From the NCBI GenBank assembly GCA_027068915.1, contig JAMOLT010000013.1, positions 1-64,000 of the forward strand: 64,000 bases of DNA, read 5' to 3'. This document shows, in pieces, positions 1-64,000 of this stretch. Under the pieces are notes generated by a model. It was not told the DNA's origin. It did not search any database and worked only from the letters and a program-made list of their open reading frames with translations. A program made the position numbers and the translations under genes. Each line of letters opens with the position of its first letter. Positions within the stretch are counted from its first letter, which is position 1. The stretch is from Sedimenticola sp. Its GTDB lineage: Bacteria > Pseudomonadota > Gammaproteobacteria > Chromatiales > Chromatiaceae.

Positions 1-3000
1 TTATTCTGCAGCACCAACCCCGTAAAAGGTATCACTCCACCCGAACCATCCGGTGGGGTAGTAACCTGTACATGCACACGATAGGACTCGGTGGTGACAA
101 CGAATGTCGCGGTAACAGTACAATCGGTCACCACGAGGGCGGTAGTATAAGTATTGCCATTCAGATCACCCCAACACCCGACTACTGAGTCCAGCACATA
201 GCCTGGGTCTGGCATAAGCGTGAATGCTGTGGTGAGTTGATTCTCAACCAATTGTGGAGTAGAGGGGTCTATGCTACCGCCGCCAATCACAGCCGGGGTT
301 ACCGTATGCACTTCAATACAACGCACTTCAACAGCCACATGCCTCCCTGAAATAACTCCCGGATTCGGTGACCATGTACTCGAACCCACTGACGATACAA
401 AACAAGCCAGATCATCCGCCGGCTGGCTCGCTATGGTTACATCATAGGGCGACCCATCTATTTGCAATGGAAAGGTATCATCCTGGGGTGAATATATCAG
501 GTCATCCCCACCGTTATTTTGCAATACCAACCCCGTATAGGGCAGCATAGAACCAGAACCAGGATCGTACGGTGTATAAACCTGGACACGCACATGAAAG
601 TAGTCAACCACACATTCCACATTCAGGAAGAGATCACCCTGCACGGTACCTGAAAGGTAGCCAGAGCCATTAAATATACAGGTCTGACTGGGATCGCTGG
701 GACGCAGATTAACCCGGAATGAATATTCGCTGTTCTCGGCTTGATTCTGAAATTGGAAACTGGCATCTGAGTCGGTCAGTGAAATGATCTCTCCTGTGGA
801 ATTGTTGATCAACTCCAGCGTGGTGAGCAAACCGGTGATCTCGCCCTTTACGCTGTACTGATTTTGATGACAGAAAACCGCCACATCAGTAACATCACTG
901 CCACTTATACTCCCATAACCCCGGTTCACGGTACACCATAGCCCAGCTGGTTGATTCGCTACGCTGACCAGATAATCGCTGCCATCCTGCTGGGGCGGAA
1001 AAAGAAACTCGTTCTGCCCCGAGGCTACATTGATTTGCACTCCGCCATGGTTTTGCAGCACCAGACCCGCGCTGGTCAGTCCCGTGACATTCCCGGCGAT
1101 GGTATGCATATCAATCTCACACTTCACTTCAACGACTACATCTGTGTAGCCGACCACACCTGTTTCATCATAAACCGTACAAGTGTAGTTTGGATCAGCG
1201 GGCGTATCAGCAACCGTCAACCAGTAGTTGGCCTGGGTTTTCCGGCGTGTTGGCAAGGTAGTTAGCCCGTTGGCGTTGACCGTTATGTTGTCACTCGCAT
1301 GGTATTCATTGACCGTCAACGTTTCACCAGCAGGCAGACCTGTTACATCAACACTTACCGTGTAGCGCCTTATAAAGATCGTGGTAGCACCCCTGCCAAT
1401 AACGATATTTGACCCGTACCCGCGTTTGGCGGCATTTACAACCAGAATTTCACCGTCGATACTCACGTTCATGCCGAAACGCTCAAATTGACTTGGGTCA
1501 GCCCATGCCGTCGGAGCTCCGTACGGGCCTGTTCCATCCGGCAAACCATCAACCGGCCCCTCTTTCAGGTAATTGATCTGACTCCAGCTATTACCTGTTC
1601 GGGAAAACACATAGGCAGCACCGGCATCCGTTTCGCCATTATCGTAGTCTCCCCTGCCTCGACCAAAACCATCTTCGTTCGGCGCCCCCACAACCACGGT
1701 ATGGCCATCAATGGCCACACTTGTGCCAAACTCATCTCCAGCTTCAGCTGGCGGGTGTGTTGTATTACTTGCTTTGAGGCGAGCCTGCTGGCTCCAGGTT
1801 GACCCGCTGCGTTGAAAAATATAGGCGGCGCCCGCAGCATAGGTGAAATTATCATCTTGAGAGGGATTTGGATTCACTCCGACCTGGGAACTTGCCTCAT
1901 ATCGTGCGCCAACAATAATGGTGTCACCAGAAATACCGACACTGCCCCCGAACTTGTCACCCGCGCCCGCATTAGCGGCTTTAAGGTAGGCCTGCTGCAC
2001 CCACGAGTTGCCTGAACCGGTGAAGACATAGGCTGCTCCAGCATCGGCAGCATTGGCGTTTGGTGAAGCCATCGTGCTACTGGCATCACCATCCTCATTT
2101 TGATCACCAATAACAATCGTATTGCCTTGTATCGCCAGCACACCTTCCACCGCCACACCACCTGTTGTGGAAGGTATTAACTGTGCCTGATTTGACCAGT
2201 TGTAAGTGTTGCCCACGCGATTAAAAACATATCCGGCCCCGATCACGATGGTGCCGCCATCTATCGCAACACGAGAGCGATTACCAAGCACACTACCATC
2301 AGCAGGGGCAAGCTGAGCACGTTCAACCCAGATACCACTACTTCGGGTATAGACGCGATTGCCAATCAACAACACATCACCATCAATTGCCAGGCTAACG
2401 CCGAAATACCTGTCATGCTGGGGTACAACTGTCAAAGGTGGTTCAAAAACCTGTTGCAAGGTCCATTCACGCACTGGCTGTGGTATCGCCGGACGCGTGT
2501 ACAAATAGACAATTCCTGCGTTGAACTCTTGAGGATATACTGTACTGCCGTCATAAAATTGATCCCGGTCTTTATCAGGCCAGCTTACAACCATGGTATT
2601 ACCGGAAACGGCCACAATCCCACCACGCTCATGCTCAATCCAGGCATCTCCCTCGAAACTGGGGTCTATGGTTACCGGGTACAACGCGTTGCTGTCATCA
2701 ACCAGCAAGCTCACCATTCGACCGGAAAGCCGCATCTGGCTTGGCAGAATCCTGCCAGTGGCATCCCATACTTTCAGTTTTTCATAGGTGATATTCTGGC
2801 CCGCAGGAGTGGTAAATTTGAGCCTGTTATCCTGTTGACTGACAGCCAGGCCGGTGGTCAGCTCAAGCTGGAGTTCCAGTTGCGCCGCTAAATCTGTTGA
2901 AGTGGTTAGGCCACGCCCCTCCGGTGGGTGATTGATCTGAAACCATTGTTCTATTCCTTCTGCCGAGTTAGTCCACCATTCTCGAACATTGTCATCCCAT

Positions 3001-3395
3001 TCATAGGCGAAGGTGTTCTTATCGTTTCCATGCCATCTTGGCGTACTGAATTGCTGCCGGTTTACAGCCCGAAGCACAATCCCGATTTGATATGTTTCCC
3101 GACTCGATAAAGGTTGCAGTACGGTTTTCCCGGATGGCAGAAAATTTATCTGCCAGTTGTTTACCGGGTTGGTTGCTTTATAACTGCCATCTTTTTCGGG
3201 CTGCGCCAGATAGGAAAATGAAGCCATCTTCTGCTGCATCAACTGGACGGGGTCCAGTGTCTGGGTCGTGGCAATAACCACATTCACACTACTCAGCAAA
3301 AACAAAAAGACCACGGCTTTCATTAGAATAGAATGAGCGCCCTGAGAGGCAGCGACATCTTTCGTGTCGATCCAGCTTATTATATGGTCAACCAT
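1..3395 (-). CDS. Secreted FG-GAP beta-propeller protein with GLVLQN-type repeats (3' end outside window)
   Basis: An open frame of 1131 codons runs off the left edge without a stop. The ATG at 3395 has a GGAG ten bases upstream. A hydrophobic signal segment (MKAVVFLFLL) begins at an internal ATG at 3323, so either start could be used. The N-terminal half carries several integrin-alpha/FG-GAP-like units with the pattern GxSVAIDGxTVVVGA, followed by A-AYVF-R-G-SW; these build beta-propellers. The C-terminal part seen here has repeats containing GLVLQNNGG and YxVxVxxQPxxxxCxV, a module common in secreted proteobacterial proteins, usually in tandem. An exported cell-surface or matrix protein is likely; its ligand cannot be told. 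The frame is confirmed by phase at both ends of the stretch (3395 to position 3 is exactly 1131 codons). Confidence 0.85.
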   Translation of the reverse strand, partial: MVDHIISWIDTKDVAASQGAHSILMKAVVFLFLLSSVNVVIATTQTLDPVQLMQQKMASFSYLAQPEKDGSYKATNPVNNWQINFLPSGKTVLQPLSSRETYQIGIVLRAVNRQQFSTPRWHGNDKNTFAYEWDDNVREWWTNSAEGIEQWFQINHPPEGRGLTTSTDLAAQLELQLELTTGLAVSQQDNRLKFTTPAGQNITYEKLKVWDATGRILPSQMRLSGRMVSLLVDDSNALYPVTIDPSFEGDAWIEHERGGIVAVSGNTMVVSWPDKDRDQFYDGSTVYPQEFNAGIVYLYTRPAIPQPVREWTLQQVFEPPLTVVPQHDRYFGVSLAIDGDVLLIGNRVYTRSSGIWVERAQLAPADGSVLGNRSRVAIDGGTIVIGAGYVFNRVGNTYNWSNQAQLIPSTTGGVAVEGVLAIQGNTIVIGDQNEDGDASSTMASPNANAADAGAAYVFTGSGNSWVQQAYLKAANAGAGDKFGGSVGISGDTIIVGARYEASSQVGVNPNPSQDDNFTYAAGAAYIFQRSGSTWSQQARLKASNTTHPPAEAGDEFGTSVAIDGHTVVVGAPNEDGFGRGRGDYDNGETDAGAAYVFSRTGNSWSQINYLKEGPVDGLPDGTGPYGAPTAWADPSQFERFGMNVSIDGEILVVNAAKRGYGSNIVIGRGATTIFIRRYTVSVDVTGLPAGETLTVNEYHASDNITVNANGLTTLPTRRKTQANYWLTVADTPADPNYTCTVYDETGVVGYTDVVVEVKCEIDMHTIAGNVTGLTSAGLVLQNHGGVQINVASGQNEFLFPPQQDGSDYLVSVANQPAGLWCTVNRGYGSISGSDVTDVAVFCHQNQYSVKGEITGLLTTLELINNSTGEIISLTDSDASFQFQNQAENSEYSFRVNLRPSDPSQTCIFNGSGYLSGTVQGDLFLNVECVVDYFHVRVQVYTPYDPGSGSMLPYTGLVLQNNGGDDLIYSPQDDTFPLQIDGSPYDVTIASQPADDLACFVSSVGSSTWSPNPGVISGRHVAVEVRCIEVHTVTPAVIGGGSIDPSTPQLVENQLTTAFTLMPDPGYVLDSVVGCWGDLNGNTYTTALVVTDCTVTATFVVTTESYRVHVQVTTPPDGSGGVIPFTGLVLQN

Positions 3396-3445
3396 TTTTT
3401 CTACACTCCACATTAACAGCCTGTACGCCGTACAAGGACATGCGG

Positions 3446-3540
3446 CCATTTTCAATGACCATAAGTCATTGAAAATGGAGGGAAGACAAAATCACATTTT
3501 TGTCTTCCCGGATTGAAAAAAGCCATGGAAGGCTTTTTTC
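3446..3540. terminator. Three tandem perfect hairpins between two surface-protein genes
   Basis: Three perfect inverted repeats follow one another: 14-bp arms at 3446-3459/3465-3478, 12-bp arms at 3480-3491/3498-3509, and 10-bp arms at 3515-3524/3531-3540. The last, GAAAAAAGCC with GGCTTTTTTC, looks like a bidirectional rho-independent terminator and would be met first by transcripts from the minus-strand gene ending at 3761. The function of the other two is unknown. They may be further terminators or remnants of palindromic elements. Confidence 0.65.
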
Positions 3541-3760
3541 AACATCCTGTTAGTCCGATACCCGAATGGCGCTTACTTGCTAAGACAAGCCATGGTCATC
3601 CCAGTGCAGGCCGGGATCCATAACTTATTGAAAACTTTAGACACCGGCCTAGATTCTGGCTCCCTGCTTCACTCTACTTCCTCCATCCCTGGAGTCGTGC
3701 GCCAATGTGACGAAAGCCGAATTATTCGAGGTGCCCTATTATTCGCTAAACAGCCGGCTT
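3541..3760. other. Non-coding spacer with decayed REP-like sequence
   Basis: No gene is seen. At 3593-3622 the sequence GTCATCCCAGTGCAGGCCGG followed by GATCCA resembles one half of the dispersed palindromes (GTCATCCC...GGGATCCA type) found in many proteobacteria; the matching right half is degraded. At 3709-3736 there is a segment ending ATTATTCGAGGTGCCC that closely matches 36268-36283 upstream of selD. Confidence 0.4.
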
Positions 3761-6016
3761 CTATGGCTGAATGCCATTCCCTAACCGCAGCACACCTTGA
3801 TCCTCCACTCGAAAATTCGGATAAATTATTATCTCCTTCGACGAATAGATCACTTTACTTCCCCCATCGATGGAAACACCGTTTCCAGATCCGGTTCCAT
3901 CAATATCACCCACGGCGATGTAATTTGACGCATGGCAGAAGTATTCCTCATTCACATAGCTGTCGCCCTGAATTTCCAGATCGGTGGTTCCCGGCGGGCA
4001 GGATTCATCGTCGATAATGGTGATTTGGGCTTGCGCAGGAGAGCCAAGAACCGCACCCACGGGATTACTCAGGGTCAGGGTAAAATACTCTCCCCCCTCT
4101 GCCAGGGTATCGTCATGAATGGTGATGTTCAGCGTCTTGCTGGCCAGGCCACTTTCCAGCACCAGTTGGCCGGATGCACTGGTATAGTCCTGGCCGCTGG
4201 CTGCGGTGTTGTTGACTGTCACATAGTTCACACGGACTTCGCTGTTCATATTGCCGGTACGCTGGACAGTAACACTGGCCATTCCTGTTTGTTCGTTCAC
4301 ATCATGATTTGTCTGGCTCAACATCAGTTGGGTCGCAGCGGTGGCGGTATACAGGTCATCAGATAGTTTGCTGGTGGTTCCGGCGCCGTAAATGTGAATA
4401 ATGCCATTGCCGTTGGCCATGCTTTGGGTTCTCAGCCCTTCGTTGGCCGTCAAGGCACGAGACAAGGTGGCCGTCCAGTTGCCGCTGGCATCAGCGGTGG
4501 CTTCACCCAGGAATTCATGTGCTTCGATACGATCATCGAAATCATCCGCATACAGATACACCTGGCAACCGGAACAAGCCGCCGAGATGGTTGTCGGGCC
4601 GGGTATAACGGCATCATCGCCCTGGGTTCCGCTGACAGCCGTACCATTGATGCTGGTAACTTTTGCCGGATTGAATTTACGCAGTTCAACCGGCACTCCC
4701 GGCGACGCAAAGCGATACACATGATCGGAATGGGTGGCGGCAGTGGCATCGACAACCATATTCTTGCGCACGGTAATCCACCGGCCGCTGCCAGTGGCAA
4801 AGCTCTGGGTAAGAATGGCACTGTCAAAATCGGTGCCTTCATCACCCGGATCAAAGCCGTTGCGGGTATGCACGATGAGGTTGTCCTCAACAAGGAGCTC
4901 TGTACCCTGCAACAGCATCCCCTGCCCACAAACGCCCACATCCCTGTTGGCCAGGTCGCGGCCAATCACATTGAGAGTGACGGTATTTGCCACACCGGAT
5001 ATTTCCATGGTGATGGGGGGCGTGTCGTTTGTGGCCTGGGGAATGTGCAAACCGGCAAGGCGGTTGTTGGTCACGGTGTTGTTGCTGCCCGTGACCTGAA
5101 TGCCCCGCCCGCCGTACCAATAGCTGCTGTTGTAGTCCAGCTCCCGTGCGCAATTCACCCCGGTATCATGAGGAGCAGGAATATGACCCTGGGCATCCAT
5201 ACCGATGTAGTTGCCTGTTATCTTGTTGCCGTCCCCACCGCTCGTAATACGAATGGCACGTTCAAAAGCACCGATGATACGATTGCCACGAATGGTATTG
5301 TTGTCAGAGTCTTCATTCGGCATGATGATGCCGCCCCGCGCCAGTGAGCGCATCGCCTGGCTGGTTGCCGTGGATGCCAGGGAAAGCCCGCTCCCATCGG
5401 CTTTCAATCCCATCCAATTGTTTTCTATGAGATTATCCCCTTCATACAGAATAATCTGTCCACCGCCGATAAAACCAAGATTGCGGATTACGTTATTCGA
5501 TGTGCGAACTTCAAGGGAAACACCGAACAAAGGTGCATTGTCTCGATTGGTGTTGACCATGATTTTGGGGCCATCACTGCGCCCACCTGGCTGTGTATTG
5601 CCATCGATAGCCACCTGACCGCCGACATCTGTGATATAGCGACGCCTCAGTTCCCAAGCATGGGATTCATCTATCTGCACTTCCCATACCTGCAGGCCGG
5701 CATCATAGTTGGCATCTGTGGTGGGGATATTGAAGCGGATGCCGATGGGGCGATCTGCATCCGGTCTCGCCCCTGCTTCTACCACCGCCCTGCGCAGGGT
5801 GCATTTGCCATCCGGTGCGGGAAAAAATAAAGCGCCGCTGGTGAAACCACAGGTATGCTTGCTGAAATTGCTACTGGTTGCCAGATCTTCTGTGGTGTCT
5901 ACTGTAATGATTGTGGCGGCTTGTGCCTGGGTAGAAACAATGCCCAGCACACAGCTTGCAAACAGGATCAAAAATGTCTTTGATCGAACAGCTCTTGGTG
6001 ATTTAATGGTTTTCAT
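3761..6016 (-). CDS. Secreted CSLREA-type beta-helix protein with Calx-beta domain
   Basis: About 751 residues. The start at 6016 was chosen because GGGGGA lies 7 bases upstream and a signal peptide follows directly (KTFLILFASCVLG ... AQAA). An upstream in-frame ATG at 6085 would put 23 extra residues before it. After the signal comes a CSLREA-like segment (CTLRRAVVEA), then a long region rich in NxIxxNxI patterns typical of right-handed parallel beta-helices (for example NNTIRGNRIIG, GNKITGNYIGM). Next is an Ig-like stretch with cysteines, then one Calx-beta domain (VNYVTVNNTAASGQDY ... GEYFTLTLSNP). The C-terminus is a short beta-rich tail ending near GVLRLGNGIQP. Presumed surface or secreted. 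A long gap with hairpins separates it from the surface-protein gene downstream, so they are probably separate transcripts. Confidence 0.85.
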   Translation of the reverse strand: MKTIKSPRAVRSKTFLILFASCVLGIVSTQAQAATIITVDTTEDLATSSNFSKHTCGFTSGALFFPAPDGKCTLRRAVVEAGARPDADRPIGIRFNIPTTDANYDAGLQVWEVQIDESHAWELRRRYITDVGGQVAIDGNTQPGGRSDGPKIMVNTNRDNAPLFGVSLEVRTSNNVIRNLGFIGGGQIILYEGDNLIENNWMGLKADGSGLSLASTATSQAMRSLARGGIIMPNEDSDNNTIRGNRIIGAFERAIRITSGGDGNKITGNYIGMDAQGHIPAPHDTGVNCARELDYNSSYWYGGRGIQVTGSNNTVTNNRLAGLHIPQATNDTPPITMEISGVANTVTLNVIGRDLANRDVGVCGQGMLLQGTELLVEDNLIVHTRNGFDPGDEGTDFDSAILTQSFATGSGRWITVRKNMVVDATAATHSDHVYRFASPGVPVELRKFNPAKVTSINGTAVSGTQGDDAVIPGPTTISAACSGCQVYLYADDFDDRIEAHEFLGEATADASGNWTATLSRALTANEGLRTQSMANGNGIIHIYGAGTTSKLSDDLYTATAATQLMLSQTNHDVNEQTGMASVTVQRTGNMNSEVRVNYVTVNNTAASGQDYTSASGQLVLESGLASKTLNITIHDDTLAEGGEYFTLTLSNPVGAVLGSPAQAQITIIDDESCPPGTTDLEIQGDSYVNEEYFCHASNYIAVGDIDGTGSGNGVSIDGGSKVIYSSKEIIIYPNFRVEDQGVLRLGNGIQP

Positions 6017-6324
6017 ACCTGAGTCCCCCTTGGAAACAGCATCTTGAAGTCGAAGGTGCTTGCTGGCCATCTGCGGATATCCCACCGTTCCACACCTTCA
6101 CGGCCAGTCGATGCTGCTGAAATATTTATCATTAATCACCGCAGGCTAGACGAATGAGGGAAAAAGAGTTCTGAAAAACTTCTGAAATTCTTCTGAAAAC
6201 AATATATATTTTAGGAAAATCGGTGACTTAGACGGACGATGAGAAACCGTTACACTGTTCTAAATACAGCCTGATTTTCGGCTGAAACATACAATAATAC
6301 CTTTGTCATGAGGCATTCCAGAGA
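6017..6324. promoter_or_regulatory. Divergent intergenic region between surface protein and CadC-like regulator
   Basis: The 308 bases between two divergently transcribed genes must hold both promoters. The stretch 6180-6310 is AT-rich. No confident -35/-10 pair or long palindrome was found; a weak CAGCC...GGCTG dyad lies near 6268-6283. Confidence 0.4.
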
Positions 6325-8646
6325 ATGAAATACCGGTTTTCCGTCTTCGTTTTAAACACCGAAAGCAAGGAGGTCACTGCGGAAGACCGGGTGCTAAAGC
6401 TCTCAAGGCAAGATTACGAGATGCTATTGCTGCTTCTTGAAAATCCCGGCAGGGTATTTTCAAAAGAAGAGCTGATCAAAGAGGTCTGGAAAGGGCGTTA
6501 CGTCACAGCCAACTCGGTTGATCAGTGCATTTCCAAACTAAGAAAAACTCTCCAGGATGTGCAACCGGGAAACCACATCAAGACAGTGTATGGCAAGGGA
6601 TTCAAACTGGTTCCTGAAGTCAAAAAAATCCAGGGAGTTTCTAAAAACCAGCCGCCGCCTGAAGATACCCAGGCTTGCGGAACAACCGTAGAACAGGTTC
6701 CGGACAAACCACGCCCCCGCTACCGGCCATTCAGCCTGATAGCCACCATATTTTTGCTTGCAGCCGCAATGATTGCCGGTCTCGCATGGAAGATAGACAC
6801 CGGAGCCGTCTCCATGCCCCTCCCCCGGTTGATTCTGATGAATGATGGTGAAACCCAGGACACCTGGTCACTTTCGCCTTATCTTGCGCATCTTTTCACC
6901 TATGCCAATGTTGCCCAGATCGAAACCCCGGATGTCCCCCTGCCCTCTCAGGAGAGCAAACAGTATCTGGAAAGGCAATGGCGCCTTTCTCCCGAACTGA
7001 AGGTAGCTACTTCCCGGCTTGAAGCAGTGGACGAAGGATACAGGGTCACAATGAAGATCAGCTCAACATCACAACCCGATCTGACCCGCCATTTTAATGG
7101 CGACAACATCAGCACAATCATGAAGGACGTGAGCCGCTGGCTTGCCGTACAGGTTCGCGGGGCTGATCCCATGATCGGCATTCAGCCATTGCTCCCGGAC
7201 AATTCGTTTCTGCTGGAACTCTACATGCGTGGCCTCTCCGCCTCGAAAAAAGGTGAAATAGACAAAGCAGCCCATTTCTTCAGCCTGTGCCTCAAAGACC
7301 AACCGGACTTTGATCTCGCCCGTTTGGCATTGGCCGAAGTAAAGAGCAAACAAGGCAAACCGAAGGAGGCACTGGCCCTGCTCGATATGCTGGCTGACCT
7401 GACGGTATTGCCGCAACTGGAAGTGGAGATCCAATCGATTCGGGCAGACATCCTGGATACCCAGGGAAAACACCTGGATGCGAAAAAGCTATACCTGCAG
7501 ATCATCAGCAAATACGAGGAAGATCCCGGCGTAACCCTGGATAACCTGCGCTATGATCTCAGCCACACCTATACAGCCCTGGAGGAATATGACAACGCCC
7601 TGAATGAGCTGGAAAAACTCAAGAAAAGCCTGCTCAGTTCCAGCAATCCGGAGCTGCTGGCAGACGTCTATCAGAAAACTGGCAGCGTTCAGCAGAATCT
7701 TGGGCAATTGCAAGAAGCTGATGGCAACGCAAACGAGGCACTGACATTATTCTCCCGACTGGAAGATTTACCCGGCAAAGCTAAGGTATTGAGCTTACTG
7801 GCGAGGATCGCAAACCACCGCTCCCAATACGGCAAAGCCACACACTATCTTCAGCAGTCGCTGCAAATCAACCGCTCGCTCAACTACAAGCTGGGCACAG
7901 GCGCCACCCTCAACGAACTAATCTATGTGTTGATGGTACAGGGGCACTTCAGTCAAGCAACCGTTTTAAACAAGCAAATGCAGGATATTGCGCTGGAAAT
8001 CGACTATGGGGCCATGTTGCTGGCATCGAAGCAGCTGGCGGTCGACATCGCCCGCGCACAGAACCAGTGGATCACAGCACAGGTGGCACTCGACGAGCAC
8101 TTGATGCTGGCAAAATCCTTAAACAACAATCGCGCCCTCTTGAAAAACCGGTTATTGAGCCTGGATCTATACCTCGATCAGAAGAAGACAGGGCCGGTAC
8201 CGGAAACCATCGATAAAATACAGCAGCACATAGAAAAAACAAAAGAAAACCGTTTGCGCCCCCGGTTGCAAAGACAGCTTGCCCGCTATTACCTGCTGAC
8301 GGGCAAGACCACCGAAGCGCTGGATTTGCTGCAAACCACCAAAAACCTGGCAACAACAACAGACGACATAGAAACCCTGACAGAAGTAGGTATCATATTG
8401 GCGGAATACTATCTCGACAAACAACAGTCAGAGCAGGCATTGTCCGTCCTCAGGGAAATTGAGCCATACCAGCCTTTGCCCTACCCCTACCTGTTGCTCA
8501 AATCAAAGGCACTAGCCCTCAACGGACAAACAATTCCGGCACTGGAATACGCCGGTCTGTGCAAACAGAAAGCCAATGAATGGTGGTCCCCGGATGACGA
8601 AAAATACATCACAAACCTTCATCCCCCTGTCACATCATCATTGTAA
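6325..8646 (+). CDS. CadC-like membrane-anchored winged-helix regulator with TPR-type C-terminal domain
   Basis: 773 residues. Residues about 20-98 form an OmpR/PhoB-type winged helix (LSRQDYEMLLLLLENPGRVF, then NSVDQCISKLRKTL and a GKGFKLV wing). A single transmembrane segment follows at about 137-155 (LIATIFLLAAAMIAGLAW). The rest is soluble and, from the helical repeats after residue 300 (for example RLALAEVKSKQGKPKEALAL), a series of TPR-like repeats. This is the ToxR/CadC arrangement: cytoplasmic DNA-binding domain, periplasmic sensor. The divergent position makes the CSLREA surface-protein gene the natural first target, which is inference. No strong Shine-Dalgarno sequence precedes the ATG. 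Confidence 0.85.
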   Translation: MKYRFSVFVLNTESKEVTAEDRVLKLSRQDYEMLLLLLENPGRVFSKEELIKEVWKGRYVTANSVDQCISKLRKTLQDVQPGNHIKTVYGKGFKLVPEVKKIQGVSKNQPPPEDTQACGTTVEQVPDKPRPRYRPFSLIATIFLLAAAMIAGLAWKIDTGAVSMPLPRLILMNDGETQDTWSLSPYLAHLFTYANVAQIETPDVPLPSQESKQYLERQWRLSPELKVATSRLEAVDEGYRVTMKISSTSQPDLTRHFNGDNISTIMKDVSRWLAVQVRGADPMIGIQPLLPDNSFLLELYMRGLSASKKGEIDKAAHFFSLCLKDQPDFDLARLALAEVKSKQGKPKEALALLDMLADLTVLPQLEVEIQSIRADILDTQGKHLDAKKLYLQIISKYEEDPGVTLDNLRYDLSHTYTALEEYDNALNELEKLKKSLLSSSNPELLADVYQKTGSVQQNLGQLQEADGNANEALTLFSRLEDLPGKAKVLSLLARIANHRSQYGKATHYLQQSLQINRSLNYKLGTGATLNELIYVLMVQGHFSQATVLNKQMQDIALEIDYGAMLLASKQLAVDIARAQNQWITAQVALDEHLMLAKSLNNNRALLKNRLLSLDLYLDQKKTGPVPETIDKIQQHIEKTKENRLRPRLQRQLARYYLLTGKTTEALDLLQTTKNLATTTDDIETLTEVGIILAEYYLDKQQSEQALSVLREIEPYQPLPYPYLLLKSKALALNGQTIPALEYAGLCKQKANEWWSPDDEKYITNLHPPVTSSL

Positions 8647-8675
8647 TTTATTGATTCGGCAATAAAGTATTGGGG

Positions 8676-8704
8676 TGCACCTTCCTTTCCAGGATGCACC
8701 TTCC
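8676..8704. repeat. 10-bp direct repeat in moaA leader
   Basis: TGCACCTTCC occurs at 8676-8685 and again at 8695-8704, followed by a 6-bp hairpin AGCATC-AGGC-GATGCT near 8726-8741. These lie in the 133-base region before the moaA start. No fit to the molybdenum-cofactor RNA motif could be made by eye. Confidence 0.35.
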
Positions 8705-8779
8705 GGGAAATGCTGGCCAGCATCAGGCGATGCTGATACAGTTTGCCGATACCCTGGCATTGTTCCCCTGGAGCCGTTG

Positions 8780-9775
8780 ATGACCGGACTGATCGACCCT
8801 TTCAACAGAAGCATTCGTTATCTGCGTGTATCGGTAACGGATCGTTGCAACTACCGCTGCTTTTACTGCATGCCTTCCCAGGGGATGGAATGGGAAGAGC
8901 GATCAGAATTCCTTACCTTCGAGGAAATGACCCGCATCATTCGCCTGTTTACCGAGCTGGGAGTGGACAAGGTGCGCCTCACAGGTGGCGAGCCTCTGGT
9001 ACGCAGAGGATTACTGGATTTCGTAAAGCAGCTCAACGACTTGCCCGGTCTGCACGACCTTTCCATGTCGAGCAATGCGCACCTGCTGGGCGAGCAGGCG
9101 CAACAACTCAAAAATGCCGGTGTCAGCCGGGTCAACATCTCCCTGGATTCCCTCAACCCGGATACGTTCCGCAAGATCACCGTCAACGGCGATTTACAGC
9201 CCGTACTGCAAGGCATTGATGCGGCACTGGCCGCAGGCATGCACCCGGTAAAGATCAACATGGTGGTGATGCGTGGCCTGAATGATGGGGAAATCGAATC
9301 CATGCTGGACTATGCCCTGGAGCGCGGCGCAGACCTACGTTATATTGAAACCATGCCCATTGGCGAAGCCGGCATTGCGGGTACGGATTATTACATGCCT
9401 GCCACAGAGATCCTGGCGCGCCTGAAAGAACACCTTGGTGAAGAATTGATCCCGGCCAAAGGCGGCAAGGGTGCCGGGCCCGCCCGTTATTATCAGGTGA
9501 GCTCCGGACCAGTGCGGGTTGGCGTGATCAGCGCGCTCTCCCGCCACTTCTGTGATGACTGCAACCGGGTGCGCCTGACCGCCAAGGGCGATCTGGTGCT
9601 CTGTTTGGGGCAGGAAGACCGGGTATCCCTGCGCGATGGCCTGCGCAAGGGGTTCAGCGATGAGCAGGTCAAGGCGGTCATTCTCGATGCCATTGCCCAC
9701 AAGCCTCACAGTCATGAATTCAATAACGACAACAGCAAGGTTTCCCTGCGGCATATGTCATCTCTGGGTGGCTGA
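8780..9775 (+). CDS. moaA: GTP 3',8-cyclase MoaA (molybdenum cofactor biosynthesis)
   Basis: 331 residues from the ATG at 8780, the family's usual length; the open frame extends 35 codons upstream without homologous character. It is a radical SAM enzyme that converts GTP to 3',8-cyclo-GTP, the first step of molybdopterin synthesis. The SAM-cluster motif is CNYRCFYC near residue 25, and the second [4Fe-4S] site is CDDCNRVR followed by a third cysteine in LVLC. The C-terminal Gly-Gly required in MoaA is present (SSLGG). The stop overlaps the next start as TGATG, so the two genes are translationally coupled. No other molybdenum-cofactor gene is in the window. Confidence 0.96.
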   Translation: MTGLIDPFNRSIRYLRVSVTDRCNYRCFYCMPSQGMEWEERSEFLTFEEMTRIIRLFTELGVDKVRLTGGEPLVRRGLLDFVKQLNDLPGLHDLSMSSNAHLLGEQAQQLKNAGVSRVNISLDSLNPDTFRKITVNGDLQPVLQGIDAALAAGMHPVKINMVVMRGLNDGEIESMLDYALERGADLRYIETMPIGEAGIAGTDYYMPATEILARLKEHLGEELIPAKGGKGAGPARYYQVSSGPVRVGVISALSRHFCDDCNRVRLTAKGDLVLCLGQEDRVSLRDGLRKGFSDEQVKAVILDAIAHKPHSHEFNNDNSKVSLRHMSSLGG

Positions 9776-10188
9776 TGGGGAAATTCCGTTCCCTCCTGTT
9801 TCCTGAATCATCCCGTAGTTTCCCCGGGCAGCGCTGGATCAATATCAGCCTGCGCACCCTGCACCTGATCGGCCTGTCGGGAACCGGATACGGCTTTCTC
9901 GGCGATGGCAACTACTTCGACTGGAAAGCTTTTCTGCTGCTGACCATTGCCAGCGGCACGGCCATGATGCTGATTTCCATCTGGAACAACGGCATCTGGC
10001 TATTGCAACTGCGCGGTCAGATCATCTTGCTGAAGCTGGTATTGCTGGGACTGGTTTTCATTCAGCCGCAGTTCCATGCGGCATTGTTCATCGCCGTACT
10101 GGCGCTTTCCGGCTTTATTTCCCATGCGCCGGGGAATGTCAGGTACTACTCTATACTTCATGCGCGGCGGATTGATTCAATACCGTAG
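9775..10188 (+). CDS. Small integral membrane protein coupled to moaA
   Basis: 137 residues with four likely transmembrane segments (about 25-43, 50-68, 80-96, 103-121), no signal peptide and a conserved-looking tail GFISHAPGNVRYYSI. The ATG overlaps the moaA stop codon. The last 90 bases are duplicated at 11554-11643 with about 79 percent identity, so this 3' end may have been rearranged relative to its ancestor. No function can be named. Position suggests co-expression with moaA, but a role in cofactor synthesis is not supported by any motif. Confidence 0.75.
   Translation: MGKFRSLLFPESSRSFPGQRWINISLRTLHLIGLSGTGYGFLGDGNYFDWKAFLLLTIASGTAMMLISIWNNGIWLLQLRGQIILLKLVLLGLVFIQPQFHAALFIAVLALSGFISHAPGNVRYYSILHARRIDSIP
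10099..10188 (+). repeat. 90-bp direct repeat, copy 1 (3' end of membrane-protein gene)
   Basis: Counted by eye, 71 of 90 positions match 11554-11643. Both copies end in the same reading frame with RRIDSIP and a TAG stop. Confidence 0.85.
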
Positions 10189-10212
10189 AAGCGGCAGCAG
10201 TACTTTCCCTGT

Positions 10213-10585
10213 TCACATGGAATTGGCTGCGGCCCGATACAATTCACTCTTTTCCATACTGCCCCTCGTTGCCGCCAGATCCGCCAGACGATAGAGCATT
10301 TCCACCTGCCGCTCACAGGCCTATTGGTTTTTTTACCAGCCCTTTGGCAAGGAATTCCACTTCCCGGAAGACACCAATACTGGGAATGACTTCATCGGGG
10401 CAAAACAGAAAATCAAAACCAGTCGCACCCATCCCCACCAGCAGATAGCAAAACAAAAATGCTCCATGCCGAAGAGCCTTTTCCAGCAGAAAGATCGGCT
10501 GCACAGACCCAGGACAGCACTGCCATCCTCTTTCGTCAGCAGCACTGAAATAATACCTACCTGCACCCGGTCTTAGTATCCTCAC
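10213..10585 (-). pseudogene. Possible decayed gene with two frame changes
   Basis: Three pieces on the minus strand in different frames look as if they once joined: MQVGIISVLLTKEDGSAVLG (from 10566), then QPIFLLEKALRHG to VEFLAKGLVKKPIG (down to about 10313), then ACERQVEMLYRLADLAATRG to the TGA at 10213. Each piece has a protein-like composition, and each change of frame could be a one- or two-base indel. About 120 residues would result. No family is recognised. It may also be chance; the surrounding 10189-10634 otherwise contains no gene. Confidence 0.35.
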
Positions 10586-10634
10586 AACCCCACATCAATA
10601 TATTATATATATATAGTTTAACAGGACGTAATAC

Positions 10635-11423
10635 ATGAAACATCTTTGGCTAAGCATTGCACTATTTTCCCTAAGCACATTTTCAATGGCTGACACAATC
10701 CCTTTTGACTTAAGTATCAATGGAGATTTATTCAATATACAAAAAACATTCAAGTTAAGTGATATTGGAGAGGGAAAAAATAAAATCAATTTCGACTTCA
10801 CGGATAAAAACGGAAAAACCTATAATTTTGACCTGAAATACAAAAAGCTGCCTAGCAATCGCTCTTACCCAACAAACCTTGATATAACCATAAAAGATCA
10901 TCAAGGGCACAAGCTAGGGTATTTGTTCTTGGCCAATAACGGGGTTCAATCACTGAAGAAACTTGGTGTATTCGGCTTGATACTTGATATTGATGGCAAG
11001 GAAGCAGATATAAGGTTTGTTTTTGACAACAATAAAAAAGGCACACTTAGTGTCGCGGACCTTGGAGAGGAGAGGTTCGTACAGGATACCTTGATTCCAA
11101 AATTTGGTTTTCAAATGATACGCCCGGTAATTCTGCCGAAAACAGAGGAAGGAATACGCTCAATTACCTATAAACTTGATGATCACCCCTATGCCGTGAA
11201 CTACACTATATTAGACATGCAAAATGGCAACATTGAATTTCAACACAATCTATTTGCACAACAGGGAAAAACAAACCATCTTCTTGAAAGAATATACTTT
11301 CATGCAGACAGTATAGAAACACTCAGAGAAGCCATGTATGCAGGAAAATTCTTTCATAAGACTGACGGCACGTTCAAATTGGTATTCTATCCTGCAATGG
11401 GGCAAACTGAACCACCAAAATAG
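10635..11423 (+). CDS. AT-rich orphan exported protein
   Basis: 262 residues with a clear signal peptide (MKHLWLSIALFSLSTFSMA, cleavage near ADT) and no further membrane segment, so probably periplasmic or secreted. AGGACG precedes the ATG by 8 bases. The mature part is lysine- and asparagine-rich with beta-type alternation (INFDFTDKNGKTYNFDLKYK) and no cysteine. Codon and base use are markedly more AT-rich than in the neighbours, and the upstream region contains an ATATAT run, both signs of recent acquisition. It lies inside the segment bracketed by the 90-bp direct repeats. No family is recognised. Confidence 0.75.
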   Translation: MKHLWLSIALFSLSTFSMADTIPFDLSINGDLFNIQKTFKLSDIGEGKNKINFDFTDKNGKTYNFDLKYKKLPSNRSYPTNLDITIKDHQGHKLGYLFLANNGVQSLKKLGVFGLILDIDGKEADIRFVFDNNKKGTLSVADLGEERFVQDTLIPKFGFQMIRPVILPKTEEGIRSITYKLDDHPYAVNYTILDMQNGNIEFQHNLFAQQGKTNHLLERIYFHADSIETLREAMYAGKFFHKTDGTFKLVFYPAMGQTEPPK

Positions 11424-11443
11424 AGGGGATGCTCTTCCTCACC

Positions 11444-11565
11444 CTAGTATATGCGTCGGAATTAAAGGCTCTTTCAGAGCCCCCCAAAAGCGCCAGGATG
11501 AGGCGGAGTGTGCAGACAGTGTTTGCTCCCTTGGCAAACGCCCCAACACCATCCTGGCGCTTTCC
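11444..11565. mobile_element. MITE copy C: rearranged, one end only
   Basis: Begins at a CTAG (11444-11447) with a terminal repeat through 11477 that matches the ends of copies A and B (…GTCGGAATTAAAGGCTCTTT), then goes straight into the second internal palindrome. The first palindrome is absent and the loop of the second is inverted relative to A and B (GGTTGCTCCCTTGGC orientation reversed). The right terminal repeat is missing; the sequence changes at CTGGCGCTTTCC (11554-11565) into the duplicated gene end. Confidence 0.75.
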
Positions 11566-11643
11566 GATTTCATTTCCCATACGCCAGGGAACGTCAGGTA
11601 TTACTCTGTTTTCTATCAGCGCAGGATTGATTCCATTCCATAG
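11554..11643 (+). repeat. 90-bp direct repeat, copy 2 (gene 3' remnant)
   Basis: Matches 10099-10188 and retains the reading frame through FISHTPGNVRYYSV to a TAG stop, but it has no gene body in front of it. It is preceded by MITE copy C. Its first 12 bases are shared between the MITE core end and the gene. Confidence 0.85.
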
Positions 11644-11672
11644 ACCACTGTAGGTCATTAGCAGGATGATGA

Positions 11673-12137
11673 CTAAATCAGAGGCTCCTCAACAATCGTC
11701 CTCAGTTTGTCCACCCGCTTTCGATTCACCCCAAAATCCGAATACCCAACCCTGGATGCAGAACGAACATGGATCAATCCATCCTGTTCCTGCAGGCGAA
11801 GCTCCAGGTCATCCACAAAACGGAAGATACGAGAGCGAAACTCCACATGTAAATAACCCGGCTGTTCAGCAACGACTATTCCACCCATGGCGGAAAGTTT
11901 TTGTTGCAGCTTCAACCAGGCTCTGGTGGATGACCCCGAAAACCGAAGGGGTTGAACCCGATGGGAAGCTTGGGTTTCCGGTTCGCTGCATACGCAATTC
12001 GGTTTTTCCGGACAAGATCGGAGCCGTCCTTCCAGCAGACCCGACTCCGGCGCCCTGGCTGTCATGGACAGATAGGCGAAAAACAGGCAAACTGCCAGCC
12101 CAATCAGCAGCAGAACCAAGAGCACTTTCATCACCAT
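11673..12137 (-). CDS. DUF1499 domain protein
   Basis: 154 residues from the ATG at 12137; an ATG two codons later (12131) is equally possible. One N-terminal membrane segment (VLLVLLLIGLAVCLFFAYL) is followed by the DUF1499 signature CPEKPNCVCSE and the C-terminal RSASRVGYSDFGVNRKRVD typical of the family. Probably membrane-anchored with the domain in the periplasm. The biochemical function is unknown. Its start codon overlaps that of the divergent SprT-like gene (CATG at 12135-12138), an unusually tight head-to-head arrangement unless one real start is further in. Confidence 0.88.
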   Translation of the reverse strand: MVMKVLLVLLLIGLAVCLFFAYLSMTARAPESGLLEGRLRSCPEKPNCVCSEPETQASHRVQPLRFSGSSTRAWLKLQQKLSAMGGIVVAEQPGYLHVEFRSRIFRFVDDLELRLQEQDGLIHVRSASRVGYSDFGVNRKRVDKLRTIVEEPLI

Positions 12138-12654
12138 GCCGGTTTTCCTCTCTCAAAAGCAGCAACAAACGCTGTTGGAAACCACCCGGTACTGGATCGC
12201 CCAGGCTGAAAAACTCCACGGACAGACATTCTCCATGCCAGAAGTACGCTTCGATCTGCATGGCCAGGCAGCGGGACAATACCGCGGCGGTTCCCACCCC
12301 TGCATTCGCTACAACATGGAAATCGCTGCTGCCCAGTTCGATGCCTACTGCCATCGCACCCCGCCTCATGAGGTGGCGCACTATGTTATTGACCGGCTGT
12401 ATCCGGGCAATCGCACCAGACCCCATGGCCGGGAATGGCGGGAGCTGATGCAGGCGTTTGGCCGGGAGCCTTCCCGCTGCCACCAGTACAGCCTGAAAAG
12501 CGTGCAATTACGCAAGCAACGACGTTTTGCCTATGCGTGCGCTTGCCGGCAGCACCACTTGAGCGCTACACGCCACAACCGGGTGGCACATCATGGCATG
12601 AAATACCGCTGCACTGCATGCGGCGAAGTATTGCAGCAAGCCTCACGCAAATGA
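12136..12654 (+). CDS. sprT: SprT-family zinc metallopeptidase-like protein
   Basis: 172 residues, close to the 165 of E. coli SprT. The zinc-peptidase motif HEVAH lies near residue 78, followed by HGREW, as in SprT/Spartan proteins. The C-terminal zinc ribbon is YACAC...HNRV...YRCTACGE. Alignment with remembered E. coli SprT supports a start at or near 12136. No Shine-Dalgarno sequence precedes it and the start overlaps the divergent DUF1499 gene. SprT-like domains in Spartan cleave DNA-protein crosslinks; the bacterial role is less certain. Confidence 0.88.
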   Translation: MPVFLSQKQQQTLLETTRYWIAQAEKLHGQTFSMPEVRFDLHGQAAGQYRGGSHPCIRYNMEIAAAQFDAYCHRTPPHEVAHYVIDRLYPGNRTRPHGREWRELMQAFGREPSRCHQYSLKSVQLRKQRRFAYACACRQHHLSATRHNRVAHHGMKYRCTACGEVLQQASRK

Positions 12655-12909
12655 GCGAAGCAACTGCATTTTCTGTTTTCTGCTGAAACTCTTGATTTGG
12701 GCCTCGCGCCGCAAGGCGCTGCTGCGGTTCTCACAGCACTCGGTATATACAACTTCCAGCGGCGCACGCCCGTAAAAATATCTGGCACCCTTGCCGCTAC
12801 GGTGCTGCTCGAAACGCCGTTGCACATCTGTGCTGATGCCGGTGTAGTAGCTACCATCCGAGCAATGAATGATATACACCTGCCAGTTACTCACACCAGG
12901 CTGTCTCAT
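12643..12909 (-). CDS. GIY-YIG nuclease family protein (UPF0213/YhbQ-like)
   Basis: 88 residues from the ATG at 12909. A GTG at 12897 is an alternative. Both starts lie inside or at the end of pgl, so translation is coupled. The fold signature is WQVYIIHCSDGSYYTGISTD at the N-terminus, with R in RRFEQHRSGKGARY and E in the helix AEVVYTE-like region (LEVVYTECC), and a KSFSRKQK tail, as in small stand-alone GIY-YIG proteins. It converges on the SprT-like gene with a 12-base overlap of 3' ends. It is the last gene of the gnd-zwf-pgl operon; a metabolic role is not implied. Confidence 0.9.
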   Translation of the reverse strand: MRQPGVSNWQVYIIHCSDGSYYTGISTDVQRRFEQHRSGKGARYFYGRAPLEVVYTECCENRSSALRREAQIKSFSRKQKMQLLRSFA

Positions 12910-13552
12910 CAACGAGTATTTCCGCCCCGGGCAGGCGAGCGGCAGGAATGTCTTTTCCGTTTCGCCATTGCCGCACTGCTCCGGCCTTTCCCTGGCCACT
13001 GACGAGAAACAGCAGCTCATGCGCTGACGACAGCACGCCATAGTTGAGACTGACGCGATCCGGCGGCGGCTTGGGGGCATCATGCACGGCGACCACCAGT
13101 TGCTCCTCGGGGTATTCCCGCCCGGGAAACAGGGATGCCGTATGTCCATCTTCACCCAGGCCCAGCAACACCAGGTCAAACGGCAGCACAGTTTCAATTT
13201 CCCTTGCATAGGATGCCGCCGCAGCCTCGGCGCCCTGTTCCGCCGGAATGACGTGGATTTGACCGCTTTGCACGGGGATATGCCGGAACAGGTTCTGCTC
13301 CGCCATGACGCTGTTACGATCCGGGTCATCCACGGGCAGACAGCGTTCATCGCCAAAATAGAACTGCCAGGCCGGCCAATCCGGATGATCCTGCTCCGCC
13401 AGCAGGCGATATGCCCTGGCGGGGGTGCTGCCACCTGCGAGCACCAGAGAGAAGCTGCCTTTTTGCCGGATCGCATCCTGCGCGCAAGCAAGAACTTTTT
13501 GCACAGCCGCTGTGGCTACTGCTTCAGCATCTGCAAGTACCTGCCAGTTCAT
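12887..13552 (-). CDS. pgl: 6-phosphogluconolactonase
   Basis: 221 residues of the DevB/SOL type. It hydrolyses 6-phosphogluconolactone, the second step of the oxidative pentose phosphate pathway. Motifs: [16 protein letters not shown] near the N-terminus, [16 protein letters not shown], and [16 protein letters not shown], which holds the catalytic residues of the family. The ATG at 13552 overlaps the zwf stop by four bases. It sits between zwf and the GIY-YIG gene in one operon. Confidence 0.95.
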
Positions 13553-15039
13553 TCTTCCGGATCCATGCTATGCCGCCATTGTTGCTGTGGTTTTTCAAAC
13601 AATCGTCGGCTTTCCGCTGGCCCCCAGCTGCCCGCTGCATACAGGGGGACGGGATCCTGATCTTTTTCCCAGTGCCGGATCACCGGATCGACGGCGCGCC
13701 AGGCCCATTCCACTTCGTCATAGCGCAGAAATAGGGAGCGGTCACCATCGACGACATCCAGCAGCAGTTCTTCATAGGCGTCGATGGGCGCTTCATGGAC
13801 GCTGCGCAGCTGGGCATCCAGACTGCGTTGCCGGGTGCGGATCTCCAGCCCCGGTTCTTTTACGGTCATCTCCATGCGCATGCACTCACAAGGCTGAATG
13901 CCCAGCATGATCCAGTTTTGCTTCATCGGCCCCACATCCGTATCCCGAAAAAACTGCTGGGGCGGATGGCGGAAGCAAATGGAGATCATGGACTGTTTCT
14001 CCGCCAGACGCTTGCCTGTGCGCAGATAGAAAGGCACGCCACGCCAACGCCAGTTGTCTACATGCAGTTTCATTGCCGCATAGGTTTCGGTGCGGCTGTC
14101 CGGTGGAATGCCGTCTTCCTCGAGGTAGGATTTCACCAGGGAATCACCCACCAGGCCGCTACTGTATTGCGCCCGGAACGCATATTCCGGCACCTGCTCT
14201 TCATCGATGATGCGCAGGGACTTGAGCACCTTGACCTTTTCATCCCGCAATTCTTCCGCTTGCATGGATACCGGCGGCTCCATGGCCACCAGGGTAAGTA
14301 ACTGCAGCAGATGGCTCTGTATCATGTCACGCATGGCGCCACTGCCATCATAATAGGCACCACGGCTGCCCACGCCAGCGGTTTCCGAATGCGTGATCTG
14401 CACATGGTCGATATAGTTGCGATTCCAGAGGGGTTCCAGGAGAGTATTGGCGAAGCGAAACACCAGTACGTTCTGTACCGTGCTTTTTCCCAGATAGTGG
14501 TCAATACGGTAGATCTGCTCTTCATGCAAATGCTGGCTGAGGTTTTGTTGCAACGCCTGGGCGCTTTGCAAGTCATAGCCAAAGGGTTTTTCGATGACGA
14601 CCCTGCGCCAGTATTCACCTTCTTGCAGCAAGCCCTGACGACCGAGATTCTCCACCACCAGGCCAAATTCCGCCGGGCGGATCGCCATGTAGAAAGCCAT
14701 ATTGCCTGGAAGGTCACTACGGGAATTCAGCCAGGCTTTCAGCGCCGGCCAGGTGGACGCCTCGCCAAGATCACCCCGGAAATAACGCAATCTTGCCGCA
14801 AAGCGATTGAATACCGCTTCGTCCAGGGCATCTCTGGCCTTGGCCTCCACCCAGCTACGTACTTCCTGTATGCAACGCGCATCATCCCAGTCCCGGCGGC
14901 CACTGGCGACGATGCGGGTTTCCGCATCCAGCTCCCCAGCTGCATCCAGATGATAGAGCGCCGGCATGAGCTTTTCCCGGGACAGGTTTCCCGTAGCGCC
15001 GAAAATCACATAGGTGCAGCCAACCTGGTCAAACATCAT
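13549..15039 (-). CDS. zwf: Glucose-6-phosphate 1-dehydrogenase
   Basis: About 496 residues from the ATG at 15039, preceded by GGGA at a five-base gap; ATG codons at 15036 and 15057 are also possible. The frame is open further upstream within gnd. It oxidises glucose 6-phosphate with NAD(P)+. The nucleotide-binding [14 protein letters not shown] lies at the N-terminus, EKPFG in the middle, and the substrate-binding active-site RIDHYLGK near residue 180. The start overlaps the 3' end of gnd by about 11 bases and the stop overlaps pgl, so the operon is tightly coupled. Confidence 0.96.
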
Positions 15040-16477
15040 ATTGTCCCGAAGCCACATCACCTCCCTGCCCGGTCCAGTCAGTATGGAAGTATTCTCCCCG
15101 GGGTCTGTCCAGACGTTCGTAGGTGTGGGCGCCAAAGTAATCACGCTGCGCCTGAATCAGATTAGCTGGCAACTGCCCTCGCCGATAACCATCATAGAAT
15201 GATAGCGCCGCGCTCATGGCAGGCAACGGAATGCCCTGTCCCACCCCCAACACACAGGTTTTTCGCCAGGCAGGTTCTGCATTGCGTACAGCCCGCACAA
15301 AAAAATCATCCAGTAACAGATTATCCAGCCCGGGATTCTGCACATAGGCATGCTTGATGTTGTCGAGAAAACGGCTGCGGATAATGCAGCCGCCCCGCCA
15401 TACCAAGGCAATATCGCCATAGTGCAGATCCCATCCATAGGTTTGCGCCGCCTCTGACATGAGCATGTATCCCTGGGCATAGGAAACAATCTTGCTGGCG
15501 TAAAGCGCCTGCTCGATGGCATCGACAGTGTCTTCGGTATTCTCCTGAAAGCGGGTGGGGGGTAGGCCAAGAATCTCCTGCGCCTGCTGCCGCTGCTCCT
15601 TGAACGCCGACAGGCAGCGGGCAAACACCGCTTCGCCAATAAGCGTCAGGGGCACTCCGAGTTCCAGCGCACTGATGCCGGTCCATTTTCCCGTTCCCTT
15701 CTGTCCGGCACTATCGAGAATCCTGTCCAGTAATGGCTCGCCATCCTCATCCTTATAGGCAAGAATGTCTGCGGTAATCTCGATCAGATAGGAGTTGAGC
15801 GCCCCCTGGTTCCAGCGGGCAAACACCTGCTGTATAGCATCAATATCCATGCCCAGACCTTCGCGCATCAAATGATAGGCTTCGGCGATGAGCTGCATAT
15901 CTCCATATTCAATGCCATTGTGCACCATTTTTACATAGTGCCCGGCACCACCATTGCCTATCCATTGACAGCAGGGAACGCCATCCACTTTGGCCGCGAT
16001 GGATTGCAGCAACGGGCGAATCTCCGGCCAGGCCCGCTCATCTCCTCCTGGCATGATGGCGGGGCCATGGCGTGCGCCCTCCTCACCACCCGAAACACCA
16101 CAACCAACAAAATGCATACCCTTGCTCCGCAACAAGGCAACCCGCCTGTCGGTATCTGTGAATTTCGAATTGCCGCCATCGATAATGATGTCCCCTGGCG
16201 CCAGCAAGGGCAGCAAGGCATCGAGCACCGCATCCACCACCTTGCCGGCACGCACCATTAGCATGATTTTTCTCGGTGTCTGCAGGGCATCAACCAGGGT
16301 TTTCAGGGTTTTTGCACCGACAATGGATGTACCCGCAGCCGCTCCTTGCACGAAGTCCTGCATACGCTCTGTAGTGCGGTTGTACACCGCCACACTGAAG
16401 CCGTGATCACTCATGTTCAGGGCCAGGTTCTGACCCATTACCGCCAGCCCGATCAGTCCAATATCCACTTTTTCCAC
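15029..16477 (-). CDS. gnd: 6-phosphogluconate dehydrogenase, decarboxylating
   Basis: 482 residues from a GTG at 16477, chosen because GGAG stands eight bases upstream and the Rossmann motif starts directly after ([18 protein letters not shown]). An upstream ATG at 16564 would add 29 residues without family character. It catalyses oxidative decarboxylation of 6-phosphogluconate to ribulose 5-phosphate with NADP+. The active-site segment is [18 protein letters not shown], and KGTGKW is present. The length fits the long 470-480-residue family. It is first in the operon gnd-zwf-pgl-GIY-YIG. MITE copy A begins about 100 bases upstream, so the promoter is squeezed between them or lies in the element. 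Confidence 0.95.
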
Positions 16478-16578
16478 AGGTTTATCTCCAGTTTGTTGGA
16501 TCAGTACTCCAATATTCTGACACAGGCACAGAAGGCATGCACCGCTCCTGCGCATGATCTCCATGCAAGCAGGGAATG

Positions 16579-16849
16579 CTAGTGTACTGTGTCAGAATTC
16601 AAGGCCCTTTCAGTGAGTCACAATGCGGCCAGATGCAAGGCGTACTCGCACAGGAAGGGCCACCCCCTTTCAAGCGAGTACAACACCGCAGATGGCCGCA
16701 TTGTGGCTCACCCGAAGGGAGTCCCCCAAAAGCGCCAGGACGGTGTTGGGGTACTTGCCAAGGGAGCAACCATTGCCTGCGCACCCCGCCTTGTCCTGGC
16801 GCTTTTGGGGGACGCTGAAAGAGCCTTTAATTCCGACACAATACACTAG
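16579..16849. mobile_element. MITE copy A (complete, 271 bp, CTAG-bounded)
   Basis: Terminal inverted repeats of 35 bp lie at 16579-16613 and 16815-16849 and match at 30 of 35 positions. Both ends are CTAG. Inside are two palindromes: one with arms CACAATGCGGCC and GGCCGCATTGTG, one with 19-bp arms at 16724-16742 and 16791-16809 (CCCCCAAAAGCGCCAGGAC and its complement). There is no transposase. TA within CTAG is the usual target of IS630/mariner-type transposases, which are the likely movers (inference). Short open frames inside are not conserved as proteins. Confidence 0.85.
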
Positions 16850-16877
16850 TGTACTGCGTCGGAATTAAAGGCTCTTT
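16846..16877. repeat. Solo terminal repeat of the MITE adjoining copy A
   Basis: A further end sequence (CTAGTGTACTGCGTCGGAAT onward to CTCTTT) shares the CTAG with the right end of copy A and points outward. This suggests a second element once stood next to copy A and was lost. Confidence 0.75.
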
Positions 16878-16905
16878 GCGACATACAGTACATCTTTGTA
16901 CATAA

Positions 16906-16929
16906 AAAAACCCGCAAATGCGGGTTTTT
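16906..16929 (-). terminator. Rho-independent terminator for the DUF1631 gene
   Basis: Perfect 11-bp arms AAAAACCCGCA and TGCGGGTTTTT with a two-base loop. It has T-runs in both directions and lies 26 bases past the stop of the minus-strand gene. Confidence 0.9.
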
Positions 16930-16954
16930 ACGAGATGAAGCCGGGAAGCGGGAT

Positions 16955-19219
16955 TCATTCCACCATTTGCAGCTTCGGCCCGACAATACGGGCATTGAGA
17001 ACTTTCATCATCCTTTTGATCGCCCGGTCAATAAGCGGCGCCTGCGCATCTTCAAGGAACTTTGCACTGCCATCACGAAAATATGCCGCCAGCTCCGCTT
17101 CCTTCATTTGACCGGCCTTGTTTCCCTGTCCGTCTACAAACACCATGGTGCCGGTAAATTTGCTGCGCCATACCAGTTTACAAATCAGCGGTTCTTCTTC
17201 CGCATCCAGCTGCATGCGAATCCAGCTGCCTTCTTTCATATTTCTTACGCTGACGCTGTGTGCGTCTTCAATCTCCGGCTCGGCAGTATCCACCTGTTTC
17301 TCAGCGGCCTCCTGCTGTACCTGTTGCCCGTCTGAAACAACTTCCCCATGCTTGAGTACACTGATAAAGCAAACCTGGAGCTTATTGAGCATGGCCGAGG
17401 ATTTCTTCTGGTCGAAAGAAATATAACTGAACCCTTTTTTCAGGCCGCTGATCATGTCCGGAATGCTGGACAACAGCTTCTGCCGGTCGATTTCTCCCGA
17501 ATCCCGGCCAAGATACAAGGCCATCAGTTTCGCAATATTTACCGCCTTGACCCAGTTGCTGCCTTCTTCACCTTCCCTCAGGAGAAGGATGGTCATGAGC
17601 TTTTTCCAGGGCTGTTCCAGAATTTCCCTTGCTGCCTCCGGCAAGTAACCCACACCCAGCTCATGCAAAACCTCTTCAACCCGCTGCTTTGCCACTTCCA
17701 GTTTTTCTTCACCTGAAACGGCCTGCGTCAGCCGATCTTCGAGCATTTTCTTGAGTTTGGCGCGCTTTTCCATAAAACGCGCAAAATCTTCAAGAACTTC
17801 ATCGAACAGGGATGCATCCTGGTTGTATTCATGCACAATGCGATCGACGGAGCGCTTTACTTGGAAATGCAGACTCTTCTCGCTACGATCACCATCATCA
17901 CGCCACCCGACCGATGCTGCAGCCAGCTCATTCAGCAGCCGACGCGCCGGGTGCTGCTGATCATTGACAAAAGAATCATCAGCGATGGCCGCCTTGAGTA
18001 CTGGAATCTGCAAACGTGCTATCAGAGCGCGCATGGCATCGGGGAGGCTGGAATCATCCAGCACATGATCGAACAGCATCATGATCACATCGATGGTCTG
18101 CTGCTCTGCATCACCAAACCGGTGGGTGGCATTTCCTGCCTCATCCAGGCACAGGGTCTGGCTAAGCTGCTGGCGAATGCGCTCCTGAACTGCCACCCAT
18201 TCCACATTTTCCAGATCAAGGTCAGAAAGCGCAGCGCTCTGCATACTGCTCAATGCATCCATGACGTTGTTTTTGGGCAATACCGGCAGATGCAGATTCG
18301 CCACTCCGCCAGCTGGATCCCCCGCCACGCCAGGCGCCCCCTGGGCTGTCATTTGACGGACGTACTGCCAAAGCTCCTGCAGGGAAGGGGTAGCTTCATC
18401 CTGCGGAATTTCCGCAGTGCCATCGCCAGTTGCCATGGCGGCATCTTCGGCAGGACGGGGGGTATTTCCGGTGGTGGCAGAAGAACGATTTCTTACCCTT
18501 CCCGCAGAGCGCTGCTGGGCCAGTTCCGGCAACACCCCTTTGTCCGCCAGATAATGATTCATGGTTTCATATACGTCACCAAGACTGGACAGCACGGATT
18601 TTTCAAAACACTTGTAAACAACGATGCGCGCCAGCACTTCTTCCGTTTCCCAGTCATCCAGCACTACACGGAAAATCTCGGAAAGCACTTTAGGACCGGC
18701 CGGATTCTGCTCACTATCAATGGATTCCTTGCCAAGCATATGGGCAAAACGCATGTCCAGGGCATGCAACTCCCTGTGGTACTTCCCAAGAGCCTTGGAG
18801 GCCATTGAGGTTACCGCCAACTCTTCTTCAAGCTCATCCTTTTCCACCAGCGAAAACTCTTCCTCATCTGCACGGCTTCTATTTGCAGATGAGGAAAAGG
18901 AAGATCTGCCCTGCCAGAACGAAGTAAAAGTATTCTGCAGCAGTCTCGGATAGGCTTTTTCCACCTTTACCTGAAACAGCCGAAGACCCCGCATGGCATC
19001 GAAAAACAGGGTCTGGCGGGCATTGCTGGTGGAGTTTTCCGCCAGGCGGTACAGATCATCATCCGCCTGCGCAAACAGGTTATGAACAAGGGGTTTGATT
19101 GCTTGCACCATCATGGTGCCACAGGCATCTGCCTGGACGCCGTATTTTCCCATAGTTGCTTTTGGCGCCTGCCCCCCCTGGGTTTTCTCCAGATAAACAA
19201 TTTTATCGGTAGTAACCAT
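16955..19219 (-). CDS. DUF1631 family protein
   Basis: About 754 residues from the ATG at 19219 (GGGG six bases upstream); an ATG ten codons earlier at 19249 is possible. Long, mainly helical and acidic protein without signal peptide or membrane segments, so cytoplasmic. The C-terminal part has the family's beta-rich module (GSWIRMQLDAEEEPLICKLV, then SKFTGTMVFVDGQGNKAG), which resembles PilZ-like barrels. DUF1631 proteins are widespread in gamma- and betaproteobacteria with no settled function. A terminator follows. Confidence 0.85.
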   Translation of the reverse strand: MVTTDKIVYLEKTQGGQAPKATMGKYGVQADACGTMMVQAIKPLVHNLFAQADDDLYRLAENSTSNARQTLFFDAMRGLRLFQVKVEKAYPRLLQNTFTSFWQGRSSFSSSANRSRADEEEFSLVEKDELEEELAVTSMASKALGKYHRELHALDMRFAHMLGKESIDSEQNPAGPKVLSEIFRVVLDDWETEEVLARIVVYKCFEKSVLSSLGDVYETMNHYLADKGVLPELAQQRSAGRVRNRSSATTGNTPRPAEDAAMATGDGTAEIPQDEATPSLQELWQYVRQMTAQGAPGVAGDPAGGVANLHLPVLPKNNVMDALSSMQSAALSDLDLENVEWVAVQERIRQQLSQTLCLDEAGNATHRFGDAEQQTIDVIMMLFDHVLDDSSLPDAMRALIARLQIPVLKAAIADDSFVNDQQHPARRLLNELAAASVGWRDDGDRSEKSLHFQVKRSVDRIVHEYNQDASLFDEVLEDFARFMEKRAKLKKMLEDRLTQAVSGEEKLEVAKQRVEEVLHELGVGYLPEAAREILEQPWKKLMTILLLREGEEGSNWVKAVNIAKLMALYLGRDSGEIDRQKLLSSIPDMISGLKKGFSYISFDQKKSSAMLNKLQVCFISVLKHGEVVSDGQQVQQEAAEKQVDTAEPEIEDAHSVSVRNMKEGSWIRMQLDAEEEPLICKLVWRSKFTGTMVFVDGQGNKAGQMKEAELAAYFRDGSAKFLEDAQAPLIDRAIKRMMKVLNARIVGPKLQMVE

Positions 19220-19726
19220 GTTGAACCCCAAACCAGTTCCGAAGAACATTTCGTATTACAACATATTAGGAGATCTCCCCCCGACCAACCGTGAGAAACA
19301 TCACAGCATTGACAACCCATGTCACTACTCTGCCAATAAATGTCACAACACCGCTTGCCTCAGGCCTTGACGGCCAGTCCCAACTCCAACATTAGGACTA
19401 TCGTACTAATAAAAACAGAAAACAATTTATTTGTTATTTATTATGTACTTACACTCTCCCTGGAGGGAAACAACAAAAAATAAAAAATAATCTTATCATC
19501 CGAAAATGAAAAATCTCTGTAACGGTCTATACTTGACAGAAACAGGACTGACCGAAATGAACAGGCTCAAACTAAAATCCGTCATTGGGCAGAGATGGCA
19601 GCCATATGGGCACCCCCCATCCCTTCTGTCTCCTGGCAACGAATCAGTGCTGCATACATTCAGAACAGGTAACCGCCCCTATCGCACCATACATTTTCCC
19701 GGTATACGCCGGAAGGAGTTGTGATC
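19220..19726. other. Intergenic region upstream of the beta-oxidation cluster
   Basis: About 500 bases between divergent genes. It contains a near-perfect 20-bp palindrome (19391-19410), an AT-rich tract (19411-19500) and a TTGACA at 19533-19538 without a good -10 partner at 17 bases. No convincing gene was found; a 72-codon frame at 19506-19724 has no coding character. Confidence 0.5.
19391..19410. promoter_or_regulatory. 20-bp operator-like palindrome
   Basis: ATTAGGACTATCGTACTAAT reads the same on both strands at 16 of 20 positions (ATTAGnACnATnGTnCTAAT). Size and symmetry fit a dimeric regulator site. It lies about 320 bases before the acyl-CoA dehydrogenase start and 170 bases before the DUF1631 start. 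The cognate regulator is unknown. Confidence 0.55.
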
Positions 19727-22192
19727 ATGTGGTTTCTAGGACTCATTGTCATTCTGGCCATCGCCTGGTACCTGGCCTACCGGGAAGCAAGCGCTGGCCC
19801 GTGGATTGCACTGTTTGCAGGTAGTATAGCGGCAGTTACCTTTGGAACAGACATCCAGTGGTACCTGTCTGTTTTCTTGTGGCTGACGGCAGGCGGTTTG
19901 ATTCTGTTGCTTGGCGTTCCGGCAATACGTCAGAAAACCATAACCGCGAAACTGCTGGGGCTGTTCCGCAAGGTGGCACCTGCCATGTCCAAAACCGAAC
20001 GGGAAGCGCTGGAAGCGGGGAGCATCTGGTGGGATGCCGAGCTGTTCAGCGGCCGTCCCGACTGGGACAAGCTGCTCAACACTCCGCGCCCTCAGCTTTC
20101 CGAGCAGGAGCAGGCGTTTCTTGATGGCCCGGTGGAAACGCTGTGCACAATGCTCGACGACTGGAAGATTACCCACGAGGATCAGGATCTACCTCCGGAA
20201 GTCTGGAATTTCATCCGCGAAAAGCGCTTTTTTGGCCTGGTGATCCCCGAAGAATATGGCGGTCTGGAGTTTTCCGCCCAGGCGCATTCTGCGGTAGTGA
20301 TGAAGATTTCCAGCCGTAGCATCGTTGCCGCCGTAACCGTGATGGTGCCCAATTCCCTGGGGCCGGGCAAACTGCTGCTGCACTACGGCACCCAGGCGCA
20401 ACGTGACCACTATCTGCCACGCCTCGCCAGGGGTGAGGAAATCCCCTGCTTCGCCCTCACCGGCCCAGATGCCGGCAGCGACGCCGGCGCCCTCCCGGAT
20501 ACCGGCATCGTCACCCACGGAGAATGGGAAGGAAAAACCGTACTTGGCGTGCGCCTCAACTGGGAAAAGCGTTATATCACTCTCGGGCCAGTGGCCACCA
20601 TCATTGGCCTGGCTTTTCACCTGTATGACCCGGAGCATCTGCTAGGAAAAGAAGAGCACCTCGGCATCACCCTGGCGCTCATCCCCAGAAACACCCCGGG
20701 CGTGACCATTGGGGCCAGGCATATCCCCATCGATATACCCTTCCAGAACGGGCCCAACTGGGGCAAGGATGTCTTTATCCCCATGAGTCAGCTGGTCGGC
20801 GAGCAAGAGTTCATCGGCAAGGGCTGGCGCATGCTCATGGAATCCCTGGCGGAAGGGCGCAGCATATCCCTGCCCGCCCTGTCAGTGGGAGCCGCCAAGG
20901 TCAGCAGCCGGTACACTGGCGCCTACGCCGCTATTCGCCAGCAATTCAGCATGCCCATCGGGCGGTTTGAAGGTGTTGAAGAAGCGCTGGCGCGCATCGC
21001 GGGACTGACCTATCAGATGGACGCGGCACGCAAGCTTACCCTGTGCGCCCTGGATACGGGAGAAATGCCTTCCGTCATTTCCGCCATCATCAAATACCAT
21101 TTGACGGAAGGCTATCGCCAGCTGATCAATGACGCCATGGACATTCAGGCTGGCAGTGGCATTTCCCTGGGACCGGCAAACCTGATTGGCCGCGCCTACC
21201 AGTCCCTGCCCATCGCCGTAACCGTGGAAGGGGCCAATATACTCACCCGCAATATGATCATCTTCGGCCAGGGCGCCATGCGCTGCCACCCGTGGATCAT
21301 GAAGGAATTTGCCGCAGTGGAGACCAAAGATCCCGCTCGGGCCATCACTGATTTCGATCACGCCATATTCGGACATGTGGGATTTCTCCTGGGCAATGCC
21401 ACCCGCAGCCTGTTCCTTGGGCTCACCCGGGGACGCTTGTCCCATTCTCCGGTAACAGGGCCAGCCAAGCGCTATTACCAGAGGCTCAACTGGATGAGTT
21501 CAGCCTTCGCCCTGGCCGCCGACACCACCATGATGACCCTGGGCGCGGCGCTGAAGCGCAAGGAACGCCTCTCGGCGCGTCTCGGGGATGTACTGAGCGA
21601 AATGTATCTGACCTCCGCGGTGCTCAAGCAGTTTGAAGATGATGGCTGCCGCGAAGAAGACCTTCCCCTGTTGCACTGGGCATGCGCGCATTCCTTCCAT
21701 CGTATGCAGGAAAGTCTGCGCTTGCTGGCCCGCAATCTTCCCTTCCGCCCCGCGGGCTGGGCGCTCAGGTTGCTGCTGTTTCCCAGCGGTCTCCCCTATG
21801 CACCGCCCGATGACCGTATCAGCCACAAAGTCGCGCAACTGCTGCTGCACCCTTGCGGCAGCAGGGACCGGCTCACCCAAGGCATCTTCCTGACCGATGA
21901 CGAACGCTTCCGCCAGGGCGTGATCGAGCAAGCCTTCTCCCAGGCTGGCGTAACCGCACCCATCGAAAAAACCCTGCGCAATGCACACCATGCGGGCCTC
22001 ATCACCGCCGAGGACAGGATCGAACAGGCGCAGGAAGCACTGGAGAAAGGCCTGATCTCCGAGCAGGAACTCGAGGACATAAAGAAAATGCATCTGCTGC
22101 GCCGTCAGGTGATCACCGTCGACAGTTTCGAGGACTATGGCAAACAGTACCTGTTACAGCCGGAAACCAAGATCAGCAACCATGTGGCCTGA
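19727..22192 (+). CDS. fadE: Membrane-associated acyl-CoA dehydrogenase, FadE type
   Basis: 821 residues, close to 814 in E. coli FadE. The ATG at 19727 was chosen because AAGGAG stands eight bases upstream; a GTG at 19721 is too close to it. Two N-terminal hydrophobic segments (WFLGLIVILAIAWYLAY; a second through WYLSVFLWLTAGGLILLLG) mark the FadE type. The central flavin domain has FALTGPDAGSDAGALPDTG and later QAGSGISLGP and VTVEGANILTRN. It catalyses the first, FAD-dependent step of fatty-acid beta-oxidation. A thiolase gene begins three bases after the stop. Confidence 0.93.
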   Translation: MWFLGLIVILAIAWYLAYREASAGPWIALFAGSIAAVTFGTDIQWYLSVFLWLTAGGLILLLGVPAIRQKTITAKLLGLFRKVAPAMSKTEREALEAGSIWWDAELFSGRPDWDKLLNTPRPQLSEQEQAFLDGPVETLCTMLDDWKITHEDQDLPPEVWNFIREKRFFGLVIPEEYGGLEFSAQAHSAVVMKISSRSIVAAVTVMVPNSLGPGKLLLHYGTQAQRDHYLPRLARGEEIPCFALTGPDAGSDAGALPDTGIVTHGEWEGKTVLGVRLNWEKRYITLGPVATIIGLAFHLYDPEHLLGKEEHLGITLALIPRNTPGVTIGARHIPIDIPFQNGPNWGKDVFIPMSQLVGEQEFIGKGWRMLMESLAEGRSISLPALSVGAAKVSSRYTGAYAAIRQQFSMPIGRFEGVEEALARIAGLTYQMDAARKLTLCALDTGEMPSVISAIIKYHLTEGYRQLINDAMDIQAGSGISLGPANLIGRAYQSLPIAVTVEGANILTRNMIIFGQGAMRCHPWIMKEFAAVETKDPARAITDFDHAIFGHVGFLLGNATRSLFLGLTRGRLSHSPVTGPAKRYYQRLNWMSSAFALAADTTMMTLGAALKRKERLSARLGDVLSEMYLTSAVLKQFEDDGCREEDLPLLHWACAHSFHRMQESLRLLARNLPFRPAGWALRLLLFPSGLPYAPPDDRISHKVAQLLLHPCGSRDRLTQGIFLTDDERFRQGVIEQAFSQAGVTAPIEKTLRNAHHAGLITAEDRIEQAQEALEKGLISEQELEDIKKMHLLRRQVITVDSFEDYGKQYLLQPETKISNHVA

Positions 22193-22195
22193 ACC

Positions 22196-23515
22196 ATGAA
22201 CAGTGAAACCAGTACATCCGACATCCCCCAGGACAACCCGGTGTTCATCATCGATGGCGCCCGCACCCCGCAGCTCAAGGCGGGCGGCCCGCCGGGGCCT
22301 TTCCGCGCCAGCGATCTGGCGGTGTCTGCCGCCAGATCATTATTGTTGCGCATGCCCTTCGACGCTTCCGCCCTGGATGAAGTGATTTTCGGCTGCGTGT
22401 CCTCCGGCCCGGATGAAGCCAATATCGCCCGGGTCGTCTCCCTGCGCCTGGGTTGTGGCGACAAGGTTCCCGCATTCAGCGTACAACGAAACTGCGCCTC
22501 GGGCATGCAGGCCCTGGACAGCGCAGCCAAGGATATCGCCAGCGGCAGGGCGGATCTGATTCTGGCGGGCGGCACGGAAGCCATGAGCCATCATCCCGTC
22601 ATACTCAACAATGCCATGGTCGCCTGGCTGGCCGCCTGGAACCAGGCGCGCAATCTTCCCGCCCGTATCCGCACTTTGGGAAAGCTCAAAGTCTCCCATT
22701 TCAAACCCGTCATCGCCATTCTCCGGGGGCTTACCGATCCTGTGGTCGGGCTTTCCATGGGACAGACGGCGGAACAGCTGGCGGAAGATTTCAACATCAG
22801 CCGGGAAAGCATGGATCAATACGCCATGCGCAGCCACCAGCGTCTGGCGGAAGCCATGGAAAATGGCTACCTGGATGAAATCATTCCCCTGTACGACAAG
22901 GAAGGAAACATCTATACCACAGACAACGGGGTTCGCCCGGACAGCAGCATGGAAAAACTGGCCAGGCTCAAGCCGGTATTCGACCGCCCCGTGGGCAAGG
23001 TAACCGCCGGCAACAGCGCCCAGATCACCGACGGCGCAGCCTGTCTGCTGCTGGCTTCCGCCAGGGCGGTGGAAGAGCATCAGCTGCCGGTGCTGGGGCG
23101 CATCGTGGACAGCCAGTGGGCGGGACTGGAACCGGCGCGCATGGGTTTGGGGCCGGTATACGCCATGGCGCCTGTTCTCCTGCGACATCAGCTCGACAGC
23201 AGCGACATCGACTACTGGGAGATCAACGAGGCCTTTGCCGCCCAGGTGCTCGCCTGCATGCGCGCATGGCAGGATCAGGACTTCTGCATGCAGTCCCTGG
23301 GGCTGCCCCGGGCCTTTTCCCCCATCCCGGAAGACAAGCTGAACATCGACGGCGGCGGCATCAGCCTCGGCCATCCCGTGGGCGCCAGCGGCGCACGCAT
23401 CGTTCTGCATCTGCTCAAGGTGCTGGAACGGAACCAGGCGAAACGGGGCATGGCCAGCCTCTGCATCGGCGGCGGGCAAGGCGGCGCCATGCTGGTTGAG
23501 AGGATCGAATCATGA
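22196..23515 (+). CDS. Acetyl-CoA acyltransferase (thiolase, FadI/FadA-like)
   Basis: 439 residues. It cleaves 3-ketoacyl-CoA with CoA in the last step of beta-oxidation. The nucleophilic cysteine is in RNCASGMQAL near residue 100. NEAFAAQVL, the histidine motif GHPVGASGAR and the second cysteine in CIGGGQGGAM are all present, so it should be active. The length fits FadI better than FadA (about 387). It follows fadE by three bases, and its stop overlaps the next start (ATGA), giving a fadE-thiolase-hydratase/dehydrogenase operon. Confidence 0.92.
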   Translation: MNSETSTSDIPQDNPVFIIDGARTPQLKAGGPPGPFRASDLAVSAARSLLLRMPFDASALDEVIFGCVSSGPDEANIARVVSLRLGCGDKVPAFSVQRNCASGMQALDSAAKDIASGRADLILAGGTEAMSHHPVILNNAMVAWLAAWNQARNLPARIRTLGKLKVSHFKPVIAILRGLTDPVVGLSMGQTAEQLAEDFNISRESMDQYAMRSHQRLAEAMENGYLDEIIPLYDKEGNIYTTDNGVRPDSSMEKLARLKPVFDRPVGKVTAGNSAQITDGAACLLLASARAVEEHQLPVLGRIVDSQWAGLEPARMGLGPVYAMAPVLLRHQLDSSDIDYWEINEAFAAQVLACMRAWQDQDFCMQSLGLPRAFSPIPEDKLNIDGGGISLGHPVGASGARIVLHLLKVLERNQAKRGMASLCIGGGQGGAMLVERIES

Positions 23516-25539
23516 ACAAACATTTCCATGTGCAATACGATGAACAGCAGCTTGCCTGGCTGTATTTCGACGCCGCCGACGCCACAACCAATGTGCTCAC
23601 GGAAGAGGCGCTGGAAGAATTCGATCAACAATTGCTCGGCATTGCCCAGACCCATCCCAAGGGATTGGTGATTCTCTCCGCCAAGAAAAGCGGCTTTATT
23701 GCCGGGGCGGATGTAAAGGCCTTTGCCGCCATCCACTCCGCCGAAACGGCAAAAAAGCTGATTCTGCGCGCCCATGATATTTTTCATCGCCTGGAGGCCC
23801 TGCCCTTTCCCAGCGTAGCGCTGATTCACGGCTTCTGTCTGGGCGGCGGACTGGAACTGGCCCTGGCCTGCCGCTATCGCGTTGCCAGCACGGATCCGGC
23901 CACCCGGCTGGGGTTTCCCGAAGTGCGGCTGGGCATCTTTCCCGGCTTTGGCGGCAGTGTGCGAAGCATCAAGCTGCTGGGGCATCTGCCAGCGATGCAG
24001 ATGATGCTGTCGGGGCGTTCGCTCAGCGCCAGAGCAGCCAGGCGCATCCACCTGGTGGATTACGCCGTCCCACAGCGGCAACTGAAAAACACCGCCCGCA
24101 AGCTCATCGAAGAACAGCCATCCCAACACCAGCCCGGCTTGCTGCAACGCATTCCGGGGAACTTCATCCTGCGCCCCGCAGTGGCCCGCATACTGAAAAA
24201 ACAGGTAGCAAAACGAGTACGGCAATCCCACTACCCGGCACCCTATGCGTTGATCACGCACTGGCAACAAAATGCCGGAAATACCACGCAGATGTATACC
24301 AGTGAAGCGCAACAGGTATCCTCCCTGCTCACGGGAGAAACCGCACAGAATCTGATTCGCGTATTCTTGTTGCAGGATCGCCTCAAGGGATTGGCGGAAA
24401 AAAGCAGCTTTCAGGCAAAACAGGTGCATGTCATCGGCGGCGGCGTCATGGGCGGGGATATCGCGGCCTGGTGCGTATTGCGGGGACTCAAGGTGACCCT
24501 GCAGGATCGCGCCCCGGAGTATCTTGGACGCGCCATTGCCCGCGCCCATAACCTGTTCCAGAAAAAGCTCAGGGATCGCTACCTGGTGCAGGACGCCATG
24601 GATCGCTTGCTTCCGGATCACCTCGGCAAAGGCGTGGGAAAAGCAGACGTGGTGATCGAGGCGATCTTCGAAGACATAGAGGCCAAACAAAGGCTGTACG
24701 AAAAAGTGGAGCCACAGATGAAAGCAGCCGCACTGCTGGCCACCAATACTTCCAGCATTCCCCTGGAAAAACTGGCGGAAAAACTACAGCATCCGGCCCG
24801 GCTCATCGGTTTGCATTTCTTCAATCCGGTGGCAAAAATGCCTCTGGTCGAAATTGTCACCCAGGAGGACAACCCGCCCCCGTTGATCGCGGATGCAACC
24901 CGCTTCACCAAAGCCATCGGCAAACTCCCGCTGCCGGTAAAAAGCCGGCCGGGATTCCTGGTCAATCGCGTGCTTATGCCCTATCTGCTGGAAGCCGTCA
25001 CCCTGTTGGAAGAAGGCGTTCCCGCCGCCGACATCGACGCAGCCGCCATCCGCTTCGGCATGCCCATGGGGCCGGTAGAGCTCGCCGATACCGTGGGTCT
25101 GGATATTTGCCTGTCAGTGGCGGAGAAACTCGCAGAAACCCTGCACAATGAAGTGCCGGAAAACCTGCGGAACAAGGTAGAGGCCGGCCATCTCGGGAAG
25201 AAATCGGGGCAAGGCTTCTACACCTGGAGCAAGGGCAAGGCGCAAAAGGGAACCGCCAACGCGGCGGAAGAAAAGCTGGATCACTATGCCGAACGCATGG
25301 TATTGCGCCTGATAAACGAGTCCATGGCCTGCCTGCGCGAAGCAATCGTGGAAGATGCGGACCTGCTGGATGCAGGGGTCATCTTCGGCACCGGGTTTGC
25401 ACCATTTCGCGGCGGCCCCATGCACTATGCGGATAAAATCGGCAAGACGGAAATTCTCAGCAAACTCGGGAAACTGGAATACACTTATGGTAGTCGCTTT
25501 ACTCCCGACCCGGGTTGGGAAAACCATTTTGCAAAATAG
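23512..25539 (+). CDS. Fatty-acid oxidation multifunctional enzyme (enoyl-CoA hydratase / 3-hydroxyacyl-CoA dehydrogenase)
   Basis: 675 residues, slightly shorter than E. coli FadB/FadJ (about 715-730). The N-terminal crotonase domain keeps both catalytic glutamates (GGGLELALACRYR and GFPEVRLGIFPGFGG). The central Rossmann fold starts at VIGGGVMGGDIAAW, and the dehydrogenase histidine is in GLHFFNPVAKMPLVEI. A C-terminal dehydrogenase domain with GQGFYTW follows. It carries out the second and third steps of beta-oxidation and would partner with the thiolase before it. Its TAG stop lies at the first bases of a palindromic 158-bp element. Confidence 0.92.
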   Translation: MNKHFHVQYDEQQLAWLYFDAADATTNVLTEEALEEFDQQLLGIAQTHPKGLVILSAKKSGFIAGADVKAFAAIHSAETAKKLILRAHDIFHRLEALPFPSVALIHGFCLGGGLELALACRYRVASTDPATRLGFPEVRLGIFPGFGGSVRSIKLLGHLPAMQMMLSGRSLSARAARRIHLVDYAVPQRQLKNTARKLIEEQPSQHQPGLLQRIPGNFILRPAVARILKKQVAKRVRQSHYPAPYALITHWQQNAGNTTQMYTSEAQQVSSLLTGETAQNLIRVFLLQDRLKGLAEKSSFQAKQVHVIGGGVMGGDIAAWCVLRGLKVTLQDRAPEYLGRAIARAHNLFQKKLRDRYLVQDAMDRLLPDHLGKGVGKADVVIEAIFEDIEAKQRLYEKVEPQMKAAALLATNTSSIPLEKLAEKLQHPARLIGLHFFNPVAKMPLVEIVTQEDNPPPLIADATRFTKAIGKLPLPVKSRPGFLVNRVLMPYLLEAVTLLEEGVPAADIDAAAIRFGMPMGPVELADTVGLDICLSVAEKLAETLHNEVPENLRNKVEAGHLGKKSGQGFYTWSKGKAQKGTANAAEEKLDHYAERMVLRLINESMACLREAIVEDADLLDAGVIFGTGFAPFRGGPMHYADKIGKTEILSKLGKLEYTYGSRFTPDPGWENHFAK

Positions 25540-25694
25540 GGCCTGTTATTATTAACCCGGTGACCATTCAGTTTACGCTCAGCCGGCAAGACAGAATGAG
25601 TAGAGTGTAGTGACACTACATGAACGAATGACAACGCCGCTGGGTGGAAAAACAGCCCCGGCAGAGTCTATTGAATTAGTGTTAACAGACCCTA
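25537..25694. mobile_element. Possible short palindromic element between beta-oxidation genes
   Basis: The ends TAGGGCCTGTTA (25537-25548) and TAACAGACCCTA (25683-25694) are inverted repeats matching at 11 of 12 positions. In the middle is the palindrome TGTAGTGACACTACA. The left end coincides with the TAG stop of the multifunctional enzyme, and the right end lies against the AGGAGG of the acyl-CoA ligase gene. It has no coding capacity. A MITE is the best guess; an mRNA structure is the alternative. Confidence 0.5.
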
Positions 25695-25704
25695 GGAGGC
25701 ATGC

Positions 25705-27504
25705 ATGAGTAACAATACGCTCATCACCCTGAAAGAAGCACCCACGCTGGCTGCGGTATTCCGCCAGCGCGTTGCCCACACTCCCAACGCCATCGCCTAT
25801 ATTCAACACGACACCAAGGACGGGCAGTGGCATGAATACAGCTGGTCGGAAACTGCCCGAGAAGTTATACGCTGGCAAGCCGCCCTGAAGTCTTCCGGGC
25901 TGCAAACCGGCGAGCGGGTCGTCATCATGTGCAAGAACTCCCGGGAATGGGTGATCTGCGATCAGGCAACCCTGGGGCTGGGACTGGTGTTGGTTCCCGT
26001 GTTCATGAACGACAGGGCGGAAAACATCAATTGGATCAGCAACGACTGCAGCGCCTCCCTGCTGGTGATCGAAGGCCAGGAGCAATGGGACACCCTCAAA
26101 GGCAGTATCGATGAACTGGAAAGCGTACATACAATTGTCGCCGTACATGAAGTCAAAGACCAACACCCCAAGCTCAAACCACTGCAGGAATGGTTGCCCC
26201 AGGAACCTGTTACTGCCGACCTTGCCGAAGAAGAAACTTCTTCCGAAGAGCTGGCGACAATTGTCTACACATCCGGTACCACGGGGCGCCCCAAAGGGGT
26301 CATGCTCAGCCACCACAACATCATCTGGAATATACACGCCGCACTGCAGCTGTTCGATATCGGCCCGGACAATACCTTTTTGTCCTTTCTGCCCCTATCC
26401 CATACGTTCGAACGAACCGTAGGCTATTATCTTGCCATGGTGTGCGGCGCAACCACGGCCTATAACCGCTCCATACCACAGCTTGCAGAAGACCTCTCCA
26501 TCATCAAACCCACACTGCTGGTTTCCGTGCCACGCATATTCGAGCGTATCTATGGGCGCATCATGGACAAGCTCACGACGGAATCGTCCATCAAGCAAAA
26601 GCTGTTTCGAAGCGCCATCGATATTGGCTGGGACAAATTCGAATATGACCAGGGACGGGGGAAATGGGCACCTGCATTCCTTCTGCATCCCCTGCTGGAT
26701 GCCTTGGTAGGCGCCAAGGTGCGTGCACGCTTGGGAGGGCAGCTGCGTTTCACCGTTTGCGGCGGCGCGGCGCTTTCTCCCGATGTGGCACGCATGTTTA
26801 TTGGCCTGGGCATTCCGGTAACCCAGGGATATGGCCTTACCGAAACCAGCCCGGTAATCGCCGCCAACCCTCTGGAGAACAACATCCCCGCGTCTGTGGG
26901 ACTTCCCCTGCCTGGCGTGGAAGTGGAAATTTCCGACCAGGAAGAGCTGCTCACCCGCAGCCCCAGCATCATGATCGGCTACTGGAACAAACCGGAAGCC
27001 ACCGCCGATATGATCGATGCACAAGGCTGGCTGCACACCGGAGACAAGGCCAGAATTGAAGACGGGCATGTATTCATCACCGGACGCCTGAAGGAAATCA
27101 TCGTGCTGTCTACGGGCGAAAAAATCCCTCCCACAGACATGGAAAATGCCATTGCCCTGGATCCGCTCATTGAACAGGCGATGGTAATCGGCGAAGGGAA
27201 ACCCTATCTTTCCGCACTGGTAGTACCAAATCCCGAGCATTTCGAGCAACTATGCCGTTCGTCTGGACTAAAACCCGGCGATGCAGAAAACTACAACAAT
27301 GAAGTGGTGCGCGAACAGGTGTTGCAGCGGGTTCAGGAGAAACTCAGCGCTTTTCCCGGTTACGCAAAAATCCACAATGTAGCAATACTGAACGAACCCT
27401 TGACGCCGGAAAACGGTTTACTCACCCCTACCCTGAAGCTGCGGCGCAACCGGATACTGATGTATTACACCGATGAAGTGGCCGATTTGTATTCCGGACA
27501 CTGA
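25705..27504 (+). CDS. Long-chain fatty acid--CoA ligase (AMP-forming)
   Basis: 599 residues. It activates fatty acids to acyl-CoA with ATP. The AMP-binding motif is YTSGTTGRPKGVMLSH near residue 190, followed by QGYGLTETSPV, GWLHTGDKARIE and GRLKEIIVLSTGEKI. The type is the long-chain AMP-dependent synthetase related to eukaryotic ACSL and to bacterial FadD-like enzymes. The ATG at 25705 is 5 bases after AGGAGG; an ATG at 25701 meets a stop at once. It supplies acyl-CoA for the enzymes encoded just upstream, but its own expression may differ because of the intervening element. Confidence 0.94.
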   Translation: MSNNTLITLKEAPTLAAVFRQRVAHTPNAIAYIQHDTKDGQWHEYSWSETAREVIRWQAALKSSGLQTGERVVIMCKNSREWVICDQATLGLGLVLVPVFMNDRAENINWISNDCSASLLVIEGQEQWDTLKGSIDELESVHTIVAVHEVKDQHPKLKPLQEWLPQEPVTADLAEEETSSEELATIVYTSGTTGRPKGVMLSHHNIIWNIHAALQLFDIGPDNTFLSFLPLSHTFERTVGYYLAMVCGATTAYNRSIPQLAEDLSIIKPTLLVSVPRIFERIYGRIMDKLTTESSIKQKLFRSAIDIGWDKFEYDQGRGKWAPAFLLHPLLDALVGAKVRARLGGQLRFTVCGGAALSPDVARMFIGLGIPVTQGYGLTETSPVIAANPLENNIPASVGLPLPGVEVEISDQEELLTRSPSIMIGYWNKPEATADMIDAQGWLHTGDKARIEDGHVFITGRLKEIIVLSTGEKIPPTDMENAIALDPLIEQAMVIGEGKPYLSALVVPNPEHFEQLCRSSGLKPGDAENYNNEVVREQVLQRVQEKLSAFPGYAKIHNVAILNEPLTPENGLLTPTLKLRRNRILMYYTDEVADLYSGH

Positions 27505-27511
27505 GGGCGTT

Positions 27512-28015
27512 TTATTTGACCGCCGCTGCATAAAAACGCTCGAAGCTCGCCGGCGAAAAACCCCGCATGTGCTTCTTGCCCACGGCAATAACAGGCACGC
27601 TGCTGGTGGCGTATTTTTCATATGCCTTGCGCCCTTCTGCAGATGCATCGATATCATATTCCTTAAAGGGAATTCGCTTCTGCACAAAGTATTTTCTGGC
27701 GCGTTTGCACACCCCGCACCAGGCAGCGGAATACATCACCACCTTTTTCTTTCGCACCCGGGTCGCCGGCTCGCGGCTGCCCAGGCCGGAAGCATATTCC
27801 CTGGCGCTGCTTTTTACATTGTCCGGAGCTTCTACTGTATTTGGCTTCACCTCCAGTTGCTCACTCCTGGCCTCCACCGGTGGCCGATCACCAAAATGCA
27901 CGTTGCCTTCCTTGTCTTTCCAGCTGTAGATGCCCGCAGCGGAAGCCAGGCATGGCAACAACAAGAACCCAAGCCCCATGGCCACTCCAAATAAAACCTT
28001 GTTGCCGATTGTCAT
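27512..28015 (-). CDS. Exported DUF4124-glutaredoxin hybrid protein
   Basis: 167 residues from the ATG at 28015, which has GGGGGA five bases upstream and is followed by a signal peptide (VLFGVAMGLGFLLLPCLASA). The mature N-terminus is a DUF4124 segment (GIYSWKDKEGNVHFGDRPP). The C-terminal half is a glutaredoxin-like domain with a CxxC active site (YSAAWCGVCKRARKYF), the thioredoxin-fold cis-proline motif TSSVPVIAVG and the ending GFSPASFERF. The protein is predicted to be periplasmic, where a CxxC domain could serve thiol-disulfide exchange. It converges with the acyl-CoA ligase gene, leaving a seven-base gap. Confidence 0.88.
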   Translation of the reverse strand: MTIGNKVLFGVAMGLGFLLLPCLASAAGIYSWKDKEGNVHFGDRPPVEARSEQLEVKPNTVEAPDNVKSSAREYASGLGSREPATRVRKKKVVMYSAAWCGVCKRARKYFVQKRIPFKEYDIDASAEGRKAYEKYATSSVPVIAVGKKHMRGFSPASFERFYAAAVK

Positions 28016-28145
28016 GACAATCCCCCTTTGCATAGATGCACCAGGAAAGTATTCTATTCCAAGATCAACAGCATATAGCAAATCATATGGATATTGCCCC
28101 CATACCGCCAGGATTGGGGCAACCGGCGCAGCAACCGCATATTTC

Positions 28146-28175
28146 GTGTAGCTTTCGCCTGCTTGATGCTATAAT
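28146..28175 (+). promoter_or_regulatory. Extended -10 promoter for infA
   Basis: TGCTATAAT at 28167-28175 is a perfect extended -10 (TGnTATAAT). No good -35 is present, which is usual for this promoter type. It lies about 80 bases before the infA start. Confidence 0.65.
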
Positions 28176-28253
28176 CTTGCGCCTTCACGAACTTTCTCCC
28201 GGGTGGAGAGAAGTTTCAGATACTTTACACAACCAACACACTGCAGTGGCTTT

Positions 28254-28472
28254 ATGGCAAAAGAAGATGTAATTGAAATGGAAGGCACGGTCAAAGAGAC
28301 CCTGCCCAACACCATGTTTCGCGTAGAGCTGGAAAACGGCCATGTGATTACCGCGCATATCTCCGGCAAGATGCGCAAGCACTATATCCGGATTCTGACC
28401 GGGGACAAGGTCAAGGTGGAAATGACGCCTTATGACCTGAGCAAGGGGCGCATCGTTTACCGCGAGCGTTGA
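28254..28472 (+). CDS. infA: Translation initiation factor IF-1
   Basis: 72 residues from the ATG at 28254, exactly the family length, with the sequence [20 protein letters not shown] and the S1/OB-fold ending RGRIVYR-like (GRIVYRER). It binds the 30S A site and helps IF-2 and IF-3 during initiation. The frame is open further upstream, but those codons have no homologous character. It converges with clpA. Confidence 0.97.
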
Positions 28473-28487
28473 GCGACACCGTGCCAG

Positions 28488-28510
28488 GAAGCCGAATCAG
28501 GCTTCTTCTT
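28488..28510 (+). terminator. infA terminator overlapping the clpA 3' end
   Basis: GAAGCC (28488-28493), loop GAATCA, GGCTTC (28500-28505), then TTCTTTCT. It lies 16 bases past the infA stop. The right half is inside the last codons of clpA. Confidence 0.7.
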
Positions 28511-30761
28511 TCTGGTTTTCAAACACGAAAGTCAGCTCATCATCTTTCACCTGAACCTGCACATGCCCACCCTGGCTGAGTTTGCCGAATAGCAACTCCT
28601 CCGCTACGGGTTTCTTGATTTTTTCCTGAATCAAACGCGCCATGGGACGTGCCCCCATTTTCGGGTCATAGCCCTGCCCCGCCAGCCACAGGCGCGCTTC
28701 CTCATCCACGCTGATCGTCACCTGCTTCTGCGCCAGCAATCCTTCCAGTTCAAACAGGAATTTGCTTACCACACTGCTGATGCTGTCCAGCGACAGGGGC
28801 TGGAACTGGATAATGGCATCGAGGCGATTGCGGAATTCGGGAGTAAACAGCTTGTTGATGGCTTCCTTTCCATCCGAGCTGTGATCCTGACTGGTAAAGC
28901 CGATGGAGCGACGGCTCATTTCCATGGCGCCGGCATTGGTGGTCATGATGATGATCACGTTGCGGAAATCAGCCTTGCGGCCATTGTTGTCGGTGAGGGT
29001 ACCATGATCCATGACCTGCAGCAGCAGGTTGAAAACATCGGGGTGCGCCTTTTCAATTTCATCCAGCAACAATACGGAATGAGGGTGCTTGGTGATCTGC
29101 TCCGTGAGCAAGCCACCCTGATCAAAGCCAACATAGCCAGGAGGGGCGCCGATGAGACGGGAAACTGCATGGCGCTCCATATATTCCGACATGTCAAAGC
29201 GAATCAGCTCCAGCCCGAGAACCCTGGCGAGCTGGCGGGTGACTTCCGTTTTTCCCACCCCCGTCGGCCCGGCAAACAGGAATGAGCCAACGGGTTTGTG
29301 CTCTTCTGCAAGGCCGGATCGGTTCATGCGGATGGCGGCAGAAAGAACATCGATCGCTTCATCTTGCCCGTAGACCACCATTTGCAGATCCCGCTCGAGA
29401 TTGCGCAGCGCCTCGATGTCTGAAGAGGAAACCTTGCGCTCGGGGATACGCGCAATACGCGCCACCACTGTCTCTACCTGATCGACACCAACTTCCGTTT
29501 CGCGTTCTTCCTCGGGAACCAGGCGAGTAGCGGCTCCGGCTTCATCGATCACATCAATCGCCTTGTCCGGCATGTGGCGGTCATTGATGTATCTATCTGC
29601 CAAGTCTGCCGCTGCCTGCAGGGCAGCATCGCTGTACGTCACATCATGATGTTCTTCAAAGCGGCTGCGCAGCCCCTTGAGAATATCCACCACTTCTCCG
29701 ATGCTGGGTTCAACTACATCAATTTTCTGAAAGCGCCGGTTCAGGGCATGATCCTTTTCAAAAATGCCCCGGAACTCCTGGTAGGTGGTGGAACCAATGC
29801 AGCGCAACTCACCCGATGCCAGCATGGGTTTGATCAGGTTCGAGGCGTCCATGGTGCCCCCTGATGCGGCACCCGCGCCGATTATGGTGTGGATTTCATC
29901 AATGAACAGGATGCTGTCCGGGATTTTTTTCAGCTCCTTGAGTACGGCCTTCAACCGCTTCTCGAATTCACCACGGTACTTGGTTCCTGCAACCAGCCCT
30001 CCCAGATCCAGGGAATAGATGGTCGCCATCTGCAGCACTTCAGGGATATCCTTGTCCACGATTTTTTTTGCCAAACCCTCGGCAATGGCTGTCTTTCCTA
30101 CTCCAGCTTCACCTACCAGCAGAGGGTTATTCTTGCGCCGGCGGCAGAGAATTTGTACCGCCCTTTCTACTTCATGCTCACGGCCGATAAGCGGATCGAT
30201 CTTTCCTTCCCTGGCATGTTCATTCAGATTCAAGGTCCAGGATTCCAGTGCCGATACCCTGGCTTCGCCTTCAGGCGCCTCAACAGCTTGCGCACTATCT
30301 GCAGATTCTTCATCCGCATTGTCCTTCCCCACCCTGGAAATGCCATGGGCCATGTAATTCACTACATCCAGACGGGTTATCCCCTGCTGATTGAGAAAAT
30401 ATACAGCCTGGGAATCCTTTTCACTGAAAACCGCCACCAGTACATTGGCGCCAGTGACTTCTTTTTTTCCGGAGGCCTGCACATGAAATACAGCGCGCTG
30501 CAACACCCGCTGGAAACCGATGGTGGGCTGCGCCTCCTGCTCCTCACCTTCCGGCAACAGGGGGCAGTTCTCCTGAATAAACTGCCGGATATTGTCTGTC
30601 AGCATATCCAGATCTGCACCGCAGGCTTTGAGCACATCCACCGCTGATGGATTACCCAGCAGCGCCAGCAGCAGGTGCTCAATGGTAATGAATTCCTGCC
30701 GTTTGTGCGTTGCATTGACGAACGCCTGATTCAGTACATACTCCAGTTCCTGACTTAACAT
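28497..30761 (-). CDS. clpA: ATP-dependent Clp protease ATP-binding subunit ClpA
   Basis: 754 residues (E. coli 758). An N-terminal Clp repeat domain is followed by two AAA+ modules with Walker A motifs GEAGVGKT and GPTGVGKT. The IGF loop for ClpP docking is present as SIGFTSQDH-like sequence near residue 615. It unfolds substrates and feeds them to ClpP, and takes N-degron substrates from ClpS. It stands downstream of clpS on the same strand, as in most gammaproteobacteria, separated by 66 bases that hold a hairpin. Confidence 0.97.
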   Translation of the reverse strand: MLSQELEYVLNQAFVNATHKRQEFITIEHLLLALLGNPSAVDVLKACGADLDMLTDNIRQFIQENCPLLPEGEEQEAQPTIGFQRVLQRAVFHVQASGKKEVTGANVLVAVFSEKDSQAVYFLNQQGITRLDVVNYMAHGISRVGKDNADEESADSAQAVEAPEGEARVSALESWTLNLNEHAREGKIDPLIGREHEVERAVQILCRRRKNNPLLVGEAGVGKTAIAEGLAKKIVDKDIPEVLQMATIYSLDLGGLVAGTKYRGEFEKRLKAVLKELKKIPDSILFIDEIHTIIGAGAASGGTMDASNLIKPMLASGELRCIGSTTYQEFRGIFEKDHALNRRFQKIDVVEPSIGEVVDILKGLRSRFEEHHDVTYSDAALQAAADLADRYINDRHMPDKAIDVIDEAGAATRLVPEEERETEVGVDQVETVVARIARIPERKVSSSDIEALRNLERDLQMVVYGQDEAIDVLSAAIRMNRSGLAEEHKPVGSFLFAGPTGVGKTEVTRQLARVLGLELIRFDMSEYMERHAVSRLIGAPPGYVGFDQGGLLTEQITKHPHSVLLLDEIEKAHPDVFNLLLQVMDHGTLTDNNGRKADFRNVIIIMTTNAGAMEMSRRSIGFTSQDHSSDGKEAINKLFTPEFRNRLDAIIQFQPLSLDSISSVVSKFLFELEGLLAQKQVTISVDEEARLWLAGQGYDPKMGARPMARLIQEKIKKPVAEELLFGKLSQGGHVQVQVKDDELTFVFENQKEEA

Positions 30762-30789
30762 CTGCTTCTATCTTGCCCTCAATATTGTT

Positions 30790-30830
30790 TAACAGGTTGT
30801 TAAAAAACGGATTTTTTCAACATCCTGTTA
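30790..30830. terminator. Imperfect hairpin between clpS and clpA
   Basis: TAACAGGTTGTTAAAAAAC and TTTTTTCAACATCCTGTTA pair over about 16 of 18 positions and overlap the clpS stop codon. A copy of the right arm (TTTTTTCAACATCCTGTTA) is also found at 3534-3552. It may attenuate readthrough into clpA or be a dispersed palindromic element. Confidence 0.55.
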
Positions 30831-31148
30831 AGCTTCTTCCATGGTGCATAACAGGGGATGCTGGCTTTCCCTGGCATATTCATTAACCTGAGACACCTTG
30901 GTTTCCGCAATATCCCGGGTGAAGACCCCGCAGACCCCAACGCCCCGGGTATGCACATGCAGCATCACCTGGGTTGCCTTCTCCTCATTCATATGAAAAC
31001 AGGAGGTCAGTATTTCAACCACAAAATCCATCGGCGTATAATCGTCATTCAACAACAGCACCTTATACAAAGGCGGCTTCTTAAGCTTAGGACGACTTTC
31101 CTGGGTCGCAAGTTCCCCATTTTCGTTATCTTCGTATTCTTCACTCAT
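30828..31148 (-). CDS. clpS: ATP-dependent Clp protease adaptor ClpS
   Basis: 106 residues. The acidic N-terminal tail leads to the core [20 protein letters not shown], and the rest ([20 protein letters not shown]) is typical. It binds N-end-rule substrates and the ClpA N-domain. The start ATG lies only about nine bases from the end of MITE copy B, and no Shine-Dalgarno sequence is visible, so promoter and ribosome-binding site may come from the element. Confidence 0.96.
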
Positions 31149-31156
31149 AGTCAGCT

Positions 31157-31425
31157 TGTGTACTGTGTCGGAATAAAAGGCTTTTTCAGTGAGTCACAAT
31201 GCGGCCAGATGCAAGACGTACTCGTGCAGGAAAGGCAGCCCCCTTTCAAGCGAGTACAACACAGCAGACGGCCGCATTGTGGCTCAGCCGAAAGGAACCC
31301 CCCAAAAGCGCCAGGACGGTGTTGGGGTACTTGCCAAGGGAGCAACCATTGGCTGCACACCCCGCCTTGTCCTGGTGCTTTTTGGGGGCCCTGAAAAGGC
31401 CTTTTCTCCCGACGCAGTACATTAG
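31157..31425. mobile_element. MITE copy B between purL and clpS
   Basis: About 269 bp with the same organisation as copy A: ends GTGTACTGTGTCGGAATAAA and the complement of TGTACTGCGTCGGGAGAAAA, the GCGGCC/GGCCGC palindrome, and the CCCCCAAAAGCGCCAGGAC palindrome. The right end TTAG contains the TAA stop codon of purL read on the minus strand (31422-31424). No transposase is present. Confidence 0.85.
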
Positions 31426-34400
31426 TTTTCATTTACCCATACTCTGGCGTTTCTGAACAGGCGCATCCAGGGGCTGTCTTCACCCCAGCCATCGGGATGC
31501 CAGGAATTCTGCACCGTGCGGATCACCCGCTCCGGATGCGGCATCATGATGGTCACACGCCCATCCTCTGTTGTTAGACCGGTAACCCCCTCGGGAGATC
31601 CGTTGGGATTTGCCGGGTAGTTCATGGTTACATCACCATTGTTATCAATATAGCGCAGGCTCACTCCCTTTCCAGGCCGGGAATCACCACGGTACTCTGC
31701 ACGGCCCTCCCCGTGGGCCACCGCAATCGGCATGCGCGAGCCGTGCATTCCCTGAAACAGCAGCGAAGGACTGTCCAGCACTTCCACCATGGCCACCCGC
31801 GCCTCGAACTGCTCTGAACGGTTGCGTACGAAATGCGGCCAATGAGCTGCCCCAGAAATCAGCTCTTTGATATTGGAAAGCATCTGGCAGCCATTGCAAA
31901 CGCCAAGGCTGAAGGTGTTTTCCCGCTCGAAAAAGGCCTGAAACTGATCCCTTGCACGGGCATGAAAGAGTATGGATTTGGCCCAGCCCTCTCCCGCGCC
32001 CAGCACATCACCATAGCTGAATCCCCCGCAAGCCACCAAGCCCCTGAAATCATCCAGCGTTACGGAACCATTGAGGATATCGGACATATGAACATCCACG
32101 GCCTCGAACCCCGCCTTGTGGAAGGCGTAGGCCATTTCCTGCTGGCCGTTCACTCCCTGTTCCCTGAGAATGGCCATGCGCGGCCTGCTGATCTCGAGAA
32201 ATGGGGCGGCAATATCGTCTTCGGGATCAAAGCTCGGGTGGGCGCTCAAGCCAGGATCATTTGCTGCAATGCCCTGAAACTCTTCCCGGGCGCACTCGGG
32301 ATTATCTCGCAACAGCTGCATCTGCAAACTGGTTTCCGACCAGATTTGCTGCAAATCGCTGCGCTGGCGCTCCAGCAACACCCTGTTCCCCTGGAAAATG
32401 ACAATTTTTTCATCCTCTCTGGTAGTGCCCAGCACATGGCTGTGATGGCCCAGGCCAGCATCTTCCAGGCATTTGAGTACATCATCGCAGTCACTGTGAC
32501 GCACCTGCAAAACCAGTCCCAGCTCCTCGCTGAACAAGGCGGCTAACGCATCCGCATCCAGGGCATCGATGCCAATATCCAGTCCACAGCGACCGGCAAA
32601 AGCCATCTCCAGCAAGGTGACTATCAAACCACCATCAGAGCGGTCATGGCTGGCCAGAATCAGGCCATCCCGGTTTAGCTCCTGGAGGGCATCAAAGCAG
32701 CGCCTGAGCATTTCCGGATCATCCAGATCCGGGCCGACATGGCCAAGTTGGCCATATACCTGCCCAAGGGCGGATGCACCCAGGCGATTCAGGCCTTTTC
32801 CCAAATCGATGAGGATCAGATCCGTATCACCCTGATCCATGCGCAGGGCGGGGGTCAGCACATTGCGCACATCGGTCACCGGGGCGAAGGCTGTGATGAT
32901 CAGGGACAAAGGCGCAGCCATTTCCCTGGTTTCATCATTTTGCTGCCATACTGTTTTCATGGACATGGAATCCTTTCCTACAGGTATGGCGATACCCAGC
33001 TGGGGACATAGTTCCATACCCACCGCTTTGACCGTATCAAACAGCCGGGCATCTTCATCCTGATATCCGGCGGCAGCCATCCAGTTGGCGGAAAGCTTGA
33101 TCTTTTCCATGGATTCCACTGGCGCGGCCATGAGGTTGGTGATGGCCTCGCCAATCGCCATACGGCCGGAAGCCGGCGCATTCAACAGCGCCAGGGGCGT
33201 GCGCTCGCCAAGCGCCATGGCTTCTCCGGCATTGCCCTCATAATCTGCAATGGTGACCGCCACATCCGCCACCGGCACCTGCCAGAGTCCGACCATTTGA
33301 TCCCTCGCCACCATGCCGGTAATGCTGCGATCTCCGATGGTGATCAGGAAGCTTTTGCTGGCTACTGTGGGCAGGCGCAAGATCCGCTCCACGGCTTCTA
33401 TCACATCAACATTCTGCAATACCAGCTCCGGCCTGGCAAAAGGTTGGTGATGGGTTTCACGCACCATTTTGGGCGGTTTGCCAAACAGCAGCGGCATGGG
33501 CATGTCGATGGGATTGTTATCGAAGTAGGCATCTCCCAGAAGCAGGTGTTCTTCATCCACAGCCTCACCAACAATGGCGTAGGGGCAGCGCTCGCGCTCG
33601 CAGATTGCCTCGAACTCTTCCAGCTTGTCCACATCGATGGCCAGCACATAGCGCTCCTGGGATTCGTTGCTCCAGATCTCCATAGGAGACATGCCAGGAT
33701 CGCCGCAGGGCACGGTACGCAGTTCGAAGCGACCACCCAGGCCTGCATCATGCACAAGCTCGGGCAAGGCATTGGACAGACCACCAGCGCCTACATCATG
33801 AATAAACAGTATGGGGCTGGAGGCACCCCTGGCGCAGCAGTGATCGATCACTTCCTGGCAGCGTCTTTCCATTTCCGGGTTGGCACGCTGCACCGAAGCA
33901 AAATCCAGGTCTTCGGCCGAGTCGCCGGAAGCCATGGAAGATGCTGCGCCACCGCCAAGACCAATGAGCATGGCAGGCCCGCCAAGCACTATCAGAGGAG
34001 AGCCAGCGGGGAAAGTATCCTTGCGCACATGTTCATCACGAATGTTCCCCAGGCCGCCAGCCAGCATGATGGGTTTGTGATAGCCGCGCAGTTCTTCACC
34101 GTTCGGTCCGGGCACCTGCGTCTCATAGGTACGGAAATAACCGCACAGATTGGGGCGGCCAAATTCATTGTTGAAGGCAGCAGCTCCGATTGGCCCCTCA
34201 AGCATGATATCCAGGGCGGAAACGATGCGCTCCGGCTTGCCGAAATCCTTTTCCCAGGGTTGTTCAGCGCCAGGAATTCGCAGGTTGGACACAGAGAACC
34301 CGCACAAACCAGCCTTGGGTTTGGAGCCTTTTCCCGTAGCCCCCTCATCCCTGATCTCCCCTCCAGCGCCAGTAGCCGCCCCGGGGTCGGGTGAAATTGC

Positions 34401-35294
34401 CGTTGGATGATTGTGCGTCTCCACCTTCATCAGGATATGCACATCCTCGCAATGCTCTTCATACACTCCGGAACCCGGAGCAGGGAAGAAACGGTAGCCT
34501 TGGCTGCCGCGCATTACCGCCGCATTGTCCTTGTAGGCGGACAATACATCCTGTGGCGACTTCTCCGTGGTATTGCGAATCATCTGGAACAGGCTTTTAT
34601 CCTGGGACTTGCCATCGATAATCCAGTCAGCATTGAAAATCTTGTGTCGGCAATGCTCCGAATTCGCCTGGGCAAACATCATCAATTCCACATCCGTAGG
34701 ATTGCGCCCCAGCGCCTGGAAACTTTCCACCAGGTAATCGATTTCATCCCCGGACAACGCCAGCCCCAGGTCTGCATTGGCTTTCACCAATGCCGCCCGC
34801 CCGCCATTGAGGATATCTACAGAAACAAACGGGCGCGGCTCTGTATGCAAAAACAGCACTTGCGCATCATCCAGATCATAGAAAACGGATTCCGTCATGC
34901 GGTCATGAAGTGAATCCCCGGCTTTTCCCAGATCCGCATCTGCGAGATCACCCTCCAGGTAATATGCAACCCCTCGTTCGATACGCTCGACAGCCTGCAA
35001 GCCACATACACGGGCAATATCCGTTGCCTTGGATGACCAGGGTGAAATGGTGCCCGGCCGGGGTGTTACCAGCACCAGAGAGCCAGCCGGCTCATGGCTC
35101 GCCAGCGCCGGGCCGTAGCGCAATATCCGGTTCAGGACAGTCTGCTGGGATGCAGATAATTCTTCTGATAATTCAATTAGATGGGTGAATTCCGCATACA
35201 CAGACACGGGCTTCCCCAGACGTTCAGTCAATCGGGTATTGAGTTTTTCCAGACGAAAATCGGAAAACGCCGGTGCGCCGCGCAACTTGAGCAT
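31422..35294 (-). CDS. purL: Phosphoribosylformylglycinamidine synthase
   Basis: 1290 residues (E. coli 1295), the large single-chain form. It converts FGAR, glutamine and ATP to FGAM in purine synthesis. The FGAM-synthase domain has [10 protein letters not shown]-like [21 protein letters not shown]. The C-terminal glutamine amidotransferase has the nucleophile [10 protein letters not shown], and HPE near the end (MMPHPERV). The stop codon sits at the boundary of MITE copy B, and the last few residues (RVWVNEN) may derive from that junction. Confidence 0.97.
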
Positions 35295-35363
35295 TTCAGG
35301 CCTCGGTAGAAACAGATTCTGCAGCCGTAATGATACCCTGATCCGGGAAACAGACCTAACAAT

Positions 35364-36179
35364 TCAGGCCTTTGGGCCACCATCTTCCGCAAGCCTTCTC
35401 AACACCCAGGCAGCAGCAGCCATACCAAATCCTGCCGTTACCGGCGCGCAGGAGCCAAAACCACCACAATTCAGGCTGCTGTTCGCCGCCCCTTCACACG
35501 TACCGGAAGCATCAGAAAAATACCTCAGAGGCTCATCAGACCAAACTGCAGGGATACCAAAACTGCGCTTGGGGTTGCGTGGAAAACGGTAGTTCTGGCG
35601 CAACTGGCGGCGGGTTTTCGCCAATAGCGGATCTTGCTCTGTGCGGGCTAGGTCCGTATGGCGGATTCTGGTTGGGTCTGACTGACCACCCGCGCCACCT
35701 ACAGTGACGATTTTGATACGGTTTTGCCGACAATGGGCTATCAATGCAGATTTGACACGAAAACTGTCGATGCAATCAATCACAAAATCATGATCACCAG
35801 TAATCGTATCTGTAACATTTTCCTTGGTAATAAAATCATCCAGAAGATTGATTTCCGTCTGGGGATTGATTGAAGCAATACGCTCCGCCATGACTTCAAT
35901 CTTGGCTCTCCCCAGGGTATCAGTCATGGCGGGTAACTGGCGATTGATGTTGGATTCTGCAACATGATCCATGTCGATCAGGGTTATCCCACCAATACCA
36001 CTTCGAGCCAGCGACTCCACAGCCCAGGAACCTACTCCACCAATGCCTATGACGCAAACATGGCTGCGGGCAAACCCCTCCAGGGCATTCTCACCATAGA
36101 GGCGGGCGATACCACCAAATCGTCGTTTGAAATCCACCAGCTTTGTTCTACCTGACAATGTAAGCCTGAACCCACGCAT
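35364..36179 (-). CDS. tcdA: tRNA threonylcarbamoyladenosine dehydratase
   Basis: 271 residues. An E1-like enzyme that cyclises t6A37 to ct6A in tRNAs reading ANN codons, using ATP. The family start is RFGGIARLYGENALEGFARS, followed by the ATP-binding VIGIGGVGSWAVESLARSG. DMDHVAESNINRQL, GGAGGQSDPT and the C-terminal GSCAPVTAGFGMAAA are typical. An in-frame start slightly further in is possible because about 18 residues precede the conserved region. Divergent from selD. Confidence 0.94.
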   Translation of the reverse strand: MRGFRLTLSGRTKLVDFKRRFGGIARLYGENALEGFARSHVCVIGIGGVGSWAVESLARSGIGGITLIDMDHVAESNINRQLPAMTDTLGRAKIEVMAERIASINPQTEINLLDDFITKENVTDTITGDHDFVIDCIDSFRVKSALIAHCRQNRIKIVTVGGAGGQSDPTRIRHTDLARTEQDPLLAKTRRQLRQNYRFPRNPKRSFGIPAVWSDEPLRYFSDASGTCEGAANSSLNCGGFGSCAPVTAGFGMAAAAWVLRRLAEDGGPKA

Positions 36180-36306
36180 TCAGGATAATGTTATATTATG
36201 CGGTTTGTGCAGCAAATAAACAGCAGAGCGCCTCTATCAAATGTCATTCCGGTGTGGCGAAAACAAAATTATTCGAGGCGCCCAGCAGAAAATTGGGTGA
36301 AAGATA
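36180..36306. promoter_or_regulatory. tcdA-selD divergent region with dyad
   Basis: Contains the inverted repeat GCGCCTC (36228-36234) / GAGGCGC (36275-36281) with a 40-base loop. The right side ATTATTCGAGGCGCCC recurs at 3721-3736. AT-rich sequence near 36186-36200 may include a promoter. Confidence 0.4.
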
Positions 36307-37347
36307 GTGTCTGAAATCAAACTTACAGAATACAGCCACGGTTCTGGCTGCGGCTGCAAAATTGCTCCCCGCCTTCTTGACAAAATACTTCAGGGCAACA
36401 TTTCCATGCTTCCTGATCCACGCCTGCTGGTGGGCAACCAAAGCCGGGATGACGCCGCAGTCTATGATCTTGAGGACGGACGCTCCGTAGTTTCCACCAC
36501 CGATTTTTTCATGCCCATTGTAGACGATCCCTTTGAATTCGGGCGCATTGCCGCCACCAATGCCATTAGCGACATCTACGCCATGGGAGGAAAACCCCTG
36601 ATGGCCATCGCCATCTTCGGATGGCCGATAGACAAACTCAGCACCGAAGCAGGGCAGCAAGTGGTTGATGGTGGTCGGCAGGCCTGCAGGGATGCCGGCA
36701 TCCCCCTGGCTGGCGGCCATTCAATAGATTCACCAGAACCCATTTTCGGCCTGGCAGTTACCGGCATCGTTGACAACAAGCAACTCAAACGCAACGATCA
36801 GGCAACAGCCGGTTGCAAACTCTATCTGACCAAACCCCTGGGAATAGGCATCCTCACTACTGCACAGAAACAGAAAAAACTGGCCCCCGAGCACATGACA
36901 ATCGCTCCGGATACCATGTGCCAACTGAATAGTATTGGAACAGAAATCGCCACTATTTCCGGCGTTACCGCCATGACTGATGTCACAGGCTTTGGCCTGC
37001 TGGGGCATTTGCTCGAAATCTGCCAGGGCAGCGGCTTGTCGGCCAGCATTCATTATGACCAGATCCCCCTGCTTCCTCATGTAGAGGAATATCTGTCCAT
37101 GGGCTGCTCTCCCGGCGGCGCACAGCGCAACTTCGACAGCTATGGTGAGCATATCGCCTCTCTGCCGGAAAAACACCGGCAGGTTCTGTGCGACCCCCAG
37201 ACTTCCGGCGGCCTGCTGGTTGCAGTTTCAGATGAGGCGGAGCAGCCGTTTCTGGAAATAACAGGAAAAGCCGGACTTGCCCTTTCCCCCATCGGAGAAT
37301 TACATGCCAGAAATGGCGTCAGCAGCTCGTTTATCCAGGTAAGCTGA
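36307..37347 (+). CDS. selD: Selenide, water dikinase (selenophosphate synthase)
   Basis: 346 residues from a GTG at 36307, with GGTGA about six bases upstream. It makes selenophosphate from selenide and ATP. The glycine-rich N-terminal loop GSGCGCKI holds the catalytic Cys (position of Sec in some relatives) and Lys; no in-frame TGA is used. [24 protein letters not shown] and [10 protein letters not shown] are signatures. The stop is two bases before selU. No selA, selB or selC is in the window, so in this context the product is tied to tRNA selenation. Confidence 0.96.
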
Positions 37348-37349
37348 AA

Positions 37350-38444
37350 GTGGAGCTTCCGGAAATCGGCAATTTCAGAGAGATTTTCCTCAAAGATATA
37401 CCACTTCTGGATGTTCGTGCTCCCATAGAGTTCAAGGCAGGCGCTTTTCCAGGTGCCAGCAACATTCCTCTGCTCAATGATGAAGAGCGGCACCTGATTG
37501 GTCTGCGCTACAAGGAACAAGGCCAGTCTGCCGCTATTGCCCTGGGCAAGAAACTGATTGACGGGCAGCCAAAAGACACATGTACGGCTCGTTGGCAAGC
37601 ATTTGTGCAACAGTATCCGGAAGGGGCTTTGTACTGTTTTCGTGGCGGCATGCGCTCCAGAATCGCCCAGGAATGGATCCATGGGGCAACGGGCATTGCC
37701 TATCCCCGCATCGAAGGGGGATACAAGGCGCTGCGGAATTTTCTTCTGGAAGAGCTCAACATATCCATTGCCCGAGTCCAGCCCGTGGTTCTTGGCGGCA
37801 GAACCGGCACCGGAAAGACTGTTGTTATCCAGCAACTGCAAAACAGTATTGACCTGGAGGGCCTGGCCTGGCACCGCGGATCAGCTTTCGGCGGGCATGT
37901 AACACCCCAGCCATCGCAGATAGATTTCGAAAATCGCCTTTCTGTTGAACTGATCAGGCACAGAGCGGCACAGCACAGCAAACTTGTGCTTGAAGATGAA
38001 AGCAAAGCGGTAGGGTCACGCCATCTTCCTCCCCTGCTATATGAGCGAATGTCCCTTAGCCCTCTGGTAATTCTGGATACGCCATTGCAGGAACGAATAG
38101 ACAATTCCGTTCAGGAATATGTAACAAATGCCATTGCAGAATACCAGGCCATGTATGGCGAGGAAGAAGGTTTCCAGAAATGGGCAGACTACGCCCAGAA
38201 TGGCCTGCAGCGCATCAGCAAGCGCCTTGGTGGCATGCGCTATAAAGAACTGGCCTCCAAGTTGCAGTACGCTATCGACCACCTGAAACAAACCGGCTGC
38301 CCTGAAGCTCATGAGGAATGGGTATCACAGTTGCTGACTGAATACTATGACCCGATGTATGACTATCAAACCTCACAAAAGAAAGACCGCATTATCTTTA
38401 GCGGGTCGATGGCAGATGCCCTTAACTATCTAAAGGACCTCTGA
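37350..38444 (+). CDS. selU: tRNA 2-selenouridine synthase
   Basis: 364 residues from a GTG at 37350. It replaces sulfur by selenium at the wobble 2-thiouridine of tRNAs for Lys, Glu and Gln, through a geranylated intermediate. The N-terminal rhodanese domain has DVRAPIEF and the active cysteine YCFRGGMRS. The P-loop GGRTGTGKT follows near residue 150, then the helical C-terminal domain. It forms an operon with selD. It is also called mnmH or ybbB. Confidence 0.96.
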   Translation: MELPEIGNFREIFLKDIPLLDVRAPIEFKAGAFPGASNIPLLNDEERHLIGLRYKEQGQSAAIALGKKLIDGQPKDTCTARWQAFVQQYPEGALYCFRGGMRSRIAQEWIHGATGIAYPRIEGGYKALRNFLLEELNISIARVQPVVLGGRTGTGKTVVIQQLQNSIDLEGLAWHRGSAFGGHVTPQPSQIDFENRLSVELIRHRAAQHSKLVLEDESKAVGSRHLPPLLYERMSLSPLVILDTPLQERIDNSVQEYVTNAIAEYQAMYGEEEGFQKWADYAQNGLQRISKRLGGMRYKELASKLQYAIDHLKQTGCPEAHEEWVSQLLTEYYDPMYDYQTSQKKDRIIFSGSMADALNYLKDL

Positions 38445-38796
38445 CCTTGTCATATATTCACATTGTGACTTACTTCTGTAAGATATAAAAAAACAACCCA
38501 TGAAACATCAGGCTTTTCCAGATCGGTATTAAATATACCCAAACTTATACCCAATATATTTCAAAATCACTTTTAACACTTGAACAAATCATACAATTGC
38601 CTGTCACATTGAGAACAAGCATACAACAATGTTTATTTACTGTTGATTAATTGCAATGAATCTCTTATATTTCCACGGTCGATATCTTGATGAATGGATT
38701 CATATTGAAGGATTCATTGCAATCCTGAAATAAATATTTACATTTGATCTGAATCTATGGATTCAGAATTTCACAACTCATTTAACGAGGAACAAC
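38445..38796. promoter_or_regulatory. AT-rich regulatory region with repeated GATTCAT dyads
   Basis: There is no gene in these 352 bases. TTGCAATGAATC (38651-38662) and GATTCATTGCAA (38711-38722) are perfect 12-bp inverted repeats. Between them is the palindrome TGAATGGATTCA, and after them CTGAATC-TATG-GATTCAG (38750-38767). The half-site GATTCA therefore recurs on both strands upstream of the H1-like gene. Confidence 0.55.
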
Positions 38797-39237
38797 ATGG
38801 CCAAGAAAAAAGCACCTGCAAGAAAAAAACAGGTTACTGACTTGTCAGCCGCTGAATTATACAAGCTGGCAAAAAAACGCGAACAGGAAGAGCTGCAGAA
38901 AACCATTGATGCCAACAAGGAAAAACTTTTAGCACTGCGTGCAAAACGGCGCGAACTAATCGCCAAGCAAAAGAAAGAACTGCGCAAAATAGATGCAGAG
39001 ATCGCCCGCCTGAGTGGAAAATCCCCAAGCAGAAAAGGCCGAAAGTCTGGCGGAAGCGTTACTGAAAAAGTGGTCGCAATTATTGCCAAGGCAGGCAAGA
39101 TCTCCACTTCCGACCTGAAAGCAGAACTAAAGAAAAAAGGGATCTCTGCAGGCAATCTGCCGCAGACACTTGCCTATCTGAAGCGCCAGGGCCGTGTCAC
39201 TTCCCCTGCCCGCACTATCTATCAGGTTCCAAAGTAA
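38797..39237 (+). CDS. Lysine-rich coiled-coil and winged-helix DNA-binding protein (H1-like)
   Basis: 146 residues. The N-terminal 70 residues are a charged helix (REQEELQKTIDANKEKLLAL) after a KKKAPARKK tail. The C-terminal 60 residues (VTEKVVAIIAKAGKISTSDL to ARTIYQVPK) look like a winged helix. Such small basic proteins resemble histone-H1-like or nucleoid-associated proteins. Specific targets are unknown. GAGGAA lies upstream of the ATG. The operator-rich promoter region suggests tight or autogenous control, which is inference. Confidence 0.75.
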   Translation: MAKKKAPARKKQVTDLSAAELYKLAKKREQEELQKTIDANKEKLLALRAKRRELIAKQKKELRKIDAEIARLSGKSPSRKGRKSGGSVTEKVVAIIAKAGKISTSDLKAELKKKGISAGNLPQTLAYLKRQGRVTSPARTIYQVPK

Positions 39238-39251
39238 GGTCTCTGATTCTT

Positions 39252-39290
39252 AAACCCGGCGGTTTGGTATCACACCAGATTGCCGGGCTT
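39252..39290. terminator. Imperfect terminator hairpin between convergent genes
   Basis: AAACCCGGCGGTTTGGT pairs with CACCAGATTGCCGGGCTT (about 14 of 17 positions). It lies 14 bases after the H1-like gene and 34 before the end of the minus-strand surface-protein gene, and could serve both. Confidence 0.65.
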
Positions 39291-39323
39291 CTCTATCCTC
39301 AAGAGTCAGGGCGGTGTGCCCTC

Positions 39324-42300
39324 CTACTGACAATAATCCACTGCAGGAGAAACAGACAGCCTGGCTCCGCCTTCTACCCGAAACACCGCACCAGCCTTGA
39401 CAAGCATCCGGGGCGCCTTCAAAACCAGGTAGTGTGGCGCCAACACCTCTACAGGGCTGCTCTCATCTGCAGCCTGAATTTCCTGCGCAGAGGACAAAAT
39501 GGTGCTTCCCGCACCGGCAAAATCACCACTGACCTGCAGTAAAGCCGGCTCATAGGTGCATGCACCACGCTTCAGGGGCAGGTTGTTGTTGATGATCCTG
39601 GCGGCATCCACCGCAATATTGAAGCTCTGATACCAGGTATTTGCGCTACAACTCTTGTCCAGCAGCTTCCCGCTGGCGTCGTCCCTGGAAGAGCCAAGGC
39701 TGGTCGGCAGATCCGTCACAGGCACGTCCAGCGCTCCAGCCGCAGGCGGGCAGGCATCGTCAAGCATATAGCCTGCAGGTGGCGTGTACGCCAATGTGCA
39801 GTTCGCCTGCAGGTTGATCTCGGTTACAGCAAACTGATAGAAACCTTCGCTGCCATCACGCCCGGAAACAACACTGGCGACACCATTGGAGCAGGTCATG
39901 GCCATCTTTCCTCCATGCACCAAAGAACCGGTTTCCGCATGGTACAGATAGCCCATGGGATTGTAATCATTGTCCCCATTGACGCCATTGGGGTCTGCAG
40001 GATCAATACCATTGAAGCGGGCATCAACACTGACCGTCGGCTGGATGATTACATTGAACACCTGGTCGTCATCATAAATTGCATCATCAATACCCCTGAC
40101 CATGACCTCTCTCGGCTGATCCCAGTCTTCCGGCGTAAAGATCAATGTAGTGGAAGCAACGGCATTGTCCGTAACGTCATCTACCAACATTGCCTCCCCC
40201 GCATCATCTACGCGCATTTCCATGTAGACATTTTCATTGGGTTGAGCATTCAGGGAGATACTGAACCTGTCCTCCGTACCACTTTCATCCGTGGTCAGGC
40301 CGGCATCCGGCTCTTGCACAAGCACCACAACCGGGTCATTGTCCACATTGGTCACCTGTATCTGGGGAAGGGAAATCGCGCCATAGCTAGGATGATCTAC
40401 GGTAGCACGCAGGCTCAGGTTGATATTGAACTCCTGATTGCCATCAACCTCGTCGTCATCCAGACCGGTGGCGACCACCTGTTGCGGTTGGTTCCAGTTT
40501 GCCGGAGTGAATGTCAAGGCCTGTAAATTCAGTTGGGCTTCTTCCGTATTGCTGACAACCAGAGAAAGCTGCACATCGCCCTCCGGCGGGGTATCCAGCA
40601 CAACGGTGAAACAGGCGCTGCCGCCATCTTCCGTTACCGTCAATTCCGTTGCGGACACTGTCACGCCCGCTTCGTCATCATCCAGGTTGCTGGCCTGCAC
40701 ATCTGCAGCATCCAGCCCGTCATAATTGGCATCGTCACTGACGGCAGGCAGCAGTTGCACCACATAGGCCTGATCCCCATCCGCCATCACATCATCCTGC
40801 CCGGTGACGGTGACCATTTGCGGCACAAACCAGTTCGTGCCGGTGAACAACAGGCTGGATACATTTACGTCTCCCTCACCAGGGTCACTGCTTTGCAGCG
40901 GAACAGTAACATTGGAAGTTGGTTGCGCAAGCAACACCACATCAAAACTGGCTTCTCCACCGGACTCGTTGGTGCGCAGGCTGGCTTCCGGCGTCGTGAG
41001 GATCCCGGCGGCATCATCATCTGACAGATTGATGGTGAATGCAGCGGAACTCGCGCCCTGGTAAGCCGAGCCTACACCAGACCCGGCAGGCACTTGCGCA
41101 CTCAGCCCCACTGCACGCAACCCGTCGATAGCAGGATTGTCCTGCGCCGTGAAAGTAACGATACGGGGTTGGTTCCAGTTCTCCGCTGTAAACACCAGCA
41201 TCTCTGGAGAGACGGTTCCCTGCAAACCATCGGTGAGGCTGAATTCTACGGCGACATCAACAAGAGGCATGGTATTCAACTGCACGGAAAACAGCGCCTT
41301 GCCACCATTTTCGGAAACATCCAGAGAGCCTTGCGCCGCCAGCAGTATTTCCGCTCCGTCTGCATCGTAGTTTGTCGCGGTAACAATTTCCTCGATCCCG
41401 TCATAGGGCGTTGCGCTTGCGGCGGGCCCGGCAATAACCCAGAACACCGCATCACCATCCTTTACCCCATCATTGATGCCGGTGACGGTCACTGTCTGGG
41501 GCTGATGCCAATTGTCCGGAGTGAAAGACAAGGACATGGGAAAGACGACTGCTTCGGTCGATACAGGCGAAGTAAAGCGGATGGGAACCGTTACGGGTGA
41601 AGCAGGCTTTTTGCCCAGCGCAACAGTGAACGTATCACTGCCGCCCATTTCGGTGACCTCTAGGCCGCTATTGGGTGAGAGCACCAGGGTCGGTACGTCA
41701 TCATCCTGGTTGAGCGCCTGAATCTGCTCCGGTATCCCGGCGTACAGCGGGTCTTCGCTGGAAGTAATGAGGCTCACGGTATAGTTTTGATCTCCATCCA
41801 CGGTTTCCTCGTCCACACCTGCAAGGGTTACCTGTTGCTCGTCGCCCCAGTCCTCCGTGGTAAACAGCAATTCCCCCTTGTCCACTTCCCCTTCACCACT
41901 CATGCTGCTGGCGATGGCGACCTTGACCGTAGCTTCCGGCTTGGAGCGCAAACGCAGGGAGAAGGATGCGTTTGTTCCATCTTCTCCGGTTTGCAACGGT
42001 TCAGTCGCGGTAATCAGCAGCCCGCTTAGTTCATCGTCAATATTGACCACGGACAAATCATCGATATCGGCATCCGTAAGCAAGAAATAGGAATCCGAAC
42101 CAGCAGATGAGATTCCGGTTTGTATGGCGAATGTCTGATCGCCATCTTCAAGCGCATCATCGACGCCGGTCAATGTCACCGTCTGTGGCAGATCCCAGGT
42201 GGTTTCGTTAAATACCAATGAAGAAGGACTTAGCGTTCCTTCATTCGTATTGCTGCTTTGCAGGCTTACCGTCACCACACCACCGTCCTCTGGCGCACTG

Positions 42301-44984
42301 TTGAGCACCACCCGGAAACTGGCGTCGAAGGATCCTTCATCAGCTTCCGTAGTCCGCAGATCCACGGTGGGCGTGATGGTTACGCCTGCCTGGTCATCAT
42401 CGGCATTGCGGGCATTGATGTCCCTGCCCATGCCATCGTAAAAGGGGTCGCTACTGGCAGCGGCGACCTGGATCTGCCCTTCCTGGGTACCATCCTGCAC
42501 ATCATCATTCACACCGGTAACAGTAACCACCTGAAGAGCATTCCAGTTCGTGGCGTCAAAATTCAGGGTAACGAGATTGACGGAAAACTCCGTAGCATCA
42601 GTGGATGAAAAACTCAGTGTGACAGGATGTACCGGCTGGGAACTCAACCTGATATTCATGTCGTCATTCGCACCAGGCTGCTCTCCCGTAAGCACCGCCC
42701 CCGGCGAAACGAAAATCCCGGCGCGGTCATTGTCTCTGATATGAATGCTGGTCTTCTCGGCGCTTCCTCCCTGAAAAACCGCATCGGCACTCTGCATCTC
42801 CATACTGATGCCGGAAGTACTACCCCGCTCGGCAACGGCATCATCCACGGCAATAACAGCAAGCTGTTGGGGGGTATTCCAGTTGCTGCTGTCAAAGGTA
42901 AACTCTGCAACCGCCCCTGCTCCTGCGCCCAGATCAATCTGCGCATTGTCCGGCGTCAGGCGCAAGGTAACCGGCGCGGAAGGCTGGGCAGAAAGCCGGT
43001 AGCCCAGCGTGCCAGGCAAGGGCGGGGTCGCCTCACGAAGCGTCAGAACCTGCTCGTCCACCAGGGGCATCACCACTGTGAGCTGGAATACATCTTCGCC
43101 CTGCCCGCCGTAGCCATCGTTTGCCCGAACGATAATTTCCCCGGAAAAGTTTTCACTCACCGTACCCTGCAAACGGCCATTGACGATCTGGAGAAAAGGC
43201 GGACGTCCGTACATGCTGTAACTCAGCGCCTGCCCGTCCGGATCATCAAAATGTGCATCAAGGTCGATATCAATCACTTGATTCCATTGCGGCCTTTGAT
43301 CTGCTATTGGCACGGTCACTACGGGCGCCGAGTTTGCCCTGACCTCGAAGTTCTGCAGCGGAAAAGCCTGGAACCCCTTCAGCTCCCACTCGCCATGAAA
43401 CTCATGAGAGAGGAAGTCATTGCCCACCCAGACATTCTCGTCCACTACCGGGCCGTAGCCCAGGTCGAAACCAGACCACTTGAATCTTCCGGTACAGATG
43501 GATCCCACCCAGAAATCAACACATCTTCTTCCAAACACGGTAAACCGGGGCGTTTCCAGGCCGACATCCAATAACAGCAGATTGGTATAGGTGAGCTTTC
43601 TGTAGCGCTCAGTATTGGTAAAGCGGTTTGGCAATGTCACTTCAGGAGAGATGCCAAGCGGCAGTATGTCTTCCGTCGTCTTGACTCGCAACGATTGCCC
43701 GGGGATAAGCCGCACCGCTGCGCTCTTGCCGGAATCCACCGCCCTTCCGTTCTCGAAGACCTCCCACTCAACGATGGAGGAAAGCGTGAATTTCATTGAA
43801 AAATCGGGATCAAAGGTAAAGTCTTGATGTTTGATCACCTCGATACTGGTGGTGATACCAAGAAGATTGAATATCAGCTCAACCTTCTTGAGCGCCTTTT
43901 TCTTGTTGACACCGAAATACTTTTTTGCCAGTTTCTGCAGCTTGCCCAATCCCAGCAACAGCCACTGATCCACGAAAACATCAAGCTGGGCAAAGCTATG
44001 CGTATCACTGCCGGTGAGCACCAGCTGGCTATCCAGCTGTTCATTGGTAATGTGGATTTCCGGTATGGTGAACCGGCCAGTAAACCCCGCCAGATCCTCG
44101 AAATTCACCACCAGCGTGGAAAGGAGGGGATCAGACAAATCTATCGTGGTTCCCGGAGGACCATCCACAAGTACGATTCGGCGCTTGCCGCTTACTTCCA
44201 AGTCCCAAAATTTGTCACTCTTGCAGTTTCTGTACAAGCAAGCTTTTGCTCTTGCATCCGTATCCAGGGATCCGGATGCGTAGATCCCCAGTTCGGCACT
44301 TGGCGCATGGCTGACAATATTGACTCCGTTACGGGGTGCCAGAGAGGTTTTTATCTCAACGGTGTCTCCCGGGTTGATCTGGTTTTGCTCTGGATAGGAA
44401 ATCGCAATCGACACCGGGTATTCCAGATCTACACTGCCTCCGGCATAACTGCCAAAAACAGACAGCCCAAAATCCCCCGCCACGCTGGTGTCAAAATCCG
44501 CGCCAAATTTATAACAGCGGTTGCTGAACCAGTCCTTCAGTTTGTTGATGACTCTGCTGGAGGATATGCCATGGAGATCTATCCCGCTGAGCATGCTGCT
44601 CAGCTTGCTAAACAGGCAGAATTCGATGGTTTCGTCGATATTCAAATCCGCTGCAAAGCCGGTATCAGAGCGCTTGAGCACAGTCATGTGCATGAACTCA
44701 TCCTTGTCTTCCCCTGTGGGAGCATCGCCCGCATAGCGCATGGATTGGCTCTCGGTACGGAAATCAAGGTCATACTGTCTTGACACCATGACACCATCTG
44801 TCACGACAGCTTCAGGAAGACATGTCACGCCATCCGCATCACAGGCGGCGTAAGCAAGGGAAGAAATGGAGGCAGAGGTTACAAACAGGAAAGCAGGCAG
44901 ACAAAGGCGTAGAAACAGTCGCCAGCCCGGAGGCAAAGGAAGCGGTTTATTGACTATTCTGGGTATTTCCACTACAGCAACCAT
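39324..44984 (-). CDS. Giant secreted protein with cadherin-like domain and nine Calx-beta-like repeats
   Basis: 1886 residues. An N-terminal signal (LRLCLPAFLFVTSASISSLAYA) follows a short basic region, and CAGGTG lies before the ATG. Residues to about 600 form a unique region. Then comes a cadherin/dystroglycan-like domain (IDIDLDAHFDDPDGQALSYS, IIVRANDGYGG). Nine repeats of roughly 105 residues follow, each with NWNxPQxVxVTGxDDxxxDGDQ and acidic DD turns, probably Ca2+-binding Calx-beta-like modules. The C-terminus is a cysteine-containing unique domain ending SVSPAVDYCQ, with a beta-rich LVLKAPRMLVKAGAVFRVEG stretch. It has no LPXTG, IPTL or PEP-CTERM tail, so its anchoring is unclear. 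Likely an adhesin or matrix protein. Confidence 0.85.
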   Translation of the reverse strand: MVAVVEIPRIVNKPLPLPPGWRLFLRLCLPAFLFVTSASISSLAYAACDADGVTCLPEAVVTDGVMVSRQYDLDFRTESQSMRYAGDAPTGEDKDEFMHMTVLKRSDTGFAADLNIDETIEFCLFSKLSSMLSGIDLHGISSSRVINKLKDWFSNRCYKFGADFDTSVAGDFGLSVFGSYAGGSVDLEYPVSIAISYPEQNQINPGDTVEIKTSLAPRNGVNIVSHAPSAELGIYASGSLDTDARAKACLYRNCKSDKFWDLEVSGKRRIVLVDGPPGTTIDLSDPLLSTLVVNFEDLAGFTGRFTIPEIHITNEQLDSQLVLTGSDTHSFAQLDVFVDQWLLLGLGKLQKLAKKYFGVNKKKALKKVELIFNLLGITTSIEVIKHQDFTFDPDFSMKFTLSSIVEWEVFENGRAVDSGKSAAVRLIPGQSLRVKTTEDILPLGISPEVTLPNRFTNTERYRKLTYTNLLLLDVGLETPRFTVFGRRCVDFWVGSICTGRFKWSGFDLGYGPVVDENVWVGNDFLSHEFHGEWELKGFQAFPLQNFEVRANSAPVVTVPIADQRPQWNQVIDIDLDAHFDDPDGQALSYSMYGRPPFLQIVNGRLQGTVSENFSGEIIVRANDGYGGQGEDVFQLTVVMPLVDEQVLTLREATPPLPGTLGYRLSAQPSAPVTLRLTPDNAQIDLGAGAGAVAEFTFDSSNWNTPQQLAVIAVDDAVAERGSTSGISMEMQSADAVFQGGSAEKTSIHIRDNDRAGIFVSPGAVLTGEQPGANDDMNIRLSSQPVHPVTLSFSSTDATEFSVNLVTLNFDATNWNALQVVTVTGVNDDVQDGTQEGQIQVAAASSDPFYDGMGRDINARNADDDQAGVTITPTVDLRTTEADEGSFDASFRVVLNSAPEDGGVVTVSLQSSNTNEGTLSPSSLVFNETTWDLPQTVTLTGVDDALEDGDQTFAIQTGISSAGSDSYFLLTDADIDDLSVVNIDDELSGLLITATEPLQTGEDGTNASFSLRLRSKPEATVKVAIASSMSGEGEVDKGELLFTTEDWGDEQQVTLAGVDEETVDGDQNYTVSLITSSEDPLYAGIPEQIQALNQDDDVPTLVLSPNSGLEVTEMGGSDTFTVALGKKPASPVTVPIRFTSPVSTEAVVFPMSLSFTPDNWHQPQTVTVTGINDGVKDGDAVFWVIAGPAASATPYDGIEEIVTATNYDADGAEILLAAQGSLDVSENGGKALFSVQLNTMPLVDVAVEFSLTDGLQGTVSPEMLVFTAENWNQPRIVTFTAQDNPAIDGLRAVGLSAQVPAGSGVGSAYQGASSAAFTINLSDDDAAGILTTPEASLRTNESGGEASFDVVLLAQPTSNVTVPLQSSDPGEGDVNVSSLLFTGTNWFVPQMVTVTGQDDVMADGDQAYVVQLLPAVSDDANYDGLDAADVQASNLDDDEAGVTVSATELTVTEDGGSACFTVVLDTPPEGDVQLSLVVSNTEEAQLNLQALTFTPANWNQPQQVVATGLDDDEVDGNQEFNINLSLRATVDHPSYGAISLPQIQVTNVDNDPVVVLVQEPDAGLTTDESGTEDRFSISLNAQPNENVYMEMRVDDAGEAMLVDDVTDNAVASTTLIFTPEDWDQPREVMVRGIDDAIYDDDQVFNVIIQPTVSVDARFNGIDPADPNGVNGDNDYNPMGYLYHAETGSLVHGGKMAMTCSNGVASVVSGRDGSEGFYQFAVTEINLQANCTLAYTPPAGYMLDDACPPAAGALDVPVTDLPTSLGSSRDDASGKLLDKSCSANTWYQSFNIAVDAARIINNNLPLKRGACTYEPALLQVSGDFAGAGSTILSSAQEIQAADESSPVEVLAPHYLVLKAPRMLVKAGAVFRVEGGARLSVSPAVDYCQ

Positions 44985-45176
44985 ATTGCACCTGCATAGA
45001 TAACCATTGGTTTTCTATGACAAGCTACCCAAGATGCCGTCAGCAGGTCAAGAATTTTCTGGCAAAGTTGCGAACTTTTTCGACAAGGCCACCGCTATTG
45101 GACTGGCAACCAAATGTGGCTGTAGGTACACTCAAACAGCCATCATGGATCAGTATAACTTCAGGAGAAAATGGAC
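44985..45176. promoter_or_regulatory. Divergent spacer between giant protein and lipoprotein genes
   Basis: 192 bases with no gene. It must contain both promoters; no confident elements were identified apart from AGGAGA before the lipoprotein start. Confidence 0.35.
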
Positions 45177-45584
45177 ATGAATACTATTCTACGAACCTTG
45201 ACCGCTACAGCGCTATCAGGCATCTTTCTCTCTGGCTGCGTGAGTCAGAAAGAGGAAATGATCAAGGAGGGCTACCCGGTTTCCTATGCGGACGGCTTTG
45301 ATGACGGCTGCCACAGCGGAAAAAAAGCAGGCGGCAACATGTTTGAGCAATTCAAAAAGGACGCCCGGCGGTTTGAATACGATTCCCAATACGCCCAGGG
45401 CTGGTCTGACGGCTTCCGGCAATGCGAAACCGAAGAGGAAAGTACGCAGCGGCAGATCCGCATGAACATCGAGCAGCAACGCTACCTTCAGCACAAGAAG
45501 GAGCATGAATGGGAAGACCGGTATTATTTTGAAAAAGAAATGCTGAGAGGCATCGACACCCGGGGGCTGGAAAACCTGAAATAA
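45177..45584 (+). CDS. Small lipoprotein of unknown function
   Basis: 135 residues. The ATG at 45177 is eight bases after AGGAGA; an ATG at 45171 would be too close. The signal has a lipobox LSGC (SGIFLSGCVSQ), so it should be lipidated at that cysteine; the residue after it is V, which permits outer-membrane sorting. The mature part has two glycine-rich repeats with the pattern YxxGxxDGCHSG / YAQGWSDGFRQC, then a charged helix rich in E, R and Q. No family is recognised with certainty. It lies between the two giant protein genes, divergent from one and convergent with the other. Confidence 0.8.
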   Translation: MNTILRTLTATALSGIFLSGCVSQKEEMIKEGYPVSYADGFDDGCHSGKKAGGNMFEQFKKDARRFEYDSQYAQGWSDGFRQCETEEESTQRQIRMNIEQQRYLQHKKEHEWEDRYYFEKEMLRGIDTRGLENLK

Positions 45585-45608
45585 TCCCCTGCGAAGAAGC
45601 ACCCGCCA

Positions 45609-45636
45609 TGCCATCCCGGCCCGCGCCGGGATGGCA
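45609..45636. terminator. Perfect 12-bp hairpin between convergent genes
   Basis: TGCCATCCCGGC, loop CCGC, GCCGGGATGGCA. It lies between the lipoprotein stop and the end of the minus-strand giant gene. It has no long T-run. The arms resemble the dispersed GTCATCCCGGC-type palindromes. Confidence 0.6.
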
Positions 45637-45653
45637 ATTTCTGATGTGCCGGG

Positions 45654-48600
45654 TCAATACCTCTTCAGCAAGCTCCCCCGCCGCGCTGACATCAACCCCA
45701 GAGCCAGCAACAACATCCCAAGCAGCAAGATACCCATTCTGGAAAGCGTGGGCACGGCTACCGGCTCGGAGTTGACAGCCGTTTGCGCCACACTGGCGTT
45801 GTTTCCGGGGTTCGGATCCGGCGTACTTGAGGATACGCTGGCGGTATTCACCAGGTCACCCGATATCCCCTGATCCACGGTTACTTCTATGGTATAGGTC
45901 TTGCTGGAGCCGACGGGGATGTCACCCAGATTGCAGTCAGGAACCCCCATGGGATCATTGTCACAACCCGTGGTAGCCACCGGACTCATTCCTGCGGGCA
46001 AGCTGTCGTTTACCACGACATCGCGGGCATCACTGGGACCATGATTGGACACCTCAAGGGTGTAGACGATGGTGCCGCCGCCCTGTATATACTGCACATC
46101 GCTGACCTTGGTAATGCGCAGATCAGCCGCCGCACCTACAGTCGTCGGTTCGGTTGCGGTGTTGTTGCCACCATCCGGATCCGGCGTAGTGGCGCTGACA
46201 ACCGCTGTGTTGGTCAAGGTGCCGCTGACGCCAGCGTCCACCTCCACAGTTACCGAATAGCTTACGGATGCACCGACAGCCAGATCACCCAGGTTGCAGC
46301 TGGGCACCCCATTGGGATCATTGGCACAGCCACTGGTGGAAACCAGGGTCATACCGGCAGGCAGCGTATCTTCCACTGTGACGCCAACGGCGTCACTTGG
46401 GCCGTCATTGCTCACCTGGATGGTATAGACAACCTGATCACCGGCATTGACCGGATCCACATCATCAGACTTGCTGATGCGCAAATCAGCCGCCGCGCCC
46501 ACGGTGGTGGGTTCGGTGGCGGTGTTGTTGCCTGTATTGGGATCCGGAACCGAGGAAACCACAGTCGCAGAATTGGTGAGCGTACCAGCCACACCCGGGT
46601 CTACGGTTACCGCTACGGTATAACTCTTGCTGGTTCCCGCAGCCATACTGCCAAGATTGCAGCTGGGCACTCCCGCAGGATCATTGTCGCAACCCGTACT
46701 TGACACAAAGGTCAAACCCGCTGGCAGGGTATCCGTTACCACCACATTCGTGGCGTTACTGGGGCCATCGTTGAACACCTGCAGGGTATAGATAACCGTG
46801 TCACCAATGCGAACCGGATCAACATCATCCACCTTGGTAATGCGCAGATCGGCGGCAGCACCAACGGTTGTCGGTTCTGTCGCTGTGTTGTTGCCGGTAT
46901 TTGGATCTGGCGTGGTGGCACTAACGACCGCTGTATTGGTCAGGGTGCCACTGACTCCCGCACCAACCTGGACAGTCACGGCATAGCTGGCGGATGCGCC
47001 GACGGCAATCGTACCCAGATCACAATTGGGGACACCGCCAGGGTCATTACTGCAGCCGTTGGTGGAAATCAGGGTTACCCCCGCCGGCAGGGTATCGGTT
47101 ACCGCCACCCCGGTTGCATCGCTGGGACCGTCATTGGTGACTACGATGGTATAAACCACCTGATCACCGGCATTGACTGGATCTGCGCTGTCGGTTTTGG
47201 CAATGCGCAGATCGGCAGCCACATTTACGGCTGTCGGTTCTGTGGCCGTGTTGTTGCCCGCATCGGGATCCGGCGTGGTGGCGCTGACGACCGCTGTATT
47301 GGTGAGCGTGCCGCTGGCACCGGAACCCACCTGCACGGTTACCGTATAGCTGACAGTTGCGCCGACCGCCAGGTCACCCAGACTGCAGTCGGGTACGCCA
47401 GCCGGATCATTGGCGCAACCGCTGGTGGAGACCAGGGTCACGTCGGCAGGCAAGGTATCCGCCACGCTCACGCCGGTTGCATTACTGGGGCCGGCATTGC
47501 TCACTTCAATGGTGTATACGATCTGGTCACCAACGGATACGGGATCTACATTGTCAACCTTGGTAACGCGCAAATCCGCAACCTGACCAATATCCGTCGA
47601 TTCATCGGTAACATTGTTGTTTGGATCCGGATCGGGCACCGATGCGCTTACACTCGCCGTATTGGTCAGGGTGCCCGTAGCGCCCTGATCAACCTGCACC
47701 GTGATGGTATAGGAGACCGTACCATTCACCGCCAGATCACCCAGCGAACAAATGGCGACGCCACTGGGATCCTCCGCACAACCACTGGTGGAGACCAGAG
47801 TCAGGCCTGCCGGAAGGGTATCCGTTACCACCACATCGGGCGCCATGCTGGGACCGGCATTCTGCACTTCTACCGTGTAGGTGAAGGTATCACCCGCAGC
47901 AACGGGATCAGCACTGTCCACCTTGGTAATGCTCAGATCCGCATTTTCGATGGGCACCACCGTGGGATCCAGGGGATCCGGGGTGGATGGATCGTTCGAG
48001 GGAACCTGCGGCAACTCATTGGAATCCGCCAGCGCCTGGTTCACCAGCTCGACAACGCCGGGTGCCAGGGGATCCGGAATGACCACATCGTATTCAATCG
48101 TCACCTGCCCCTGCACCGGGACAACAGGGAAGCTGACCTGTACAGCCGTATCCCCGGCGGTATTGCCTAGGGCAATAACGCCACCGGGAGCAACTACGGA
48201 GCCCGCCTGGAAGTCACCATTGCTGTCCGGCACATCATTGACCACCAGGTTGGTGGCATCGGCAAGGCCGGTGTTGGTGATGGTAACGACATAATGAATG
48301 CTGTCTCCCGGCGTGGTGCTGCCGGAGCCATCCGCATCCACGGTGCGTGTGGCCGTTTTGTCCACCACCAGCTGGGGCAGGCTCAGGGTATCGCTGCCAT
48401 CCACGTCCGGCATTTCACGCTCATCCGGATCCACGCCAGGCAAGGTGGTGGTAACGGTATTGGTGGCCAGATTGACCACCGTCGCCGGCGCTCCATCCGC
48501 CAGGGGAACGCTGAATACAAAGGTGACAGTTTCACCCGGCTCTACGGAATTCGCCGGCGCCGAGGAAGCCGCATCGGCAGCCATCAGCACTGTGGTTTCC

Positions 48601-51600
48601 GTGGCGCCTGGGCCGGCAGCCGTGGTCAGGGTAAAGCCCGCCGGAACGGTTACCGGACTGATGTTGGCCGTATCCCAGTTGCCACTGTCGAGAATATCTT
48701 CGATTTCGATATCAAAGGCTGGCGCGGTGCCATTGTTGGTGATGTTCACCGTCATGGTCACAATACCCGCATTCAGGCTCATGGTCTTGGCGACCGCCAT
48801 GGCCGGCTCCACAACATCGATGTCTGCGGTATCACTCAGGGTACTGCCCGCGCCATAGGTCATGGTTGCGGTATTGGTGAGCTGATCGCCATCGACATTC
48901 TCTGGCACATCGATCACCCTGCCCGTCACTGTAACCGTAATCAGATCATTTGCATCATCGGCATTGTCCGGCGTATTGGTTACGGTGCCAAAATCAATGC
49001 TCACGGTGTAGGGGTCGGGCGATGTGATCACCGGAGCGCCAGTGCTGACATTGCCGCCCAGACTGATCACCGGGTTGCCCACGATCTCGATAAAGCCCTG
49101 ACCCGGGGCCCCGGCCGGCATGAGATCGGAAAGGACCACATTTTCGGTTGTTCCTTCCACAAATTTCAGGGTGATGTCGTAGGTAACCAGCTCACCAATG
49201 GTCAGATCCTGAAGCAGGCCATCATGGAAAGCCTGACCGGTATCCGCCAGGCTGGTGCTGGAAACCACCTTCACCAGTGTCGGCGCCAGTACGGTAACCT
49301 GGGCGCTGGTGGAGCCGGTATTGCGGCGTGTTTCTCCCGCGGTATACACCGGTGTGGAATCATAGCGCCAGTCGGCCACGTTGCTGAGGGTTTCGCCAGG
49401 CATGGCCAGCAGATCCACTTCCACCTGATAGGTAATGGTGCAACTGCCGCTGGCAAGCGCCAGGGTGGGTATATCGAATACCACCACCGGCGGCATGTTC
49501 GCCGCTGCGGAAGAATCCACGCTGGCGCCACAACTGCCTCCCACCGTTGCATCGCCGATCCAGTTCATCAGGGCAAAGCTGCCATCATTGGCCAGGGTAT
49601 CACTGATCTGGATATTGAAGGCATCCGCAGTGGAAGCCGCCTGATGCTGCACGGTGATCTCGAAGGTGACCTGATCACCTGCGTCCACCAGCAAGGGAGC
49701 GCCGCCCAGGGCCTGCTTGCTGATATTGAGCAAGGGCTCCACCAGATCCACCGCGGCGGTGCCGGAGACGCCGCCCGGATTGTCTGCATGGGTCAGGGTC
49801 GCCGTGTTCACCAGGTCATCATCAGCGCCCCCCTGGTTGAGGGCGTTGTCCACGACCAGCGCCACAACTTCAAAGACAATCTCATCATCCACACCACCGG
49901 CACCGCCGGGGGCGTTGGTGATGTCTCCAAGGTTCCACTGGGCCTGGTCACGGAAACTATCGCCGTTATCGTCGCAACCCGGCAGGCAGTCGTCACCGGC
50001 GGCACCCACAGTCGCTCCCGAACCAATGGCAAGTTGGGAACCGATGGAAACAATGCGGGAACTGACCACCTCCAGCACCACATCGGTAGTGGGGAGCTGA
50101 TCGATCATTACCGCGTTGCGCGTCACCCCTTCCGGAATGGTGGCGACAAAGCGGTAGGTCACGGTTTCACCGATGGTCAGATCCGGCTCGGGACCATTGA
50201 TACCTGTACCTGTTGACGCTTCCGAAGTAGCGAAAACGCTTTTCAGCAAGCCGGCTTCCGTCACCGTAATCTGGTGATTGTCACTGACGCTGCCGCTGCG
50301 CTCGTTAGGATCGGCATCCGCTGGCAGGGAGTCCCAAGCAAGCTGGGCCTGGTTGGTGAGCACCGAACCGGGCGCAACGTCTGTGCGCAAGGTGGCCTGG
50401 AACTGAATGCTGCAAATATCGCCTACGGGCAGGTTATCGAAACTGGCATTGAGACCAACACCATACGGGTCGGCATCATTCAGAACCGGTGCTACGGCGC
50501 AGCTGGCCGCAGGCACGAAAATCAGGCTGGCGGGCACATAGTCAAACTGGGTATTGTCCACCACATCGCTCATCACCAAGTCAAAGGCTTCTGCGGATGA
50601 TCCCGGCTGATGCTGGATAGCGATGGTGAAGATGATCAGATCTCCCGCATCTCCACTGGTTTCGTTTCCGCTCTTGTCCACCTGCAGCTGAGGCTCCACC
50701 ACATCCACATCCACGCTGGCGGTAGCCGTCAGGCTGGGACCGAACTGCACCTGGGCGTTGTTGGTCAACTGGTTGCCATCGACGTTCCCCGCCACATCAA
50801 CCAGTCTGGCGGTAAGCTCGATGATGATCCGGTCATCATCATCCGTAACGCCATCGGTGGCGCTGTTGGTTACCTGGCCAAAGTCCCAGACTATGGTGTC
50901 ATCGATTCCGTCTCCGAGGTTGGCGTCGGAAATGACGCCGGCGGGCGCATTGGCGGTTGTCAGATTGGCTCCCGTAACAATGGAGTCGATGCTAACCACT
51001 TCCATCACGCCGGCGGCGCTGGCCGGCAGGGAATCGGTGATCACGATCTGTGAACTCACGCCTTCCGGCACCGTCACTACCAGCCGGTAGGTGGCGGTCT
51101 CACCGATGGTGAGATCTTCAACGCCCGGATTGTGTTCCCCTGCCCCGGTGCTGATCTCGGAGGTACTGATCAGGCTCTTGCCCATGACCGCCCCGGAGAT
51201 GGGCAGGTTGACCGTACTCTCGGCATGATAGTCATTGCCGCTGCCACAGGCATTGGGATCTGTGGCGGCGGTGCGCTCACAGGAATCGGCGCTGTAACTG
51301 GAAAGCGGGCCGGAAACAGTTCCCGGCTGGCCTGTCCAGTCGACACCAGCGGTATTGGGCAGGCTCGAACCGGCCTGCACGGTGGTATTCAGGGTAACCT
51401 GGTACTGAATACGGCACTCTTCACCCACGGGGAACTGCACCCAGGTCGCCGAAAGCGTAGGCGCAGCGGCATCGTCCAGGGTCACGGCCGACGGGCAACC
51501 GCTACTGATGGCAAGACTTCCGCCAACATAGGTGGTTTCGGCATGCAGGGTGTCCGACAGCACCAGGTCATAGGCATCGCTGACATTGGCACCGGCGGGG

Positions 51601-54551
51601 TTGTTAACAAACCACTCATAGGTGACTGTATCTCCCGCATCGTAACTGCCACCACCGATGATGCTTTTTACCAGCTGGAGGTTGGGCTCTTCAACGGCGA
51701 TATCCGTCGCCTGGGCCGTCAAATCCTGATTGCCACCATCGCGTATGTAGCGGAACCTGGCGCTGTTGTTCTTGGCGTCCCCGCGGTTACTGTCGGTATT
51801 GTTGAGCACCACGACATCATAGGCAATGGTGATGGTCTCGGGTGTTCCATCGACAGTATCACTGTTGGTGATGGCGCCGAAATCCAAATCCAGCGTTCTT
51901 CCACCATTGGTTACGCTGGCATTTGCCAGCACCCCGGCAAAACCACCTGCAACGCTGGTGGCCAGTCCGGCAGAAGCATTGATGCTGGCGTTCGTCCCCA
52001 GATCCACAAAGGCCAACCCGGGATCCAGCACATCATGCAGGGCAGCGCCATTGCTGACGCCTTCCGGCAGGGTGATAGTCAGGGTATAAGGGAACACATC
52101 CCCGATGGTGGCGCTGGCCGCCACCGTCGTCTTGGTAAAGGTTGGCTCGGCGACAGTTACGCTGGCCGTATCAGTGATGGCCGGAAACGCGGCGGCTCCG
52201 GGCTGGGAGGCCCAGGTCGCCGATCCGGTATTGGTGATCACCCTGCCCGGCTCCACACTGCCGGCAAGCGTACACTGCACCTGGATCAGGGCGGTATCCG
52301 CCCCATAGGGCGCGCCGATACTGCCATCATTGGCGGCCAGTGGATCGGTCAGCTGCAATGCACCGGCAAAGGCGCTGCCTACAGCAAGGGAGGAAGCCAG
52401 GCCATTGCCCGCTCCATCCGTCACGGATAGCAGAACACACCCCGTCAGAAGACCGGCTGGCTGGCCAAGGTCATCTGTCACGCTGATGTCATATGCCAGG
52501 GCACCACCGATATTTTCCACGGTAAACTGATAGACCACCTGATCACCGGCATCCGCGCCACTGAGATTCCCGTCTACCGGCAAGGTGGCGGGAGGCGGGG
52601 AAATGCTACCGTTGCTACTGATCGCAATCCCTTTGGTGAACGCCAGCTCCGGCGCCCGCACATTCAGCTCGACCAGGGTAAGATCCACCAAAGGCGCCAG
52701 CGGCGTGTTATTGGTGCTGGCCTGAAACAGGTTACTCAGATGCAGACCATCCGCAAAGGGATCATCCTGCACCACCATGTCGATATCCACCGCGACAATC
52801 TGGGGAGAATTGGTATTGACATCCGCCAGAGTCAAAGACAGGCTGTTGGCGGCAGAATCGATACTGATACCCGGGGTGATATTCATGGTATCTGTGGCCG
52901 CCTGGCGAATATCATTGCCATAGGTCAGATCCAGGGTATTCACATCGAACACCGGCAGCGGGAAGAAATCCTCGAACACGATATCGGAAGTATCACCCGA
53001 TGGAATGCTCATGCTCAGGCGGAAAGTCACTATGTCTCCAGGCTGATACTGGGCCTGGGGATTGAGGATTTCCTTGGTGATGGCCGGGGCATTCACTACG
53101 GCGGTAGCGGCGCTTTGATTGGTGCAGCCGACAGCGCCGGCAACCAGGCCATAGGTAATTTCCACAGCATTGGTGAGTGGATCACGCGCCTTCACCGTAT
53201 CGCCATTGTTGTAGAGATCGAGAACGAGCGCCGAGTAGGTAAGGGTCAAACTGGAGCCGGAAGCGATATTGCCACCAATTGCAGTGGTCACATCATAGAC
53301 GACGGAAGTGGTTCCATTCGCATTGTTGGTTACTACCGGCGCGATGGCTACCGGCGCACCGTTGTAGCTCAAAGATCCGTGCGCAAAGCTGTCCAGACCA
53401 TCGGGCAACAGATCACCAAGCAGCAAGGCGTTCACCGTACCGAAATCGCTGACCTGGATGTTCAGCGTATAGGTCAATGTATCCCCAGGCACCATCGCGG
53501 CGGGAGACACCGACTTCTGTACAGTTACATGCTCAGCGGAGATCACGGTGTTGTCCGTTTGCTGCGCAATACTGAGATAGCTGCCGGGATTGGCAGGTAA
53601 ATCTTCCCGCTGTGCATCAAAAGTGGCTGCGTTGATCACATCGGATTGGCTACAGACAGACTCGTCCAGTATGTCGGTAATGTAGGCCTGATAAGTGACC
53701 ACTACATCATTGCTTGCGGTGGTGCCTGTGGCCTCGGTGCAGGAAACAGAAATATTGGGTAACGCTACAGTGGGAACACAGCCGCTGCCGCCGCTGATAT
53801 TGATGGAGCCCACCACATATTGCAGAGCCGCCGGCAATGCATCGTTGAACTGCAGGTTGCGAATCGTACCGCCGTTGGCGATATCCGCATTCAGCGTATA
53901 AGTATAGGGCCAGGAAGCACCGGGAGGGCGCTCGGTTTCCGGTGTATCGTCAACTTTGGAAAAAATCACGATCACGGGGGTTACTGCTGCGGTGATTTCG
54001 GTGCCGGCAATGGGGCCATTGTCACCCGTGGCGGTGTCACCGAACTCATACATGGGCGTCATATGCACATCCAGAGGCACACCAATGGCCGCTGTCTGAT
54101 CGATAGTGGCGCAAATATTGATGTTAATTGCCGGCGCGCCGGCTACCAGTGAGCCAACTGGCGGCTGCAGGGTGATAAAGGTATATCCTGCCGGCCCGGT
54201 AACCGTTTCATCGCTGATGGGATCGATCAGATCCGGCGGGAAAGTTCCCACCATCTGGGCGGTAACCCCGGCACCCAGGAAATCCGCAGAATCAAAGGAA
54301 ATCCCGGATGGCAGCTTGAGGCGCAAATACGGCCCAAAGCCCGGCGTGCCAGCATTACTCAAGGGAGCATCAAAACAAAACTGTTCCCCGGCGAAGCTCT
54401 CTGCCGGCAGATTGTTCAGATCCGTAACCGGGGTGGCTGCGGCAGCAATCCCCGGCATCATCAGCGCCAGCAACAATAGTGCCTTGAGCAGCATGCGGTG
54501 TGCCATCAGGCTCCGCTGTGAAATACTGGAACTGCCATATGAATCCTTCAT
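45654..54551 (-). CDS. 2965-residue DUF11-repeat surface protein with IPTL-CTERM-like tail
   Basis: Signal peptide within residues 1-40 (MLLKALLLLALMMPGIAAAA). The body is built almost wholly of DUF11/TIGR01451-type beta-sandwich repeats. The N-terminal two thirds alternate two kinds of module: one beginning like DLTIGETVTYR and one like VEPxLxVxK...DAGD. The last third has six near-identical repeats of about 121 residues (ADLRITKVDxxDPV...YTLPAG...NNTATEP). The C-terminus VPTLSRMGILLLGMLLLALG followed by ARR is an IPTL-CTERM-like sorting signal, recognised by an exosortase-related system not present in the window. It should be a long surface filament or adhesin. An antisense frame of up to 640 codons is a by-product of the repeats. 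Confidence 0.9.
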   Translation of the reverse strand: MKDSYGSSSISQRSLMAHRMLLKALLLLALMMPGIAAAATPVTDLNNLPAESFAGEQFCFDAPLSNAGTPGFGPYLRLKLPSGISFDSADFLGAGVTAQMVGTFPPDLIDPISDETVTGPAGYTFITLQPPVGSLVAGAPAININICATIDQTAAIGVPLDVHMTPMYEFGDTATGDNGPIAGTEITAAVTPVIVIFSKVDDTPETERPPGASWPYTYTLNADIANGGTIRNLQFNDALPAALQYVVGSINISGGSGCVPTVALPNISVSCTEATGTTASNDVVVTYQAYITDILDESVCSQSDVINAATFDAQREDLPANPGSYLSIAQQTDNTVISAEHVTVQKSVSPAAMVPGDTLTYTLNIQVSDFGTVNALLLGDLLPDGLDSFAHGSLSYNGAPVAIAPVVTNNANGTTSVVYDVTTAIGGNIASGSSLTLTYSALVLDLYNNGDTVKARDPLTNAVEITYGLVAGAVGCTNQSAATAVVNAPAITKEILNPQAQYQPGDIVTFRLSMSIPSGDTSDIVFEDFFPLPVFDVNTLDLTYGNDIRQAATDTMNITPGISIDSAANSLSLTLADVNTNSPQIVAVDIDMVVQDDPFADGLHLSNLFQASTNNTPLAPLVDLTLVELNVRAPELAFTKGIAISSNGSISPPPATLPVDGNLSGADAGDQVVYQFTVENIGGALAYDISVTDDLGQPAGLLTGCVLLSVTDGAGNGLASSLAVGSAFAGALQLTDPLAANDGSIGAPYGADTALIQVQCTLAGSVEPGRVITNTGSATWASQPGAAAFPAITDTASVTVAEPTFTKTTVAASATIGDVFPYTLTITLPEGVSNGAALHDVLDPGLAFVDLGTNASINASAGLATSVAGGFAGVLANASVTNGGRTLDLDFGAITNSDTVDGTPETITIAYDVVVLNNTDSNRGDAKNNSARFRYIRDGGNQDLTAQATDIAVEEPNLQLVKSIIGGGSYDAGDTVTYEWFVNNPAGANVSDAYDLVLSDTLHAETTYVGGSLAISSGCPSAVTLDDAAAPTLSATWVQFPVGEECRIQYQVTLNTTVQAGSSLPNTAGVDWTGQPGTVSGPLSSYSADSCERTAATDPNACGSGNDYHAESTVNLPISGAVMGKSLISTSEISTGAGEHNPGVEDLTIGETATYRLVVTVPEGVSSQIVITDSLPASAAGVMEVVSIDSIVTGANLTTANAPAGVISDANLGDGIDDTIVWDFGQVTNSATDGVTDDDDRIIIELTARLVDVAGNVDGNQLTNNAQVQFGPSLTATASVDVDVVEPQLQVDKSGNETSGDAGDLIIFTIAIQHQPGSSAEAFDLVMSDVVDNTQFDYVPASLIFVPAASCAVAPVLNDADPYGVGLNASFDNLPVGDICSIQFQATLRTDVAPGSVLTNQAQLAWDSLPADADPNERSGSVSDNHQITVTEAGLLKSVFATSEASTGTGINGPEPDLTIGETVTYRFVATIPEGVTRNAVMIDQLPTTDVVLEVVSSRIVSIGSQLAIGSGATVGAAGDDCLPGCDDNGDSFRDQAQWNLGDITNAPGGAGGVDDEIVFEVVALVVDNALNQGGADDDLVNTATLTHADNPGGVSGTAAVDLVEPLLNISKQALGGAPLLVDAGDQVTFEITVQHQAASTADAFNIQISDTLANDGSFALMNWIGDATVGGSCGASVDSSAAANMPPVVVFDIPTLALASGSCTITYQVEVDLLAMPGETLSNVADWRYDSTPVYTAGETRRNTGSTSAQVTVLAPTLVKVVSSTSLADTGQAFHDGLLQDLTIGELVTYDITLKFVEGTTENVVLSDLMPAGAPGQGFIEIVGNPVISLGGNVSTGAPVITSPDPYTVSIDFGTVTNTPDNADDANDLITVTVTGRVIDVPENVDGDQLTNTATMTYGAGSTLSDTADIDVVEPAMAVAKTMSLNAGIVTMTVNITNNGTAPAFDIEIEDILDSGNWDTANISPVTVPAGFTLTTAAGPGATETTVLMAADAASSAPANSVEPGETVTFVFSVPLADGAPATVVNLATNTVTTTLPGVDPDEREMPDVDGSDTLSLPQLVVDKTATRTVDADGSGSTTPGDSIHYVVTITNTGLADATNLVVNDVPDSNGDFQAGSVVAPGGVIALGNTAGDTAVQVSFPVVPVQGQVTIEYDVVIPDPLAPGVVELVNQALADSNELPQVPSNDPSTPDPLDPTVVPIENADLSITKVDSADPVAAGDTFTYTVEVQNAGPSMAPDVVVTDTLPAGLTLVSTSGCAEDPSGVAICSLGDLAVNGTVSYTITVQVDQGATGTLTNTASVSASVPDPDPNNNVTDESTDIGQVADLRVTKVDNVDPVSVGDQIVYTIEVSNAGPSNATGVSVADTLPADVTLVSTSGCANDPAGVPDCSLGDLAVGATVSYTVTVQVGSGASGTLTNTAVVSATTPDPDAGNNTATEPTAVNVAADLRIAKTDSADPVNAGDQVVYTIVVTNDGPSDATGVAVTDTLPAGVTLISTNGCSNDPGGVPNCDLGTIAVGASASYAVTVQVGAGVSGTLTNTAVVSATTPDPNTGNNTATEPTTVGAAADLRITKVDDVDPVRIGDTVIYTLQVFNDGPSNATNVVVTDTLPAGLTFVSSTGCDNDPAGVPSCNLGSMAAGTSKSYTVAVTVDPGVAGTLTNSATVVSSVPDPNTGNNTATEPTTVGAAADLRISKSDDVDPVNAGDQVVYTIQVSNDGPSDAVGVTVEDTLPAGMTLVSTSGCANDPNGVPSCNLGDLAVGASVSYSVTVEVDAGVSGTLTNTAVVSATTPDPDGGNNTATEPTTVGAAADLRITKVSDVQYIQGGGTIVYTLEVSNHGPSDARDVVVNDSLPAGMSPVATTGCDNDPMGVPDCNLGDIPVGSSKTYTIEVTVDQGISGDLVNTASVSSSTPDPNPGNNASVAQTAVNSEPVAVPTLSRMGILLLGMLLLALGLMSARRGSLLKRY
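45780..47943 (-). repeat. Six tandem DUF11 repeats of about 363 bp
   Basis: Six consecutive in-frame units each start with AD-LRI-K and contain GPSxAxxVxVxDxLPAG, TSGCxNDPxGVPxCxLG and TLTNTAxVSxxxPDPxxGNN. They are strongly similar at DNA level, so copy number may vary by recombination. Confidence 0.9.
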
Positions 54552-54699
54552 AAACCCCTAACCTTGCTTCTTTAAGTTTTTAGATAAACGCGCGTAAAAC
54601 TACCCTTTCGCCCACAATATGCACACTTATTTCGTGGGAAAACCCAAAAAATCCCCAATATCTACCCAATATCTACCCATAACAACTGTGACGCACTTC
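54552..54699. other. Spacer between giant protein start and kinase end
   Basis: 148 bases containing a direct repeat CCAATATCTACCCAATATCTACCCA near 54654-54678 and no gene. It must hold the promoter of the giant protein on the minus strand and the kinase terminator; neither is clear. Confidence 0.35.
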
Positions 54700-56112
54700 T
54701 CAAATGCCCGCATGGCCTTCTGACGCAGCCGGTAGAAAAATCCTTGCCACAATTATTCCGGACTCACAGCCTAACTCAACACTGCCGCCATGCTCTTCCA
54801 CAACGCGTTTGACCAATCCCAGGCCAAGACCAGTACCCCGCGCCTTGGTAGTAAAAAAGAAGTCGAACACATGATCCTGTACTTCCTGCTCCAATGCTTT
54901 TCCCTGGTTGCTGACCGTGAACACCAGTTTGCCGTCGACCGCCTCCAGGGAAACGTTGATTTCGCCCCCTTCTGGACTGGCTTCTCTGGCATTTTTCAAC
55001 AGATTCAAGAAAACCTGCTGCATTTTTTCGCTATCCAGGCGCAATGCCGGGCACCGGGGACATTTGCTGCGGATCAACCGCAGGTTTTTTTCCGCCAGCA
55101 GCGCCTCTTCCAGGGCCAACACCTTGTCCAGCAAAGCATCCAGCGCCACTGGCTGCTCATCCCGGACAACAGGGTGAACGTATTCTAGCGTCTGACCAAG
55201 CATGCCCTCAAGGCGATCCACCTCTCCCACTACGAGATCAAGCCGCTGTCTTTCCCGGCTGCTGAACCCCTCACTGCGCCTTACCGCAGACAATGCGAGT
55301 TTGATCGACGCCAGAGGATTGCGCATTTCATGGGCCAGCACCGAAGCGGTCTGGCCGATGGTGGCAAGGCGCGCCTGATCGAGCAATCGCTCATGGGCCT
55401 GCTTCAGCTCCCGGGTGCGGGCTTCCACTTGCTGCTCCAAACCGGACTCATAGCGCCGCCCCACCCAGCGCAGCACCAAAAACCCCAGCAAGCCGATAAG
55501 CCCATAGGTAATTAGCAGCACCAGATCCAGATGCAAATGCAGCTCATCCATAAGAGCAAGCAAATCAGACAAATCACTGCTGACACCCAGACTCCATTGC
55601 TGAGCACTGCGTTCGGGCATGGTCAGAGGCTGCATAGACAACAATTCGGTAGTGCCGGAACCGCTACTGCGCCATCCGGTTCCACTCCAGTCACCCAGAT
55701 CCGGAATGGGGCTGCCATCAAACTGATGTACCGGGCCACCCACCAGGCGAGATACGGGATAGGGAAGCATTTCCCTTGCCGAGCTGTCGGCAATCACCTC
55801 CCCCGCAGTACGATCAATCAGAAAAAGACGTATGCCAAAAGGCTCGGAATGCTCGATGAACTCCTGGAAGTTTGCAGTAATAGTCGCTGCCGGAACCCCA
55901 TCCTGAAAACTGTGCTCCAGCAGTGGCCGCATCTCGGCAAGAACCTCCTGATTGTGATTGATGCCATGCTCTACCAGCTGTTCCTGTAGATAATCGATAA
56001 TATGCCTGCCACCTACCAAACCAATGGTGACGACAACAGCCAGCATCAGCAAAAAACTGACAAGAGAAACCGTAAGGGGCTTCTGGTTTCGTATAAGACT
56101 TTTCAGGGACAC
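54700..56112 (-). CDS. Membrane sensor histidine kinase
   Basis: About 470 residues from a GTG at 56112. The frame is open upstream, but the region overlaps the divergent regulator gene. Two transmembrane segments (about 14-33 and 195-215) enclose a periplasmic sensor domain of about 160 residues. A short coiled linker leads to the HisKA box LAHEMRNPLASIK (His near residue 261), then NLLKNAREAS (N box) and TGLGLGLVKRVVEEHGG (G box). It should autophosphorylate and pass phosphate to the divergent response regulator. The sensor domain has no recognised family. No HAMP domain is obvious. Confidence 0.9.
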   Translation of the reverse strand: MSLKSLIRNQKPLTVSLVSFLLMLAVVVTIGLVGGRHIIDYLQEQLVEHGINHNQEVLAEMRPLLEHSFQDGVPAATITANFQEFIEHSEPFGIRLFLIDRTAGEVIADSSAREMLPYPVSRLVGGPVHQFDGSPIPDLGDWSGTGWRSSGSGTTELLSMQPLTMPERSAQQWSLGVSSDLSDLLALMDELHLHLDLVLLITYGLIGLLGFLVLRWVGRRYESGLEQQVEARTRELKQAHERLLDQARLATIGQTASVLAHEMRNPLASIKLALSAVRRSEGFSSRERQRLDLVVGEVDRLEGMLGQTLEYVHPVVRDEQPVALDALLDKVLALEEALLAEKNLRLIRSKCPRCPALRLDSEKMQQVFLNLLKNAREASPEGGEINVSLEAVDGKLVFTVSNQGKALEQEVQDHVFDFFFTTKARGTGLGLGLVKRVVEEHGGSVELGCESGIIVARIFLPAASEGHAGI

Positions 56113-56175
56113 TTGCGTACACTCAGCATCAATACCATAGGCACAATATAACACTACACCGGAGCAGTTTTTCCC

Positions 56176-57540
56176 ATGGCAAGCATACTCGTCGTTGAAG
56201 ATGATGAAGTCTTTTCCCAGTTGCTGACCATGCACCTCGAGGATCTGGGGCATATACCACTGGTCGCCCTTGATCTGGCACAAGCCAGAAAACAACTGCG
56301 CACCATCACCCCGGACGCCATCCTTCTCGACCAGCAATTACCTGATGGATACGGCATGGATTTGTTGCGAGAAATCAAGGCAGATCAGGATGCACCACCG
56401 GTGATCATGGTAACTGGCGTATCGGACAATGCGCTGGTCATCGAAGCCATGAAGGCAGGCGCCTATGACTTCGTGCGCAAGCCCATGGATGAACTGGAGC
56501 TTGACACTACCCTGAACAACGCCCTGCACAGCCACCGGCTATCGCGCAAGGTACACGCCATCAGCAAGGCCAATGACTATGAGATAGACATCAACCAGAT
56601 TGTCGGCAAAAGCCCCGGCATCACCCGGCTGCTAAAAACCATCGGCAGCGTAGCTGCTAGCCACGCAAGCATCCTCATCACAGGGGAAAGCGGCACCGGC
56701 AAAGAGGTTGTCACCAGAGCCATCCATCACCACTCGGAACGGCCGGGACTGTTCCTGCCAGTCAATTGCTCGGCCATTGTGGAAAACCTGCTGGAAAGTG
56801 AGCTGTTCGGCCATGAAAAAGGCAGCTTCACCGGTGCTGACCGGCGCAAACCAGGCAAATTTGAACTGGCAGCCGACGGCACGCTTTTTCTGGATGAGCT
56901 GGGAGAACTGCCCCTGAACCTCCAGGCCAAGCTGTTACGGGTGTTGCAGGAGGGCACGTTCGAGCGGGTTGGCGGCACAGAAACCCTGCACACCTCCGCC
57001 CGCATCATCACCGCCACCAACCGTGACCTGGAAAGCATGGTAAAGGAAGGGAGTTTCCGCGAAGATCTGTATTACCGTCTGAATGTGGTAAATATCGCCC
57101 TGCCAGCATTGCGTGAGCGCATGGAAGACCTGCCACTGTTAACAGAACACCTGCTGCATAAAATTAACCAGAGGCTACATACACAGGTAAAAAACTTCTC
57201 AGAAGCCGCCTGGAGCCGCATGATGGGCTATCAATGGCCTGGCAATGTCCGGGAGTTAGAGAACATCCTCACCCGTGCAGCGGTGCTGTGCCGCGATGAC
57301 ACAATTACCCCCGACCTGCTGGGAATCGACGACTCCACTTCCAGCCAGAGCATTCTCAAGCCCGCAGAAAGCAAGAATCCCGAGCTGGAACTTATTAGCC
57401 TGGACGAAATAGAAGAACGGCATGTAAAGAAAATTCTGGAATACACCCGCTGGCACAAAGGCAAGGCTTGCGACATCCTGGGAATCTCCCGTCCCGCACT
57501 GGAACGCCGAATCAAGAAGTACAGTTTTAATGAATCGTAG
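56176..57540 (+). CDS. NtrC-family sigma-54-dependent response regulator
   Basis: 454 residues. The receiver domain has the acidic pocket EDD (8-10), phosphoacceptor Asp52 in LLDQQLPDG and Lys102 in VRKP. The AAA+ domain has GESGTGKE (170-177), the sigma-54 contact loop GSFTGA (216-221, usual form GAFTGA), GTLFLDELGEL and a WPGNVREL motif. A Fis-type helix-turn-helix ends the protein (GKACDILGISRPALERRIKK). It activates sigma-54 RNA polymerase after phosphorylation, probably by the divergent kinase. A matching -24/-12 promoter lies about 110 bases after its stop. Confidence 0.94.
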   Translation: MASILVVEDDEVFSQLLTMHLEDLGHIPLVALDLAQARKQLRTITPDAILLDQQLPDGYGMDLLREIKADQDAPPVIMVTGVSDNALVIEAMKAGAYDFVRKPMDELELDTTLNNALHSHRLSRKVHAISKANDYEIDINQIVGKSPGITRLLKTIGSVAASHASILITGESGTGKEVVTRAIHHHSERPGLFLPVNCSAIVENLLESELFGHEKGSFTGADRRKPGKFELAADGTLFLDELGELPLNLQAKLLRVLQEGTFERVGGTETLHTSARIITATNRDLESMVKEGSFREDLYYRLNVVNIALPALRERMEDLPLLTEHLLHKINQRLHTQVKNFSEAAWSRMMGYQWPGNVRELENILTRAAVLCRDDTITPDLLGIDDSTSSQSILKPAESKNPELELISLDEIEERHVKKILEYTRWHKGKACDILGISRPALERRIKKYSFNES

Positions 57541-57573
57541 AATATTTTAACGTCCCGGTTTCCCCCTCACCTC

Positions 57574-57598
57574 TTTCACAAAAAAATCATGCGTGAAA
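57574..57598. promoter_or_regulatory. Candidate upstream activator dyad
   Basis: TTTCAC (57574-57579) and GTGAAA (57593-57598) form an inverted repeat 13 bases apart, 52 bases upstream of the sigma-54 -24 element. This is a candidate regulator site; the spacing is closer than usual. Confidence 0.35.
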
Positions 57599-57647
57599 AA
57601 TAATGTATCTCATTGTTTAACAAACATAATAAATATTTTCTCCACTA

Positions 57648-57664
57648 TTGGCACGCGAACTGCA
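57648..57664 (+). promoter_or_regulatory. Sigma-54 (-24/-12) promoter
   Basis: TTGGCACGCGAACTGCA has GG (57650-57651) and GC (57662-57663) separated by exactly ten bases and matches TTGGCACG-N4-TTGCA at all but one position of the conserved bases. It lies directly after a sigma-54 activator gene and about 75 bases before the next start. Confidence 0.75.
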
Positions 57665-57737
57665 GCGTACAAGGCAGTCGTTCACAAAGACCGGCCACAT
57701 TGCAAACAAACCGTGTACATCAAACAGGAGAAACACC

Positions 57738-58025
57738 ATGAACAAACTGATCACTATCGCAGCCATCGCCATCCTCGGCACTACCACTGCCGCTTGGGCA
57801 CATGACAAGCATTTCAGCGGCAACCCGGACATGTATGCATCACCATTGATGGATCATGGCAAGGGCGCCCCCAGTGGTGAAGCAATGAAAGGTGAGGGAG
57901 ACCTCTACGGCAGCCACATTGCCAACCCGGAAGACGTTGCCATCAACCCCAATGCCAAACCGGAGATGGCCACCGGACGGGACGCCTTGCATGATCAGGA
58001 CCCGGAAGGCTACGGCATCAAGTAA
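57738..58025 (+). CDS. Small exported protein under the sigma-54 promoter
   Basis: 95 residues from the ATG at 57738, seven bases after AGGAG. A signal peptide (LITIAAIAILGTTTAAWA) precedes HDKHF. The mature part of about 75 residues has two related stretches, NPDMYASPLMDHGKG and EGDLYGSHIANPEDV, which look like an internal repeat. It contains no cysteine and few charged clusters. No function is recognised. It is the first gene behind the sigma-54 promoter and thus the likely main target of the kinase/regulator pair. Confidence 0.8.
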   Translation: MNKLITIAAIAILGTTTAAWAHDKHFSGNPDMYASPLMDHGKGAPSGEAMKGEGDLYGSHIANPEDVAINPNAKPEMATGRDALHDQDPEGYGIK

Positions 58026-58038
58026 TGTTGCTGACATT

Positions 58039-58064
58039 CCCTGCCAGAGCTGTTTCTGGCAGGG
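58039..58064 (+). other. Intercistronic hairpin
   Basis: CCCTGCCAGA, loop GCTGTT, TCTGGCAGGG: perfect 10-bp stem without a U-run, between the first and second small genes. It could stabilise the upstream message or partly attenuate the downstream one. Confidence 0.65.
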
Positions 58065-58094
58065 CAAACAGCGTACTGTATCGGAGACAACCCA

Positions 58095-58370
58095 ATGAAA
58101 CTTCCCAACATAATTGCTGCAACCGCAGTCGCCACAGCCATCTCCATTCCCGCAATTGCGGGCACCGGTATGGCCATGAATCATGACAGCAAACAGATGA
58201 TGAAAGGAACCATGGCACACAATGGCGGCATGGGCGCAATGACCCCGGAAATGATGCAGCAAAAACAGGAAATGATGAAAAAGCATATGGCGAACATGGA
58301 AAAACGCCTGGCGAATATCGAAGCCCTGCTTCAGGAACTGATGGAATTGCAGAAGAAAAAACCCCTTTGA
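58095..58370 (+). CDS. Small exported Met/His-rich helical protein
   Basis: 91 residues. A signal peptide (IIAATAVATAISIPAIAG) is followed by a segment rich in methionine and histidine (MAMNHDSKQMMKGTMAHNGG, MMKKHM) and an amphipathic helix (ANIEALLQELMELQKKK). Such composition recalls periplasmic metal-binding or chaperone-like proteins, but no family is assigned. CGGAG precedes the ATG. It shares the sigma-54 transcript with the gene before it and is followed by a strong terminator. Confidence 0.78.
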   Translation: MKLPNIIAATAVATAISIPAIAGTGMAMNHDSKQMMKGTMAHNGGMGAMTPEMMQQKQEMMKKHMANMEKRLANIEALLQELMELQKKKPL

Positions 58371-58399
58371 ACAACAAACCTCCTTCTGGTGAATCATTC

Positions 58400-58423
58400 G
58401 GGCTCTCCGGAGCCCTTTTTTTT
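58400..58423 (+). terminator. Strong rho-independent terminator
   Basis: GGGCTC, loop TCCG, GAGCCC followed by eight T. It ends the two-gene sigma-54 unit, so the DUF4399 gene beyond it needs readthrough or its own promoter. Confidence 0.93.
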
Positions 58424-58455
58424 CAAGCATTCAAATGGAGATACGGAGTGAAACC

Positions 58456-58908
58456 ATGAACAAATTGAAAACCAGCATTCTGCTTCCGGCGCTTTTTTTC
58501 GCCGCAGATGCCATTGCCCATTCCCCTGGAGAGGATGCGAGGGTCTATTTCAAAAACCTGAAAGATGGCGATACCATCAGCACTTCATACAAAGTCAAAT
58601 TCGGCATCGAAGGCTACGGCATTGTACCCGCCGGAACCAAAGACAAACGACGGCACACTGCCGGCCATCACCATCTGCTTGTCAATCACCCCGGCAATCC
58701 TGTAATGGATGAACCCCTGCCCCACGACAAAAACTATATACATTTCGATGCAGGTGAAACAGAAACCGTATTGACGCTTCCCCCCGGAAAACACACATTG
58801 CAGTTACTGCTGGGTGATGAGACCCACGAGCCTCTGGAACCGCCCCTGATATCAGAAAAAATCACCATTACCGTGCAGGATCAGAGGCGCTCCGGCAAGC
58901 CCGAATAG
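58456..58908 (+). CDS. DUF4399 exported protein
   Basis: 150 residues from the ATG at 58456, preceded by GGAG; an ATG at 58435 adds seven residues in front of the signal peptide (LKTSILLPALFFAADAIA). The mature protein has the DUF4399 features VYFKNLKDGDTISTSYKVKF, GHHHLLVNH and LPPGKHTLQLLLGD. The HHH could bind metal. It is predicted periplasmic. The 3' end overlaps that of the convergent recD by 28 bases. Whether it belongs to the sigma-54 regulon is unclear because of the terminator. Confidence 0.88.
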   Translation: MNKLKTSILLPALFFAADAIAHSPGEDARVYFKNLKDGDTISTSYKVKFGIEGYGIVPAGTKDKRRHTAGHHHLLVNHPGNPVMDEPLPHDKNYIHFDAGETETVLTLPPGKHTLQLLLGDETHEPLEPPLISEKITITVQDQRRSGKPE

Positions 58909-60677
58909 CGGTTCACATTACGCTGCACCGCTTTTTTCCAGATTGCTTCACTGGCCCGGATCATCAGCTCCTTTTTTGCACGGGTGATGCCCGTATACAG
59001 CAGTTCTCTGGAGTTCAGGGGCAGATCATTTTCCGGAAGCAGCAGCGCCACCCGCTCAAATTCAGAACCCTGGGTTTTATGCACGGTCATTGCATAAACG
59101 GCTTCCAGAGAAGGGAGACGGAGGGGGCTCAAATAGCGCAGCTCATCTCCTTTTGCAAACGCTACCCGCAGCTTTCCGTCATGTTGTACAAGCAGGCCGG
59201 TATCTCCATTGTACAAATCCAGTTCATAGTGATTGCGCGTCACCATCACGGGGCAGCCAGGATGCCATTTTTCATCGGTACAGATCAGGCCGGTTCGGCG
59301 CAACTGCGCCTCGATATACTCATTGACCTGCTCCGCACCCTGGGGGCCGCTGCGGGTAACACAGAGGATGCGAAACATTCCCAGCAACACAAAGGCCTGC
59401 TGTACATCACCGGTCTGCAACAGCGGTTGGTAATAGGTTTCTATCCAGCCATCCAGCCAGGAATGCAAATCGCCCTCTTTCTGCAGCTGCAAACCCGGAA
59501 TCTTGCTGTCGAGAATATCCCAGCTTTTCTCCGCCTCACCCGCAATAACCGCAGCACCAAGCCGGCCTATCCCGCTCTTTTCGGCAAAGCGCCGGCTATC
59601 GGTCAGCAGACTCAGGTAGTCAGCATCCTTCCCGGATGCCATCGGTGCTGAACTCCCCACCAATTGCTGCAACCATTGCTGCCTTGCCGCACTGTAACCC
59701 GGGTGAGGCCTTGGGGTCAGATCGGCGAGCACACTGCCTGCAGAAACCGAAGGCAGCTGGTCAGGATCACCCAGCAGGATCAGGCTTGCCTCATGGGGCA
59801 AAGCCTGCAGCAGCCGGTACATCATGGGCAGATCGACCATGGACGCCTCATCCACCAGCAACAAATCAAACATCAGAGGATTGGCGGCATTATGACGAAA
59901 CTCATGCCGCCCCGGAATGACGCCTAGACACCGATGCAAGGTAGCTGCATTTTGCGGAATACCCTGCAGATCTTCCGGGGCAAGCACCCCCTGCTTTTGC
60001 AGGATAGCCTTGGCGGCCGCCACCGATTCATTCAGGCGCTGCGCGGCTTTGCCGGTAGGCGCCACCATGGCAATACGCAATTGGTGATTGTTCAGGCGCT
60101 GCAGGGCGGCAAGCAGCTTGGTGACAGTAAAGGTTTTCCCGGTTCCGGGGCCGCCGGAAATCACCGAGAACCCGCTCCCCATGGCATTGGCAACAGCAAG
60201 GCGCTGCTGGTCATCCGGCTGCCCGTCGGGAAACAGCTGTCCCGCCACCTCAATAGCCAGATCCCGGTCAGGGAAAAAAGAACGGGCCATCAGTTTCTTC
60301 AGCCTGTCCGCCACGCCTTTTTCAAAAGCCCAGTAACGTCGCAAGTACAGACGTTCATATTCAAACACCAGGGGCTGGTTGTCCCGGGGTTCAAGGGCGG
60401 TTTCCCGAAGAGTATTCCGCCATTGCACGAAGGCGGGAAAATGATAACCGCCCTTTCTCTCTTCATCCCGCCAATGCCATTGCCCTGCTTCCGCCTGCAG
60501 TTTCAGGCAGCCGTGTCCCTCTCTCAGCAGAGAAGAAACAAGCATGATGCTGTGAAACAACAGAGATGCATCCTGCGCCTGCAAATGCCTGCACAGAGAA
60601 TCGGCAAGATAATAATCTATTGCCTCCACACCATGCAGTTGCGTCCGGCAGTGACTGTAACTGCTATACATCTTCAT
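58881..60677 (-). CDS. recD: Exodeoxyribonuclease V subunit alpha RecD
   Basis: 598 residues from the ATG at 60677 (E. coli 608). A TTG three codons earlier and an ATG at 60671 are alternatives. It is the 5'-3' helicase of RecBCD. The Walker A motif is GGPGTGKT near residue 180, with LLVDEASMVDLPMM (Walker B) and MTVHKTQGSEF and YTGITRAKKEL near the C-terminus, as in superfamily 1B helicases. The start overlaps recB by about 14 bases, so the two are coupled. Confidence 0.95.
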   Translation of the reverse strand: MKMYSSYSHCRTQLHGVEAIDYYLADSLCRHLQAQDASLLFHSIMLVSSLLREGHGCLKLQAEAGQWHWRDEERKGGYHFPAFVQWRNTLRETALEPRDNQPLVFEYERLYLRRYWAFEKGVADRLKKLMARSFFPDRDLAIEVAGQLFPDGQPDDQQRLAVANAMGSGFSVISGGPGTGKTFTVTKLLAALQRLNNHQLRIAMVAPTGKAAQRLNESVAAAKAILQKQGVLAPEDLQGIPQNAATLHRCLGVIPGRHEFRHNAANPLMFDLLLVDEASMVDLPMMYRLLQALPHEASLILLGDPDQLPSVSAGSVLADLTPRPHPGYSAARQQWLQQLVGSSAPMASGKDADYLSLLTDSRRFAEKSGIGRLGAAVIAGEAEKSWDILDSKIPGLQLQKEGDLHSWLDGWIETYYQPLLQTGDVQQAFVLLGMFRILCVTRSGPQGAEQVNEYIEAQLRRTGLICTDEKWHPGCPVMVTRNHYELDLYNGDTGLLVQHDGKLRVAFAKGDELRYLSPLRLPSLEAVYAMTVHKTQGSEFERVALLLPENDLPLNSRELLYTGITRAKKELMIRASEAIWKKAVQRNVNRYSGLPERL

Positions 60678-63600
60678 TCCGCCCAAACAGGGCGTCCAGC
60701 TGCGTCAGCAACAGCTCCTGAACAGGTTTGTAATACACGCCGTTTCCCGTGTCCGCTGACATGCCACGCAGATAAAGGTAATACACTCCACCAAAATGCT
60801 CTGCAGGCCGATAGTTTTCCAGCTTGGCCTGCAAGTAGCGATGCAGGGCCAGGCTGTAAAGCAGGTACTGCAAATCATAGAACGCCTGCCGCATGCTGCG
60901 TTCGATCATCTGCCAGCTGTAATCACTCAATTGCGTGCCCAGAAAATTGGACTTGTAGTCCGCCACATAATAGCGTCCCCGCCACTCGAAAATCAGGTCG
61001 ATATAGCCATGCATCATGCCTTGCAGTTTGCGTTTTATCGGCAGCTCAATAGCTTCTTCCTGCCCTCTGTGCTGTGCGATGATGTTTCCCAGCTGATGCA
61101 CATTTCCCTTGACCATGGGAAAATAGAAGGCCGTCTCCCGCAGGGTTTGGGGCCAATCCAGTTGAGACAGGGCCAGCCCCCGGGACAAGGGCGTGTGCAG
61201 CACTTCCTGCAGCCACGCCACCAGATCCGATTGCGCAAATCCTTGCGGCAGGGAACCAAACCGCGCCAGAGGGCGCTGCAACGCCCGTTTCCAGTCTGGC
61301 CGCGAAAAATCCAAATCCTCGAAAATCTCATGCAGCAGATTCCCCGCTGCGGCACCTGCCGGGAGTGCAAAACGCAGTTGGCTGGCATTCTGTTGGTACA
61401 TTTGCCCAGCCTGATCCCGGTCTGGCGGGGTGATGCCGCCATGACGCAGATTGCGCGTCAGCGCGGAAAAGGAACTCAGCCACCAATCGCGTTGAATGCA
61501 ACCATGGAAAGACGCAGCCGCCAGCTGGCCACCATGCCCGGTTGCCAGCTGGCCGGCGTGCGCCGGAAAACTGTCGTCTGCCACCAGGGAAAGCGCAATA
61601 TCCGGCATGCCGGCCGCCAATGAGCCCAGGGCTGGAGCCAGCTCCCCGCCCCCTGGCAAACCCAGAAGCTGTCCCAGCGGCGACCGTTCGTGTTCCGGAA
61701 ACGGCGTACTGCCAATGTAGCAACGGTGAATTGCGCGGGTAACCGCCACGTACAGCAAACGCACTGATTCCGCATGGCCTTCTTCCCTGGCCAGGTCTGC
61801 TGCCTCTTCATCCCATCCCAGTTGAGTGACAGGCTCCAGGGTATTCCTGTCATGAAAGCTGAATATCTCGATATTGCGGCCACCCGATTTGAGCGGGTTC
61901 CTGTAACGGCTGGCGAAAGGGATGAATACCACCGGATACTCCAACCCCTTGGCGCCATGCTGGGTCTGGATGCGCAGTAAATCCGCATCTGTTTCCAGGC
62001 GTAGTTCTGCTTCCAGGTTTTCCCCTTCCCCGCGAATCTGTTCACCCAGCCAGTTCAGCAATTCCCGGGGGCGGGTATGGCGCTGACTGGCCTGTTGCAA
62101 CAATTCCATCAGATGCAGGCTGTTGGTCAGGGCACGCTCCCGCTCCCTGGCGGGCGGTTGGTAATGATGGTGAAGCAAGGCCAGCGCTATAGCGACAAAC
62201 CCCTGCTCCCGCCATAGCTTGCGCAGCTGCCGAAGGCGCGAATGTTGCTGTTCCCAGGAATCCTCATTTTCGTTCATGCTTCGCAGTTGCTGCGCATTTC
62301 CTCCGAGGCAGGCACTGGCCAAAGCAGCCCGCGCCAGGCGCTCGTTTTCCAATTCCAGGATGCCCAGCAACGCCTGGTGCAGATCAATGGCCTGCTCGCT
62401 GGCAAACAGCTTGTTATGCAGGCTCAGGTAAACCGACGGCAGCGCAGCGGCAGCCAGTGCCGTTTTGATCACTTCCGCCTCGGCACGATCCCGCACCAGC
62501 ACCACGATATCCTTGGCTTGAAGCGGCGCCTCACCCAGCAACACTTTGCCACCCAGCAAGCGGGCGATTTCGGCAGCGCACCACTGCGCCATCACGCCCC
62601 GAAAGTCTCCCTTGTTATGGCCGGAACGGTTCCCATAATCCTCATGAACGGGGAAATGCACCAGTTGCAGCGCGGCGGCCTTTTCATCATCCTGCAAGGC
62701 AAGCTCATCACCTTTGCCCGATGCCTTTACTATTTGGTATTCAATGCCCAGACCAAACACATCTGCCGGCGGCTGATCCAACGGCGCACCATGAAACAAG
62801 CGGTTGCAGGCACGGATCATGGCAGTGGAAGAGCGCCAGTTGGTATCCATATGCCATTGCAGATCCACATCCGAGCGGGCGCACAAATAGGCAAATACAT
62901 CACCACCACGAAATGCATAGATCGCCTGCTTCGGATCACCAATAAGATAAAGCGCTGTTTCCTGCCCTCTGGCGGGGGTGTAGATCCGTTGCAGGATCTG
63001 ATACTGGGACGGGTCGGTATCCTGGAATTCATCGACCAGCGCTGCCGGATATTCCTGCGCCAGCACCTCCGCCAACCCTTGTCCAGATGTTCCATCGAGT
63101 GCTGCCGAGAGCCGCTCCACCAGGTCATCGAAACCCAGGATCCGCTGCGCCTGCTTGGCCTGAAGGATGGATTGCTCCATGGCTGCCAGAGCTTCCGTTA
63201 CGAGACCGTAGGCTGCCGCTTTGTGCAGGCGCTGCTGCAGATCTTCTCCCTCTTTTTTCAGCGCCTTTGCAATTTTCAGCCAGGTACTGAGTCCTTCCCC
63301 GGTGGGCAGGATTCGCAAACGGTTGCCATGAAGAAAAGCCACTGCCTCCCGAGGCATGGGAGTATCATCACCCTGGTTCAGCCATTCCATAAGCAGCTGC
63401 CATTCCCGGCTACGCTTGTCGCTGTCTTTCCTGCCATTTACCAACAGGGCAAACAGTTGTTCCTGCTGCCGTTGCAGTTGACTCCTGCAGGCCTGCTTGC
63501 GTTCCTGCCATGCCTGTAGCAGTTGAACGGAGTCCACAACGGCAAGCGGAACCGGTTTTTCCAGCAGATTGCCAAAAGTCTGAAAGAAACTTTCCGGATC

Positions 63601-64000
63601 CGGCCAGTAGCGGGCTATCAGGCGGTAATCCTCTTCTCGCACCGCCAGACAACGATACCAGTCCCGCACTGCCTGGAGATGAAGATCAGCCAGTTCCTGC
63701 TCGATGCCCATATCAAAATCCATCCCCGTGGCAAAGGCATGGCGCTCCAGCACCTGGCGACAGAAGCTGTGGATGGTGAATACCGGAGCCTCATCCAGAT
63801 ACAACAGGGCGCGATGCAGCAGTGGGCGTGCCTGCTCCCTGGAGAAACGCCTGTTCATCTCCCGATAGAAGTCATCTGCAACACCGGGGGTTCCCCAGCT
63901 ATCCAGGGCATGACGCAACTCCCCGGCGATGCGGCCACGCAGCTCTTCGGTGGCCGCCCGGGTAAACGTCATCACCAGGATATTGCGTACATCAAGCTGT
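60664..64000 (-). CDS. recB: Exodeoxyribonuclease V subunit beta RecB (5' end outside window)
   Basis: 1111 residues are visible; the family is about 1180 long, so perhaps 70 N-terminal residues, including the first Walker motif, lie beyond the right edge. The visible part starts in motif Ia, ILVMTFTRAATEELRGRI, and has LVDEFQDTDPSQYQILQRIY and YLIGDPKQAIYAFRGGD. QTQHGAKGLEYPVVFIPF and LLYVAVTRAIHRCYIG are later helicase motifs. The C-terminal nuclease domain has GYIDLIFEWRGRYYVADYKS, the acidic and lysine active site of RecB. It is the 3'-5' helicase and nuclease of RecBCD. recC is not in the window. Confidence 0.96.
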   Translation of the reverse strand, partial: QLDVRNILVMTFTRAATEELRGRIAGELRHALDSWGTPGVADDFYREMNRRFSREQARPLLHRALLYLDEAPVFTIHSFCRQVLERHAFATGMDFDMGIEQELADLHLQAVRDWYRCLAVREEDYRLIARYWPDPESFFQTFGNLLEKPVPLAVVDSVQLLQAWQERKQACRSQLQRQQEQLFALLVNGRKDSDKRSREWQLLMEWLNQGDDTPMPREAVAFLHGNRLRILPTGEGLSTWLKIAKALKKEGEDLQQRLHKAAAYGLVTEALAAMEQSILQAKQAQRILGFDDLVERLSAALDGTSGQGLAEVLAQEYPAALVDEFQDTDPSQYQILQRIYTPARGQETALYLIGDPKQAIYAFRGGDVFAYLCARSDVDLQWHMDTNWRSSTAMIRACNRLFHGAPLDQPPADVFGLGIEYQIVKASGKGDELALQDDEKAAALQLVHFPVHEDYGNRSGHNKGDFRGVMAQWCAAEIARLLGGKVLLGEAPLQAKDIVVLVRDRAEAEVIKTALAAAALPSVYLSLHNKLFASEQAIDLHQALLGILELENERLARAALASACLGGNAQQLRSMNENEDSWEQQHSRLRQLRKLWREQGFVAIALALLHHHYQPPARERERALTNSLHLMELLQQASQRHTRPRELLNWLGEQIRGEGENLEAELRLETDADLLRIQTQHGAKGLEYPVVFIPFASRYRNPLKSGGRNIEIFSFHDRNTLEPVTQLGWDEEAADLAREEGHAESVRLLYVAVTRAIHRCYIGSTPFPEHERSPLGQLLGLPGGGELAPALGSLAAGMPDIALSLVADDSFPAHAGQLATGHGGQLAAASFHGCIQRDWWLSSFSALTRNLRHGGITPPDRDQAGQMYQQNASQLRFALPAGAAAGNLLHEIFEDLDFSRPDWKRALQRPLARFGSLPQGFAQSDLVAWLQEVLHTPLSRGLALSQLDWPQTLRETAFYFPMVKGNVHQLGNIIAQHRGQEEAIELPIKRKLQGMMHGYIDLIFEWRGRYYVADYKSNFLGTQLSDYSWQMIERSMRQAFYDLQYLLYSLALHRYLQAKLENYRPAEHFGGVYYLYLRGMSADTGNGVYYKPVQELLLTQLDALFGRNEDV

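Follow-up and report, generated by a model that had tools for sequence, protein, structure and literature searches.

A MITE family with IS630-type ends and a covarying two-hairpin core in a Sedimenticola genome

Bacterial MITEs are commonly taken for insertion sequences that have shrunk and whose interior has no meaning. The Correia elements are known to use TA targets. PMC10969869 describes how RNase III cleaves Correia transcripts within the terminal repeats. For IS630, a preference for CTAG as the insertion site is given in the passage of PMC2170065 that cites Tenzen and Ohtsubo 1991. We analyzed a stretch of 64,000 nucleotides (the window, positions 1–64000) from a Sedimenticola sp. draft genome (G000, referred to as the host, a marine sulfur bacterium of the Gammaproteobacteria; 2.83 Mb in 61 contigs), for which Sedimenticola MAGs are the nearest among public relatives. 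The window contains copies of a repeat that is a small non-coding mobile DNA and forms a MITE family. MITEs with IS630-type ends are an established class, to which this family belongs. Its interior consists of two homologous hairpins placed head to head and joined by a CCC-NNCG-GGG mini-hairpin, and the same arrangement occurs in other genera, where both the terminal repeats and the stems differ.

Two complete copies of 271 bp, A and B, were identified in the window along with two partial traces (Table 1). An earlier note, made from the letters of the window, had described a CTAG-bounded repeat of roughly 270 bp, and this observation was confirmed at 16579–16849. For copy B the end given there (31425) is correct, and the start moves from 31157 to 31155. 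The 35-bp terminal inverted repeats reported for both copies are real and are imperfect, with 31/35 positions matching in copy A and 29/35 in copy B. The GCGGCC palindrome and the palindrome with 19-bp arms are the two hairpins, and what had been taken for a third, rearranged copy is one: it retains a single terminal repeat and, of the two hairpins, just the second, which is inverted. The solo end beside copy A is also genuine and has its CTAG in common with that copy. Copy A has a DUF1631 gene on one side and gnd on the other. The target TA of copy B falls inside the purL stop codon, and the opposite end lies 6 bp upstream of the clpS ORF start, so that the element fills the entire clpS upstream region. 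Two minus-strand ORFs in the window are very long, at 45654–54551 (2965 codons) and 39324–44984 (1886 codons).

Table 1. Positions of the MITE copies, their parts, and neighboring genes in the window
Feature	Position	Strand	Description
Copy A, whole element	16579–16849		271 bp
Copy A, left terminal inverted repeat	16579–16613	+	CTAGTGTACTGTG...TTTCAG; 31/35 against the right repeat; 15/18 against an IS630 end
Copy A, hairpin 1	16612–16712	+	CAAGGCG...CAACA core; model R1, 96.9 bits, E 2.5e-20
Copy A, linker mini-hairpin	16711–16719	.	CCCGAAGGG; CC(C)-NNCG-GG(G) type
Copy A, hairpin 2	16717–16817	-	Model R1, 92.1 bits; homologous to and head to head with hairpin 1
Copy A, right terminal inverted repeat	16815–16849	-	Terminal CTAG
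Solo end	16846–16877	+	Abuts copy A, with the CTAG in common
Copy B, complete element	31155–31425	+	Between purL and clpS
Copy B, hairpin 2	31293–31393
Partial copy	11444–11565	-	Single terminal repeat and hairpin 2 alone
purL, neighbor of copy B	31422–35294	-
clpS, neighbor of copy B	30828–31148	-

A genome-wide search with copy A placed its relatives, once all matches had been merged, at 51 places on 20 contigs. The terminal repeat was found at 63 ends (≤3 mismatches), and a reversed control pattern was found at none. These counts bear out the suggestion that the traces in the window belong to a numerous family. The copies have features of a MITE: a length of 271 bp, terminal inverted repeats matching at 31/35 positions, dispersal over 51 places, and no transposase. 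Shorter versions with one hairpin or none also occur in the host, and the smallest are palindromes of ~53 bp made of two ends only. A search of the host for an autonomous copy returned no DDE_3 transposase and no paired ends at the spacing of an insertion sequence. Two further repeats were observed in the host. One is a second palindromic family (~TTCAATGACTATAAGTCATTGAAAATGGAGGAAAGACAAAAT...TTTTGTCTTTCC) that often adjoins MITEs (in the flanks of L013, L020, L027, L032, and L037), and the other (~TTTGGCTGCAAATCACTGGATGACGATTAACTCAGCCTATCCTGATCGTCAAATAGCCCT) abuts several MITE copies (L016, L024, L029, and L066).

Filled sites in the host read CTAG...CTAG at nearly all insertions. CTAG is depleted in the window, with 18 occurrences against 52.5 expected from trinucleotides, and element ends account for 3 of the 18. 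Joined flanks of 16 host insertions were used to search the genus, and this located empty orthologous sites in congeners, with flanks up to 97% identical. The site of copy B is empty in one of them (G006; flanks 97% identical). Presence at orthologous positions in relatives, which the earlier note had set against its own proposal, was thus not what the comparison returned: orthologous sites are empty, and of the 14 congeners searched only G006 has the terminal repeat at all (three ends). The empty sites read TTAA, CTAA, CTAA, CCAG, CCAG, and CTCG, not CTAG, and for this reason a TA duplication in the host family has no clean reconstruction. Either CTAG was eroded in the relatives or it was brought by the element. 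At the site of one host copy in G006 (L185, contig C159), a 12-bp relic, CTAGTGCACTGG, resembles two joined end tips; it has the look of a footprint left by excision, or of an internal deletion taken to the extreme.

A sister family in a complete genome (G155) gives a clearer view of the target. It has 22 paired ends, all spaced at 260–261 bp, and the ends are essentially identical. Four of its copies are nested in a repeat that is also known in uninterrupted form; removal of the element leaves exactly one TA in each case, which demonstrates TA duplication for the superfamily. The duplication is proven for this related family only; the host family has empty sites.

The IS630 transposase (DDE_3) was searched for in the 61 contigs of the host draft with no match, and IS630 elements from other genomes of the class were therefore used for comparison of the ends. 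The end of copy A matches an IS630 end from genome G294 (L256) at 15/18 positions, a value that no sequence reached among 5,417 TA-anchored controls drawn from the same loci. When all MITE ends were compared with IS630 ends, the mean best match was 10.9, against a null of 8.8 ± 0.3. The transposases behind this comparison were confirmed as IS630 with NCBIfam. The end match, the verified proteins, and the published CTAG preference make IS630 the best supported mover, and we infer from these sequence comparisons that an IS630-type enzyme mobilized the copies in the host genome. The earlier proposal of an IS630/mariner-type mover holds for end similarity and for the TA/CTAG boundaries and fails for the transposase, since no matching insertion sequence was found in the host draft. 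Across 274 genomes DDE_3 is also unassociated with the hairpin (24/91 genomes with the hairpin and 43/183 without, P = 0.65). This missing association is expected if MITEs outlive their enzyme, yet it is also a warning.

Candidates for an autonomous form were rejected. In G155, all 22 end pairs are 260–261 bp apart and none is longer. An IS630 on contig C1 of that genome (L195 and L196) has five DDE_3 copies that are identical; its terminal repeats of 21 bp are perfect (TTATTGAGCCTTGCATAAATA) and unlike the ends of the 22 MITEs. At two other loci (L198 and L205), IS630 remnants beside hairpins had the appearance of autonomous forms, but these remnants are unrelated to the MITEs, which adjoin them or are inserted within them. 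As we propose it, the family would be a non-autonomous MITE with IS630-type ends that are cut in trans by a transposase of the IS630/Tc1-mariner group. Insertion would take place at TA with CTAG preferred, and the TA would be duplicated. The host would now lack such an enzyme, leaving the copies probably stranded, or the enzyme may lie in an assembly gap.

Copy A is very stable when folded. As RNA it reaches -177.5 kcal/mol, compared with -97.6 kcal/mol for shuffled sequences (z = -17, 200 shuffles), and as DNA it reaches z = -15 against shuffles. A structure of 34 base pairs was derived from 26 aligned hairpins, and double compensatory changes occur in 31 of the 34 pairs. The covariation score for these hairpins was 0.791; shuffling the columns lowered it to 0.234, and sliding the partners gave no more than 0.155. 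In a second set of 70 hairpins the score was 0.955 compared with 0.213, a value that leans toward the model because the alignment was fitted to it. Unpaired inner columns are more conserved than columns of the outer stem (0.92 and 0.28 bits, P = 6e-6), and the conserved inner motifs are CAAGGCG facing GCAACGC and AATGG facing CCCTT. Hairpin pairs were head to head in 30/30 loci, and a linker of the CC(C)-NNCG-GG(G) type was present at all 28 paired junctions inspected. This head-to-head symmetry at the level of modules means that either strand takes the same fold, and the fold is very stable on both strands. The earlier note had thought that the hairpins could matter as structures. That idea became the main result, with covariation that extends across Pseudomonadota and is not specific to IS630 ends. 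An attC-like or group II intron-like reading of the loop motifs was dropped, as no matching feature was found.

The main rival to a functional core is an ordinary MITE with passively inherited palindromes, whose arms would stay complementary through template-switch repair. Self-correction of palindromes is known, and template-directed correction could produce some of the stem covariation without selection. Many host copies that lack one or both hairpins keep both ends, and each end type spreads with stem sequences of its own, as this rival would have it. It leaves unexplained that the inner loops are better conserved than the stems and that no paired locus inspected departs from the head-to-head order or lacks the linker hairpin, and it does not lead one to expect the same core between unrelated ends. 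We regard this explanation as unlikely. The interior would instead be a structured core of ancient origin, two hairpins with a CCC-NNCG-GGG linker between them, and not the relic of a transposase gene, maintained by selection on the fold and the inner loops. The combined explanation, in which an IS630-type non-autonomous MITE carries an ancient core selected for its fold and loops, is in our judgment probably correct.

A covariance model of the hairpin (R1), whose E values are rough, was used to screen 274 gammaproteobacterial genomes, and 91 of them had the hairpin at E ≤ 1e-3. At E ≤ 1e-5 it was present in 74 of the 299 genomes screened from Pseudomonadota, among them many carriers in one family outside the Gammaproteobacteria. 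About 14 candidates were scored per genome, and hairpin copy numbers are therefore lower bounds. Some carriers have ends unlike those of IS630, such as GGAACCTCCGAACAAG, TAGGGCCTGTTAACACTG, and AAGAACGTGTTTACGATC. Searches of plasmids with copy A, and of plasmids and phages with eight end types, gave no match. Core hits in plasmids were single and limited to Azotobacter and Comamonas. In plasmid pAcX50f of Azotobacter chroococcum, R1 detects a hairpin (79.3 bits) in an element of 271 bp that has the ends CTAGGGTCTGTTGACGTTTTG. An IS5-family transposase gene of Aeromonas caviae is flanked by ends that match these at 19/20 and 17/20 positions; the IS5-type ends were seen on carriers of the core other than the copies in the window.

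IS5 and IS630 transposases belong to different families, so the core derives from neither insertion sequence, and its occurrence between both types of end makes it more than the leftover of one. From these comparisons the core appears to be a structural module that MITEs reuse although their ends are unrelated, and it lies between IS5-family ends and others as well as between IS630-type ones. Conservation of the fold between unrelated ends suggests that the fold itself may be useful. We infer a role that depends on structure and not on orientation, exerted as folded single-stranded DNA or RNA. A putative host factor would bind the core in either of these forms and in either insertion orientation, to the benefit of the MITE. 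The broader proposal, that the core is an independent module defined by its structure, repeatedly taken up between unrelated transposon ends in Pseudomonadota, and beneficial to MITEs through a conserved partner that binds the fold, is tentative, and we place it slightly short of an even chance.

In a rival reading, the hairpins would be substrates of a RAYT-type Y1 (HUH) transposase, as in REP/BIME, with the terminal repeats secondary. Y1_Tnp was found in 77/91 genomes with the hairpin and 97/183 others (odds ratio 4.9, P = 1.5e-7), an association computed without correction for genome size or phylogeny, and in 30/33 genomes with many copies. Adjacency does not follow the genome-level association, as the hairpin was near only 3 of 20 Y1 loci, and TA duplications and long terminal repeats are traits of DDE elements. 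RAYT was rejected as the partner, and we consider this reading highly improbable.

The fold might otherwise act after transcription, as a mobile RNA gene, a bidirectional terminator, or a processing element that would protect or end neighboring transcripts. Its stability on either strand would suit such a role, as would the positions of copy B between purL and clpS and of copy A between the DUF1631 gene and gnd, and Correia elements offer a precedent in the RNase III cleavage of their transcripts (PMC10969869). Against it, copy A has no U-run at the 3' end. A search of the window against Rfam 15 returned no match at the gathering score, and the terminal palindrome gave only miRNA-like chance hits below it. 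This possibility seems doubtful to us, and a structure-dependent role of the core as DNA or RNA is the reading we prefer.

The elements described here reverse the usual expectation for MITEs, in that the ends vary and the interior stays, with a fold kept by covariation in about one-third of the sampled gammaproteobacterial genomes. The fold is common to MITEs that depend on unrelated transposases. Whether the success of a MITE depends on what its structure does in the cell can now be tested. The core is also an RNA/DNA structural family absent from Rfam, with which many repeats can be annotated across a large number of species.

Literature searches with sequence strings returned nothing relevant. 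A covarying two-hairpin core spread over a phylum in MITEs with unrelated ends was absent from Rfam 15 and from the open literature searched, a body that excludes subscription literature and ISfinder. Among known systems, the IS630 family (IS630 of Shigella sonnei, ISY100) shares the TA target, the CTAG preference, and similar terminal repeats. It differs in that IS630 elements encode a transposase, the host has no IS630, and R1 found the core inside the insertion sequence at 0/16 IS630 loci searched. QMITE1 and QMITE2 of Coxiella burnetii (PMC5896051) are likewise MITEs of a gammaproteobacterium; their terminal repeats are long and they fold very stably. QMITE2, compared by description, has direct repeats of 7–9 bp and not TA (PMC5896051). 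REP/BIME with RAYT resemble the present elements in their head-to-head hairpins, many copies, and co-occurrence with Y1 genes at the genome level. They differ in their short tags, GTAG or CGTC (PMC3733652), and in lacking long terminal repeats; the present hairpins are not as a rule adjacent to Y1 genes. Correia/NEMIS elements of Neisseria are also small, numerous, intergenic MITEs; they differ, by description, in that the account used for the comparison mentions no two-hairpin core with a linker. The IS5-family MITE of A. chroococcum pAcX50f has the same length of 271 bp and a hairpin core found by R1, and differs in its ends, TAGGGTCTGTTGACG, which come from an IS5-family element.
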